DNA from: a bacterium | GTDB taxonomy: Bacteria > 4484-113 > JAGGVC01 | Direction of reading: 5' to 3' | Length of the DNA: 45,000 bases | Assembly: GCA_039961635.1 (NCBI GenBank) | Contig: JABRWB010000027.1 | Span: forward strand, 1 to 45,000 | In this document: in pieces, positions 1 to 45,000 of the stretch | Numbering within the stretch: the stretch's first letter is position 1 | How the letters are laid out: each line of letters starts with the position of its first letter | Notes under the pieces: generated by a model | What the model saw: the letters and a program-made list of their open reading frames with translations, nothing else | Database searches by the model: none | What the model was told of the DNA's origin: nothing | Made by a program: the position numbers and the translations under genes

Positions 1-38
1 TGATACAATATTCACAAGGCCGGCACTTCAATGGACTT

Positions 39-64
39 GCGGCCTGAAGGCCGCTGCCTTTGTT
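39..64 (+). terminator. Hairpin with T-rich tail (possible terminator 1)
   Basis: A six-base-pair GC stem (39-44 with 49-54) closes a TGAA loop and is followed by TGCCTTTGTT. It resembles a weak intrinsic terminator for a gene entering from the left on the plus strand. On the minus strand no T-run follows, so it is unlikely to serve pyrC. Confidence 0.4.
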
Positions 65-80
65 GAGTTGCCGGACGGCC

Positions 81-108
81 CGCGGCGTGAACGCCGCGCT
101 CTTTGTTT
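81..108 (+). terminator. Intrinsic terminator-like hairpin 2
   Basis: A seven-base-pair stem (CGCGGCG at 81-87 with CGCCGCG at 92-98) closes a TGAA loop and is followed by CTCTTTGTTT. It is built like the hairpin 42 bases upstream, with the same loop and a similar tail. The pair looks like tandem terminators of an unseen plus-strand gene facing pyrC. Confidence 0.55.
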
Positions 109-138
109 GAAATAAATCCGCTTGCGGAAATGGTTGCG

Positions 139-1533
139 CTAGGCCAGGTGCCGGACTTCGCCCGCGACTATCGTCAGCGCCGCCCTGCCCTTCGCCTTCC
201 ATCCTGCGAACGGCGAAAACTTGCACTTGGACTCGAATTTATCCGGCCTGACCGTCCAATTCGGCCGCGGGTCGAAAACGGTAACGTCCGCCGGTGCGCC
301 GTACGCAAGCGTTCCCCATCCGCTTTTTACGCAATCCCAAAACTTTTTGCCGCGCGCGGTCAGTCCCGGAACCGCGAGCTCCGGCTTTTTCCGGCTCGCG
401 CGCGACGCGTCCGCGCGCAATATCCGGTACGGCGCCGCGGCAAGCGCGTCGAAAAACCTGGCTTCGCTTATCTCGCCCGTTTGAACTAGATGCTTCCACA
501 AAAGCCCCGCGCAGGTTTCGAGCCCGACGATGCCGAAAGGCGCCAGCTCCATCACCTGCTCTTTCTCGTCGCGCGTGTGCGGCGCGTGGTCGGTCGCGAT
601 GCAGTCGATCGTTCCGTCGGCAAGCGCGGCTACGAGCGCGCGCCTGTCGCGCTCGCTCCGCAGCGGCGGATTTACCTTGGCGACGCTTCCCCACTCCGCG
701 ACCGCTTCTTCGGTCAATAACAGGTGCTGGGGCGTCACCTCGCAAGTCACGGGGAAGCCTTGCTTTTTGGCCCAGGCCACGATTTCCACGCTCCGCTTCG
801 AGGAAAGGTGGCAGATGTGCACCGGCACTTTCGCGTGTTTTGCGAGCAAAATCGCCCTCGCGACGGCGACGGTTTCGGAAACCGCAGGGATTCCCAGATG
901 GCCCAGCCGCGCCGCGACCGCGCCGTCGTGCATCACTCCGCCCGCGGAAAGAGTGCGGTCCTCCGCGTGGATGCACGCGGTCGCGGGATACGCGCGCAGC
1001 GACTGCAGCGCGGCAAGCATCACCCCGGAATCCGCCACGTCGCTTCCGTCGTCGCTGAAAAGCGTCACGCCGCGCGCGGCGAGCGCGGAAAACGCGGCGG
1101 GCTCGCGCCCTTCGCGGCCCGCGGTCAGCGCGGCGACGGGCATCACGCGGCAGCTTCCGGCCTCGTCCGCGCGCTCCTGAATGTAGCTCACAACCGACTT
1201 GTCCGCGATCGGCGGATTCGTGTTTGGCATGCAGCAAACGGTCGTGAATCCGCCCGCGGCCGCGGCGCGCGTGCCCGATTCGATGTCTTCTTTCGATTCC
1301 TGTCCCGGCTCGCGAAGATGCACGTGCAAATCCACCCATCCGGGAGTGACTATGCAGCCCGCGCAGTTGAAAGTCTTGACATCGCCCGAAGACCTACCGC
1401 GTCCGGATTTAATGGGAAGCGCGTCCCCTCCCGCGGATACGATGACGCCGTCCGCAATCAACACATCACCAGTTTCGTCCAGGCCGCGCGCAAAATCCAG
1501 AATCCGGCCGCCCTTCAGCAGGATTGCAGTCAT
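139..1533 (-). CDS. pyrC: Dihydroorotase
   Basis: Cytosolic zinc enzyme that cyclises N-carbamoyl-aspartate to dihydroorotate, the third step of pyrimidine synthesis. The 464 residues fit the class I (PyrC, about 430 aa) family. The metal-binding HxH lies in DLHVHLREPG near residue 70, followed by the family signature GFTTVCCMPNTNPP. The later metal ligands appear in HAED, HICHLSS and the IATDHAPH motif carrying the catalytic Asp. A short insertion rich in Arg and Ser before the HxH strand (about residues 43-52) is atypical but harmless. The gene starts six bases after the stop of the secreted-protein gene upstream and is probably cotranscribed with it. No other pyr gene is present, so an inactive PyrC-like paralogue is possible but unlikely given the intact ligands. 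Confidence 0.95.
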   Translation of the reverse strand: MTAILLKGGRILDFARGLDETGDVLIADGVIVSAGGDALPIKSGRGRSSGDVKTFNCAGCIVTPGWVDLHVHLREPGQESKEDIESGTRAAAAGGFTTVCCMPNTNPPIADKSVVSYIQERADEAGSCRVMPVAALTAGREGREPAAFSALAARGVTLFSDDGSDVADSGVMLAALQSLRAYPATACIHAEDRTLSAGGVMHDGAVAARLGHLGIPAVSETVAVARAILLAKHAKVPVHICHLSSKRSVEIVAWAKKQGFPVTCEVTPQHLLLTEEAVAEWGSVAKVNPPLRSERDRRALVAALADGTIDCIATDHAPHTRDEKEQVMELAPFGIVGLETCAGLLWKHLVQTGEISEARFFDALAAAPYRILRADASRASRKKPELAVPGLTARGKKFWDCVKSGWGTLAYGAPADVTVFDPRPNWTVRPDKFESKCKFSPFAGWKAKGRAALTIVAGEVRHLA

Positions 1534-1539
1534 ATCTTT

Positions 1540-2382
1540 TCAGCCCACCGGCGCGCCGGCAGCGCTCATTGCGTCTTCAAGCGACATCTTGCCCTGCAAA
1601 TCGGCCTGCGTGCCTGTGCTCGGCAAATCGAGATCGATGAATAGGTATCCGCCTCCGTCGAATTTGGCAATGCGGCTGCGGCCGTTCCAGATCGTCATCC
1701 AAACGTACTGGTCGCCGACGTCGCTCCTCATGGAAAGTTTTCTGCAGCGCCAGATGCGCTCCTTGTAACTAATCGTTTCCGGGCCTAGATCCTCAACCGT
1801 CACCCAGGACGTTGTTCTGCGAGACGCGATGAAAATGTAAAAATATACACTCGTCCTGCCGCTCCACTGGATCTGGGGCAGAATCGGCAGCAGCTGCTCG
1901 AAGTCGAATAGATTTGCGCTTGTGTCCGCAGGTATCGTCTCTTCCGAAATCGCACCGTTGTCACGGCGCTTCGAAACCTTGACGAAACCGGGACCGTAGC
2001 TCACGTTCGTGAAATAGTCCGAGCCTCCCTGCGAAAGCTTTCTGCTGCTCCTTACCGGGAGAAGGGATTTCTTGTCCACGATGCAGGTGGAAGCCTCCGC
2101 CATGTCCGCGCTTTTGGCGTTGTAACGGATCGTGTAATTCGTCGGCCCGGCCTCCGGATCCAAAACGACCTTGTAGGCGGCGGTTCCAATGCGGTTTAGA
2201 GCCTTGTCGTAGATGCCGAAGTTCCATACCGTGCCGTCTTCCCAGTTGGGCGGCTTGAACTCCGCGGGAACCATTTTGGGTTTGGACTGCGCGTAAACCG
2301 CGGTCGCGGCCGCCAACAGAAGTGATGCAAGGCCGGCAAGAACAGCCGGGATGCTTCCCCATTTGATGGAACGGCGCTTCAT
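1540..2382 (-). CDS. Secreted protein, DUF3108-like
   Basis: The 280-residue product has a clear signal peptide: MKRRS start, hydrophobic run LAGLASLLLAAATAVYA, then a mature chain beginning QSKPKM. The mature part alternates beta-strand-like segments, with features such as a Y/F-rich 'SVYFYIFIASRR' and a late 'DLPSTGTQADLQGK' segment. This weakly recalls DUF3108 periplasmic proteins, so the assignment is tentative and the function unknown. I chose the ATG at 2382. An in-frame ATG at 2394 overlaps the TATAAT box and could not be transcribed from it, and the signal peptide begins properly at 2382. The gene is divergent from nnrD and probably cotranscribed with pyrC downstream, but that neighbour does not reveal its role. 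Confidence 0.75.
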   Translation of the reverse strand: MKRRSIKWGSIPAVLAGLASLLLAAATAVYAQSKPKMVPAEFKPPNWEDGTVWNFGIYDKALNRIGTAAYKVVLDPEAGPTNYTIRYNAKSADMAEASTCIVDKKSLLPVRSSRKLSQGGSDYFTNVSYGPGFVKVSKRRDNGAISEETIPADTSANLFDFEQLLPILPQIQWSGRTSVYFYIFIASRRTTSWVTVEDLGPETISYKERIWRCRKLSMRSDVGDQYVWMTIWNGRSRIAKFDGGGYLFIDLDLPSTGTQADLQGKMSLEDAMSAAGAPVG

Positions 2383-2392
2383 CGGTCGAGGC

Positions 2393-2421
2393 ATTATAGC
2401 GCAGGACGCGCGATGCTAAAA
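2393..2421 (-). promoter_or_regulatory. Promoter of the secreted-protein/pyrC unit
   Basis: On the minus strand TATAAT (2393-2398) lies 17 bases from TTTTAG (2416-2421). The expected transcription start is near 2386, only about four bases before the ATG at 2382, so the leader is almost absent. It overlaps the divergent nnrD promoter, so the two may interfere. Confidence 0.6.
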
Positions 2422-2422
2422 T
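2414..2422 (+). promoter_or_regulatory. Extended -10 promoter of nnrD, leaderless type
   Basis: TGCTAAAAT is an extended -10 element ending seven bases before the ATG at 2430. A weak TTATAG lies 17 bases upstream. The expected start point coincides with the ATG, so a leaderless mRNA is predicted. Confidence 0.5.
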
Positions 2423-2429
2423 GTCCACG

Positions 2430-4280
2430 ATGAAGCCGCTTTTGACCTCGGAAGAGATGCGCGCTGTGGATGCGCGCGCGATTAACGTGCTGGGTATTCC
2501 CGCCGATCAACTGATGAACAACGCGGCTCTGCGCGTTTTCGACGCAATCAAAATCAGATTCCCGGAAATGCCTCCGGCGATGATCGTTTGCGGCCCGGGA
2601 AACAACGGCGGCGACGGAATCGCGCTCGCGACCTACATGCATCGCGCCGGATGGCCGGTGATCTGCAGGCTTTTCGCAAGAGAAAACCCAAAGCCGCCCT
2701 GCGATGTGTTCTGGGCACTGGCGGGAAGGCTGGGGGTTGATGCAAAGAGGATTGAGCCTAAGCCCGGTGTGGCGCTTAGAAAGGCCGCAATCCAAATCGC
2801 AAACTGGCGCGGAGGATTGATCGTCGACGCGCTTTTCGGAACCGGCCTTGCTCGCAAGCTTTCACCGGAGTACGCGATGTTGATCGAAGCGATCAATTTG
2901 CGCAAACGAGATGGTGATACGTGCGTGGTCGCGATTGATGCGCCGAGCGGACTGTGCACCACGACGGGCCATCTGATGGGTAACTCGGATTTGGACGATT
3001 CGACGTGCGCTTTCGGCCATTCCAGACCCAGCGCTACCGAATCGCGAGAAATACATTCGCTTCAAGGGGCTGTGGCCGCGTCGCTTACCTGCACAATCGG
3101 GCATCTTAAGCAGGGCTTTTTCAATTGGAACACCGCCGAGCTGTGCGGCGAACTCGAAGTTCTGGATATCGGATTTCCATTCGATTCGGCAAACGCAGCG
3201 CGCAGCTGGCTGCTGGAAATAGAAGACGTGCGGGAACTTCTTCCGAAACGCGGAACCGGCTCGCACAAAGGGGCATTCGGAAAAATCCTGGTGGTGGCCG
3301 GCGGCAAAGGGATGGCCGGCGCGGCGGCGCTCGCGGCAAAAGGCGCGCTGCGCGCGGGCGCGGGAATGGTCAAGCTCGCGGTGCCGGCGCAAATCGCGCG
3401 AAGTATCAAGCCCGGCCCGGAAGTTATGATGGAGGAAATTGAAGAATCAAAGGGAGGGTTCTTCACCGCGGATTGCACGGCGCGCGTGCTCAAGCTGTCA
3501 AAATGGGCAGATGTGATAGCAATCGGATGCGGCGTGGGCCGCGCACCGGACACGATGGAATTTGTCAGGCGCGTTGTGTTCGAATCCGGCAAGCCGGCAG
3601 TCGTCGACGCGGACGGAATTTACGCATTCGCGGATGCAAGAAAGTGCTCCAGGGTATGCGCAGCTGCGATCACGCCCCATCCGGGCGAATTCGCGGCCGT
3701 AAGCGGCTTAACACGGGAGGAAATCGAAACCGATCCATTTACCGCTGTGCGCGCGTTCGCGCGCGAGCGCGGCTTCGCGGTCGCGTTCAAGTGCGGAAGA
3801 AGCTTCGCCTGCCATCCTGACGGTACGATTTTCGTTTCTCCGACGGGCAATCCCGGAATGGCCACCGCGGGAAGCGGCGACGTGCTTACGGGAATAATCG
3901 CGGGGACGCTCGGCCCGATGGCGGTCGCTGCAAAAGACGCGCCCGCAAAGGAAATTACGGGGGCGGTATTTATGGCTTCCGCGATCGGTCAGTTCATACA
4001 CGGAATGGCGGGCGACCTTGCTGCGCTGGGATACGGTGAAGATTCTCTTGTCGCCGACGACATAATCGAATTTCTTCCGGACGCGCTTTTGGAAATCCGC
4101 GCGGGCAGCGACTTTTCGCTCGGCGCGCGGTTGATTCGCGATTATAAAAGGGAGGATGAAAAACGAATGCGCAAAGCGATAGATGCAGCCAGGAAGGAAG
4201 GCAGACGATACGCCGAGCGCAGGCGCAAAAATCCGGAGATGCAGAAAATGTCGGAAAAGAACGAAGGAGCTGCGATTTGA
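2430..4280 (+). CDS. nnr: Bifunctional NAD(P)H-hydrate epimerase/dehydratase
   Basis: Repairs damaged NADHX and NADPHX. The N-terminal YjeF_N domain (about residues 1-215) is the epimerase; it shows the CGPGNNGGDGIA motif and VDALFGTGL. The C-terminal YjeF_C/carbohydrate-kinase-like domain (about 245-550) is the ADP- or ATP-dependent dehydratase, with HKGAFGKILVVAGG, the ITPHPGEFA motif and the phosphate-binding GNPGMATAGSGDVLTG. A Lys/Arg-rich tail of about 60 residues follows and is not part of the family core. The start at 2430 is preferred over ATG 2421 because the -10 box covers 2417-2422. It overlaps alr by four bases (TTGA), so the pair forms an operon. The two-domain fusion is the usual bacterial arrangement. 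Confidence 0.93.
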   Translation: MKPLLTSEEMRAVDARAINVLGIPADQLMNNAALRVFDAIKIRFPEMPPAMIVCGPGNNGGDGIALATYMHRAGWPVICRLFARENPKPPCDVFWALAGRLGVDAKRIEPKPGVALRKAAIQIANWRGGLIVDALFGTGLARKLSPEYAMLIEAINLRKRDGDTCVVAIDAPSGLCTTTGHLMGNSDLDDSTCAFGHSRPSATESREIHSLQGAVAASLTCTIGHLKQGFFNWNTAELCGELEVLDIGFPFDSANAARSWLLEIEDVRELLPKRGTGSHKGAFGKILVVAGGKGMAGAAALAAKGALRAGAGMVKLAVPAQIARSIKPGPEVMMEEIEESKGGFFTADCTARVLKLSKWADVIAIGCGVGRAPDTMEFVRRVVFESGKPAVVDADGIYAFADARKCSRVCAAAITPHPGEFAAVSGLTREEIETDPFTAVRAFARERGFAVAFKCGRSFACHPDGTIFVSPTGNPGMATAGSGDVLTGIIAGTLGPMAVAAKDAPAKEITGAVFMASAIGQFIHGMAGDLAALGYGEDSLVADDIIEFLPDALLEIRAGSDFSLGARLIRDYKREDEKRMRKAIDAARKEGRRYAERRRKNPEMQKMSEKNEGAAI

Positions 4281-5401
4281 CATTCAATCCCGAGCACGCT
4301 ACGACGACCGCGTACATAGATCTTACGCAGTTCGCTCACAACATACGAACGATCCTGGATTTTCTTGGAAGCACAAGGTTGCTTGCCGTAGTCAAAGCCA
4401 ACGGGTACGGCCATGGAATAAACGGACTTATTCCTGTTTTCGCGCGCTTCCCCAAAGTTTGGCTGGGTGTGCCGACGTTGGACGAGGCGCTGGAACTTAG
4501 AAGCGGTGGCGCGCCGAATCCGATATTGATACTTTCGCATATAAGTCCCGTCCGCCTTCCGTTGGCTGCGGCCAATTCCTGCCGCCTTACGGTACATAAT
4601 TTGGAACATATCAACTGGTACAAGCGCGCCGCACAGGCGCTTCCGGAGCCGGTTCGTCTGCACTTAAAGGTGGATACGGGAATGTCCAGGCTCGGTATAA
4701 AGCCCGACGAACTGGACAGGGCAATTGATGCAATCGCATCGGAGCCCATGTTCCAATTGGAAGGCTTTTGGAGCCACTTGGTCGAATCCAGCATTCCGGG
4801 GGACAAGCACAACGAACTTCAACAAAGCCGGTTTGAAGAACTGCTTGCCAAGGTAAAAAACAAATTTCCCTCGCTTTCTTGCGTGCATCTTGCCAACAGC
4901 GGCGGTACGCTGAACTTTCGCGATATGCATTACGACATGGTGCGCGCAGGAATCCTTTGCTACGGGCTGTATCCACCCGGATACCGCGGGCCGAAATTGG
5001 ACATCGCGCCGATTTTGTCGCTCAAAGCGCAAATACACGACATCCGCGTAATTCCGCGCGGGATGGGCGTCTCGTACGGCCATGTCTGGCTAGCTCCGCG
5101 CGAAACAACCGTTATAACGGTTCCGATCGGATACGCCGACGGATGGCACCGCTCGATGACCGGAAGGGCGGAGCTGCTTTACAAGGGCACGCGCTGTCCG
5201 GTAATCGGCGCCATCACGATGGACTATTTGATGGCGGACGTCACCGGCTTGGAGCCGCCGTCGTTGGGCGAGGAAGTTACTTTAATCGGGCGCGACGGCG
5301 GCGAGGAGATAACCGCCGACGAGGTGGCTCAATGGGCGGGTACGATCGTGTACGAAATAACCTGCGGCTTGGGTAGGCGAATCAAGCGGGTTTATCAATA
5401 G
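4277..5401 (+). CDS. alr: Alanine racemase
   Basis: PLP enzyme that interconverts L- and D-alanine for peptidoglycan. The 374 residues match the family length. The PLP lysine lies in AVVKANGYGHG (about residue 38), the barrel carries HLKVDTGMSRLG, and the catalytic Tyr is in MGVSYGHVW. The C-terminal beta domain contains GAITMDYLM and VTLIGRDG. Translation starts at TTG 4277, which overlaps the nnr stop (TTGA) and is preceded by AAGGAG at a suitable distance. Coupling of nnr and alr is common in bacteria. The gene ends 21 bases from the convergent lipoprotein gene. Confidence 0.95.
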   Translation: MTFNPEHATTTAYIDLTQFAHNIRTILDFLGSTRLLAVVKANGYGHGINGLIPVFARFPKVWLGVPTLDEALELRSGGAPNPILILSHISPVRLPLAAANSCRLTVHNLEHINWYKRAAQALPEPVRLHLKVDTGMSRLGIKPDELDRAIDAIASEPMFQLEGFWSHLVESSIPGDKHNELQQSRFEELLAKVKNKFPSLSCVHLANSGGTLNFRDMHYDMVRAGILCYGLYPPGYRGPKLDIAPILSLKAQIHDIRVIPRGMGVSYGHVWLAPRETTVITVPIGYADGWHRSMTGRAELLYKGTRCPVIGAITMDYLMADVTGLEPPSLGEEVTLIGRDGGEEITADEVAQWAGTIVYEITCGLGRRIKRVYQ

Positions 5402-5422
5402 GCCTTTGTGAATCCGGCCAAA

Positions 5423-6055
5423 TCAAATCCCCATCGCTTTTTTGACCGCTTTGATTAAGCCTTCGCCTCGGAGGTTTTTCATAACAATCCGGCCCTCGGG
5501 ATTAATCAGGAACGTGTAAGGTATCGCTTCCACTCCGTATATCTCTGTAATTCCCTGGGCCTGGTCATGGTCTATTATCAGCGTGTAGTCTATGCCGTTG
5601 TTCTGGGCGAATCGCTTTACCATTTCAGCGCTGCCGGGGCTGTCCCAGCTGATTCCGATGATGTTTAGTTCCGGTATTTCCTTGTGCATCTCCAGAACGT
5701 TGGGTAATTCGCCGATGCAGGGCCCGCACCAAGTGGCCCAGAAATCCACGTAGACCCATTTTCCTCGATAGTCCGCAAGATTCACCGGTTTTCCGTTCAC
5801 GTCTATCGCTTCAAAATCGAACGCGTAAACGGTTTCCTCAACCTCGCTGTTGTGACTGACATTCAAATCGGCAAAACCCTTCGGAAGCGGATCCTTATGC
5901 AACTTGATGTCATCGCCAGCCGGTATTGCAGGCGGCGCGGAGGAGGTCGTTCCGGCTTGTGCTCCTTCGTCTTCGGCATCCTTCGAAGGATTGCAGGAAG
6001 TAAGAGAATGTAACGCGAAAACGAGCAAGGCAACCATACAAAAAGCTTTCACCAT
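5423..6055 (-). CDS. TlpA/ResA-like thioredoxin-fold lipoprotein
   Basis: A 210-residue thiol-disulfide protein anchored outside the cytoplasmic membrane. A signal sequence ends in the lipobox LTSC (Cys21), followed by a flexible linker. The AhpC/TSA-Redoxin fold from about residue 75 carries WCGPC (C110, C113) in DFWATWCGPC. The cis-Pro region is in AIPYTFLINPEG. Members of this family reduce exported disulfides, for example during cytochrome c maturation, or act in extracytoplasmic redox control; the partner is not visible here. AAGGAGGT sits just before the ATG. No cytochrome maturation genes are nearby, so the precise role is open. Confidence 0.88.
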   Translation of the reverse strand: MVKAFCMVALLVFALHSLTSCNPSKDAEDEGAQAGTTSSAPPAIPAGDDIKLHKDPLPKGFADLNVSHNSEVEETVYAFDFEAIDVNGKPVNLADYRGKWVYVDFWATWCGPCIGELPNVLEMHKEIPELNIIGISWDSPGSAEMVKRFAQNNGIDYTLIIDHDQAQGITEIYGVEAIPYTFLINPEGRIVMKNLRGEGLIKAVKKAMGI

Positions 6056-6132
6056 AAACCTCCTTAGGCCGAATGAACCGGCCGGTCAATTTCCGGACAA
6101 ATACAGAACGAATGTGTTTAACAAACGTTCGG

Positions 6133-7056
6133 TCAGGATTTCTTCTTGGCCACCCGGACGGTTGCGCCTTCCCTTAGTGTACCTTTCTTTATCGAAACCT
6201 TGCATGTCGTTTCGTCTATCACTTTGGATACGACGCAAGAGCCGGTTTCCTTCCACTCGTAAATCACTTTCACGCCGAGATCGGTCTCCAAATATTCGCC
6301 CATTACCAAAATGTCTCCGACTTTAAGCCCCTGCGCGCTTCCCAAGTCAACGTAAGCCTCTTTCCCGTTGGCCTCTACTTTGAGTATTGTGCCTTCTATC
6401 GGAAACTTCTCGATGACGATGTCCACTATCGCGTTGGCAGCGTCTTCTAGCGCAAATCCGACGTCGCCCGCGCGCTCGCCCTGGCTTCCCGTCGCGCTCG
6501 CGCCCTCCTCGGTGGCGACAATCCATGTCTCGCGCTTTTTCTCGCCGTTGACCTGCTCGGAGAAAATTGTCTCGCCCGTCTCTTGATCGCGCATGTTGAC
6601 CAGAACCTGGACGCTGACGATATCCGTGCCCTTGCCAACTCCGAGGGCCGCGGACAGTCCGCCGCCGCCCTTGGATATGACCGCCACGTTGGCTATCGTC
6701 CCCTCGATCACGTACTTTTGTATCTGCAGCCCGCTTTGGTCAAGCGCAGCACCCGGATTGACCTGCGCTGCGATCTGGTTCAACCTTTCGGTTTCTTCCG
6801 CCGTTTTCTCGAAATCAAACACGCGGAACTGACCGGTTTTAAGCAACCTGTTTTTAATGTAACTGCGGAAAACCTCTCCCACGTCCTGGATGCCCGCGTT
6901 GTACCACCACGAACGGCCGGTCTCGCCGGATGCATCCTCGAACTTGGCAACAAATATGACCTTCTTGCCTTCGTCACCTTCTTTGGTCCAGCCGCAAAAC
7001 GCATACGCGGTGAGGACCATAGCCGCAAACGTAATGATGAAAACAACTCGCTTCAT
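6133..7056 (-). CDS. CsgG-family secreted protein with C-terminal FlgT-like barrel
   Basis: The 307-residue product has a signal peptide ending AYA before FCGW; the sequence there is not a good lipobox. Residues about 30-190 resemble the CsgG/LpoB/FlgO fold: KVIFVAKFED, a helix with GEVFRSYIKNRLL, YVIEGTIANV and the strand VQVLVNMRDQETGETIFSEQ. The last 90 residues (VDLGSAQGLKVGDILVMG, then VSIKKGTLREGATVRV) resemble the small barrel at the end of FlgT-type proteins. The ATG at 7056 has GGAGG seven bases upstream; an upstream in-frame ATG at 7101 lacks this. It follows another CsgG-like gene by 66 bases. A periplasmic or outer-membrane scaffold role is inferred, not shown. Confidence 0.72.
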   Translation of the reverse strand: MKRVVFIITFAAMVLTAYAFCGWTKEGDEGKKVIFVAKFEDASGETGRSWWYNAGIQDVGEVFRSYIKNRLLKTGQFRVFDFEKTAEETERLNQIAAQVNPGAALDQSGLQIQKYVIEGTIANVAVISKGGGGLSAALGVGKGTDIVSVQVLVNMRDQETGETIFSEQVNGEKKRETWIVATEEGASATGSQGERAGDVGFALEDAANAIVDIVIEKFPIEGTILKVEANGKEAYVDLGSAQGLKVGDILVMGEYLETDLGVKVIYEWKETGSCVVSKVIDETTCKVSIKKGTLREGATVRVAKKKS

Positions 7057-7122
7057 ACCCTTACCTCCACAGTTGAAAAACCAAGAGCCGCAGAAATGCA
7101 CGGCGCCGCCAAAACTCCAAGG

Positions 7123-8370
7123 TCAGACCACCCTGCGCATATTGATGGATTGGTTGTCCATCGAGATGAACTCAAGCTTCTGCGTGCCCAGCAAGGCGTT
7201 CTTGACATCCTGCATCGAACCCGAATATTCGAATGCAAACGTGCTTACGTTCGCCGAGAAATAATCCGCTTTGAATGCTGAAATGCCGAGAGCCTTGGAA
7301 AGCGCGCCCTTGATTGACAAATGATCTTGCTTGCTTGTTCCGGAAATCTTAACAGTCACCACTCGCGTGCCGGCCGAGCCGAAATCGCCGACGATTTTGT
7401 ACAAATCCTTCGACACAAACAGGTCGTACGTTTTGGCCACGGCTTGGCTTATTGCTTGAGCATCCGAATAGCCCTTCCCGAAATCGCCGGTTTCGGTCAC
7501 TCCATGCACAACTGCGCCGCCAAGCATCGGGAAATACGCTGCCCAGTACATTCTGGCCTTATATGCAATCCAACCGCCAGACTCCGGACCTTTAATCGGC
7601 TGAAAATTCACCAGCAAAAGGGGATTGTTCATGCCGGATGAATAACTCTTTATCCCGCTTTCTATCGCCAAATCGTCCTTGAATACCTGGGAGATCGATC
7701 CGGCCATCTGCTGGCCCGAAATATCGCGGCTCGCTACCGGCAATCCTGTAGCCTGTTCAATTCGTGACTTTAAATCCGCACGCGGATCCGATAAAAGTTC
7801 GCCGCCCGTCCACTCCACATTCATGACGAGTTCAAGCTTTCCGAACAATGCGTCGGGCGAGAGGCTTTTGCCCGCAATCCTGCCGGCGAACCGGTTGCTG
7901 GCGGACAGTATGCCGGCGAAATACTCGTCGCTGGGAGCGGTCGCGGTCGCGGTATCCTCGATTGAACCTGTCGTCACGCTGACGAGATTGATCGTCAGAA
8001 CAAATACGTTTGAATCCCTGCTGAAACTCCCCGTCACGATATGGGTCGCGCCCACCAACTGCCCCACCTGGCAGAGCGAACCCAATTCGCTGCCGGACAG
8101 CGAATTCATATCCACGAATCCGCTGATGTTCAGACGTTGCTCTTTAAGCACATCGCCCAAATGCTGCCGGTCAACCACTGTTACTCCGGGAACGCTGGCA
8201 AGCGCACCCTGGATTATCTGCGACACCATCCGACCTGCTTCCTGGTCCGAGCCCGCGAACTCCGTGATGGCGACGTTGACGTTCTCGGCGTGCGCTGCAC
8301 GGGCAAACTGCCCGCAAAATGCGATTGCGGCAGCTATACCAACCACCAAGAAAAGAAATCTGCGATTCAT
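7123..8370 (-). CDS. CsgG/LpoB-like secreted protein
   Basis: The 415-residue product has a signal peptide (MNRRF start, hydrophobic run, cleavage after ARAAHA). It opens with NVNVAITEFAGSD and GALASVPGVTVVDRQHL, then VGQLVGATHIVTGSF, which is the pattern of the CsgG/FlgO/LpoB N-terminal domain that senses or builds envelope complexes. The C-terminal 200 residues contain LLLVNFQPIKG, a tyrosine-rich ARMYWAAYFPMLGG segment and VVTVKISG; I cannot assign them. GGAGG precedes the ATG, and an extended -10 box lies further up. It is the first gene of a two-gene operon with another CsgG-like protein, so they may act together. No curli or flagellar genes are in sight. Confidence 0.68.
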   Translation of the reverse strand: MNRRFLFLVVGIAAAIAFCGQFARAAHAENVNVAITEFAGSDQEAGRMVSQIIQGALASVPGVTVVDRQHLGDVLKEQRLNISGFVDMNSLSGSELGSLCQVGQLVGATHIVTGSFSRDSNVFVLTINLVSVTTGSIEDTATATAPSDEYFAGILSASNRFAGRIAGKSLSPDALFGKLELVMNVEWTGGELLSDPRADLKSRIEQATGLPVASRDISGQQMAGSISQVFKDDLAIESGIKSYSSGMNNPLLLVNFQPIKGPESGGWIAYKARMYWAAYFPMLGGAVVHGVTETGDFGKGYSDAQAISQAVAKTYDLFVSKDLYKIVGDFGSAGTRVVTVKISGTSKQDHLSIKGALSKALGISAFKADYFSANVSTFAFEYSGSMQDVKNALLGTQKLEFISMDNQSINMRRVV

Positions 8371-8394
8371 GGCTCCTCCGAACCCCGAAATTGA

Positions 8395-8403
8395 ATTATA
8401 GCA
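8395..8403 (-). promoter_or_regulatory. Extended -10 promoter of the CsgG-like pair
   Basis: On the minus strand TGCTATAAT (8395-8403) is an extended -10 box. It lies 24 bases before the ATG at 8370 and leaves room for the GGAGG ribosome site. No convincing -35 box is seen. Confidence 0.55.
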
Positions 8404-8552
8404 GAATCCGTATATTGGCGCCGCTGTGGTTACAAAACGAATCTTTGCTCAGCATTTTCGTCCAGCGGCATGGAAAATCGCGTAGCGGCATGAAATATCG
8501 TTGCTGTTATACGATTGCACAAGCCAAGTAATCAATTTCACAAACAATCTTG

Positions 8553-8566
8553 AGTTGAATTCAACT
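8553..8566. promoter_or_regulatory. Perfect 14-base palindrome
   Basis: AGTTGAATTCAACT reads identically on both strands. It lies about 150 bases before the likely promoter of the redox operon and might be a distal operator. No matching regulator can be named. Confidence 0.35.
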
Positions 8567-8679
8567 TCCTGTAGAACTAACATCTTAATTGAACCACCTG
8601 CGGTTTCCCGAACCGATGATTCGCCCGACTTTACAGATTGAGCTTTCGGCCATTCTGCAAAAGGAGAGAGCGTTTTCAA

Positions 8680-8730
8680 ATGCGCATTTCGGATATCCAA
8701 TATATGAATACCTAAATATAGGATGCGCAT
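8680..8730. repeat. Two ATGCGCAT palindromes 43 bases apart
   Basis: ATGCGCAT occurs at 8680-8687 and again at 8723-8730, close to four helical turns apart. Between them are the palindrome GGATATCC (8691-8698) and the inverted repeat CCTA/TAGG (8711-8722). The second copy abuts the Rex/CRP-like dyad. The spacing suggests paired binding on one face of the DNA. Confidence 0.45.
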
Positions 8731-8750
8731 ATGTGATTCAATTCACAAAT
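8729..8750. promoter_or_regulatory. Rex- or CRP-type operator of the redox operon
   Basis: The dyad has the form ATATGTGA-N6-TCACAAAT, with 7 of 8 arm positions symmetrical. Its core at 8731-8748 matches the Rex operator TTGTGAA-N4-TTCACAA at 12 of 14 positions. It equally contains TGTGA-N6-TCACA, the CRP core. It ends 43 bases before the first start codon, a repressor-like position. Rex is encoded at 32064-32762. No CRP-type regulator is seen here, though a CNB-cyclase protein is present. Confidence 0.6.
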
Positions 8751-8793
8751 AAGCATCGATTCGGTCCTTCCAAAGGTTGTTCCGGAGGCAAAA

Positions 8794-9405
8794 ATGAAGC
8801 GTAGTGAGTTGGCTGACGATCGGAGGCTTTCAACCGAAGATCAAAAGCGTCTTTCAAGGGAATTCCTTGAACACATTTACAGGCTGCCTGACGGCGAGCG
8901 AATCAAGCTATGCATCCAGTGCGGCACCTGCTCGGGTTCATGTCCGACCGCCGGAAGCATGGAGTTTTCTCCCAGGGAGATCATTGCCGCGTTGCGCGCG
9001 GGGATGCTCGACAGGGTGCTTCGCACGAACACCGTCTGGTACTGCACCAGCTGTTATTACTGCACGGTGCGTTGCCCGCAGAAGATCAAGTTCACCGACG
9101 TGATGTACGAGCTGAAGCGGCTGGGAATAATGTACGGGCTGTACCCCAAGGACTCCGGGGCGCCGATCTTGTCCCGGACGTTTGCAGAGCTAGTGGACCT
9201 TTACGGCCGCAATCCGGAAACGCTTTTGATGCAGAAATATTACTTCCGGGTTGGATTGCTTAAGGCGTTGGATAACGTTTCGATGGCGAAGGACTTGTAC
9301 TGGAAGGGCAGGCTTGGACTGGCGCCGAAAAAGATCAAGGGAACGGCTCAAATCCAGAAAATTCTCGCCCACGTCCTTTCTTACGAGGCGGAAGGAGATG
9401 CGTGA
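8794..9405 (+). CDS. hdrC: Heterodisulfide reductase subunit C-like iron-sulfur protein
   Basis: Cytosolic 203-residue electron carrier linking HdrA to HdrB. Two classic [4Fe-4S] motifs are intact: C40, C43, C46, C50 in CIQCGTCSGSCP, and C84, C87, C90, C94 in CTSCYYCTVRCP. The spacing and the helical remainder (FTDVMYELKRLGI) are typical of HdrC. GGAGG lies six bases before the ATG. It is the first gene of the ten-gene redox operon; its stop overlaps the next start (TGATG). Glycolate or succinate dehydrogenase-type iron-sulfur subunits are similar, but the following HdrB and HdrA make HdrC the best call. In methanogens the partner substrate is CoM-S-S-CoB; the bacterial substrate is unknown. 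Confidence 0.9.
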   Translation: MKRSELADDRRLSTEDQKRLSREFLEHIYRLPDGERIKLCIQCGTCSGSCPTAGSMEFSPREIIAALRAGMLDRVLRTNTVWYCTSCYYCTVRCPQKIKFTDVMYELKRLGIMYGLYPKDSGAPILSRTFAELVDLYGRNPETLLMQKYYFRVGLLKALDNVSMAKDLYWKGRLGLAPKKIKGTAQIQKILAHVLSYEAEGDA

Positions 9406-10340
9406 TGCGCGATAAAGGGAATGGCAAAATCCGGTTTCCGCGAAGCGAATACCTTTATTATCCCGGTTGCTCGCTTGAACACACCGGCCTGATGTACGAC
9501 ACGTCGGCGCGTGCCGTAATGAAAGCACTTGGCAGCAGCCTGAAGGAGCTGGATGACTGGAATTGTTGCGGCGCGACAAGCTATATGTCAATCCGCGAGC
9601 TCCGCGCCTTCGCCGTTTCGTCCAGGAACCTTGCCTTGGCCGAAATGTCCGGCGCGGACCAGCTTGTCACGGTTTGCAGCGCTTGCTTCACAACGCTGGG
9701 CAAGACGAACCGTTATTTCCGCGAGGACGCGACGCTTCGGGCGAGGATCAAGGATGCGCTTGCCGCAGCGGACCTCAAATACGACGGCAGCTTGGAAGTG
9801 CGGCACCTGCTTGACGTGATCGTCAACGACTTCGGCGTCGAAGAAGTCAAGAAGCGTGCAAAGCGCGGGCTGTCAGGAATGAAGGTCGCTCCGTACTACG
9901 GATGCCAGATATCGCGCCCTCACGGTACTTTCGATGATCCCGAAAACCCGTCCAGCTTCGATCCGATACTCTCCGCGCTGGGCGCGGACGTGCTGAGATT
10001 TCCGCTTCGCGCCAGGTGCTGCGGCGGCATGCAGATGATCACTTCTTCCGAAGCTGCCATTCCGCTCGTTCGAGATTTGCTTAAATGCGCCAAGGACGAA
10101 GGAGCGGAGTGCATAGTCTGCTTTTGCCCGCTCTGCCACGTCAACCTGGACTGCTACACCGGCGCGGTCGAAAGAAAGTTCGGTGAAAAATACGCAATAC
10201 CGATCATCTACTTCACGCAGGTGCTGGGGCTCGCGCTGGGGCTGTCCGCGAAGCAGCTCGACATAGGGAGGGAGCTTGTGGACACCAGCGCCTTCGTCGA
10301 AAAATACGCGGCCGAGGCCGCGGCGGGAGCAAGCGCATGA
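9405..10340 (+). CDS. hdrB: Heterodisulfide reductase subunit B-like, two CCG domains
   Basis: The 311-residue product has two cysteine-rich CCG domains, each binding a non-cubane [4Fe-4S] cluster in HdrB. Domain 1 has C22, C54-C55 and C91-x2-C94; domain 2 has C167, C205-C206 and C241-x2-C244. No ligand is missing, so disulfide-reducing chemistry looks preserved. I start at ATG 9405, which overlaps the hdrC stop by one base and has GGAG at good spacing; GTG 9402 is the alternative. It overlaps hdrA by four bases (ATGA), so translation is probably coupled. The likely electron acceptor is a disulfide or another partner enzyme; nothing here identifies it. Confidence 0.9.
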   Translation: MRDKGNGKIRFPRSEYLYYPGCSLEHTGLMYDTSARAVMKALGSSLKELDDWNCCGATSYMSIRELRAFAVSSRNLALAEMSGADQLVTVCSACFTTLGKTNRYFREDATLRARIKDALAAADLKYDGSLEVRHLLDVIVNDFGVEEVKKRAKRGLSGMKVAPYYGCQISRPHGTFDDPENPSSFDPILSALGADVLRFPLRARCCGGMQMITSSEAAIPLVRDLLKCAKDEGAECIVCFCPLCHVNLDCYTGAVERKFGEKYAIPIIYFTQVLGLALGLSAKQLDIGRELVDTSAFVEKYAAEAAAGASA

Positions 10341-11263
10341 GCGACGAAAAGTACAAGGGAAACGGAAGGAAGGGAAATGGAAAGGCTCTTCCCCGCGTTG
10401 GCGTTTTCGTCTGTCATTGCGGAACGAACATCGCGGGAACGGTGGACGTAGCGAAGGTCGTCGCTTACGCCGCCACTTTGCCCGGCGTCGTCGTGGCGAA
10501 AGAGCACAAGTACATGTGCAGCGATCCCGGCCAAAGCATGATCCAGCAGGATATCGAAGAGCACAAGCTTGATCGCGTGGTAGTCAGCTCCTGCTCGCCG
10601 CTGATGCATGAATCCACGTTCAGAGGCACGGTGGCGGATGCGGGGCTGAACCAGTTTCTGTTCCAAATGGCGAACATTCGCGAGCAATGCTCCTGGGTGC
10701 ACGAAGACCGCCAGCTGGCCACGCAAAAAGCGATGAAGCTCGTGCGAGCGGCGGTCGCAAGGGTGATTCACCACACGCCGCTTGAAATCAAGACCGTTCC
10801 GGTCAATCCCGCAACGCTGATCGTCGGCGGAGGAATCGCAGGAATCGAAGCTGCGCTCGCGCTAGGCAAGGCCGGACACCCAGTTTATCTTGTCGAGCGG
10901 GAGGCAAGCATCGGCGGCAAAATGGCCCAGTTTGACAAAACGTTTCCAACACTCGACTGCTCGGCCTGCATTCTAACGCCAAAAATGGTTTCAACCGCGA
11001 AAAACAAAAATGTGACTTTGTTTACTTTCAGCGAGGTCGAGGAAGTATCCGGCTATGTGGGCAACTTCAAGGTGAAGATACGCAAGAAGCCGCGAATGGT
11101 GGACGTGGACGCGTGCATCAACTGCGGAAGCTGCTGGCAGAATTGCCCGGCAAGCATCGCGCCGACCTCGCGCAGGATAAAAATCGGCGACCGCGTGATT
11201 AAAGAAAGAGTCGGGCACATGCCCGTCACTCCGATTGCGGCAGGAGGCGGAAAGGATGGCTAG
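10337..11263 (+). CDS. hdrA: HdrA N-terminal half (split flavin subunit)
   Basis: The 308 residues match only the first half of a usual HdrA of about 650 residues. The N-terminal [4Fe-4S] domain has C26, C28, C61 and C86. The thioredoxin-reductase-like FAD domain starts with GGGIAG (164-169), followed by the HdrA hallmark FPTLDCSACILTPKMV (C208, C211). The inserted ferredoxin then begins with C260, C263, C266 and C270, and the chain stops 38 residues later. The missing part, including the second ferredoxin cluster and the rest of the FAD domain, occurs at the end of the gene at 13605-15410. In the family the FAD is the bifurcation site, so both halves should assemble to make one flavin site. 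No frameshift remnant is seen at the end; the gene runs cleanly into nuoE with an eight-base overlap. Confidence 0.9.
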   Translation: MSDEKYKGNGRKGNGKALPRVGVFVCHCGTNIAGTVDVAKVVAYAATLPGVVVAKEHKYMCSDPGQSMIQQDIEEHKLDRVVVSSCSPLMHESTFRGTVADAGLNQFLFQMANIREQCSWVHEDRQLATQKAMKLVRAAVARVIHHTPLEIKTVPVNPATLIVGGGIAGIEAALALGKAGHPVYLVEREASIGGKMAQFDKTFPTLDCSACILTPKMVSTAKNKNVTLFTFSEVEEVSGYVGNFKVKIRKKPRMVDVDACINCGSCWQNCPASIAPTSRRIKIGDRVIKERVGHMPVTPIAAGGGKDG

Positions 11264-11771
11264 AGCGACTTACAATCCCGCAACGGTCAAGGACGAACTA
11301 GAGGAATTGTTGCGCGGTTACGAAGGCGACCAGTCCGAAGTGATTATGGTTCTTCAGGATATTCAGGACAAGTACAACTGGCTGCCCCGCGAAGCGCTTT
11401 CGTACGTCGCCCGCAAATGGGAAATACCGATGACCGAGCTTTTCCACATTGCGACGTTTTACAAGGCATTCAGCCTGAAACCGCGCGGCAAGCACATCTT
11501 GTACTTGTGCATGGGAACCGCCTGCCATGTAAGGGAAGCTCCGTTCATCCTTGATGCGCTGGAGCGCGACTTCGGAATCAGAAACCGCGAAACCACGCCG
11601 GACGGCTTGATCACGCTCGAAACCGTCAATTGCGTCGGAGCGTGCGCGCTGGGACCCATTCTCGTCGTCGACGGCGAGATGAAGGGAAACATGACCCAAG
11701 CGAAGGCGGGCGGAATAATCAAGAGGCTACGCAAGCAAAGCGCGGAGGAGGCCCAGGATGCCACGGCTTAA
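11256..11771 (+). CDS. nuoE: NuoE/HoxE-type [2Fe-2S] subunit
   Basis: A 171-residue thioredoxin-like subunit of NADH-oxidising modules. The [2Fe-2S] ligands are C85, C90, C126 and C130 (C-x4-C and C-x3-C). The helical N-terminus VIMVLQDIQDKYNWLP and MTELFHIATFYKAF is family-typical. I use ATG 11256, which has AGGAGG upstream and gives the usual N-terminus; ATG 11235 would add seven residues. It overlaps hdrA's end by eight bases and nuoF's start by 14. It probably transfers or stores electrons next to the FMN of the following subunit, inside the hydrogenase-Hdr complex and not in respiratory complex I, since no membrane subunits are present. Confidence 0.92.
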   Translation: MARATYNPATVKDELEELLRGYEGDQSEVIMVLQDIQDKYNWLPREALSYVARKWEIPMTELFHIATFYKAFSLKPRGKHILYLCMGTACHVREAPFILDALERDFGIRNRETTPDGLITLETVNCVGACALGPILVVDGEMKGNMTQAKAGGIIKRLRKQSAEEAQDATA

Positions 11772-13602
11772 CTCGATCGCGGAACTCGAAATCCATCGGG
11801 CGCAGGTAATCGAGCGGCAAAAGAAGCAGCACAAGGTAATCTCGCTATGCGCGGGAACCGGCTGCGAGGCCTGCGGATGCAAGGATGTACACATCAAGTT
11901 CGTGCAGGAATTGAACGCGCGCAATCTGAGCATCCCGGTCAAGCTAACCGGCTGCCACGGATTTTGCGAGCGCGGGCCGATAGTGATCATCCGACCGGCG
12001 AACACGATTTACTTCAAAGTTCGCCCACGCGACTGCGCGGAAATCATCGAAACCTCAATCGTCGGCAGCGGCGTAGTAGACAGACTTTGCTACACCGACG
12101 AAAACGGCAAGCCGCTTCCCGACGAGCACGATGTACCGTTTTACAAAGACCAGATGCGGATCGTGTTCGGTTTGAACGGTCTCGTCGACCCGATGGAGAT
12201 AGACGATTACATCGCGCAGGGCGGATACTCCGCGCTCGCAAAAGTTCTTTCAGGAATGGCACCCAAAGAAGTAATCGAGGAAATCAAAACGAGCGGGCTG
12301 CGCGGACGCGGCGGCGGCGGTTTCCCCACCGGACGCAAGTGGGAAACGTGCGCAAACGCCAAGGGCGAAAAGCGTTTTGTAATCTGCAACGCGGACGAAG
12401 GCGATCCTGGTGCGTTCATGGACCGCTCGATATTGGAAGGCAATCCCCACAGCGTCCTTGAAGGGATGCTGATCGCGGCGTACGCGATCGGCAGCAGGGA
12501 CGGATTCATTTACGTCCGGCACGAATACCCGAAGGCAGTTCGCACATTCGCCAATGCTTTGGCGCAGGCGGGAAAGTACGGACTTCTTGGAAACAACATC
12601 CTCGGCACCGACCTTTCGTTCGAAGTCGGAATCAACCGTGGGGGCGGAGCGTTCGTATGCGGTGAATCAACTGCGCTTATGGCCAGTCTTGAGGGCCGTG
12701 TCGGCGAGCCGCGGGCGAAGTACATACACACCGTTGAGCACGGGCTGTACAACCTTCCATCCAATTTGAACAACGTCGAAACATACGCGACGGTGCCGCA
12801 CATAATCAACAACGGCGCCGATTGGTTTACGAAACTCGGTACGAAAGGCAGCCCGGGAACAAAGGTGTTTTCGCTTGTCGGCAAGGTCAACAACACCGGG
12901 CTGATCGAAGTGCCGATGGGAATCACGCTTCGGGAAATCATTTACGGAATCGGCGGCGGAATCCAGAAAAACAAGGCTTTCAAGGCGGTGCAGACGGGCG
13001 GGCCATCCGGCGGCCTGCTGCCGGAAGGAATGCTCGACCTGCCCGTGGATTTCGACAAGCTGTGGGATGCCGGCTCGATGATGGGTTCCGGCGGAATGAT
13101 CGTCATCGACGAAAACAGCTGCGTAGTGAACATCGCGCGGTTTTTCCTTAACTTCCTTAAGGACGAAAGCTGCGGAAAGTGCATCCCGTGCCGCGAGGGC
13201 ATCCGATACATGATGGATATTCTGGAGCGGATCGAGCGCGGCGAAGGAAAGATGGAAGATATCGACACGCTTGAGGAAATGGCGCATACCGTGGCCGACA
13301 CTTCGCTGTGCGGCCTCGGAAGCAGCGCACCAAACCCCGTTCTCTCGTCGCTGACCTATTTCAAGGACGAGTATATTGCCCACATACAGGACAAAAAATG
13401 CCCTGCTGGTATCTGTAAGGAGCTGATCCAGTACCTGATCATCCCGGAATTGTGCAATGGGTGCGACGTTTGCGCTAAGCTTTGTCCCACAAAGGCGATC
13501 ACGGGAAAGAAGGATGAAGTGCACGTTATCGACACCAAACTTTGCGAGAAGTGCGGTGCGTGTCTTGAATCCTGCCCCAGCGAAGCGATCGTGAGGAGAT
13601 AA
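11758..13602 (+). CDS. nuoF: NuoF/HoxF-type NADH-binding flavoprotein
   Basis: The 614-residue FMN subunit exchanges electrons with NAD(H). It has an N-terminal [2Fe-2S] thioredoxin-like domain (C31, C36, C66, C70). The NADH/FMN core follows, with GRGGGGFPTGRKWE (about residue 182) and NADEGDPGAFMDR. The [4Fe-4S] motif ESCGKCIPCREG lies near 470. Two C-terminal [4Fe-4S] motifs follow (CNGCDVCAKLCP near 565, CEKCGACLESCP near 595). This long form is the one found in NAD(P)-linked hydrogenases such as HydB/HndC, not in complex I. The start overlaps nuoE by 14 bases. NAD versus NADP preference cannot be read safely from the sequence. Confidence 0.93.
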   Translation: MPRLNSIAELEIHRAQVIERQKKQHKVISLCAGTGCEACGCKDVHIKFVQELNARNLSIPVKLTGCHGFCERGPIVIIRPANTIYFKVRPRDCAEIIETSIVGSGVVDRLCYTDENGKPLPDEHDVPFYKDQMRIVFGLNGLVDPMEIDDYIAQGGYSALAKVLSGMAPKEVIEEIKTSGLRGRGGGGFPTGRKWETCANAKGEKRFVICNADEGDPGAFMDRSILEGNPHSVLEGMLIAAYAIGSRDGFIYVRHEYPKAVRTFANALAQAGKYGLLGNNILGTDLSFEVGINRGGGAFVCGESTALMASLEGRVGEPRAKYIHTVEHGLYNLPSNLNNVETYATVPHIINNGADWFTKLGTKGSPGTKVFSLVGKVNNTGLIEVPMGITLREIIYGIGGGIQKNKAFKAVQTGGPSGGLLPEGMLDLPVDFDKLWDAGSMMGSGGMIVIDENSCVVNIARFFLNFLKDESCGKCIPCREGIRYMMDILERIERGEGKMEDIDTLEEMAHTVADTSLCGLGSSAPNPVLSSLTYFKDEYIAHIQDKKCPAGICKELIQYLIIPELCNGCDVCAKLCPTKAITGKKDEVHVIDTKLCEKCGACLESCPSEAIVRR

Positions 13603-13604
13603 CG

Positions 13605-15410
13605 ATGAACGACACTCCAAACAACAAGAACGGCAAAGAAGAAAAACTGGTCACTTTCAGGATTGACGGGAAGGAGGTGACCGCGCCGGAGCGCAGCTTC
13701 CTTTTGAAGGCCGCCCGCGCGAACGGGATAGACATCCCGACGCTTTGCTATTACGAACACATCGAACCGTACAGCGTGTGCAGGATGTGCGTGGTGCAAG
13801 TCACGCGCAACGGCCGCCAGCGCATCGTGACCGCGTGCAATTTCCCGGTCCAGGAAGGAATTGTGGTCGAAACGCGCAACGAGAAAATTATCCAGCACCG
13901 CAAGTTGCTGATCGAAATGATGCTGGCGCGGCACAGCGAAGTGGAGGTCATAAAGAAGCTCGCGAAGGAATATGGAGTAACAAAAACGCGGTTCAAGTTG
14001 CAGCCGTCGGAGGAATGCATCCTTTGCGGGCTGTGCGTACGCGTTTGCAACGATCTCGTACAAGCTCACGCACTCTGCTTCGCGCAACGCGGCCCGGAGC
14101 GCTACGTGACGACGCCTTACGACGACTACGCGGACAATTGCATCGCTTGCGGCGCCTGCGTGCATGTATGCCCGACGAACCACATGAAACTGGAGCAGAC
14201 GGATGGCATAGAAATCCTGTATCCCGAAGTCACGCTCGGCCCGAACAATCCGATACACATCGATTTCATGCAAGCCGTGCCCGCCTCGCCCTGGATAGAC
14301 ACGGCAAGCTGTATTCACTTTCAGACCGACGGTTGCGGCGTATGCAGCGAAGTATGCCCGACGGATTGCATCCACTACGACATGCAGGACACCATCGAAG
14401 AAGTGGAAGTGGGCAACATCGTGGTCGCGTCCGGATTCAAGGGATTCGACCCGAAGCAGATGTACCAGTTCGGCTACGGGAAGCTTCCCCAAGTAATGAC
14501 GTCGCTCGAATTCGAGCGCGTTTCCAACGCGGGCGGCTCGACGGGAGGAAGGATTCTCACGCCGGACGGACGAAATCCGGAATCCGTTGCGATTTTGCAC
14601 TGCATCGGAAGCCGCGACAAGCATTACAACGAGTATTGCAGCCGCATCTGCTGCATGCAGTCGCTCAAGTTCGCGCATCTGATTCGCGAAAAGACCGGCG
14701 CCGAGGTTTACCAGTGCTACATCGACATGCGCTGCTTCGGAAAGGGATACGAAGAATTCTACAACCGGCTGCTTCACGAGGATGTTCACTTTATCCGCGG
14801 CAAGGCCGTGGAAGTAACCGATTATTCTCCGGACGGCCTGCCGCCCGGAAAGGTAATGGTGCGCGTCGAGGACACGCTCCTTGGAATCGTGCGCAAAATC
14901 CCGGTGGATATCGTAATTTTGTCCATCGGCCTGGAGCCCGCGGTCGGCGTGGATGTTTTGAAGCAAACGCTTAGAATTTCGCGCAGCCCTGACGGGTTCT
15001 ATCTGGAGCGTCATCCCAAGCTCGCGCCGGTCTCGACCGCGACGGACGGAATCTATATCGCCGGATGCGCGCAGGGGCCGAAGGACATCCCCGACACCGT
15101 CGCGCAGGCGAACGCGGCGGCCGCGGCGGTGCTTCAGGTCATTTCTCAAGGCCAAGTGACGCTCGAACCGACGACCGCGGAAGTGATGGAAGAACTTTGC
15201 ACGGGATGCCAAACCTGCTTGAGCGTATGTCCATACGATGCGATCCGCCGTGACGAGCAAAAAGAAAAAGCGGTCATCAATGACGCTCTTTGCAAGGGAT
15301 GCGGAACGTGCGTCGCCGCCTGCCCGAGCGGCGCGATCAAGCAGTGGGGATTCGACCGCGAACAGATAATGGCCGAAATCGACGCCGTGCTTGCCGAAGT
15401 GGCCGTGTAG
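13605..15410 (+). CDS. Fusion: HoxU/NuoG-like ferredoxin domain + HdrA C-terminal half
   Basis: The 601 residues combine two families. Residues 15-90 form a plant-type [2Fe-2S] domain (C48, C59, C62, C78), as in HoxU/NuoG. The following region, where NuoG binds its His-Cys3 [4Fe-4S] cluster, keeps a histidine (H110) but has no cysteines. Two [4Fe-4S] motifs come next (C138-C148 and C179-C189). From about residue 216 the chain is HdrA: PIHIDFMQAVP, the ferredoxin motif C236-x7-C244-x2-C247-x3-C251, VGNIVVASGFKGFDP, and the FAD-domain end TDGIYIAGCAQGPKDIPD. Two C-terminal [4Fe-4S] motifs close it (C532-C542, C563-C573). It supplies what the 308-residue HdrA lacks. Two bases separate it from nuoF. 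Confidence 0.9.
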   Translation: MNDTPNNKNGKEEKLVTFRIDGKEVTAPERSFLLKAARANGIDIPTLCYYEHIEPYSVCRMCVVQVTRNGRQRIVTACNFPVQEGIVVETRNEKIIQHRKLLIEMMLARHSEVEVIKKLAKEYGVTKTRFKLQPSEECILCGLCVRVCNDLVQAHALCFAQRGPERYVTTPYDDYADNCIACGACVHVCPTNHMKLEQTDGIEILYPEVTLGPNNPIHIDFMQAVPASPWIDTASCIHFQTDGCGVCSEVCPTDCIHYDMQDTIEEVEVGNIVVASGFKGFDPKQMYQFGYGKLPQVMTSLEFERVSNAGGSTGGRILTPDGRNPESVAILHCIGSRDKHYNEYCSRICCMQSLKFAHLIREKTGAEVYQCYIDMRCFGKGYEEFYNRLLHEDVHFIRGKAVEVTDYSPDGLPPGKVMVRVEDTLLGIVRKIPVDIVILSIGLEPAVGVDVLKQTLRISRSPDGFYLERHPKLAPVSTATDGIYIAGCAQGPKDIPDTVAQANAAAAAVLQVISQGQVTLEPTTAEVMEELCTGCQTCLSVCPYDAIRRDEQKEKAVINDALCKGCGTCVAACPSGAIKQWGFDREQIMAEIDAVLAEVAV

Positions 15411-15428
15411 CGAAAGGAGATATGAAAA

Positions 15429-15905
15429 ATGCCGACTCTTGAAGTGATGAATGCCGAGCCGAAAAACGCAAGCGACATTACGGGCCGGTTCGAGCCGAAA
15501 ATAGTCGCGTTTCTCTGTCTTTGGTGCAGCTACACTGGCGCGGATCTGGCCGGCACCGCGCGCATGAAGTACCCGCCCAACGTTGTGCCGATTCGCGTGA
15601 TGTGCAGCGGGCGGATCGATCCGGAGTTCATCTTTAAGGCGTTCGCCGAAGGCGCGGACGGCGTTGCCGTGTGCGGATGCCATCCCGGCGACTGCCACTA
15701 TATCGAAGGCAATTTCAAAACCATGGCGCGCATGCCCATAGTAAGCAAGTATCTGCAGCAGATGGGCATCGAACCGGAGCGCTTCCGCCTTGAATGGATC
15801 AGCGCCGCCGAAGGCGAGAAGTTCATGAATTTCGCAACCGAAATGACGGATGAGGTGCGCAGGCTGGGGCCGCTCAACTGGAAGGCCACGGTAAACGCGA
15901 AGTAG
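15429..15905 (+). CDS. mvhD: MvhD-like [2Fe-2S] linker subunit
   Basis: The 158-residue protein belongs to the hydrogenase delta-subunit family that passes electrons from the [NiFe] enzyme to HdrA. Conserved cysteines are C30 and C33 (FLCLWC), C59 (VMCSGRID), and C82, C84 and C89 (VCGCHPGDCHY). In the methanogen Mvh-Hdr complex MvhD docks on HdrA, which fits its place here directly after the HdrA C-half. AAGGAG precedes the ATG. The first 20 residues are a short non-conserved extension. It is nine bases from the small-subunit gene. Confidence 0.92.
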   Translation: MPTLEVMNAEPKNASDITGRFEPKIVAFLCLWCSYTGADLAGTARMKYPPNVVPIRVMCSGRIDPEFIFKAFAEGADGVAVCGCHPGDCHYIEGNFKTMARMPIVSKYLQQMGIEPERFRLEWISAAEGEKFMNFATEMTDEVRRLGPLNWKATVNAK

Positions 15906-15914
15906 GAGATCGAT

Positions 15915-16913
15915 ATGGCAAAGCTCAAACTTGGACTTTACTGGGCTGCAAGCTGCGGAGGATGCGAAATCGCGGTTCTTGAAATCGGCGATCGGATACT
16001 CACCCTTTTGGAGCATGCGGACGTCGTTTTCTGGCCGTGCGTGGCGGATTTCAAGTACAAGGACGTACAGGCCTACGACGACGGATACATGGACGTCTGC
16101 CTGTTCAACGGAGCCATTAGGAACTCCGAAGGAGAAGAAGTCGCGCAACTGCTGCGCAAAAAATCCAAGGTGCTTGTCGCATTCGGAAGCTGCGCCACGA
16201 AAGGGTGCATCCCGGCGCTTGCCAATCTTTATGGCAGGCAGGAGCTTTTGGACCGCGCATATCTGGAGTGCGAAAGCGTGGATAATCCCCAGAAGATTTT
16301 TCCCCAGACCGAAACCGCGGTTGCTGAAGGTAAATTGCACTTGCCCGAGTTCTACACGACGGTGCGGACGTTGGCCGACGTCGTGCCGGTTGATTATTTC
16401 CTTCCTGGTTGCCCGCCGGTCGCCGACAGAATCTGGGACGTCGTGCTGGCGATCGTCGGGGGCAATCTCCCTTCAGCCGGCAGCGTTGTAGGCGTAGGGG
16501 ACAAGGCGGTGTGCGACGAGTGCAAGCGGGAAAAACGCCAAGTCAAGATTACCAAATTTCACCGCCCGCACGAAATAATACCCGAGCCGGACTGGTGTTT
16601 GCTTGAGCAAGGCATTTTGTGCATGGGGCCGGCGACGCGCAGCGGATGCGGGGCATTGTGCCTGAACGCCGACATGCCCTGCCGCGGCTGTTACGGCCCG
16701 ACAGCGAACGAAGAAGATCAAGGCGCGGCGATGATGGGAGCCATCGGTTCGATTATCGACGCGAAGGATGACGACGCGGCGAAAGCGATAATCGACGGCC
16801 TGCCCGATCCCGCGGGATACTTTTACAGGTTCGGCATGTCCAAAAGTACGCTGCTACGCAGAAAATTGCGCAACAACGGCAAGCGGGAGGTTAAGATCGA
16901 GGTGCTAAAGTGA
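15915..16913 (+). CDS. mvhG: [NiFe] hydrogenase small subunit, MvhG-like
   Basis: The 332-residue electron-relay subunit carries the proximal cluster ligands C14, C17, C93 and C166 (SCGGC, GSCATKGC, PGCPP). Eight further cysteines fit two more [4Fe-4S] clusters: C200, C203, C228, C236, C245, C249, C256 and C259. There is no twin-arginine signal, so the enzyme is cytosolic as in group 3. The start has GGAG upstream; the end overlaps the large-subunit start by four bases. The F420-non-reducing (Mvh, group 3c) type is favoured by the adjacent mvhD and hdr genes. Group 3d enzymes have a shorter small subunit with fewer clusters, which argues against them. Confidence 0.93.
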   Translation: MAKLKLGLYWAASCGGCEIAVLEIGDRILTLLEHADVVFWPCVADFKYKDVQAYDDGYMDVCLFNGAIRNSEGEEVAQLLRKKSKVLVAFGSCATKGCIPALANLYGRQELLDRAYLECESVDNPQKIFPQTETAVAEGKLHLPEFYTTVRTLADVVPVDYFLPGCPPVADRIWDVVLAIVGGNLPSAGSVVGVGDKAVCDECKREKRQVKITKFHRPHEIIPEPDWCLLEQGILCMGPATRSGCGALCLNADMPCRGCYGPTANEEDQGAAMMGAIGSIIDAKDDDAAKAIIDGLPDPAGYFYRFGMSKSTLLRRKLRNNGKREVKIEVLK

Positions 16914-18391
16914 AAAAAGTCAGCATCGATCCCGTGACCAGGCTTGAAGGCCACGGCAAAATAGAGATTTTCCTCAACGACGACGGCAGCGTTGCGAACG
17001 CGTACCTGCAAATTCCGGAGTTGCGCGGCTTCGAGAAATTCGCCGAGGGCAGGCCGGTCGAGGAACTTCCCCGCATCACTCCGCGTATTTGCGGCGTATG
17101 CCCGGAAGCGCATATGATGGCTTCCGCGAAGGCGTGCGACGCGGTGTATCACGTCGAGCTGCCGTCCACCGCAAAGAAGCTGCGCGAGCTTCAATATTCC
17201 GCTTTTTATATTGGCGATCACACAACGCACTTTTACGCGCTGGGAGGCCCGGACTTCGTAATGGGGCCGGATGCGGACCCTGCCGTGCGGAACATCATCG
17301 GCGTCATCGGCAAGGTCGGAGTCGAAATCGGCAAGCAGGTCATCCAATGCCGAATCTGGTGCCACGAAGTTGCAAAAATCCTGGGCGGCAAGCCGGTCAC
17401 TCCGATAAACGCAATCCCCGGCGGAATGAGCAAGGGGTTGAACGCGGAAGAAGCCGCGCGCGTCCGCGAAATCGCGGACTTTTGCGTGGGTTTCGCGGAA
17501 TTCACGCTCAAGATCGTCCACGACGTCGTCCTTGCGAATAAAGCGTATGTGGATTTGATTCTATCCGATCCTTACACGCACGCAACGTACAACATGGGTC
17601 TGGTGGACGAAAACAACCACACGAATTTCTACGACGGCAAGGTGCGCGTAGTCGGGCCGGACGGCAAGGAGCACTGCAAATACGAGCCGAAGGATTACCT
17701 CAATTGGGTGGCGGAGCACGTCGAGCCGTGGAGCTATCTAAAGTTTCCGTTCCTCAAACAGATCGGCTGGAAGGGATTCACGGACGGGCTTGACAGCGGA
17801 GTATACAAGGCGACACCGCTTTCGCGAATCAACACGAGCGACGGGATGGCCACGCCCAAAGCGCAGGAGGCGTACGAGGAGTTTTACGATGTACTTACGG
17901 GCGACCGGTCCGGCAAGAAAAAGGTCAACCAGACGCTTGCAACCCACTGGGCGCGCGTCGTCGAGATAATGTACGCTGCGGAAAGGTTCCGAGAGCTCGC
18001 ATACGACGAGGAGATTACTGGCCCGAATTTCCGCGTCATTCCCACCGAGAAACCTGACGAAGGCGTCGGCATAGTCGAGGCGCCGCGCGGCACCCTGACT
18101 CACCACTATTGGACGGACGAGCGCGGCATCGTGAAAAAAGCCAACCTGATCGTGGGTACGACGAACAACAACGCACCCATTGCGATGAGCATCAAGAAGG
18201 CCGCGCAAGGTTTGATTCGGGCGGGCAGGGAAATAACCGAGCCGATGCTGAATATGATCGAAATGGCTTTCCGTGCGTATGATCCCTGCTTCGGGTGCGC
18301 TACTCACAGCCTGCCGGGGAAAATGCCGCTTGTGGTAACGCTGCGCGACCAGTCCACGGGCGAAGTAATCCGGCGGATCGAGAGGCTATAG
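16910..18391 (+). CDS. mvhA: [NiFe] hydrogenase large subunit, MvhA-like
   Basis: The 493-residue catalytic subunit splits or forms H2 at a NiFe(CN)2CO centre. The L1 motif RICGVCPEAH gives C61 and C64, and the L2 motif DPCFGCATH gives C460 and C463. All four Ni ligands are present. Twenty-seven residues follow His466 and would be removed by the maturation protease; that protease gene is next. The start VSIDPVTRLEGHG is standard. The gene order small-large-protease and L2 with CATH fit group 3c. The hyp genes needed for the metal site are not in the window and must lie elsewhere. Confidence 0.95.
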   Translation: MKKVSIDPVTRLEGHGKIEIFLNDDGSVANAYLQIPELRGFEKFAEGRPVEELPRITPRICGVCPEAHMMASAKACDAVYHVELPSTAKKLRELQYSAFYIGDHTTHFYALGGPDFVMGPDADPAVRNIIGVIGKVGVEIGKQVIQCRIWCHEVAKILGGKPVTPINAIPGGMSKGLNAEEAARVREIADFCVGFAEFTLKIVHDVVLANKAYVDLILSDPYTHATYNMGLVDENNHTNFYDGKVRVVGPDGKEHCKYEPKDYLNWVAEHVEPWSYLKFPFLKQIGWKGFTDGLDSGVYKATPLSRINTSDGMATPKAQEAYEEFYDVLTGDRSGKKKVNQTLATHWARVVEIMYAAERFRELAYDEEITGPNFRVIPTEKPDEGVGIVEAPRGTLTHHYWTDERGIVKKANLIVGTTNNNAPIAMSIKKAAQGLIRAGREITEPMLNMIEMAFRAYDPCFGCATHSLPGKMPLVVTLRDQSTGEVIRRIERL

Positions 18392-18416
18392 CAGCGCGTC
18401 GTGATAACCTGAGCTG

Positions 18417-18902
18417 ATGGCGCGCACAATAATCGTCGGACTCGGCAACGACATTCTCTCGGACGATGCTGCGGGCATCCACGTCGCGCGAAGGCTCGCG
18501 CCATTACTTAAGGAAACGCGTGGTGTAGCGGTCGTCGAAGCTACGGTCGGCGGAATCAGGCTGATCGAGCTTCTTTCGGGATTCGACCATGCGGTCATCG
18601 TGGACGCCATTGTCCGTGAAAACGAGGCGCCGGGAACGATCCTGCGGTTTACCATGTGCGATTTTTCGCCGACTACGCGAACCGGCGCGTTGCACGACAT
18701 TGACCTGCCTACCGCACTGGAGATGGCAATGCGCATCGGCATGTCAATTCCTCACGAAATTGAGTTGATCGCGATTGTTGCGTCGGACGTTTTGACAGTC
18801 AGCGAGGAAATGTGCCCCGAGGTCGAGGCCGCGGTAAATAAGGTTGTATCGGGATTGGCGGACAGATTCGCCTCCTGGTCGGCTGGTAACCGGCTGAAGT
18901 AA
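18417..18902 (+). CDS. Hydrogenase maturation protease
   Basis: The 161-residue endopeptidase of the HycI/HoxW/HyaD family cuts the C-terminal tail of the large subunit after nickel insertion. It starts with IIVGLGNDILSDDAAG, holding the GxGN motif and the first metal-binding Asp. VEATVGGIRLIELL and HAVIVDAIV contain the second Asp region, and IPHEIELIAI the conserved His. It begins 25 bases after mvhA and is the last gene of the operon; no intrinsic terminator follows. A weak TAACCT box six bases before its ATG could give an extra leaderless transcript, but this is uncertain. Confidence 0.9.
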   Translation: MARTIIVGLGNDILSDDAAGIHVARRLAPLLKETRGVAVVEATVGGIRLIELLSGFDHAVIVDAIVRENEAPGTILRFTMCDFSPTTRTGALHDIDLPTALEMAMRIGMSIPHEIELIAIVASDVLTVSEEMCPEVEAAVNKVVSGLADRFASWSAGNRLK

Positions 18903-18935
18903 ATTTCCGCACTATCCCCAGCCAGGCACCGGATA

Positions 18936-18964
18936 TTGCCGCAACAGCCGCGAACGAGTAAAAT
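18936..18964 (+). promoter_or_regulatory. Promoter of the CAU tRNA
   Basis: TTGCCG (18936-18941) and TAAAAT (18959-18964) are separated by 17 bases, with the tRNA 5' end ten bases further. Because a stable RNA must be transcribed here, this pair is a good guide to the promoter style of this genome. Confidence 0.75.
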
Positions 18965-18974
18965 CTTTGTCCCC

Positions 18975-19046
18975 GGCGGGATAGCTCAGTGGTAGAGCAA
19001 ACGGCTCATAATCGTTAGGTCACGGGTTCGAATCCCGTTCCCGCTA
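18975..19046 (+). tRNA. tRNA with CAU anticodon, probably elongator tRNA-Met
   Basis: All four arms fold over 72 bases: acceptor GGCGGGA/TCCCGCT, D arm GCTC/GAGC, anticodon arm AACGG/TCGTT with loop CTCATAA, T arm ACGGG/CCCGT. The anticodon CAT is at 19007-19009 and the discriminator is A; CCA is not encoded. It lacks the three G-C pairs and the 1-72 mismatch of initiator tRNA. The G1-U72 wobble with A73 resembles elongator tRNA-Met of Gram-positives. The loop CTCATAA also fits tRNA-Ile2, whose C34 is modified by TilS. The next gene is tilS, so Ile2 cannot be excluded. Confidence 0.9.
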
Positions 19047-19050
19047 GTTT

Positions 19051-19080
19051 TTGCCCATCCAATTAATTTGAATGTAAAAT
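19051..19080 (+). promoter_or_regulatory. Promoter of tilS, leaderless type
   Basis: TTGCCC (19051-19056) and TAAAAT (19075-19080) are 18 bases apart. The box ends six bases before the GTG start at 19087, and there is no ribosome site between, so the mRNA should begin at or next to the start codon. Confidence 0.65.
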
Positions 19081-19086
19081 TGCCGC

Positions 19087-20889
19087 GTGCCAAAACCCAC
19101 TATCGATTTTGAGTTTCTTGCCAGATTAGTATTCGACTCGCTTCCAAATAACCCGCCTGGATTGATAATCATCGGCTATAGCGGCGGCCCGGATTCAACA
19201 GCTTTGCTGTACGCCTGCGCACGACTGCGTGACAAATGGGAAAAATTCACCGACCGAGGAATGCCCAAGCCCGATTTCGTCGCGGCGCATCTAGACCACG
19301 GATTGAGACCTGAATCAGGTGCGGATGCACAGCACTGCAAAAAAGCGGCGGAAGCGCTCGGATTCGAATTCGAACTGGGAAAAACCGACTTGAAGCTTTA
19401 CCACCGGCCGTCGAAAGGCGGCAAGGAAACGGACGCAAGAAACGCGAGGCGTGTCTTTTGGCTGGATGTAATTCGGCGGCGAACCGCCGTCGCAGAAGGA
19501 GGGTTTCATCTCGATACCGACGAAAACGAATTAAAAGAACTCCTTGAAGATTTCGACGAGGACGAAATAGGCGGCGAAGGCTGCGTCGCAGTTCTGCTTG
19601 CGCATACCTTAAACGATCAGGCCGAAACGGTTTTAATGAACATTGCGCGCGGCGCGGGATACAGGGGCGCTTCGGGAATGCGCAAATGCAGTTTCCTAGC
19701 GCAATTCACTAAATCAGCCGGCTGCCACGCGGTGGATACGGTTACGGCGCATATCGTGCGCCCGTTTCTGGAATTGCGGCGCGAGCAAATCGAATCCCTG
19801 CTACGCAACGACGGAATTGAATATTTGGTAGATAGCACAAATGACGATCCGGAATACGGCCCGCGGAACAAAATCAGGCTGAATGTTCTCCCCGCGCTTG
19901 AATCCGCTTATCCGCAAATTTACGAATCGCTGGGCGGATTTGCCGAATCCATGCGCGAAAAACTTGAGGAAATCGAAGAGCGGGCGGCGGATTTCGTGGA
20001 GCGACACGCAAAGGAGTTTATGTATTATTACCCGGAGTTTTTCATACCGGGAAAGAGGTTCATTAAAGGCAAATTAATTGAAAAGGAGTTCTTGAAAAGC
20101 CTTCCCGCTCCGGTCAGGGCGGAGGTTTTTTATCGAATTTTCAAATCGGAAAAACTGAAATTCGGATACCGGAAAATGGCGGAAATAAACGCGTTGCTGT
20201 CCGCGCCCGCGGGTCGATTTGGCCCGGAGCGGATTGAATCCACAAAATCGCATTTATTTATCCCTTTCCTCGGCGCCGAGTTGGATTGGATTGAAATCCG
20301 CAATCCGAGGGACAGCTTCTTTTTCAACGGCGGGGATGTTTTTTCACTGCTCAAACCCGGGAAGCCGAAATTGCTTGAATCCGCTTCGGGCACTGTTCTG
20401 GCAGATATAATCCGGAAAAATAAAAGCGACCACTTTCAAGCACCGAATTACAAATTCATTCACGGCAAGTCCGGAAATGAAGAAGGGCCGATGGGGGTTG
20501 TCAGGACTTATGAGGGGGACGACTACAAACGGAAAATCAGGGCGCTGTTTGAATTCGAAAAGTTCAATCGCAACCCCGTACTCGTCGCTCCCGTCGGGGA
20601 GGCCGTTCCGCCCTTAAGATTCGTACCCGTAGGCGGACTTACAATTCCATTGCAGGGAAAAGGGCGCGGACACAAGGATCTCCGCCAACATTACATCGAG
20701 GCAGGTGTTCCACCGAGCGTGATTGACGAGATAAGAGTTCTCGCCGATTCACAGGGGCAGCTTTTGTGGTGTCCGGCGGCGGGTTCGTACCGAAAAAGCG
20801 TTGACTGGAGATGCGCGGCGAACGCCTCCAAGCTCGTGCTGCTTTTGGTGTTCCTTGATCAGAGATTCCCAAAGCCAGACAGCCTCTAG
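19087..20889 (+). CDS. tilS: tRNA(Ile)-lysidine synthase, long form
   Basis: Attaches lysine to C34 of the CAU tRNA-Ile2 so that it reads AUA as isoleucine. The PP-loop ATP motif SGGPDSTALL starts near residue 29, followed by AHLDHGLRPES and DARNARRVFWLDVI. The motif LLAHTLNDQAETVLMNIARG completes the N-terminal catalytic domain. The tail end (VPPSVIDEIRVLADSQGQLLWCP) matches the TilS C-terminal domain. At 600 residues it is well above the 430-470 typical length. Extra pieces are an acidic loop (about residues 138-160) before LLAHTLNDQ and added length in the middle domain. Translation starts at GTG with no ribosome site but a leaderless-type promoter. A CAU tRNA lies immediately upstream. 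Confidence 0.9.
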   Translation: MPKPTIDFEFLARLVFDSLPNNPPGLIIIGYSGGPDSTALLYACARLRDKWEKFTDRGMPKPDFVAAHLDHGLRPESGADAQHCKKAAEALGFEFELGKTDLKLYHRPSKGGKETDARNARRVFWLDVIRRRTAVAEGGFHLDTDENELKELLEDFDEDEIGGEGCVAVLLAHTLNDQAETVLMNIARGAGYRGASGMRKCSFLAQFTKSAGCHAVDTVTAHIVRPFLELRREQIESLLRNDGIEYLVDSTNDDPEYGPRNKIRLNVLPALESAYPQIYESLGGFAESMREKLEEIEERAADFVERHAKEFMYYYPEFFIPGKRFIKGKLIEKEFLKSLPAPVRAEVFYRIFKSEKLKFGYRKMAEINALLSAPAGRFGPERIESTKSHLFIPFLGAELDWIEIRNPRDSFFFNGGDVFSLLKPGKPKLLESASGTVLADIIRKNKSDHFQAPNYKFIHGKSGNEEGPMGVVRTYEGDDYKRKIRALFEFEKFNRNPVLVAPVGEAVPPLRFVPVGGLTIPLQGKGRGHKDLRQHYIEAGVPPSVIDEIRVLADSQGQLLWCPAAGSYRKSVDWRCAANASKLVLLLVFLDQRFPKPDSL

Positions 20890-20892
20890 AGC

Positions 20893-20898
20893 TATAAT
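20893..20898 (+). promoter_or_regulatory. -10 box of the S9 peptidase gene
   Basis: TATAAT lies 23 bases before the ATG at 20922. A GGAGG ribosome site sits between them, so this gene has an ordinary leader. No good -35 box is visible. Confidence 0.5.
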
Positions 20899-20921
20899 CA
20901 CTCCCCCTTCACGGAGGCATT

Positions 20922-23489
20922 ATGAAACGTCGTCTGCGCTTCGCCTTGATTCATTTCCGCCGCCCATCGGCCGCCGTAATGCGGCTTGTGGTTATTTCGT
21001 TTGCGGCATGCTTTCTGGCCGCCTTGCCCGCTTACGCCGATCCCGCGCCTTCAGCCGAGCACAAGCGCCCGTTGACGCTGGATGCCGCGTTCGGCAAGCC
21101 GTACATCAACGGGCAGCTTCCCGGCACAATTCACATATCGCCAGACGACAAGTGGATCGCATGCACCTGGGCGGACGACGCGCGCGGCTACACCGAAATA
21201 TGGCTGTTCTCCCCCGGAGGCGAAACCAGGCGAAAGCTGACCGAAACCAAGGAAAAGCGCCGGGCCGAGCTTATCAAGGAAAACGAAGAGATCGAAGACG
21301 AAGACGACAGGCTGACTGACGATGAAATAACCGAAAAGCTTGAACGCGAAAGAAATTTCGGCCAGCTTGAATGGGACCCCGATGGAAGAGGACTTTGGTT
21401 CGTCTATCGAGGCGACCTGATGCGAATAGACGCATTCCCGGAAGGCGGCGCGATACCGCCTATGGAAAAAATATTGCACACCGGAAGCTGGGTGGGAGCG
21501 ATAAAATTCAGCGAGGATGGCCGGTATCTGGGCATCGGCCTCGCTGGCGAAATCTGGATTCGAAACCAAAAAACCGGCGCGCTTTGGCAGCTCACCACCG
21601 ACGCGGCGGGCACCAAAACCAACGACGGGCTGTATTGGAGCAAGTCCGGGCGCTATCTGGCATTTACACAAAGCGACTGGAGCAATACCCGTACTACGTA
21701 CATGGCGGACTTCATCGCTGAAAACGTAAATCCAATCCCGCTGGTGAGGCCGCGGCCGGGGGATTACATCGGCACGACGAAATTTGGAATAATAGATTTG
21801 GAAACCGAGGAGAAAGGCCAGCCCAAGGTCAAACTAATCGAAACCGACGGCCAGGACGAAAGTTACTCGCACGATATGGCCTGGGCGCCGGACGAGGATA
21901 GGCTGCTTTTGTGCAAAATTGACAAGTCGGTGCAGACCTGGTCGGTTTGGGAATTGATCGACTTCGCGGAGGGCAAGGCCGTCAAGGTGTTTTCATACAC
22001 CGACAAGCCGTGGTTCAACGACGCGTATCACGCGCTTTTTTGGGGACCCGGCAGGAATAGTTTCGTGACCCTGTTGGAGCGCACGGGCTGGTCGCACGCG
22101 TACTACGTCGATTTCGGCAAAAAACTGGAGGACGAACGTTCGAAATACGAGGCCGAAAAAAAGAAGAAAGAAGAGGAAAAGGCAAAAAAGAATAAGGGAC
22201 AGCTTGATGCTCTCAAAAATCCATTCCCAGGTCAAAACGGCGAATCGGACGATGGCAAAGACTTCGGCGCGGGCGGTGAATCCGAACCGCCATCCGGCGA
22301 GAATGAAGTCGAAACGGAAGAGTGGTTTCCGGAACCCGTTCAACTCACGTTCGGCGAATACGAGGTTACATGGCTGGAAGTGCTTGACGACCGCACGACC
22401 GCTTACATACTGACAAGCGTTGACGGCCCTGCGCGCCGCTCTATTGAAAAGCTCGATATACTTTCGGGAGGCCGCAGGCGCATTTCAACAAAGCAGGGGT
22501 TCTGGAGTTTTGGAGGGGCTTGGGGCGAGGGAATCCGTATTTCCGATTCGGGTAAAACCGCGGTCGCATACGGAAGCGAAGCCGGACGTCCGGCATCTCT
22601 GTATTACGTTAATCTGGAATCGGCTCACTTTTCGCTTGTGCATGACCCCCGCCCCCCGGAGTGGGGACAATGGAACTGGATACTCCCGGAGCCCGTAGAA
22701 TACACTAACACAGAATTTCCCGGAAAGGTTCACGCGTATTTGTACCTGCCGCCGTATCACAAGGCCGGCGACAAGCGCCCCGTGGTGATATACATTCATG
22801 GTGCGGGCTATGCGCAGGATTGCATCGAGCGTCTGTCGTGGCTGGACGCGATGCACATTTACATGGCTGACACTCTTGGATACGCCGTGCTGGTCGTGGA
22901 CTACCGAGGTTCAAGCGGGTACGGCAGGAAATGGCGCGTCGACGTGGCTGGAAGGCTTGGCGAACTCGAGGATTCGGACGCGCGCGCGGGTCTAGCTTAT
23001 TTGGAACGAAGCGGAATTCTTGATACAGAAAAAGCCGGCATTTGGGGCTGGAGCTATGGCGGCTTCCAAACCAACATGAGCATGCTGCGCTCGCCGGGTG
23101 TGTGGAAAGCCGGCGTGGCAATGGCCGCGGTCAACGACTGGGCAAATTACAACCACTGGTACAGCACCCAGCGGCTAGGCGATCCCAAAGACAACAAAGA
23201 AGCGTATAAAAAAAGCGCTACGATCACGTACGCGGACGGCCTTGCGGGCAATCTGCTGATGGTTCACGGAATGATGGACGACAACGTGATGGTGCAGGAT
23301 TTCATGCTGCTCGCAGACGAGTTGATAAACAAGGGGAAAAACTTCGACATGTTCGTTTTCCCCGAAGACAGCCACGGAATAAACACGACGCAGCGGATGA
23401 TTTACTTTGCAAAGCTAACTGCGGGTTACTTCGAAGATCATTTCGGAAGGGGACCCGGCGCGCCCGCGGCGGCGCATTTCGCGGATTGA
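20922..23489 (+). CDS. Secreted S9-family (DPP-IV/prolyl oligopeptidase) peptidase
   Basis: The 855-residue serine peptidase is exported; a signal peptide with the hydrophobic run MRLVVISFAACFLAALPAYA ends near residue 44. A beta-propeller fills about residues 60-580 and the alpha/beta hydrolase domain the last 270. The triad is S711 (GWSYGGF), D786 (HGMMDDN) and H818 (EDSHG). It probably trims peptides in the periplasm or outside. A Lys/Glu-rich, low-complexity insertion (about residues 405-470) interrupts the propeller; it is charged and likely disordered. GGAGG precedes the ATG. The 3' end overlaps the convergent glycosyltransferase gene by 52 bases. Confidence 0.92.
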   Translation: MKRRLRFALIHFRRPSAAVMRLVVISFAACFLAALPAYADPAPSAEHKRPLTLDAAFGKPYINGQLPGTIHISPDDKWIACTWADDARGYTEIWLFSPGGETRRKLTETKEKRRAELIKENEEIEDEDDRLTDDEITEKLERERNFGQLEWDPDGRGLWFVYRGDLMRIDAFPEGGAIPPMEKILHTGSWVGAIKFSEDGRYLGIGLAGEIWIRNQKTGALWQLTTDAAGTKTNDGLYWSKSGRYLAFTQSDWSNTRTTYMADFIAENVNPIPLVRPRPGDYIGTTKFGIIDLETEEKGQPKVKLIETDGQDESYSHDMAWAPDEDRLLLCKIDKSVQTWSVWELIDFAEGKAVKVFSYTDKPWFNDAYHALFWGPGRNSFVTLLERTGWSHAYYVDFGKKLEDERSKYEAEKKKKEEEKAKKNKGQLDALKNPFPGQNGESDDGKDFGAGGESEPPSGENEVETEEWFPEPVQLTFGEYEVTWLEVLDDRTTAYILTSVDGPARRSIEKLDILSGGRRRISTKQGFWSFGGAWGEGIRISDSGKTAVAYGSEAGRPASLYYVNLESAHFSLVHDPRPPEWGQWNWILPEPVEYTNTEFPGKVHAYLYLPPYHKAGDKRPVVIYIHGAGYAQDCIERLSWLDAMHIYMADTLGYAVLVVDYRGSSGYGRKWRVDVAGRLGELEDSDARAGLAYLERSGILDTEKAGIWGWSYGGFQTNMSMLRSPGVWKAGVAMAAVNDWANYNHWYSTQRLGDPKDNKEAYKKSATITYADGLAGNLLMVHGMMDDNVMVQDFMLLADELINKGKNFDMFVFPEDSHGINTTQRMIYFAKLTAGYFEDHFGRGPGAPAAAHFAD

Positions 23490-24748
23490 ATCGCTCCATT
23501 TAGAAGCCCTTTTTCGAGCAGCAACTCGAAATAAACCGACTCGATCCGCTCGACCATTTTCATCGCATCCCATTCCGGATAGACCATCGCGCGTCCCTGT
23601 TCCCCCAATTTCGCGCGAAGAACGGGATCGCCCGCAAGAAGGCAAAGTTTTTTTGCGAAGTCGTCTGTGTTGCCCGGAAGCACAAGGAAACCCGTCTGGC
23701 CGTTGATGCACGCTTCGGGGATGCCGTCCACCGCGTTCATCACCATCGGTTTGCGGCACCACATGGCCTGCGCGCAAACTTGTGGAAGCCCCTCGTGGAA
23801 AGTCGTGAGCGTCACCACATCCGCCGCCGAAATGTACGGCTCGATGTCCTTTTGCCAACCGGTCAAGATGAAATTCTTCTCGAGATTAAGCTCTCTTATT
23901 TTAGCCTCGACAAGCGGGCGCTGCACCCCGTCGCCAACAATTACGAATTTGGCATTCGGCACAACAGGAACTACCTTTGCGGCGACTTCGACCAGTCCGA
24001 GATTGTTTTTCCCCGGCTTGAAGCTGTTGACCTGGCTGACCACGAAATCATCGGGCGAAATGCCAAGCTTTTCGCGCATTGCGGGTCCGCTCGAGCACCC
24101 TCCCCCGGCCTCGAAAAGATTGAAGTCGATTCCGCTGCGGATTGTCGTGTACTGATTGCGCTTGCCGATGCCCGCTCGCAATCCTTTTTCGATGTCGGCC
24201 TTGGATACCGTGATTATTTTGTCTGTGAAATGCGCGCAAATCCGCTCCGGAACCGTGTATATAAAGTTCTTTGTTGCGCTTTGAAATCTATGAAAAGGCC
24301 AGCCATGAACGGTGTGTATGATTATCGGGACGCGCGCGTTGCGTGCCGCCCACCTGCCCGCGATGCCGGCTTTTGAGGAATGAGTGTGCACGATGTCCGG
24401 CTTGATTCGGGAAAGCATCGAGGTCAATTGCCGCACGGTGGCCAAGTCAGCAATCGGTCTTATTTCCCGCCCCATTTGAGGAACGATCAGCAGTTCCATA
24501 TCGGGGATGGCCTGGGCTTCTCCGTTGAGCATCCCGAGATTGTTGGTGATCAGGAAAACTTCGTATCGCTCGCGGTCATGATTCTTCACCGTAAACAAGG
24601 TATTGCGCTGGGCGCCTCCAAGCTCAAGCTGCGTGATTATGTGCACAACCTTGAACTTGCGCTTGAGTTTCAGTTTGCCGTTGCGCGCGACAACCTGCCC
24701 GGGCTCATCCCGGGACTTTTCGAGTAACGATGCCGTGTCACCGCTCAA
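23438..24748 (-). CDS. GT4-family glycosyltransferase
   Basis: A roughly 437-residue GT-B enzyme that transfers a sugar from an activated donor, probably in surface polysaccharide assembly at the cytoplasmic face. The N-terminal half has VVHIITQLELGGAQRNTLF (acceptor side) and HTHSSKAGIAGRWAAR. The donor half has SQVNSFKPGKNNLGLVEVA, FVIVGDGVQRPLVEA and the nucleotide-sugar motif TFHEGLPQVCAQAMWCRKPM. The start is uncertain: TTG 24748 overlaps the previous gene's stop (TTGA) as in alr, while ATG 24826 would extend 82 bases into that gene with an unlikely sequence. It is the last gene of a three-gene glycan operon. Its end overlaps the peptidase gene on the other strand. Confidence 0.87.
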   Translation of the reverse strand: MSGDTASLLEKSRDEPGQVVARNGKLKLKRKFKVVHIITQLELGGAQRNTLFTVKNHDRERYEVFLITNNLGMLNGEAQAIPDMELLIVPQMGREIRPIADLATVRQLTSMLSRIKPDIVHTHSSKAGIAGRWAARNARVPIIIHTVHGWPFHRFQSATKNFIYTVPERICAHFTDKIITVSKADIEKGLRAGIGKRNQYTTIRSGIDFNLFEAGGGCSSGPAMREKLGISPDDFVVSQVNSFKPGKNNLGLVEVAAKVVPVVPNAKFVIVGDGVQRPLVEAKIRELNLEKNFILTGWQKDIEPYISAADVVTLTTFHEGLPQVCAQAMWCRKPMVMNAVDGIPEACINGQTGFLVLPGNTDDFAKKLCLLAGDPVLRAKLGEQGRAMVYPEWDAMKMVERIESVYFELLLEKGLLNGAIQSAKCAAAGAPGPLPK

Positions 24749-26070
24749 GATTCCTTGCTCCCCGCGATCCGGCAAGCCGCATCGCGTCCGTCCAGGATCG
24801 CCTGCTCCATTGTGGAGTAAGACCAAGTCCCGTACCGGCCGATGCTCATTATACCGCTTTCGTTCAGAAACCGGAACACGGAATCGAGTGCGCTCGCTCT
24901 GTTTCTATCAAAAATCACATAAGCGTACGGAAGGTCGAGAACCCTTTCCACCAGTATTTCGTCATCGGCAGTGAGCAATCCTATGCGCCGCAAACCATCC
25001 AGCGTTTGCTCCGCAACAGTTGCTTGTGAAATTGGCTTATATTCGCTATAGCTTATCTCGGCGCAAAGGCTGAAATGTCCTTTGGCTGGAGTCATTGAAT
25101 CAGCCAGATTCGAAGGCAATCCGACGCGATGGAATACCAGATCCTCGCCGGGAGTGTAATACCAATGCGTGCCTTCCCGCAGGCCATCGGGCTCACCTCG
25201 CACTCCGTAGTTGATGCTGTAAATCCCTGCAACTTTGAGTTTAGAGGCCGCCAACCGCACTTCAGGCGGCGCGCCTTCGCCCATCATCTCGACGAGCACG
25301 GTCACCGGCAATGTGGAAATCAGCGTTCCGTAATCAATCCAATCTCCGCCCGCATAAACGCGCTTGCCAACGATGTCGATTTTTTCAATCCGCGTGTTCA
25401 ACTTCGGTGGCGCTATATGAGGAAGGAATCCCCGCGCGAGCACTTCGATCCCGCCCGATTTCGAATACCAAAACTGCGCGTTGTATCCGATTTTCGCCGA
25501 TGGGGGACGGATGGCTCCGTCAATCGCCGCCTCGACAGAAGGTTCCGGCACGAATCCGCCCATCCAATCGCAAGTCATCTCCCGCGGATGTACGGTCCAC
25601 ATTTTTTCGTTGTAAGGATACATAAACCATTTGGCTACGCCCTCACCGCAGCTTTTCAGTATCCAATCCTCGAACGATTCGATTCTATCGATGCCGCTTT
25701 CGTATTTCGCCTTGATAATCCCAAGCAGGCATTCCTTGATCACGTCCGGCGGCAGGCCGAAAGTGTTCACTTGAATCGGATAGTCCGTCACGGCATCTCC
25801 GATTATTATTTTGCTTGACCTGTCCTGCAAAAACATCTCGTCGCCGCAAAGCTTTTGCATGAGCTTAAGCATGTAATCGCTTTTGATATGCAGAAGGTGG
25901 CCGGTGTAATCGAACGTGAATCCCGCGATTCGCTCGCTTCTTACGAGTCCGCCAGGACGCGACTCCGCTTCCAGAAGCAAATAATCGCCTTTGCCCGCTT
26001 GCTCCAAGTGATATGCGGCAGATAACCCAGCCAGGCCGGCGCCCGCGATTAAAACCGGACCGCTCAACAC
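24745..26070 (-). CDS. Glf/amine-oxidase-like FAD flavoprotein
   Basis: The 441-residue protein has an N-terminal Rossmann motif (VLIAGAGLAGLSAAYHLEQ) and LLLEAESRPGGLVRSE, typical of FAD enzymes of the UDP-galactopyranose mutase, protoporphyrinogen oxidase and amine oxidase group. FDYTGHLLHIKSD, KWFMYPYNEKMWTVHP and the C-terminal GIMSIGRYGTWSYSTMEQAI favour the Glf-like branch found in polysaccharide clusters. It sits between a WecA-type transferase and a glycosyltransferase. A role in making or modifying a sugar precursor is inferred; true mutase activity cannot be claimed from motifs alone. The start overlaps the WecA-like gene by seven bases and the end overlaps GT4 by four. Confidence 0.82.
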   Translation of the reverse strand: MLSGPVLIAGAGLAGLSAAYHLEQAGKGDYLLLEAESRPGGLVRSERIAGFTFDYTGHLLHIKSDYMLKLMQKLCGDEMFLQDRSSKIIIGDAVTDYPIQVNTFGLPPDVIKECLLGIIKAKYESGIDRIESFEDWILKSCGEGVAKWFMYPYNEKMWTVHPREMTCDWMGGFVPEPSVEAAIDGAIRPPSAKIGYNAQFWYSKSGGIEVLARGFLPHIAPPKLNTRIEKIDIVGKRVYAGGDWIDYGTLISTLPVTVLVEMMGEGAPPEVRLAASKLKVAGIYSINYGVRGEPDGLREGTHWYYTPGEDLVFHRVGLPSNLADSMTPAKGHFSLCAEISYSEYKPISQATVAEQTLDGLRRIGLLTADDEILVERVLDLPYAYVIFDRNRASALDSVFRFLNESGIMSIGRYGTWSYSTMEQAILDGRDAACRIAGSKES

Positions 26071-27164
26071 CTGTCTCCGGAAACGCCGCCGTTTTTCTCT
26101 ACGTATTCAACGGGCACCGGCACGTCCACGGCTACGCAAAGCGCGTGCCCGAATCCGACAAATGACAATGCGATCGCGGCGAAAACTAACAAAAAGTAAA
26201 TCGGTTCAAGTTCCTGCATCACTATTGCGAATACCGAAAGCGCGGCGGCCATAGCGTAAATATAGTCAACGGTCAGTCTACGGTCTATTCCGAGCGCAAT
26301 CATCCTGAGAGCGAAATGATCCTTGCTTCCCGCTAGGGGGCTCATCCCCTTTTTCCGGCGAAGGTACATAACATAAAGCGTGTCGAATATGGGAATCGCC
26401 AGCACTACAAGCGGTGTGAAAACCGCAACCGGATTGGTTGCGCCTTGCGTGTAAAGCATACCCAGTCCGGCCAGCATGAATCCCAAAAACGTGCTTCCCG
26501 CATCCCCCATGAAAATTTTGGCGGGGTGATAATTGTAACGGAGAAAACCCAGCGCGGCGCCTGCGACCGCAAGCCCGCCCAGAACTACCAGCCCGCCCTG
26601 CCCTGAAAGCGAAGACATAATGCTTAAGGTAACGGCGGCGAATACTGCCACCCCTGCAGCGAATCCGTCGAGGATATCTATTATGTTGAACGCGTTGATA
26701 ATCCCCACAAAGGTGAATACGCTAAGAAAGTACGTCAAAGCGTAATAAGGCCAGCCTTCCAATCCAAATGAATGCAGAAACGGAAGCTCCATTCTAAGCC
26801 CCGTCGCGGCGGCCAATATCGAAATCCCAATTTGGAAGAACAGCCGGTGCGATACTTCCGCGGTCTTGATATCGTCAATGAGTCCCGCGACTAAGACCGA
26901 AGTACCGCACACGACCAATCCAAGAAACGACGGCGAGGGCAGAATGATACCAAGCGCTGCGAGCAGAGCGAGCGGCAAGATCGCGCCAAGAAATATGGGG
27001 ATTCCGCCGAGATAGGGAACTATCCGCGAGTGGGTCTTAATCGAGGAATTCGGTTTGTCAACTATCTTCAGCTTCCGAGCGATTTTCGCGGCAAGAGGTG
27101 TAGCGGCTAGCGCCACAGCGAGACCCAAAGACAACGCCAGCACGGATGCCGGATCAAAAAGCAC
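26064..27164 (-). CDS. WecA/TagO-like polyprenyl-phosphate sugar-1-phosphate transferase
   Basis: An integral membrane enzyme that starts a lipid-linked glycan by moving a sugar-1-phosphate (often GlcNAc-1-P) from UDP to undecaprenyl phosphate. About 366 residues with some ten hydrophobic segments. Motifs: HSRIVPYLGGIPIFLG, LVAGLIDDIK (Mg-binding Asp pair), FNIIDILDGFAAG and IFMGDAGSTFLGF; the loop GSKDHFALRMI replaces the family's usual His-rich motif. MraY is less likely because its typical motifs differ and no cell-wall genes adjoin. I use GTG 27164, preceded by AAGGAG. The ATG at 27266 lies upstream of the -10 box and could not be used. It is the first gene of the glycan operon. Confidence 0.88.
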   Translation of the reverse strand: MLFDPASVLALSLGLAVALAATPLAAKIARKLKIVDKPNSSIKTHSRIVPYLGGIPIFLGAILPLALLAALGIILPSPSFLGLVVCGTSVLVAGLIDDIKTAEVSHRLFFQIGISILAAATGLRMELPFLHSFGLEGWPYYALTYFLSVFTFVGIINAFNIIDILDGFAAGVAVFAAVTLSIMSSLSGQGGLVVLGGLAVAGAALGFLRYNYHPAKIFMGDAGSTFLGFMLAGLGMLYTQGATNPVAVFTPLVVLAIPIFDTLYVMYLRRKKGMSPLAGSKDHFALRMIALGIDRRLTVDYIYAMAAALSVFAIVMQELEPIYFLLVFAAIALSFVGFGHALCVAVDVPVPVEYVEKNGGVSGDRC

Positions 27165-27255
27165 GATTGGAAGACTCCTTACTCCCTTTCGGAAATCAAG
27201 AAATAAAGAACCTGCGCGGCGGTTCCGACGCCTTGTTCTCCGACCGGGAGTGCCT

Positions 27256-27261
27256 ATTATA
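27256..27261 (-). promoter_or_regulatory. -10 box of the glycan operon
   Basis: TATAAT on the minus strand lies about 90 bases before GTG 27164, giving an ordinary leader of some 85 bases. No clear -35 box is found. Confidence 0.5.
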
Positions 27262-27329
27262 CCCATCGAAAAGCATGATGGGTTTATCCAATCAAAAGGA
27301 AATTTCCGGGTACCAGTTACGCTTGCCGG

Positions 27330-29192
27330 CTAATCCAATTCGGACAACACTTTGCGCCTGTACTTTCGAGCCAATTCCTCGAGCGCGATTCCAAATTCCA
27401 CAAGATCCCCCGATGCCGACTCGCCCTTGACAGCGTCGGTAGAGACGTTAGAAGCCGTCGCTTCGTATCCCTGCACGATTGCGTAAACCAGCGGCAAAAC
27501 TTTGTCAAGGGCGTCATCCCAAACAACCGCCGCGCTTTGCTCCGGCGGCAGCGGAAGCGATGGATCCGCAAGCCAAGAAGGAAGTTCCGCACCGATTTCG
27601 CTAATGACGAACTTCGCATCGTTAACCTCCTTGTCGAGCCAACGAAGATATCGAGAAATCCTGTTTTGCGCGCTGTCACCCGGATGCGCGGGGCCAGCGA
27701 GCGCGAACGCGGGCGCGGCCCGCGGCGCGGGCGCGGGCTCTGCCGCCGGCTCTTTCGCCGCGGGAGCCACCCGAACCGACCTGGTGAACGGAAGCGTAAC
27801 GGTCTCGTCCTCTTCGGCGACATGGCATGAAATCCCAAGTCCCTCGACCTTTGTTTTCAGCACGGCCGCGGCATCCGGCTCGCCATGAACCAGGTAGACG
27901 TTGCGCGGCGGCTCTTCCATCGCTTCGAGCCAACCCAGCAGGCCCGCCTGATCCGCGTGCGCGGAAAAACCGCCGATTTCCGCGATCCTCGCCTTGACTT
28001 TCACCACTTCGCCGAAAAGCGTTACTTCCTTCGCCCCTTCCTTCAACATCCTCCCTAGCGTTCCGTGAGCCTGGTAGCCGACGAAAAGCACTGACGCTTT
28101 TTTATCCGCCAGGTGATTCGCCAGATGGTGCCTGATACGGCCGGCGGTGCACATGCCCGACGCCGCGATGATAATCCGCGGCTCGCGCATGAAGTTAAGC
28201 TCTTTGGATTCATCCACGCCTTCGGTGAACCGCAGCCATGGCGCGTGGAACGGATTGACGCCGCGGCCAAGCATGGCGGCCATTTCGCGGTCGAAACACT
28301 CGGGGTGCGATTCGAGGATAGCCGTCGCCTTTGATGCGAGCGGCGAATCTACGAAAACAGGAAACTCCGGCCATCGCGGATTTTCCTTGCGCAACTCCGC
28401 GAGCATGTACAGAAGCTGCTGCGTTCTCCCGACGGCGAAAGCGGGGATTATCAGCGGACCGCCGGAGTCCAAAATCCGCTCGATTTCGTCCGCCAAAAGC
28501 CTTTTTCTGTCATCCAAATTTTCATGCAGCCTGTCGCCGTACGTACTTTCCATAAGCAGGTAATCAGCACGTTCGAACGGCTTCGGATCTTTCAAAATCA
28601 CGCTGCCCGGTTGGCCTATGTCCCCGGACGCGACGATGCGCGCCCCGCCGTGAGCAGTTCTAACCGTCAGTTCCACCGATGAACTTCCGAGAATATGTCC
28701 CGCGTCGCGGAACCGCGCGCATATGTGCCGCGACAGCTCAAACGGCTCCTCGTATTCGGCGGTTTTAAACAACCGCATCGCCCGCATCACGTCATCCGCG
28801 GTATACAGAGCGGCGCTCTGCACGCGATCGCGCTCGACGTTCCTCTTCCGTGAATACTCTGCGTCGCGCTCCTGAATGTGCGCGGAGTCAAGCAGCAAAA
28901 TTTCGGCAAGCTCACGCGTCGCGGGAGTACAGAGAATGGTGCCGTTGAAACCGAGCCTGACAAAACGCGGAACTAGGCCGATGTGGTCTATGTGCGCGTG
29001 CGTAAGCACTAGAAAATCCACATCGGAAGGGGCGACGCCGAAACCCAGGAAATTGCGCTGTTCTATTTCGCGCGGCCCCTGGAACATCCCGCAATCCACC
29101 ATCACCTTGCCGACGCCCGTGTTGAACAGGTGCGAGCTGCCGGTGACCGTCCCAGCCGCACCCATAAACGATAGCCTGATTGAGCTTGACAT
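27330..29192 (-). CDS. Metallo-beta-lactamase/beta-CASP RNA nuclease, extended C-terminus
   Basis: The 620-residue protein is a probable zinc-dependent nuclease acting on RNA. The MBL core has the metal motif LTHAHIDHIG near residue 65 and DAGHILGSSS. The beta-CASP and RNA-specificity parts show IIAASGMCTAGRIRHHL, VGYQAHGTLGRML, GGFSAHADQAG and VYLVHGEPDAA. This is the bacterial Ysh1/CPSF-like group, not RNase J. After residue 465 comes an Ala/Pro-rich linker and a helical domain of about 130 residues not found in the core family (RISRYLRWLDKEVNDAK, LDKVLPLVYAIVQGYEA). The ATG at 29192 has no ribosome site and follows a leaderless-type promoter. The divergent neighbour is a small Sm-like candidate. 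Confidence 0.9.
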   Translation of the reverse strand: MSSSIRLSFMGAAGTVTGSSHLFNTGVGKVMVDCGMFQGPREIEQRNFLGFGVAPSDVDFLVLTHAHIDHIGLVPRFVRLGFNGTILCTPATRELAEILLLDSAHIQERDAEYSRKRNVERDRVQSAALYTADDVMRAMRLFKTAEYEEPFELSRHICARFRDAGHILGSSSVELTVRTAHGGARIVASGDIGQPGSVILKDPKPFERADYLLMESTYGDRLHENLDDRKRLLADEIERILDSGGPLIIPAFAVGRTQQLLYMLAELRKENPRWPEFPVFVDSPLASKATAILESHPECFDREMAAMLGRGVNPFHAPWLRFTEGVDESKELNFMREPRIIIAASGMCTAGRIRHHLANHLADKKASVLFVGYQAHGTLGRMLKEGAKEVTLFGEVVKVKARIAEIGGFSAHADQAGLLGWLEAMEEPPRNVYLVHGEPDAAAVLKTKVEGLGISCHVAEEDETVTLPFTRSVRVAPAAKEPAAEPAPAPRAAPAFALAGPAHPGDSAQNRISRYLRWLDKEVNDAKFVISEIGAELPSWLADPSLPLPPEQSAAVVWDDALDKVLPLVYAIVQGYEATASNVSTDAVKGESASGDLVEFGIALEELARKYRRKVLSELD

Positions 29193-29200
29193 AGCGCCGG

Positions 29201-29209
29201 ATTGTACCA
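29201..29209 (-). promoter_or_regulatory. Extended -10 promoter of the beta-CASP gene, leaderless type
   Basis: On the minus strand TGGTACAAT ends eight bases before ATG 29192. There is no Shine-Dalgarno sequence between them. Confidence 0.5.
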
Positions 29210-29307
29210 AGGATTTTCCCGGCCGATTCGCCTATGGCAACAAAATGGGACAACGTGTGTCCTAAGTTTCATCAAGAATCTTTTTAAATGACGGTGCATA
29301 GTTATTG

Positions 29308-29313
29308 TACAAT
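29308..29313 (+). promoter_or_regulatory. -10 box of the small Sm-like gene
   Basis: TACAAT is 32 bases before ATG 29346, with GGAGG between. No strong -35 box is seen. Confidence 0.4.
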
Positions 29314-29345
29314 TGCTGCTCCCGATATTCGCGGAGGATTGCTTC

Positions 29346-29600
29346 ATGTCCAGGCTGGTAGATAAATACAGAAGCGACGGTACGCTTCTCAATATTACCG
29401 GAAACGGCGGCACGCATTACAACGGCGTGACCATCGTGGAATGCTACGACGATTTCATTGTTGTCGAGGGTGAGGCCGCAAGCGAGCGCAGCGGCGGCAA
29501 CTGGCGCGGCGGCCGGGTAAATATCAACATTGTCTCGATCACGCGCCTCGAGCCGGTCGCGACCGAGCAACAGGTGCGCCTGAGGCTTAAAGGTCTGTAA
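29346..29600 (+). CDS. Small protein, possible Sm/Hfq-like barrel
   Basis: The 84-residue protein has no family I recognise outright. Its plan resembles a small SH3-like barrel of the Sm/Hfq type. A short N-terminal helix (RLVDKYRSD) comes first, then strands TLLNITG and THYNGVTIVECYDDFIVVEG. A Gly/Arg-rich loop (SERSGGNWRGGR) follows, and then VNINIVSITRLEP. The 'NG-x6-YDDFIVVEG' and 'INIVSITRLEP' strings line up in order with the Sm1 ('G-x-I-x-x-FD-x-F-V-I-L') and Sm2 ('HAISTVVP') patterns of Hfq. The long loop between them is unusual. ATG 29346 has GGAGG nine bases upstream. It lies 24 bases before rsmG and diverges from an RNA nuclease gene, an RNA-related setting. Function is unproven. 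Confidence 0.6.
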   Translation: MSRLVDKYRSDGTLLNITGNGGTHYNGVTIVECYDDFIVVEGEAASERSGGNWRGGRVNINIVSITRLEPVATEQQVRLRLKGL

Positions 29601-29608
29601 CCTTGGCT

Positions 29609-29617
29609 TGCTAAAAT
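29609..29617 (+). promoter_or_regulatory. Extended -10 promoter of rsmG, leaderless type
   Basis: TGCTAAAAT ends six bases before the GTG at 29624. No ribosome site is present, so the transcript probably starts at the GTG. Confidence 0.6.
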
Positions 29618-29623
29618 CGCGTC

Positions 29624-30283
29624 GTGGAAAAGCTCCCGATTTCAGGTTCTTCCCCCACAGACTATTCGGCCGTTCGGGACAGGCTCGATGAGCTCGGATG
29701 GCGGGGTAACTGGCCGCAAGGCGAGGTCAAATCTCTTGTGTGCGAATTGCTCCGGTATAACGATATGCTGGGTCTATCCAACATCACTCTTTCTTCTGAG
29801 ATTTGCGCAAAGCACGTTTGGGAATCCGTGCTGCTCGGATTCATGGTCGGGGCGGAATTCGAAGGCGAGGCGGCCGACCTGGGCGCCGGCAACGGATTTC
29901 CAGGCCTCGTCGTGGCGGCAATGTGCCCGAAAGGCAGGTTCACTCTTTTCGAATCAAGCGATAATCGAGCCGCTTATCTTCAAAACTGCATTCTTGCTAT
30001 GGAGCTTCAAAACGCATTTGTGGAAAACAGGCATTTGAAGCGCGTGCCGGACAACTTCCGCGGCGCATTTGACTTAGTATTTCACAGGGCGTTTGCACAT
30101 CTGGAGCGCGCCGCCGGCCTCGCGTTGGAGCTCGGCTGCGCGGGACACGTTTTTGCAGGGTTTTTGCCGGAGGAGCCGAAACCGCAAGACTTCTCGGCAT
30201 GCCGGTACACGCTTCAAAAGTCTATCGAATTCAAGGATTACAAAGGCAAAAACTCCTTTATTTATGCGGCAAAACCGTCATGA
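29624..30283 (+). CDS. rsmG: 16S rRNA m7G527 methyltransferase
   Basis: SAM-dependent enzyme that methylates G527 of 16S rRNA (E. coli numbering). The 219-residue length is typical. The SAM site is EAADLGAGNGFPGLVVA (about residues 82-98), followed by FTLFESSDNRAAYLQNC and VENRHLKRVPDNF. The segment FDLVFHRAFAHLERA replaces the common 'VTARAVA'. Translation begins at GTG 29624 without a ribosome site. It precedes parA by 41 bases; rsmG-parA-parB is a conserved bacterial order, often near the replication origin. Confidence 0.92.
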   Translation: MEKLPISGSSPTDYSAVRDRLDELGWRGNWPQGEVKSLVCELLRYNDMLGLSNITLSSEICAKHVWESVLLGFMVGAEFEGEAADLGAGNGFPGLVVAAMCPKGRFTLFESSDNRAAYLQNCILAMELQNAFVENRHLKRVPDNFRGAFDLVFHRAFAHLERAAGLALELGCAGHVFAGFLPEEPKPQDFSACRYTLQKSIEFKDYKGKNSFIYAAKPS

Positions 30284-30309
30284 ACAACACCATTCGGGCA
30301 ATACTTCCG

Positions 30310-30318
30310 TGATATAAT
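30310..30318 (+). promoter_or_regulatory. Extended -10 promoter of parAB, leaderless type
   Basis: TGATATAAT, a perfect extended -10 box, ends six bases before the GTG at 30325. There is no ribosome site. A -35 box is not obvious, as is usual for extended -10 promoters. Confidence 0.65.
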
Positions 30319-30324
30319 CCGGCC

Positions 30325-31092
30325 GTGCGCGTCATCGCCCTCGCAAACCAGAAAGGCGGAGTAGGCAAAACCACAACCGCCGTCAATCTCGCGGCCGGAC
30401 TGGCCCAGCTTGGGCATGACACGATACTGATCGATTGCGATCCCCAGGCAAACGCCACCACCGGGGTAGGTTACTACGAAGCGGATATGACCGACCCGCT
30501 CCGCGAATCCAGTTACAAGCTGTTCACCGAAAAGGCTCGGTTGGAAGACGTCTCAGTGGATACACAATTTCCAAATCTCAAGCTTGTCCGTGCTACAAAA
30601 CATCTTTCCGGCCTCGAAGTCGAATTGGTAGACGTTGATTCGCGCGAGCAAAGGTTGAAGATCAGCATCGATTCTTCGAAAATGCGGCCGGAATTTGCGA
30701 TTTTGGACACGCCGCCGTCCCTCGGATTGATAACAATCAACTGTCTGGTCGCGGCAGACGAGGTGGTAATCCCTGTGCAGTGCGAGTTCCTGAGTCTCGC
30801 GGGAATTGCAAGACTCACCGAAACCGTCAAAACCATTCAATCCGGGCCGAATCCGATGCTGCGCGTTACCGGCGTAGTCGCCACCATGTTCGACGGCCGG
30901 ACAAACCTGGCCAGGGAAGTTCTGGACGAGCTTGGCCATCATTTCCCAGGACTGCTTTTCAAAACGCCGATCCCGCGATCGGTTCGCCTGGCGGAAGCCC
31001 CAAGCTACGGTGTTCCCGTCGTGGAATACGCGCCGGACAATCCGGGAGCTCAGGCGTATATCGATCTATGCAAAGAGGTTCTTGCCAGATGA
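30325..31092 (+). CDS. parA: Chromosome partitioning ATPase ParA/Soj
   Basis: The 255-residue Walker-type ATPase moves the origin region with ParB. The deviant Walker A motif is QKGGVGKTTTAVNLA near residue 9. TILIDCDPQANATTG and FAILDTPPSLG (Walker B) follow, and the C-terminal half has EVVIPVQCEFLSLAGIARL. It lacks the N-terminal HTH of plasmid ParA proteins, so it is the chromosomal Soj type. Its stop overlaps the parB start (ATGA). The start is GTG with a leaderless-type promoter. Confidence 0.95.
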   Translation: MRVIALANQKGGVGKTTTAVNLAAGLAQLGHDTILIDCDPQANATTGVGYYEADMTDPLRESSYKLFTEKARLEDVSVDTQFPNLKLVRATKHLSGLEVELVDVDSREQRLKISIDSSKMRPEFAILDTPPSLGLITINCLVAADEVVIPVQCEFLSLAGIARLTETVKTIQSGPNPMLRVTGVVATMFDGRTNLAREVLDELGHHFPGLLFKTPIPRSVRLAEAPSYGVPVVEYAPDNPGAQAYIDLCKEVLAR

Positions 31093-32054
31093 CCGAAACC
31101 GGAAAGCCGGGAGGTGACTCGCTCCGCAAACGCAAGGCGCTTGGCCGCGGCCTGGAAGCTTTGCTTCCTTCCGCGCCATCCGCTCCTACAAGCACCGTGG
31201 AATCTCCGGCATCGGCCGCTCCGATCTCCGCAAATCGAGGCGAAGGATCCATTTCATATATCGACGTTGAAAAAATAAAACCGAATCCCCACCAGCCGCG
31301 GGCCAGGTTCGAAGAGGAATCACTCCTCAGGCTTGCACAGTCCATAAAAAGCCGCGGCCTTCTGCAACCGCTGCTTGTCACGCGCGATTCGGACGGATAC
31401 ACCCTTGTCGCGGGCGAGCGCAGGCTGCGCGCCGCAAAGCTTGCCGGGCTTTCGGAAGTGCCATGCATAGTTTCCGAAGTTCCGGAAGGCGACAGACTGA
31501 CGCTTGCACTGATCGAAAACGTCCAGCGCGAAGATTTGAATCCGATGGACCTGGCGGAAGGACTCAAGGCGCTTAGGGATACGAACCTGACCCAGCAGGA
31601 AACCGCAGACAAGATAGGGCTTTCCAGATCCGCCGTCGCCAACACGCTGCGACTACTGGAGCTTCCCAGGCAGGTTCAGGATTTCGTGCGAAGCGGCGAG
31701 CTATCCTCCGGAGCCGCGCGCGCCCTCCTTGCGCTTCCTGAAGCAGCGGCGGTTGAGCTGGCGCAAAAAGCGGTGGATTACGAGCTATCCGTGCGCCAAG
31801 TGGAAAACGCCGTGCGAGCAATGCAAGCAACGGAAGCGGCGGGAAAAAAACTCCGTGAAACGGCATTCGGCGAAACAGGCGGCGCCTTCGAAAAGCGGAT
31901 GCGTCCAATGCTGGACAGCCTTGAAAAAAGGCTTGGCACGAAAGTCACGCTGAAGCCATTGAAGGAAGGCGGGACCATCACCGTACGTTATTACTCGGAT
32001 GACGATTTAAACCGGCTGTTGGATCTGTTCGGAGTTTCGGACAACCCCATTTAG
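31089..32054 (+). CDS. parB: Chromosome partitioning protein ParB/Spo0J
   Basis: The 321-residue CTP-dependent DNA clamp binds parS. A basic, low-complexity N-terminus (KRKALGRGLEALLPSAP is the ParA-contact motif) is followed by the CTPase domain with NPHQPRARFEEESL and LVAGERRLRAAKLAGL. The helix-turn-helix is in TQQETADKIGLSRSAVANTLRLL. The C-terminal dimer domain ends in YYSDDDLNRLLDLFG. The ATG at 31089 overlaps the parA stop. No parS-like sequence (TGTTTCACGTGAAACA) was seen in the window. It converges with rex, nine bases away. Confidence 0.95.
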   Translation: MTETGKPGGDSLRKRKALGRGLEALLPSAPSAPTSTVESPASAAPISANRGEGSISYIDVEKIKPNPHQPRARFEEESLLRLAQSIKSRGLLQPLLVTRDSDGYTLVAGERRLRAAKLAGLSEVPCIVSEVPEGDRLTLALIENVQREDLNPMDLAEGLKALRDTNLTQQETADKIGLSRSAVANTLRLLELPRQVQDFVRSGELSSGAARALLALPEAAAVELAQKAVDYELSVRQVENAVRAMQATEAAGKKLRETAFGETGGAFEKRMRPMLDSLEKRLGTKVTLKPLKEGGTITVRYYSDDDLNRLLDLFGVSDNPI

Positions 32055-32063
32055 GCCGGATAT

Positions 32064-32762
32064 TTACTCAAGCTTTGACGGCCTGTATGCGCCCGGATGA
32101 GTGATGTAAAAGCTGATGACTTCCAAGTGAGTGGTCAAGTCCACGGGCACATAGACCACATCCGGCGGAATTTCCAGCGCGACCGGCGCGAAATTCAAAA
32201 TTCCCTGTATTCCGTTGGCGACGAGAAGGTTCGCGATGAACTGCGCGGACGTCAACGGAACGGCGATTATTCCGATCGCTATTTCCTGGTGACTTTGAAG
32301 ATACTCCTCAAGATTGAACACGCTCTGTATGTAAAACTCCTCCAGCTGCCTGCCGATCTTGTCCGGATCGCTGTCGAAAACCGCGCAAATTTCGAATCCC
32401 TTGTCCAGGAATCCCCGATAATGCACAAGCGCTCTCCCCAGGTTGCCGGCCCCAACCACGATGGTTTTGTGTTTTCTGTTAAGCCCGAGTATGTGCCTGA
32501 TTTCGCGGCGGAGTATCGGAATTTCGTATCCAACGCCGCGGGTTCCAAATTCGCCGAAATAAGACAGATCCTTTCTGACCAGGAAGCTGTTTATTTTGGT
32601 TTCTTCGGACAACTCGGCGCTGGAAATGTTGCTGACGCCAAGCTCGTCCAGCTTTTCGACAACGCGCAAATATTGCGTAAGCCTGGTAATCGTGCTGTAC
32701 GGAATCTGGTCAAGATCCACGTTCCGCTTGCGCTTTACCGGAGTAGTTTCTTTGGACGACAT
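32064..32762 (-). CDS. rex: Redox-sensing repressor Rex
   Basis: The 232-residue repressor senses the NADH/NAD+ ratio; NADH releases it from DNA. An N-terminal winged helix (about residues 15-85) shows IPYSTITRLTQYLRVVEKL and KINSFLVRKDLSYFGEFG. The Rossmann domain has TIVVGAGNLGRALVHY and the C-terminal swapped helix VDLTTHLEVISFYI. AAGGGGG lies before the ATG. It is the third gene of mutL-menG-rex. A Rex-type site lies before the redox operon at 8731-8748, which is a natural target because that operon contains an NADH-linked hydrogenase. Confidence 0.95.
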   Translation of the reverse strand: MSSKETTPVKRKRNVDLDQIPYSTITRLTQYLRVVEKLDELGVSNISSAELSEETKINSFLVRKDLSYFGEFGTRGVGYEIPILRREIRHILGLNRKHKTIVVGAGNLGRALVHYRGFLDKGFEICAVFDSDPDKIGRQLEEFYIQSVFNLEEYLQSHQEIAIGIIAVPLTSAQFIANLLVANGIQGILNFAPVALEIPPDVVYVPVDLTTHLEVISFYITHPGAYRPSKLE

Positions 32763-32770
32763 ATTCCCCC

Positions 32771-33526
32771 TTACGCCTCCTTCTCCACTGTGCGCCTTTT
32801 TCGTGCGATATGAAGCGATACCGCTCCAGGGAAGAATCTCCGAACTTCAACCTCGCCGAAACCGGAGCCTATCAGCTCCGCGGCAAGCTCCCTTTCGCGC
32901 GGAAACCTCTTTAGCGACTTGATCAGCCACAGGTACTTTTTCGGATCGCCGGTGAAAAAGAACGAAAAGATGGGCATCACAATCCAAAAATAAAACGCGA
33001 ACAGAGGAGAAAGCCATGGCGACACCGGCCTGCCGAGATCCAGCACTACGAACGCACCGTCCTGCCTCAGAACCCTGGCGACTTCGCGCTCGGCCTTTTG
33101 CCGCTCGGGAATGTTCCTTAGCCCGAACGCGACTGTGACAAGATCCACGCTCGAATCCGGAATCCCGGTTAAGTCTGTCGCGTCGCCGAAAACGAATCCC
33201 GGGCGGAATTCCGCACTGCTCTTGGCCACCCGCTTTCTTGCCACAGCAAGCATGGATTCCGAAAAATCCAGGCCTGTTACGTCCGCACCCGGGCACATTC
33301 TTTTTGCCAAAAACGCAAGATCGCCCGTTCCAGTGCAGATGTCAAGCATCCAGGCACCGGGTACAAGCTTGCCAGAAGCCGCGATCGCGCTGCGCTTCCA
33401 AGTTCTGTGAAGGCCGAAACTTATGAGGTCGTTGCCTAGATCGTAAACAGGCGCGAGTTTGGAAAACAACTCGTGAACCTGCGCCCGGATTTTCGAAGTG
33501 TCGAATGCGATGCTGCCAGATTCCAT
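32771..33526 (-). CDS. menG: Demethylmenaquinone methyltransferase (MenG/UbiE type)
   Basis: The 251-residue SAM enzyme methylates demethylmenaquinone (or the ubiquinone precursor) at the membrane surface. The family signature VYDLGNDLISFGLHRTWKR near residue 28 is followed by the SAM motif LDICTGTGDLAFLAK and the second signature VDLVTVAFGLRNIPERQKA. The segment FVVLDLGRPVSPWLSPLFAFYF completes the family. Menaquinone is more likely than ubiquinone in an anaerobe, but the sequence does not settle it. It overlaps the mutL stop by one base and precedes rex by eight. Confidence 0.9.
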   Translation of the reverse strand: MESGSIAFDTSKIRAQVHELFSKLAPVYDLGNDLISFGLHRTWKRSAIAASGKLVPGAWMLDICTGTGDLAFLAKRMCPGADVTGLDFSESMLAVARKRVAKSSAEFRPGFVFGDATDLTGIPDSSVDLVTVAFGLRNIPERQKAEREVARVLRQDGAFVVLDLGRPVSPWLSPLFAFYFWIVMPIFSFFFTGDPKKYLWLIKSLKRFPRERELAAELIGSGFGEVEVRRFFPGAVSLHIARKRRTVEKEA

Positions 33527-35487
33527 TACGTGCGGCGGAACATCCGCCCGATCTCCTTGACATCTAGCCGAATCACGGTCGGACGTCCGTGAGGACAGCT
33601 GAATGTGTCCTCGGCGTTCGTTAAACTTTTCACTAGCGAGGACATTTCTTCACTGCCAAGCGGATCGCCGGCCTTAACGGCCGCCTTGCAAGCAGCCGTC
33701 GCTGCGGCATGCTTGACCATTTCATTATAACTTCGCTCCACGCCGCCAACAAGCAATTCGTCCACAATAAGGCGAAAAATATCGGGGCTTATTCTGTCAG
33801 CCAGCAGAGCGGGAACCTCCCTCAACAAAAGCGTATCCTCGCCGAAGACCTCAGCGCCGAAACCCAGTCGGTTAAGCACCGTCAAATATCCTTCGGCGGC
33901 CTTTGCCTGGTCGGGCCTGATCGAAAGCAGCATCGGAAAAACGAGCGTCTGGCGGTCCACGCCCTCGGACCGGGCGGTCATCTGGCGGTAAATCCCCTCG
34001 AAAATAATGCGCTCGTGAGCCGAATGCTGGTCTATAAGGTAAACGGCATCTTCTCCCAGCAGCACTATATATGTATTTGCCACTTGACCTACAATAATTG
34101 CTTTTTTTATATCCAGTTCCATTTCCGCAAAAGAGGCGGCAGACCCCGTCGAGGCGATCGCAAAGCTACGCGATGGTACATCGCTTGTGTTTTCTTCAAT
34201 TTCCGGTTCTTTCTCGGCCGAAAGAGTGTAAAGCGGCACCGCTCGCATGCGCGACCCCGCAGTTTCGAAATCGGGAAGTCGCGAATATTCGCCGTCCTTT
34301 TGAATCGACTTTCCGGCAGCAAAGTCGATAATCGCGCCTTCAACAAAATCCGCTGCCAACTCCACAGATTCGGGCACGTCAAGCGGCGAATGCTCGACCG
34401 GCGCCGGTATCTCGTCGAACCGGAAAATCTTTGCAAGCTTTGCTTTCCGGTCCGCAGCTCCTTCAGCAAGCGCGCGTTTTATTCCTGCAGTCATCAGCCC
34501 GTAAATCTGCTGGGTATTGCTGAAGTCCACTTCGTACTTGGACGGATGGATGTTTACGTCGATTTCCGAAGGAGGCACGTCTAATAAAAGCACGCATAGC
34601 CCGTGCTTGCCGGGACTCATATGCTCGCGGAAACCATCGTCAACGGCGCGAAAAAACAGCTTGTTGCGCACAGGCCGCCTGTTCACGAAAAAGTGCTGGC
34701 CGCTTCGGGTGCTCCTGTGAAATTGCGGCTTCGCGATGACGCCTTTGATACCGAGCGAGATAGCCTTGCCTTCGATTGTATCCTCTGCGCGAATTCCGGG
34801 CGTGTGGGCATAATTCACTTCAAGCACCTCGCGCGCCGCCTCCGCATCGAAGAGTTTCACAAGCACTTCTGCAATCGAGCCGTCGCCGCGCGTGGCAAAA
34901 ACCTCGCGTCCTTCCGAAGCGAACCGCCACGCAACCTCCGGATATGCTAGAGCATATTCAAGCAACAGCTGCGTAATGAAATTCACCTCGGTGCTTTTCG
35001 CTTTTAGGAATTTCCGCCGGACGGGCGTGTTGAAAAAAAGGTCGGTCACTTCGACCGAAGTCCCGGGATTGTAGGCCAGTTTGCCCGAATCCACGGTTTC
35101 TCCCGCCTCCGCGTAAACAAATGAACCGGTGGAATCGTGTTGGCGCCTGGATGTCAATTTCAGCTTGGAAATGGCGGCAATGCTGTAAAGCGCCTCGCCG
35201 CGAAAGCCCAAGGTGTGCTTTCGCGTGAGGTCGGCTGCGCGCTCGATTTTGCTTGTGCAATGCTGGGATAATGCCGCCGGTATTTCGTCCTCGGCGATTC
35301 CGCTTCCATCGTCGGTTACAACTATTTTGCCTTTCCCTCCGTCCTCGATTTCGATTTCAATGCGACGCGCGCCCGCGTCCAGAGCGTTCTCCACAAGCTC
35401 TTTCACGACGCTCGCGGGACGTTCGACAACCTCGCCGGCGCATATTTTGTCTATTTCGCTTTGGGGCAGTTTGAGGATTTTTGCCAC
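33526..35487 (-). CDS. mutL: DNA mismatch repair protein MutL, endonuclease type
   Basis: The 653-residue GHKL ATPase coordinates mismatch repair. N-terminal motifs are NALDAGARRIEIEIEDGG, VTDDGSGI and TLGFRGEALYSIAAI. The C-terminal domain holds the metal-binding endonuclease motif DQHSAHERIIFE (Ser in place of the usual second Ala) and the CPHGRP motif, so it should nick DNA itself as in bacteria without MutH. The start is GTG 35487; TACCAT ends six bases before it and TTGACG lies 17 bases further up, so the message is probably leaderless. MutS is not in the window. First gene of the mutL-menG-rex operon. Confidence 0.95.
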   Translation of the reverse strand: MAKILKLPQSEIDKICAGEVVERPASVVKELVENALDAGARRIEIEIEDGGKGKIVVTDDGSGIAEDEIPAALSQHCTSKIERAADLTRKHTLGFRGEALYSIAAISKLKLTSRRQHDSTGSFVYAEAGETVDSGKLAYNPGTSVEVTDLFFNTPVRRKFLKAKSTEVNFITQLLLEYALAYPEVAWRFASEGREVFATRGDGSIAEVLVKLFDAEAAREVLEVNYAHTPGIRAEDTIEGKAISLGIKGVIAKPQFHRSTRSGQHFFVNRRPVRNKLFFRAVDDGFREHMSPGKHGLCVLLLDVPPSEIDVNIHPSKYEVDFSNTQQIYGLMTAGIKRALAEGAADRKAKLAKIFRFDEIPAPVEHSPLDVPESVELAADFVEGAIIDFAAGKSIQKDGEYSRLPDFETAGSRMRAVPLYTLSAEKEPEIEENTSDVPSRSFAIASTGSAASFAEMELDIKKAIIVGQVANTYIVLLGEDAVYLIDQHSAHERIIFEGIYRQMTARSEGVDRQTLVFPMLLSIRPDQAKAAEGYLTVLNRLGFGAEVFGEDTLLLREVPALLADRISPDIFRLIVDELLVGGVERSYNEMVKHAAATAACKAAVKAGDPLGSEEMSSLVKSLTNAEDTFSCPHGRPTVIRLDVKEIGRMFRRT

Positions 35488-35493
35488 GGAAGA

Positions 35494-35522
35494 ATGGTAA
35501 CGGCGGCAGGCGCGTCCGTCAA
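35494..35522 (-). promoter_or_regulatory. Promoter of mutL-menG-rex, leaderless type
   Basis: On the minus strand TTGACG (35517-35522) and TACCAT (35494-35499) are exactly 17 bases apart. The -10 box ends six bases before GTG 35487 and no ribosome site lies between. Confidence 0.7.
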
Positions 35523-35554
35523 GGCTGAAATCGCCCCCAATCAGGCAGTTGGGC

Positions 35555-35560
35555 TATAAT
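35555..35560 (+). promoter_or_regulatory. -10 box of the zinc-ribbon-like gene
   Basis: TATAAT lies 17 bases before ATG 35578; GAGGTG between them can serve as a ribosome site, so the leader is very short but present. No clear -35 box. Confidence 0.45.
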
Positions 35561-35577
35561 TCAGTCGAGGTGTCAGG

Positions 35578-36126
35578 ATGGATTGCCCGATTTGCTTCGC
35601 GCCGATGGAGTTTTACGAGTCGCTGTCCGATTGGACCGCTCGCGGAATCCGCGAGATCTGGTCGGACCACTACGAGTATCCAAACTTCAGCGCGATCCAG
35701 CTGATTCGCGAATTCGGCGGGCTTTGGCATTGCTCGGCGGATTTCGCTGTTATAAGCGCTGCCGATCCGAGCGTCAACAATTTCGATCGGCTACTTAGAA
35801 AATACACTGACCAAATAGAGCAGGCAAGGGAAAAGATCAAGGCGCTTATCAAGCAGAGCGACTCGACCAAGTCCGCGATTATGCGCATAGATTTTGCCAA
35901 AAATCCAAATCTCGAAATGGTGACCATCGAAGGCAAGCTGAAGGATCTTATCGAGATAAGCATAATAAACGCTGTCGAGTACAAGAACACGCGCAAGAAA
36001 TACCTTCGCCGCGATCTGCTCAACCAGATGCTCGGAATCACCGATGACACGCCCCTGAAGCGCGGTGCCGTATACTTGCTGGAAAAGCGAGAGGACGGCA
36101 CAAGCGAGGTGTCGAAGGTGATTTAG
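35578..36126 (+). CDS. Hypothetical protein with N-terminal CxxC
   Basis: I do not recognise this 182-residue protein. It begins with CPICFAP (C3, C6), like half of a zinc ribbon, and the only candidate partner is C52 in LWHCSAD, so four-ligand zinc binding is doubtful. Residues 70-100 form a likely coiled coil (LLRKYTDQIEQAREKIKALIKQ). The rest is mixed helix and strand (MVTIEGKLKDLIEISIINAVEYKNTRKKYLRRDLL has alternating charges). It ends with YLLEKREDGTSEVSKV. It has its own promoter and ribosome site. Divergent from mutL and 27 bases before the OsmC-like gene, but these neighbours give no clear hint. Confidence 0.75.
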   Translation: MDCPICFAPMEFYESLSDWTARGIREIWSDHYEYPNFSAIQLIREFGGLWHCSADFAVISAADPSVNNFDRLLRKYTDQIEQAREKIKALIKQSDSTKSAIMRIDFAKNPNLEMVTIEGKLKDLIEISIINAVEYKNTRKKYLRRDLLNQMLGITDDTPLKRGAVYLLEKREDGTSEVSKVI

Positions 36127-36153
36127 TCTTCAGTTCCAGTAAGGATACTGCAT

Positions 36154-36555
36154 ATGTCGAAGAAAATCGAAATATCACGCGTGGGCAAGCTCACTTTCAA
36201 GGCCGTCGTCCCGGGCCACACGTTTCTCGCGAGCGAACCGGAGCATGTCGGCGGACCGGACGCCGCGCCCACTCCGGGGCAATATCTCGTGGCTTCGATA
36301 GGCTTGTGCAAGAGCATGTACGCGGAGCTTTTTTGCGCGCGCCACGAGATTCCCATGGACGGATTCAGGATTAGCCTTGAGTACGACCAGGATCCGCGCA
36401 CGACCCAGGTACAGAGCCTCTCCATCCACGTCAGGTATCCAACGATGCTTCCCGAAGGCCAGCGGGAGAAGTTCATCGCGTTTTTGGAAAAATGCGCCGT
36501 GCAGAAGGCGATAACCGAGGGATTCCCGATCACGCTGACCCACGGAATCGAATAG
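36154..36555 (+). CDS. OsmC/Ohr-family protein
   Basis: The 133-residue cytosolic protein belongs to the thiol-dependent peroxidase family OsmC/Ohr. The two redox cysteines are present: one in VASIGLCKSMYAELF (about residue 52) and one in FLEKCAVQKAI (about 115). The family usually detoxifies organic peroxides as a dimer; some members have other substrates. It lacks the longer N-terminus of Ohr, so a generic OsmC name is safer. AAGGA lies eight bases before the ATG. A short hairpin (36554-36568, AGCGCG/CGCGCT) overlaps its stop but has no T-run. Confidence 0.85.
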   Translation: MSKKIEISRVGKLTFKAVVPGHTFLASEPEHVGGPDAAPTPGQYLVASIGLCKSMYAELFCARHEIPMDGFRISLEYDQDPRTTQVQSLSIHVRYPTMLPEGQREKFIAFLEKCAVQKAITEGFPITLTHGIE

Positions 36556-36612
36556 CGCGAAACGCGCTCCTACCGAAGCATAAAGGAATTAATCAATGGA
36601 AGGATGAACAAA

Positions 36613-36687
36613 TCGGGCGGGGGAGATTTGAACTCCCGACCTCAGCGTCCCGAACGCTGCGCTCTAACCGGGCTGAGCCACCGCCCG
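36613..36687 (-). tRNA. tRNA-Pro (CGG anticodon)
   Basis: The 75-base cloverleaf pairs fully: acceptor CGGGCGG/CCGCCCG, D arm GCTC/GAGC, anticodon arm CAGCG/CGCTG with loop TTCGGGA, T arm GGGAG/CTCCC with TTCAAAT loop. The anticodon CGG is at 36650-36652 and reads CCG. The C1-G72 pair fits tRNA-Pro. The discriminator is A and CCA is not encoded. Confidence 0.96.
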
Positions 36688-36701
36688 ACGGCGGGGCAGA
36701 A

Positions 36702-36730
36702 ATTTTATCACACAGCCGCCCGCCACGCAA
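36702..36730 (-). promoter_or_regulatory. Promoter of tRNA-Pro
   Basis: On the minus strand TTGCGT (36725-36730) and TAAAAT (36702-36707) are 17 bases apart; the tRNA begins 14 bases after the -10 box. TAAAAT is the same box as before the CAU tRNA and rsmG. Confidence 0.7.
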
Positions 36731-37014
36731 AATCGGTAACGGCTTCAAGCAATCACATTCCAACCGCCCGCGCCGGGAGTGAGATGCTCGCGCCGGTTTT
36801 CGCTCCGCCATTGAGAGGTTAAAAGTGCAAGCTGGTGTCAGCCCAAAAATGGCTCTTAACTGCCTGGCCAGCCCATCTCAATATGTTTGCAATCCAGCGG
36901 GATGGCAATTCGGCATTTTGGAGATAGTAATTTCGTTTGCCCTCATCGAGGAAAAACGTCAAGAAGCATAATAAGTCGGATAGGTGCAAACTAAACGGCG
37001 CTGAAACTTTCCGC
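36731..37014. other. Intergenic stretch without recognised features
   Basis: About 280 bases between the tRNA-Pro promoter and the cyclase promoter. Short open frames here show no family traits or ribosome sites, and I see no repeat or stable structure worth naming. Confidence 0.6.
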
Positions 37015-37043
37015 TTGCCCCGCAGCCCGGCCGCGCGTATAAT
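37015..37043 (+). promoter_or_regulatory. Promoter of the CNB-cyclase gene
   Basis: TTGCCC (37015-37020) and a perfect TATAAT (37038-37043) are 17 bases apart. The leader of about 27 bases contains GAGGTG before the TTG start at 37077. Confidence 0.75.
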
Positions 37044-37076
37044 CTAACCCGCCGCCGCGAACCGTGAGGTGACGCA

Positions 37077-38285
37077 TTGCAGAAGAAAATTGCCGAGCTA
37101 ACGCCCCGGGAAATCGCCCGCGAGCTTTTGTCGTTCGATATCTTCGCGGACTTGACCGGCGAAGACCTGCGCGACCTCGTTTCAAAGGTTAAGGTGGTCG
37201 CCCCGCCGGACGGAGAGTACATCCTCCACGAAGGCCAGCCATCCACGAAAATCCATTTCATTTACCACGGGCGCGCGGACGTGTTCAAATCCATCGGTCC
37301 GAGGCGCCTCAAGATCGCATCCCTCGGCCGGGGCGAGTTCTTCGGCGAGATCGGCATAATCCTGCAGTGCCCAGCGACTGCGACCGTCCGCGCGAAAAGC
37401 GATTTGATCCTGTTCACCGTTGAAGGCGATGTGCTTTTGGACTTTATGGATCGCTACACGAGCATATTCTTTCGTCTCTTCCGGATAAGCTCGGAGCGCT
37501 TGTCCAACAACAACCTGTTCCAGATTCGGAACCTTGTCGAGGAGCTGGATTTTTATCTGAAAAGGTTCATGAATGTTCAGGACATCTGGCACTTTCTCCC
37601 AAGCGATCTGGTGGTGCGCGCCTTGCAAGGCGACATGTCCGAGGCGATGAAGGCGCGGCAGGAATTTTTGACGGTTCTGTTTCTGGACATCCGCCACTAC
37701 ACGATTTTCGCGGAATCGCACAATCCCGATGAAGTATTGGCCGAGCTGAACAAGCTGATGGGAAGGTTCGCGCGCGTGATAAACCGGCATCGCGGGCAAG
37801 TTGACAAGTTCCTTGGCGACGGGCTAATGGCGGTATTCAAGCGCGAGAGCGGCAAGCGGGCGAACGCCGCCAACGCGGTGCGCGCGTCGATCGACATAAT
37901 GAAAGAGCTGCGCGAGCACAACAGGGAGCGCGCAAGGTGGCTGGAAGAGGAATTCTACGTGGGGATCGGCCTGGACAGCGGGATAGTGACATTCGGCAAC
38001 GTGGGGGTGCAGAGCCAGGTAATGAACTCGACAGTGATAGGCGACACCGTTAACGTAGCGTCCAGGCTGGCTTCTTTCGAACGAAACAACCGTGTGATTC
38101 TTACCGAGGCGACGTGGAAGCTGGCCAAGCCGGAGCTGAAAGGCGTCAAGTTCACGCCGAAGGAGGAGGTGACCCTGGCGGGACGGCTGCGAACCGTAAA
38201 CGTCGTGCGAATCGACACTTCCGCCACGTGGGAGGGAGAGTACAAGCGCGAGAGGGCCGCGGCGCTAAAGGAAGAGCAGGCCTAA
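37077..38285 (+). CDS. Class III nucleotide cyclase with N-terminal CNB-like domain
   Basis: The 402-residue soluble protein joins a cyclic-nucleotide-binding-like domain (about residues 18-130) to a class III adenylate/guanylate cyclase domain (about 195-378). The catalytic set looks complete: metal-binding D204 (FLDIRHYT) and D248 (KFLGDG), K244, and D323, N327 and R330 in [10 protein letters not shown]. In the CNB domain FFGEIGII is kept, but the phosphate-binding Arg of the 'PRxAT' motif is Ala100 in CPATATVRA. Ligand binding may be lost or changed. K244 and D323 favour ATP over GTP. The start is TTG 37077, supported by a promoter and GAGGTG. It overlaps the convergent SDR gene by four bases. 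Confidence 0.9.
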
Positions 38286-39028
38286 AGCAGCGTGCCGCCG
38301 TCCACCGGAAGGACGGCGCCTGTAACGAACGACGACTCGGGCGAGAGCAGAAACCAGACCGCCGAAGCGATTTCATCCGGTCGGCCGAGCCTGCCGAGCG
38401 GGATTTTGGAAGCGGCGCGGGCGGCGGTATCGCTCCACCTTTCACCGGCGTACTCGATCACGGCTTCGGTTTCGGTATAGCCGGGGGCGACTGCGTTGAC
38501 GCGTACTCCGTGCGGTGCGAGTTCGAGCGCGTACGAACGCGCCAGGTGGGAAACGCCCGCTTTCATCGCTGCGTAAGCGTGGGACGAGCTCGGTTTCAGT
38601 CCGCTTACGCTGGAAACCACGACCGCGCTGCCGCGCGCGGCCTTGAGAAAGGGCGCGGCGTGCTTCAATGTAAGGAACGAAGAGCGAAGATTGTCGCGGT
38701 ACATCCGGTCCAGCTCGTCCGCCGGAGTCGATTCAAGCGAGCCGGAAGCGTATTTCCCCGCGTTGGCGACCAGATAATCCAAGCGGCCTTTATTGCCGCA
38801 GACAGCTGCGAAAAAGGATTCGACGGCGGCCTCGTCGTTAAGGTCGAGAGCGAATGTGCTCGCTTCGAATCCAAGTGCGAGGAGCCGCGTGCGGGCTTCT
38901 TCGGCCGCGTTTTCGGTACGCGCGGTAATCACGACGTCGGAATATTCCGCGGCAATCCGCCGCGCTATCGCGAATCCGATGCCGCGCGACGCTCCGGTGA
39001 CAATTGCAAGCTTGCGATCCGTTGGCAT
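38282..39028 (-). CDS. SDR-family oxidoreductase
   Basis: The 248-residue classical short-chain dehydrogenase uses NAD(P)H on an unknown alcohol or ketone. The dinucleotide motif TGASRGIG is at residues 11-18, [13 protein letters not shown] carries the NAG motif, and the catalytic Ser and YxxxK are in VVVSSVSGL and HAYAAMKAG. The C-terminal [14 protein letters not shown] is standard. FabG-like 3-oxoacyl-ACP reductase is possible, but no fatty-acid genes adjoin. The ATG at 39028 lacks a ribosome site; TGCTACACT ends six bases upstream, a leaderless layout. Confidence 0.9.
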
Positions 39029-39034
39029 AAGGAA

Positions 39035-39043
39035 AGTGTAGCA
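39035..39043 (-). promoter_or_regulatory. Extended -10 promoter of the SDR gene, leaderless type
   Basis: On the minus strand TGCTACACT ends six bases before ATG 39028. No Shine-Dalgarno sequence lies between. Confidence 0.5.
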
Positions 39044-39090
39044 GTCACGTACGTAAATCGTACCCGGCGATATACGCGGAGCCGTCCGGG

Positions 39091-39096
39091 TATTAA
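39091..39096 (+). promoter_or_regulatory. Possible -10 box of the YyaL gene
   Basis: TATTAA ends six bases before GTG 39103. The match is weaker than at other leaderless genes, but the spacing is identical and no ribosome site is present. Confidence 0.35.
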
Positions 39097-39102
39097 TGCT
39101 AA

Positions 39103-41154
39103 GTGACCGTAAATCTTACGCAAACAAATCCTGGACACTCCAGCAGGAAGAAGCTGGCCGCGTTCTCGCTGGCCGCGGCAATACTCGTTCTTGCGGGAAT
39201 GTGGTACGCCGGAAGGCGGGGGATTATCGCGCTCGATTTCGGCGGGCGAAACAAAGGCGGTGCGAAAGTGTCGGTAGAAAACAAGGTATCGGGGCCTGGC
39301 GCGGGCTACTTGGAAGGTCTGGCGGCAAGTCCGGTGCGAAACAAGCGGGATCATGAAATCAATTGGATGGATTGGGGAGAAGAAGCGTTTGAGCGGGCGA
39401 AGCAAGAAGGCAAGCTGCTGCTGCTTGACTTGACCGCGCCGTGGTGTCACTGGTGCCATGTGATGGACGAGACCACCTATTCCACGCCGGAAGTGATCGA
39501 CTTTATTAACAAGCACTTTGTTGCGATTAGGGTGGACGCGGACAGGCATCCGGAGGTTGAAAAAGCGTACATCAGCGGCGGATGGCCGACAACAGCGATA
39601 CTTCTTCAAAGCGGCGAGACGTTGGCAAGCCTGACCTACGTTCCGCCGGATCGCATGATGGACTGGATGCAGCAGGTTTTGGAAGCCTACGAGGAACAAA
39701 AGGACGATATCGCCGGCAAGGTGGCGGCGCAGCGCGCGGGATTTCTGGCACAGGCGGAAACCGCGGCCGCTTCGGGCAATCTTCCGGATGCACACGCCGT
39801 ATCGCTCCGCCTTACCGGCGCGATCCTCGACAGCTTCGACGAGCAGTACGGCGGATTCGGCGCAGAGGAAAACGGTTTCAAACCGAAGTTCCCACAGCCC
39901 GCGGTTGCGGAAACGTTGATGGCGATTTTGTCGGATAGAGAAGACAAGATTATCCGCGACACGCTTTCACTAACGTTGGAAAAGCAGCGCGGAATAATCG
40001 ATCCGGTCTGGGGCGGATTTTTCCGGTACAGCGTGGACCGACAATGGAAAACGCCGCACTACGAGAAAATGCTGGGTGATCAGGCGAACTTGCTATTGAA
40101 TTACTTGCATTACTGGCAGTTAACGGATGACGCGTGGGCAAAGGATGTATGTCTCGACATCGTACGGTATGTCGAAAACTGGCTTTCCGGACCGGAATGG
40201 GAGCTTTGGGCAAGCCAGGACGCCGATCTTGGCAGCCACGACGCAAGCGCGCTGTTTATGCCGGGCGAGGAGTACTTTCCGAAAGGAGACGCGGAGAGGC
40301 GTAAGTTGGGCATTCCGCATATAGACAAGGATGTGCTGGCCACCTGGTCGGCGAAAATGGCCGCGGCACTAATCGAATACGGGGCGGCGACAGAAAACTG
40401 GGACTACGTCATTAAAGGCGAGCGGACGCTGTCCGGCATAGCGGATAAAATGAAATCCGCGGATGGATGGATCAGGCACAGTCTGAAAAGAGATGACCAG
40501 GAAAAACCAACGCTTTCCGATCAGACGGCGTATGGGATTGCTGCTTTAAAGGCCCACGCATTCACGGGAAAACTCGAATGGCTGGATTCTGCGATCGAGA
40601 TGGGGAATACTGTGATTTCGCTATTTGAAGACACACAATCCGGGGGATACTATTTCCAGCCGTTCGATCCGAAAGCGAAGGGCAATTTGCTGTTCCTCGG
40701 CAAACCGTTCGAGGAAAACTGCGAAGCCGCGCGGTTCCTTTCGGATCTAGCGCGCGTTACCGGAGATTCCAAATACGCGGAATCGGCAAAGCGGGCTCTG
40801 GAGTTTGCCAGCGCGGGATATGCGAAGTACGGCCACATGGCCGCGCCGTTCTATCTCGCTCTGCGCTCTTTAGAGGAAATCGATCCAAAGCTCGTGGTGG
40901 TTTTGGCTGACGGAAAGCAGCCCGACGAAAAGGAGCTTGTGGAGCTGGCACGATTTGGAACACGCGGAACAGTTGTTAGATTCCTGAACACCGACTCCGG
41001 CAAATCTGAAATAAAGCTGGGTGACCTTGTCTTTCCGGCGGCTGACGAGTCAAAGGTTTATCTTTGCGTGGGTACAACCTGCTTCAGCCCGGTTTCGCTT
41101 GGCGAAAAGGGGCTGGCCGGCAAATTAAATAAGTTGGCAGATAGGAAACGATAG
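39103..41154 (+). CDS. Membrane-anchored YyaL/DUF255 thioredoxin-domain protein
   Basis: The 683-residue protein belongs to the YyaL/SPATA20 family: a thioredoxin-like DUF255 domain followed by a six-hairpin alpha/alpha barrel. An N-terminal membrane segment (residues 19-36, [18 protein letters not shown]) is not typical of the family and puts the rest outside the cytoplasm or in a lipoprotein-like position. The redox motif is WCHWCHVM (C115, C118), followed by [14 protein letters not shown] and [10 protein letters not shown]. The barrel holds [22 protein letters not shown]. The reaction of the family is not well defined. The peroxiredoxin gene follows by 80 bases and may share its redox role. 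Confidence 0.88.
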
Positions 41155-41234
41155 TCTAGTCCGCATGCCGGTATCAGCAATTGCCGAAACCGGTTCCGAA
41201 GAATTTTTGGCTGGAACCGGATTCGAATAAATCT

Positions 41235-41957
41235 ATGGCGGTGAGGTTGTTGAATCGCTTTTCTCAAAAAGTGCCCCGCATGGCATCGGTAAGCATCGTA
41301 GGCGGTTTCATACTGCTGTTGTTAATCGCGTTTTTCCTTATATCGCAAGATCTTGCGGCCGAAGACAAGCTTCCGTTTAATAAAGGAGACGCCGCGCCGT
41401 CGTTCGCGGTGAAGGATTCCGAAGGCAAAACATACAAAAGCGAGGAGCTGTACAAAACGGGGCCGGTGCTTTTAATCTTTTATCCCGGCGACGAGACTCC
41501 TGGATGCACCAAACAGCTATGTGCGGTGCGTGACGACTATGCAATGTTTGCAGAACACGGGATTCTTCCGTTCGGCGTGAACAACGCGGATGCCGAATCG
41601 CACAACCGGTTTATCGAGAAACAGGATTTTCAATTCCCGATTTTCGTGGATGAAGGATTCAAAGTCTCGAAAGCAATCGGCGCGTACAAGAACGGCGATC
41701 CGCATATCACGCGCACGGTCGTGCTGGTAGGCAAAGGCGGCAAAATCCTATTCTACGAGCGCGGAATGCCGGAGCATTCGGCGATCATGAATGCGTTTCA
41801 TGAATCCATGGGCGGCGAATGTCCGGTCTGCGCCGCTGCGGCGGAAAGCGCGCAAGGCGCGGCTTCGACTGCCGGTTCCGGAAGCGCGAATGAAACAGGG
41901 TGCTCCTGCGGCGCGGGATGCGGATGCGGCGGCAATCCCTGCAAGTGCCACGGCTAG
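41235..41957 (+). CDS. Membrane-anchored Bcp-type peroxiredoxin with Cys-rich tail
   Basis: The 240-residue protein reduces peroxides with thiols. An N-terminal membrane segment (about residues 19-37) anchors it outside. The peroxidatic Cys91 and resolving Cys96 are in the Bcp-type motif TPGCTKQLCAVRD. HITRTVVLVGKGGKI completes the fold. After about residue 195 an added tail carries CPVC, an Ala/Ser-rich linker and CSCGAGCGCGGNPCKCHG, with nine cysteines in the last 45 residues including CPVC. This is not part of any peroxiredoxin I know and may bind metal. The start is uncertain: ATG 41235 is preferred, with TTG 41181 and ATG 41280 as options; no ribosome site is seen. Confidence 0.85.
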   Translation: MAVRLLNRFSQKVPRMASVSIVGGFILLLLIAFFLISQDLAAEDKLPFNKGDAAPSFAVKDSEGKTYKSEELYKTGPVLLIFYPGDETPGCTKQLCAVRDDYAMFAEHGILPFGVNNADAESHNRFIEKQDFQFPIFVDEGFKVSKAIGAYKNGDPHITRTVVLVGKGGKILFYERGMPEHSAIMNAFHESMGGECPVCAAAAESAQGAASTAGSGSANETGCSCGAGCGCGGNPCKCHG

Positions 41958-41991
41958 GCGGCATTTTGCGAAAAAAAAAGTTTCCATCTCC

Positions 41992-42013
41992 CGGCCCGCC
42001 GAAAGGCGGGCCG
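41992..42013 (+). terminator. Strong hairpin after the peroxiredoxin gene
   Basis: A nine-base-pair GC stem (CGGCCCGCC at 41992-42000 with GGCGGGCCG at 42005-42013) closes a GAAA tetraloop. The sequence after it (CGTTGCTATTGTTTCTT) is only moderately T-rich, so termination is plausible but not certain. Confidence 0.45.
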
Positions 42014-42108
42014 CGTTGCTATTGTTTCTTGTGATTCCGACTTTGATCGGTGCGATAAAGGACGAATAGTCCCGGATCAGGCTTCAGACATAATACCGAA
42101 CTGTCCCT

Positions 42109-42147
42109 GAAAAACAAAAAACCCGGAGGAACCGAACGGTCTCCGGG
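42109..42147 (-). terminator. Intrinsic terminator of the rRNA operon
   Basis: On the minus strand a stem of CCCGGAG with CTCCGGG (42141-42147 and 42122-42128), extended inside by ACC/GGT, is followed by TTTTTTGTTTTT. It lies about 175 bases beyond the 23S 3' end and probably ends the operon. Confidence 0.85.
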
Positions 42148-42152
42148 CTTCT

Positions 42153-42300
42153 TTATGTTGATGATAAAGACCTTGCGGTCTTACCAACATAAGAACCATC
42201 CCGATGCGGCCACCCGCACCGAGGACATTTTACCCAAAACAGGGCGTTTCGCCGCAGGCGGCGAAAAAAAGCTGCGATGTGGAATCTGCAGTGCAGATTC
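42153..42300 (-). other. Chain of four hairpins in the 23S 3' trailer
   Basis: Between the 23S 3' end and the terminator four stems follow one another. They are GAATCTGC/GCAGATTC (42282-42300), TTTCGCCG/CGGCGAAA (42247-42266), CGATGCGG/CCGCACCG (42202-42221, one wobble on the RNA) and TTATGTTG/CAACATAA (42153-42192). The last encloses AAGACC/GGTCTT; on the minus strand its loop is GCAA, a GNRA tetraloop. A 5S gene would be expected here, but its conserved sequence is absent. The structures may guide 23S processing. Confidence 0.6.
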
Positions 42301-42323
42301 GAATAAAAATGAAGCAGGCAGAG

Positions 42324-45000
<2,677 letters not shown>

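Follow-up and report, generated by a model that had tools for sequence, protein, structure and literature searches.

A predicted Rex operator before an Hdr/[NiFe] hydrogenase operon and its recurrence before homologous bacterial operons

The Hdr/[NiFe] hydrogenase operon described here is preceded by a dyad, ATGTGATTCAATTCACAA (positions 8731 to 8748, forward strand), that is very probably the operator of the Rex protein encoded at 32064 to 32762, which would repress the operon when NADH is low and release it when NADH binds. Both lie in the window, by which we mean the whole stretch of 45,000 nucleotides that was analyzed. The more interesting part of the result is the recurrence of such dyads before Hdr/Mvh operons in many other, distantly related bacteria. 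The dyad fits the operators of two regulator families with a common spacing, Rex and CRP, and the ambiguity between them appears to be settled as far as sequence can settle it.

Direct reading of the window confirmed what the earlier note had described: ATGTGATTCAATTCACAA matches the Rex pattern TTGTGAA-N4-TTCACAA at 12 of 14 positions (two mismatches) and contains the CRP core TGTGA-N6-TCACA. There is one mismatch to the shorter pattern TTGTGA-N6-TCACAA. Positions 8729 to 8750 read ATATGTGATTCAATTCACAAAT, a 22-bp palindrome of which the outer extension is weak. The two mismatches, at positions 1 and 7, are both in one half, and the left half-site, ATGTGAT, is as much like CRP as it is like Rex. 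Confirmed S. aureus Rex sites quite often deviate at positions 1 and 7, and the most important positions are 4 and 5 (PMC2883068). The mismatches of the window's dyad fall at positions that real Rex sites tolerate.

From the end of the dyad to the ATG at 8794 there are exactly 45 bases, the distance given earlier, and that ATG has a GGAGG ribosome-binding site at 8785 to 8789 (forward strand). This would be a repressor position. No recognizable sigma-70-type promoter was found around the window's own dyad, and the repressor position is clearer in G001, the nearest relative and a genome of the same family, where the corresponding dyad lies 9 bp 5′ of a TATAAT. An 8-bp palindrome, ATGCGCAT, occurs twice just 5′ of the dyad, at 8680 to 8687 and 8723 to 8730, 43 bases apart; the window holds four copies versus 1.3 expected, and the palindrome could belong to a second regulator.

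No other match of this kind occurs in the window. Dinucleotide shuffles of the 45 kb gave 0.13 matches to the 14-position pattern and 1.10 to the 12-position pattern, and about 10% of the shuffled windows held a 14-position match that was equally good. The bare string is not improbable in 45 kb and is weak evidence. When A or T was required at positions 1, 7, 12, and 18, the window's dyad was the only perfect match in the 2.78-Mb genome. What takes the dyad beyond chance is its place and its recurrence before homologous operons.

Profile searches gave the operon order as hdrC-hdrB-hdrA′-nuoE-nuoF-[nuoG/hdrA″]-mvhD-mvhG-mvhA-protease, with every gene on the forward strand. The first gene is hdrC-like (8794 to 9405; TIGR03290, 5.4e-24, under the curated cut-off) and the second is hdrB-like (9402 to 10340; TIGR03288, 1.7e-57, under the cut-off). 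Hdr and Mvh matches under curated cut-offs are expected because the models are those of methanogens and the genes are bacterial relatives. There follow the N-terminal part of hdrA (10337 to 11263; positions 1 to 258 of the 777 in the HdrA2 profile; NF040770, 2.5e-111), a nuoE/hoxE-like gene (11235 to 11771), a gene for a nuoF-like NADH-binding subunit (11758 to 13602; TIGR01959, 3.8e-142), and a nuoG/hoxU-like N terminus fused to hdrA positions 239 to 642 (13605 to 15410; NF040770, 5.9e-127, and NF005745). The remaining genes are mvhD-like (15429 to 15905; NF045873, 1.6e-38), mvhG-like, for the [NiFe] hydrogenase small subunit (15915 to 16913; NF045875, 2.4e-66), mvhA-like, for the large subunit (16910 to 18391; NF041785, 3.8e-118), and, probably last, a gene for a hydrogenase maturation protease (18417 to 18902; PF01750). 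Judged by these matches, the operon encodes an Hdr/[NiFe] hydrogenase that includes an NADH module.

HdrA is split in this operon (10337 to 15410): its N-terminal part, profile positions 1 to 258, is encoded 5′ of nuoE, and the rest, positions 239 to 642, is encoded 3′ of nuoF, behind the nuoG/hoxU-like domain. A split HdrA is also found in G001, G004, G006, G010, G063, G129, G137, G143, G292, and G305, which represent several families.

The proposed reader of the dyad is encoded on the reverse strand at 32064 to 32762, 23.3 kb from the dyad, in agreement with the 23 kb given in the earlier note. The protein matches NF003995 over the cut-off (2.2e-75) as well as PF06971 and PF02629, and it aligns with the Rex chains of solved structures (3ikv/3il2 and 3ikt) at E values of about 1e-54. 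Its GAGNLG motif is intact, and its 20-residue recognition segment is almost identical to that of the solved chains. These features make it a canonical Rex, one that has both the DNA-binding and the NAD(H)-binding domain. Another contig of the same genome (L132 1581 to 2435; G000, contig C12) encodes a further, divergent protein of the Rex type (31% identical). This paralog has both Rex domains and a recognition segment, ILSPTIRKDFSLHLAAEGIRGKGY, that differs from the canonical one; it was found in this genome and in G001, the family's two genomes.

Dyads of the same type stand before homologous operons. In G001, TTGTGAACCTGTTCACTT lies before hdrC, 66 bases 5′ of the ATG; it is more Rex-like than the window's dyad, and the intergenic DNA around it is otherwise little similar. 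An additional dyad, TTGTGAATTAATTCAAAT, lies further upstream. Twelve of the 29 homologous Hdr operons had a dyad (≤2 mismatches) within 250 bp of the first gene, whereas the expected count for 29 operons had a mean of 0.40 (maximum, 4) in 300 dinucleotide shuffles and 0.42 (maximum, 3) with 59 permuted half-sites; the 29 operons are not all independent, some sharing a family, and the first gene of four operons was redefined after the gene order had been seen, the count being otherwise 9 of 29 versus 0.37. The other 17 operons, several of them in Rex-bearing genomes, had no dyad within 250 bp. Every one of the 11 dyad-bearing genomes that have a handle encodes Rex, and 4 of the 11 non-dyad genomes lack it (400 bp upstream, one row per genome; one-sided Fisher, 0.045, calculated by hand).

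The dyads before these operons include TTGTTAAATTCTTAACAA (G010b), TTGTGAATAGTATCACAT (G016), and TTGTGATATAATTCACAT (G381), and tandem pairs of dyads, 22 to 23 bp apart, occur in G308 and at a Chloroflexi locus (L056). The operon of G004 starts with a MerR-type gene and those of G021 and G308 start with an Rrf2-type gene (both types read from sequence), the dyads lying 5′ of these regulator genes. In G010a (L068 4768 to 5999), a locus of a distant genome, rex itself opens the hdr-nuo-mvh operon, 4 bp 5′ of hdrC, and the operon is preceded by a TTGTTA-type dyad, ATGTTAAAAATTTAACGA; G010 is 59% complete, which weakens its entries. G305 has a perfect Rex consensus, TTGTGAAACTATTCACAA (L145 7641 to 7658), that is inside the hdrC coding region and not before it.

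The earlier note had also pointed to other redox genes of this genome as places for the same dyad, and dyads do precede cydA and the genes for 3-hydroxybutyryl-CoA dehydrogenase, isocitrate dehydrogenase, and citrate synthase. Several of the dyad-preceded genes belong to classes that Rex classically controls; the whole list, picked post hoc from many matches, is supporting evidence only. The 3-hydroxybutyryl-CoA dehydrogenase gene has a TATAAT 10 bp after its dyad. Rex-type dyads precede citrate synthase in all four genomes of the class that were examined (this one, G001, G004, and G006; L086, L087, L112, and L123), nuoA in three f4 genomes (G004, G006, and G009), alanine dehydrogenase and butyrate kinase in G004 and G006, and PFOR in G006. 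No cydA homologs were obtained from the relatives, and that comparison was uninformative. A dyad at this genome's nuoB (L104) was dropped because it is internal to nuoA-nuoB, with nuoA ending just upstream, and because G001 is without it.

We did not use the genome-wide count as evidence: the pattern gave 85 loose matches versus 22 for the reversed pattern, but extrapolation from the window shuffles gave about 68, and most of the 85 are probably due to chance. Loose matches elsewhere are mostly inside genes. A stricter genome-wide count, 13 versus 0, is better evidence, but many of these sites are also inside genes. One dyad, CTGTGAACAGCATCACAA, is identical on three contigs of this genome (G000 C26:2988, C46:3025, and C79:344), in two cases close to the end of a contig of 3 kb, and the copies are probably a repeated element.

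Instead of Rex, a protein of the CRP/FNR family (CRP, HcpR, or a relative), responding to a cyclic nucleotide or another signal, could use the dyad as an activator or repressor site. We take HcpR to be a member of that family with an operator that shares the TGTGA-N6-TCACA core. The core is that of CRP, the TGTGAT of the left half-site is CRP-like, and the window encodes, at 37077 to 38285, a nucleotide cyclase fused to an N-terminal cyclic-nucleotide (cNMP)-binding domain. The earlier note had held that sequence alone could not choose between Rex and CRP, and that the cyclase kept CRP control possible. The first point stands for the cores, which are identical in sequence, but the comparative evidence favors Rex. 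The second is much weakened: the cyclase fusion is without a DNA-binding domain, and a search for CRP/FNR-type proteins found no HTH_Crp_2 match over the cut-off in this genome or in G001. The weak HTH_Crp_2 matches of this genome that were read from sequence were GntR/MocR-type (L016), MarR-like (L017), Rrf2-like (L018), and GntR/YtrA-like (L019). Three proteins of this genome have cNMP-binding domains, and all are without an HTH; apart from the cyclase they are 219 and 171 residues long. Given that the genome is 96% complete, it is possible but unlikely that a CRP/FNR gene was overlooked. In addition, both half-sites in G001 are of the Rex form (GAA-N4-TTC). Among 22 genomes, CRP-type proteins were missing from 5 of the 11 with the dyad and from 5 of the 11 without it; this equal absence, combined with the co-occurrence of dyad and Rex, indicates that the dyad tracks Rex and not CRP. 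Because no CRP/FNR protein was detected, the sister site is of Rex form, and the dyad tracks Rex, we now consider control by a CRP/FNR-family protein very unlikely.

It is about equally improbable that the dyad is read by the divergent paralog on contig C12, alone or in competition with the canonical Rex. The paralog's two Rex domains and its presence in both genomes of the family would allow this, but its recognition segment departs from that of canonical Rex, and dyad-bearing relatives, G004, G016, and G381 among them, each show a single Rex-domain protein. Nor do we give much credence to a chance palindrome with no regulatory role. The frequency of equally good matches in shuffled windows and the chance-like look of most loose genome matches would agree with such a palindrome, but the position of the dyad, its conservation in the sister genome, and its recurrence (12 of 29 versus 0.4 expected) speak against it. 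The canonical Rex, which the earlier note had proposed as the reader, is supported by the sites at orthologous positions, the Rex-type set of targets, the rex gene within the G010 operon, and the co-occurrence of dyad and Rex.

With the canonical Rex as reader, a Rex dimer would occupy the dyad when NADH is low relative to NAD+, lying over or next to the hdrCBA-nuoEF-mvhDGA promoter and blocking transcription. Accumulating NADH would bind Rex and take it off the DNA, and the derepressed operon would then produce the NAD(H)-linked, flavin-based Hdr/[NiFe]-hydrogenase complex, which would dispose of excess electrons, most likely as H2. Here we infer Rex binding, the response to NADH, the position of the promoter, transcription as a single operon, and the direction of the enzyme. 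Induction at high NADH would favor H2 disposal over H2 uptake as the role of the complex. If this is true, the Hdr/[NiFe] hydrogenase of an uncultured lineage is switched on once a shortage of electron acceptors has let NADH accumulate.

Considering the homologous operons together, we are inclined to think that NADH-responsive Rex control is widespread and has been repeatedly kept in bacterial HdrABC/Mvh-type [NiFe] operons of many families, including Chloroflexi and including split-HdrA operons with an NADH module, and that tandem operators, or a first gene that is rex or encodes another regulator (Rrf2 or MerR), reinforce it at some loci. A description of such widespread control was not found in the literature searched, nor did a search combining Rex with heterodisulfide reductase turn up a paper on control of this kind. 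Bacterial clusters of Hdr and group 3c hydrogenase have been noted, and the function of the Hdr/Mvh complex in such bacteria has been described as open (PMC5317091). The recurrence of the operator across families provides a rule, which can be tested, for the direction in which bacterial Hdr/Mvh complexes run physiologically.

The operators of CRP and HcpR have their core, TGTGA-N6-TCACA, and their spacing in common with the window's dyad. Unlike in those systems, no CRP/FNR-family protein was detected in this genome, and the site in the sister genome, like the set of target genes, is of Rex type. A Rex operator before a redox operon is a familiar kind of switch, of which we have here a well-supported further case. 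Rex operators of the form TTGTGAA-N4-TTCACAA are known from S. aureus, S. coelicolor, Caldicellulosiruptor bescii, and the regulons described by Ravcheev et al. 2012 (cited through PMC6391272), and the window's dyad is like them in lying near a start codon, with a redox operon downstream and a rex gene in the genome. The general Rex consensus is given in PMC6391272, as is the finding that Rex controls hydrogenases in a taxon-specific manner. The reported hydrogenase targets are FeFe, Ech, and CODH/ECH, whereas the predicted site in the window precedes an Hdr/[NiFe] (Mvh-type) operon that includes an NADH module and belongs to a lineage that has been little studied. A close parallel to the 18-mer itself is in Caldithrix abyssi, in which a nearly identical site, cTGTGAATCAATTCACAt, has been proposed as a Rex site before an NAD-dependent bifurcating hydrogenase operon (PMC5317091). 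As in the window, that site is near the first gene, and the hydrogenase is NAD linked. However, the Caldithrix operon (Cabys_3675-3679) begins with rex and encodes an [FeFe] hydrogenase, whereas the window's rex lies 23 kb from the dyad and its hydrogenase is Mvh-type [NiFe] plus Hdr. The rex-hdrCBA arrangement of G010 is closer to that of Caldithrix than the window's is.

Follow-up and report, generated by a model that had tools for sequence, protein, structure and literature searches.

HdrA encoded as two half-proteins, with nuoE and nuoF of a predicted electron-bifurcating module between them

In the window (the whole stretch of 45,000 nucleotides that was analysed), HdrA is encoded as two half-proteins, with nuoE and nuoF in between. 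Judging by sequence, the intervening cassette belongs to the bifurcating HydABC/Bfu type and not to plain Hox, and the split arrangement occurs in many distant bacteria and archaea. It seems rather probable to us that the products form one soluble complex, in which HdrA would be assembled from two chains and a HydABC/Bfu-type NADH/ferredoxin module would be built into the gap. The likeliest enzyme is of an H2/disulfide/NAD/ferredoxin type, with two bifurcating centres joined via a two-chain ferredoxin.

Results

The genes and their parts are as follows.

8794..9405, + strand: hdrC-like gene; 203 aa, two CxxCxxCxxxC motifs; TIGR03290 84.8 bits, below cut-off
9402..10340, + strand: hdrB-like gene; 312 aa, two CCG domains, both cysteine motifs; PF02754 in two stretches
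10337..11263, + strand: HdrA N-half; 308 aa, with the N-terminal cluster domain, the opening stretch of the FAD domain and inserted-ferredoxin motif 1
11114..11149, + strand: inserted-ferredoxin motif 1, CINCGSCWQNCP, N-half residues 260-271
11256..11771, + strand: nuoE / hydC / bfuC-like gene; PF01257; start overlaps the hdrA stop
11758..13602, + strand: nuoF, HydB/BfuB kind; 614 aa, N-terminal and C-terminal Fe-S regions
13605..15410, + strand: HoxU/BfuA - HdrA C-half fusion; 601 aa
13638..14204, + strand: HoxU/BfuA part of the fusion, residues 12-200; [2Fe-2S] cysteines, two four-cysteine motifs
14250..15407, + strand: HdrA C-half part of the fusion, residues 216-601; motif 2, remainder of the FAD domain, C-terminal ferredoxin
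15429..15905, + strand: mvhD-like gene; 158 aa; PF02662
15915..16913, + strand: mvhG-like [NiFe] hydrogenase small subunit; best model NF045875, 223.9 bits, under cut-off
16910..18391, + strand: mvhA-like [NiFe] hydrogenase large subunit; 493 aa; best model NF041785, 394.7 bits, under cut-off
18417..18902, + strand: hydrogenase maturation protease gene; PF01750; TIGR00072 above cut-off

The genes are in frame and translationally linked, as a preliminary description of this DNA had stated: the hdrA stop and the nuoE start overlap in ATGGCTAG (11256-11263), ATG 11256 being a likelier nuoE start than TTG 11235, nuoE and nuoF overlap by 14 bases, and 2 bases separate nuoF from the fusion gene. Directly 3' of the HoxU-HdrA fusion gene lie mvhD, mvhG and mvhA; the hydrogenase subunits are of the VhuA/VhuG kind and stand beside mvhD and hdr genes, as in group 3c (Mvh). 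HdrB carries the CCG pattern of HdrABC-MvhAGD, C-x(30-42)-CC-x(33-37)-CxxC, at residues 23 and 168.

Aligned to full-length HdrA and to HoxU-like chains, the two proteins cover complementary HdrA ranges. The N-half (ORF 10337-11263) matches residues 4-262 of HdrA 5odc_A with 331.6 bits and terminates shortly past CINCGSCWQNCP, motif 1 of the inserted ferredoxin, in agreement with the earlier claim that HdrA ends after the first cluster of this ferredoxin. The in-frame joining of HoxU to the cut end of HdrA, also proposed earlier, is seen as well: within the single 601-aa ORF (13605-15410), residues 18-196 align to the BfuA-like chain 9mqx_A and residues 178-598 to 5odc_A 245-652 (E 1.3e-102), the best HdrA chain being 8rvu_a (E 2e-112). 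The resumption of HdrA at PIHIDFMQAVP was correctly placed at residue 216 of this second gene, but the distance from motif 1 is ~3.1 kb (11149 to 14250) and not 4 kb. HdrA is here no single polypeptide, and its domains (N-terminal, FAD/thioredoxin-reductase and ferredoxin) are present only in both proteins jointly. A warning for annotation follows: a split HdrA is easily missed, because neither half comes near the family cut-off for HdrA (373 and 425 bits with NF040770, cut-off 1100 bits). Single-chain models of the two halves are middling (pLDDT 73.1 and 72.7, pTM 0.63 and 0.43), with low quality near motif 1 and near the fusion junction; their fold ranges on 5odc_A are complementary (2-240 for the N-half, 316-635 for the C-half), with an rmsd of 9-11 Å on superposition on HdrA.

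The split is not an assembly error, since the gene order repeats in three other genomes of the phylum, in full in G008 and G003 and from HdrB onward in G002 (contig end). dN/dS was 0.013-0.085 in both halves over three genome pairs, with dS saturated at 1.4-2.4. The shared order and the low dN/dS rule out an assembly error or a recent frameshift, and uphold the view that this is no recent lesion but an old split under selection. The preliminary description had named a full-length hdrA elsewhere as evidence against its reading. The genome search found no other hdrA in this genome (96.2% complete), which rules out a hidden intact copy in the 96% of the genome covered.

The cysteine motifs of the halves are complementary, with motif 1 on N-halves (59 of 59 extracted) and motif 2 on C-halves; motif 2 and both HoxU motifs occur in 69 of 69 fusions, counts that are partly given by the construction of the search profile. 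Ligand cysteines of the N-terminal domain, of the Cys197 type (its role in HdrA is taken from the account in Chadwick 2022, PMC9012536), and of the inserted and C-terminal ferredoxins are invariant in 29 N-halves (all 28 uninterrupted N-halves found and that of the window) and 31 fusions (30 of 33 found and that of the window; L199, L202 and L225 left out). FAD-motif residues are kept on both chains in these alignments, and FAD binding and electron bifurcation are predicted.

NuoF resembles HydB of bifurcating hydrogenases across residues 28-611 (751.6 bits), and its best solved match is 7t2r_B, from the NiFe-Bfu hydrogenase of Acetomicrobium. It has cysteines at 31, 36, 66, 70, 548, 553 and 566-606 (7t2r_B alignment over 28-611) and the regions of clusters B2-B5, which are absent from non-bifurcating NuoF; the clusters themselves are predicted. 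According to the account in Schut 2022 (PMC9304861), Fe-S regions of NuoF mark the bifurcating Bfu members. The fit of NuoF, best to HydB-type chains, rules out a plain Hox diaphorase. Of the earlier proposal that a hoxEFU-like cassette was inserted into hdrA, the insertion stands as the simplest history, because the NuoE fusions of type II loci (below) and the HoxU fusion show both junctions; the kind of cassette has to be revised to HydABC/Bfu.

The HoxU-HdrA fusion was found in 4 of the 10 genomes of the window's phylum, in 16 of 39 of a second phylum (that of a Calditrichaeota genome), and in at least 16 of 198 and at least 20 of 395 genomes of two further phyla, where scoring covered the 5 or 10 top candidates of each genome; it also occurs in archaeal contigs among the best 80 matches listed. 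The cultured Caldithrix abyssi is described as having group 3c hydrogenase genes beside those for heterodisulfide reductase (PMC5317091). Seventy of the 76 places with the fusion were examined, those on short contigs (L139, L149, L153, L177, L180, L186) being left out, and 61 of them have an HdrA N-half upstream. Among 30 type II loci, 19 have the N-half fused in frame to NuoE, with no stop between. In six type I loci the N-half is followed by the fusion, without nuoEF between the halves, and four of these six genomes showed no HydB-type NuoF at E 1e-80. The NADH module had been proposed to be tied to the bifurcating flavin; this fits the window, where nuoE-nuoF lie between the halves, and is not universal, because these six loci keep the split without nuoEF. 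At locus L051 an intact hdrA directly adjoins the split one. A DsrC gene lies near two type II loci (L230, L233). Type II loci were also considered as simple bam operons and this was rejected, as no BamB was recognised by eye among the neighbours of L228, L230, L232 and L233, nor was BamB present among ten Pfam-scanned neighbours (L230, L233, L209, L040, L047, L048, L054).

One origin of all split C-halves was rejected (p-AU 0.0014; 47 rows thinned from 149, the L040 rows, L236_INTn_1, L272_INT_1 and every second unit of a tandem or type II protein having been dropped beforehand), so that either one site was opened more than once or halves were exchanged, and the insertion is not a unique event. 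For NuoF+HoxU (33 rows thinned from 103; L068, L086, L121 and L245 left out), a single clade of all fused loci was not rejected (p-AU 0.173) and a single window-type clade was weakly rejected (p-AU 0.033). Window-type N-halves together with L051 as one clade gave p-AU 0.109 with the misfiled L050 row included and 0.054 with L050 and L272 left out, and window-type N-halves alone 0.25. The corresponding C-half values, from 23 rows that did not include type II, tandem, L050 or domain-less ones, were 0.0007 for window-type with L051 and 0.41 for window-type alone. The N-half of L051 clusters with the intact hdrA beside it (SH-aLRT 97). Five of the six nuoEF-less loci stand together inside the window-type group of the midpoint-rooted C-half tree, not basal, and the sixth elsewhere within the group. 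The separate place of L050 comes from its C-half only; a scaffold gap cuts its nuoF.

Discussion

In the complex that we propose, the N-terminal cluster domain would come from the N-half, together with motif 1 and the GGGIAGIEAA portion of the FAD site; the C-half, fused to HoxU/BfuA, would add the C-terminal ferredoxin, motif 2 and the remainder of the FAD domain. Motif 1 would combine with motif 2 to form a single 2x[4Fe-4S] ferredoxin to which both chains contribute ligands, an arrangement that would bring the HoxU clusters directly beside the low-potential branch of HdrA. Electrons from H2 would enter via MvhAG, MvhD and the C-terminal ferredoxin of HdrA to reach FAD; from there the first may pass through HdrC and HdrB to a putative disulfide, and the second through the two-chain ferredoxin and HoxU to the FMN of NuoF, and on to NAD+ and ferredoxin. 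All steps may run in reverse. We think it rather unlikely that the same complex works in the opposite sense, the module drawing jointly on NADH and reduced ferredoxin and feeding HdrA, with the hydrogenase making H2 or the disulfide being reduced. Such an order is proposed for Bam-Bfu in the account of Schut 2022 (PMC9304861), and the DsrC near L230 and L233 is a possible disulfide acceptor for NADH-derived electrons, but DsrC was not found among ten window genes scanned and nothing in the sequence fixes the direction of flow. That we infer the association of the halves leaves some room for their being separate proteins with independent jobs that no longer form an HdrA; this is highly improbable, given the low dN/dS in both halves, the invariant ligand cysteines, the adjacency of the halves in 61 of 70 loci in bacteria and archaea, and no other HdrA having been found in the genome to replace them.

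As to its history, we tentatively suggest, at somewhat under even chances, that the HdrA cleft between the half-ferredoxin motifs is a socket that was opened at least three times (in an ordinary HdrA of the window's group, in the first unit of a tandem HdrA and in a spirochaete HdrA) and into which the same HydABC-type module was plugged each time. Such an enzyme would have two bifurcating centres of different kinds (FAD and FMN-FeS), and the ferredoxin linking them would take its cluster ligands from two chains, which would also build the adjacent FAD site between them. The repeated origin may be only apparent, if one ancient HoxU-HdrA_C fusion later had its HdrA part replaced through recombination with a local intact hdrA. 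This is possible though doubtful: a single origin of fused NuoF+HoxU was not rejected (p-AU 0.173) and L051 has an intact hdrA immediately beside the split one, but its N-half groups with that neighbour (SH-aLRT 97), so that both halves would need replacing, and window-type NuoF+HoxU was weakly rejected as one clade (p-AU 0.033). Fission may also have come before any insertion, hdrA being cut next to hoxU and nuoEF moving in later or never having been there. The six type I loci without nuoEF speak for such a course, but their nested position in the C-half tree fits a later loss and NuoE is joined to the N-half in 19 type II loci, and we judge it unlikely.

If the complex with a two-chain HdrA is real, it would physically unite HdrA and Bfu, two of the four kinds of electron-bifurcating enzyme that are known, and would illustrate how electrons might be balanced in cells between H2, NADH, ferredoxin and a disulfide. 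The standing question of which HdrA branch the inserted ferredoxin serves would also become testable, because this very domain is singled out in nature as the place where NADH modules dock. We found no description of an HdrA split by NuoEF/HoxU in the literature searched, which mostly excluded subscription journals, and it may be reported elsewhere.

Among known systems, the window's NuoE, NuoF and HoxU match the BfuC, BfuB and BfuA kinds of the Bfu family (HydABC and relatives, PMC9304861), and NuoF keeps the Fe-S regions that mark bifurcation; the window's BfuA, however, is fused to half of HdrA, a type absent from the account of Bfu types given there. The NiFe-Bfu hydrogenase of Acetomicrobium (7t2r) likewise joins a [NiFe] hydrogenase to a BfuABC module but, as described in PMC9304861, without HdrA, HdrB and HdrC, all three of which the window has. 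Bam-Bfu, the class II benzoyl-CoA reductase complex, also unites BfuABC with an HdrA module according to the same account, but has a benzoyl-CoA reductase subunit where the window has hydrogenase; this subunit family, BamB, was not found among the ten window genes scanned. In ANME-1 HdrA9-11, as presented in Chadwick 2022 (PMC9012536), the NAD(P)-linked oxidoreductase NfnB lies within the same HdrA ferredoxin domain, ~500 residues being inserted in a continuous chain, whereas the window has BfuABC and a split HdrA. HdrABC-MvhAGD of methanogens (5odc) has, like the window, HdrA, HdrB with both CCG motifs, HdrC, MvhD, MvhG and MvhA, which are here in one operon; its HdrA is one chain without an NADH module and its substrate is CoM-S-S-CoB, in contrast to the two chains and the putative disulfide of the window.

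The operon and the two pieces of HdrA

Ten genes lie head-to-tail on the + strand, coding for HdrC, HdrB, the HdrA N-half, NuoE, NuoF, a fusion of HoxU with the HdrA C-half, MvhD, MvhG, MvhA and a hydrogenase protease, and adjacent genes overlap or nearly touch. HdrB has the two CCG motifs expected of a disulfide-reducing subunit. HdrA sequence is found in two of these genes:

10337-11263, + strand: HdrA N-half, 308 aa, with motif 1, the first cysteine motif of the inserted ferredoxin
13605-15410, + strand: HoxU/BfuA-HdrA C-half fusion, 601 aa, with motif 2

When aligned to the solved methanogen HdrA (5odc_A), the N-half matches residues 4-262 and fusion residues 178-598 match 245-652; fusion residues 18-196 match the BfuA-like chain 9mqx_A. 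The preliminary description of an HdrA in two pieces was right, since the two ORFs match complementary ranges of the same protein. In the small overlap of these ranges the last CxxCxxCxxxCP motif of HoxU takes the place of motif 1 of an intact HdrA, and the N-half retains motif 1 too. A 994-aa antisense open frame (13356-16340, - strand), which spans the end of nuoF together with the fusion and mvhD, is probably a by-product of codon usage.

Single-chain models of the two proteins were of middling confidence. The N-half model superposed on 5odc_A 2-240 (Z 24.5, rmsd 10.9 A, 226 aligned residues), fusion model residues 264-581 on 5odc_A 316-635 (Z 24.4, rmsd 8.7 A, 310 aligned), again complementary ranges, and the first part of the fusion model on 9mqx_A (Z 22.9, rmsd 3.5 A, 211 aligned). 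The large rmsd on HdrA probably reflects domain orientation in the models. Model confidence was lowest near motif 1 and the junction, which is expected with the partner absent but is no proof of pairing.

In 2x[4Fe-4S] ferredoxins, three ligands of a given cluster belong to one motif and the fourth to the other. Motif 1 was present in 59 of 59 profile-extracted N-halves (L220 and L221, truncated at the edge of their loci, were absent from this set, and L050 was excluded). All 69 of 69 fusions carried motif 2 and both HoxU motifs, a count that is partly by construction. The cysteines of motif 1, motif 2 and the HoxU motifs were all invariant in 29 N-halves and 31 fusions, five of these fusions coming from loci without nuoEF. 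Because clusters share ligands across motifs and the two HoxU motifs complete each other, HdrA motif 1 in one chain and motif 2 in the other need each other.

Other HdrA proteins

The genome of the window, 96.2% complete in 100 contigs, gave no second HdrA in a profile search; outside the locus the profile matched only ferredoxin-like stretches and a single FAD stretch, all of them short and scoring no more than 34 bits. Additional HdrA proteins are present in the relatives G008, G002, G003 and G005. In G005, of the window's class, Mvh genes (L040, 3058-9264; mvhA 72% identical) lie beside a 608-aa HdrA seemingly devoid of the inserted ferredoxin, and further on there is a 434-aa HdrA-like protein with this ferredoxin, without N-terminal domain and C-terminal ferredoxin; the two are perhaps a complementary pair.

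The HdrA proteins of the three loci read (L038, L039 and L041) look like selenoproteins, not split genes, because the reading frame continues across a TGA codon at the Cys197-type position. Including these, an in-frame TGA at or near this cysteine was seen in intact HdrA and some split N-halves (also L046, 1633-2478; L238, L240, L241), and it probably encodes selenocysteine.

Identity of the cassette

The best solved match of NuoF is 7t2r_B, the B subunit from a bifurcating [NiFe] hydrogenase (751.6 bits, residues 28-611), versus far weaker matches to complex I chains (2fug_1, 374 bits). BfuA residues 78-138 are cysteine-free, and the cluster missing from BfuA is presumably that of this stretch. 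By the criteria of Schut 2022 (PMC9304861), the cassette combines a BfuBC core and a BfuA resembling HoxU, and the cysteine-free stretch suggests the type 2 BfuA described there. The genome also encodes a second HydB-type NuoF, 51% identical (contig C13, 17046-18797), and a third, complex I-like NuoF (C31).

Distribution and locus architectures

A profile of HoxU plus the junction (A3, 18 sequences) separated fusions (E <1e-100) from plain HoxU or HdrA (E >1e-79) in 15 genomes. With the window protein as query, the fusion was found in 4/10 genomes of the window's phylum. It was present in 16/39 genomes of the phylum of the Calditrichaeota genome G010, and in at least 16/198 and at least 20/395 genomes of the phyla of G013 and of the Desulfatibacillum genome G015, lower bounds obtained by scoring the best 5 or 10 candidates per genome. 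By record title, the fusion contigs among the best 80 matches included ones from Calditrichaeota, Armatimonadetes, GN15, Desulfobacteraceae, Spirochaetales, Cloacimonadota, Chitinispirillaceae, Fibrobacterota and Neomarinimicrobiota, and also from Altiarchaeales and Thermoplasmata.

Table. Architectures of 70 distinct loci (type I, 40; type II, 30)
Type I, 27/40: separate N-half, nuoE, nuoF and fusion
Type I, 1/40: N-half and nuoF, nuoE not detected
Type I, 1/40 (L051): N-half fused to nuoE
Type I bare, 6/40 (L204-L208, L225): N-half directly followed by fusion, without nuoEF
Type I, 5/40: N-half not seen, contig ends or gaps
Type II, 30: N-half without N-terminal domain, nuoF, then one chain of HoxU-HdrA C-half plus a second HdrA; in 19 loci the N-half is fused to nuoE, in 7 it is separate and in 4 it was not seen

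No stop separates N-half and NuoE in any of the 19 fused type II loci, and a TGA occurs within the FAD part in 3 of these 19 N-halves, as in selenoproteins. Loci L053, L054, L227 and L228 also hold an unsplit tandem HdrA with the type II domain order minus the cassette. Two of the six bare type I genomes (G431, G024) have a HydB-type NuoF elsewhere; none was found at E 1e-80 in the other four, where only complex I-like matches (39-41% identity) appeared. A 430-458 aa gene lies between N-half and nuoE in L202, L209, L211, L213 and L220, with ferredoxin, Fe-only hydrogenase C-terminal-like and FeS domains in L209.

Evolutionary history

A tree of 149 HdrA C-regions placed 38 of the 40 window-type rows in one group of 41 (SH-aLRT 100), with three unsplit HdrA inside it, and type II rows among first units of tandem HdrA. 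The L051 split copy formed a group of three with L254 and the intact HdrA beside it in its own locus (SH-aLRT 95), and the L051 N-half grouped with that same intact HdrA (SH-aLRT 97). A single clade of all split C-half rows was rejected (p-AU 0.0014, 47 rows), as was one clade of window-type plus L051 C-halves (p-AU 0.0007); for their N-halves the test was borderline (p-AU 0.054). One origin of the NuoF+HoxU module was not rejected (p-AU 0.173). The cassette insertion into hdrA first proposed is still the simplest history. Because a single C-half origin is rejected and a single module origin is not, either one HdrA site would have received the same module at least three times, or HdrA halves would have been exchanged around the module.

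The split HdrA exceeds one operon: it is a widespread HdrA variant in which one site has been opened and a bifurcating NADH module attached. Its identity as HdrA lies in the homology of both chains together, not in single-chain form.

Proposed mechanism

We infer the pairing of the chains, the FAD site and the reaction of the split HdrA complex. The inserted ferredoxin of HdrA is regarded as its low-potential exit (PMC9012536), and the fusion of HoxU exactly at this ferredoxin suggests that electrons leaving or entering by this branch are exchanged with the NADH/ferredoxin module, and not only with free ferredoxin; the flow may run either way. In loci without nuoEF, our guess is that HoxU hands electrons on to free ferredoxin, or else to a module encoded at another locus.

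A DsrC gene (PF04358) lies downstream in two of the four type II loci with listed neighbours, L230 (11895-15249) and L233 (15114-15431), and hints that a protein disulfide is the partner in these two loci. Genes for an NAD/FAD oxidoreductase and for a 4Fe-4S dicluster protein are also found downstream, and together these genes recall sulfhydrogenase-like sets.
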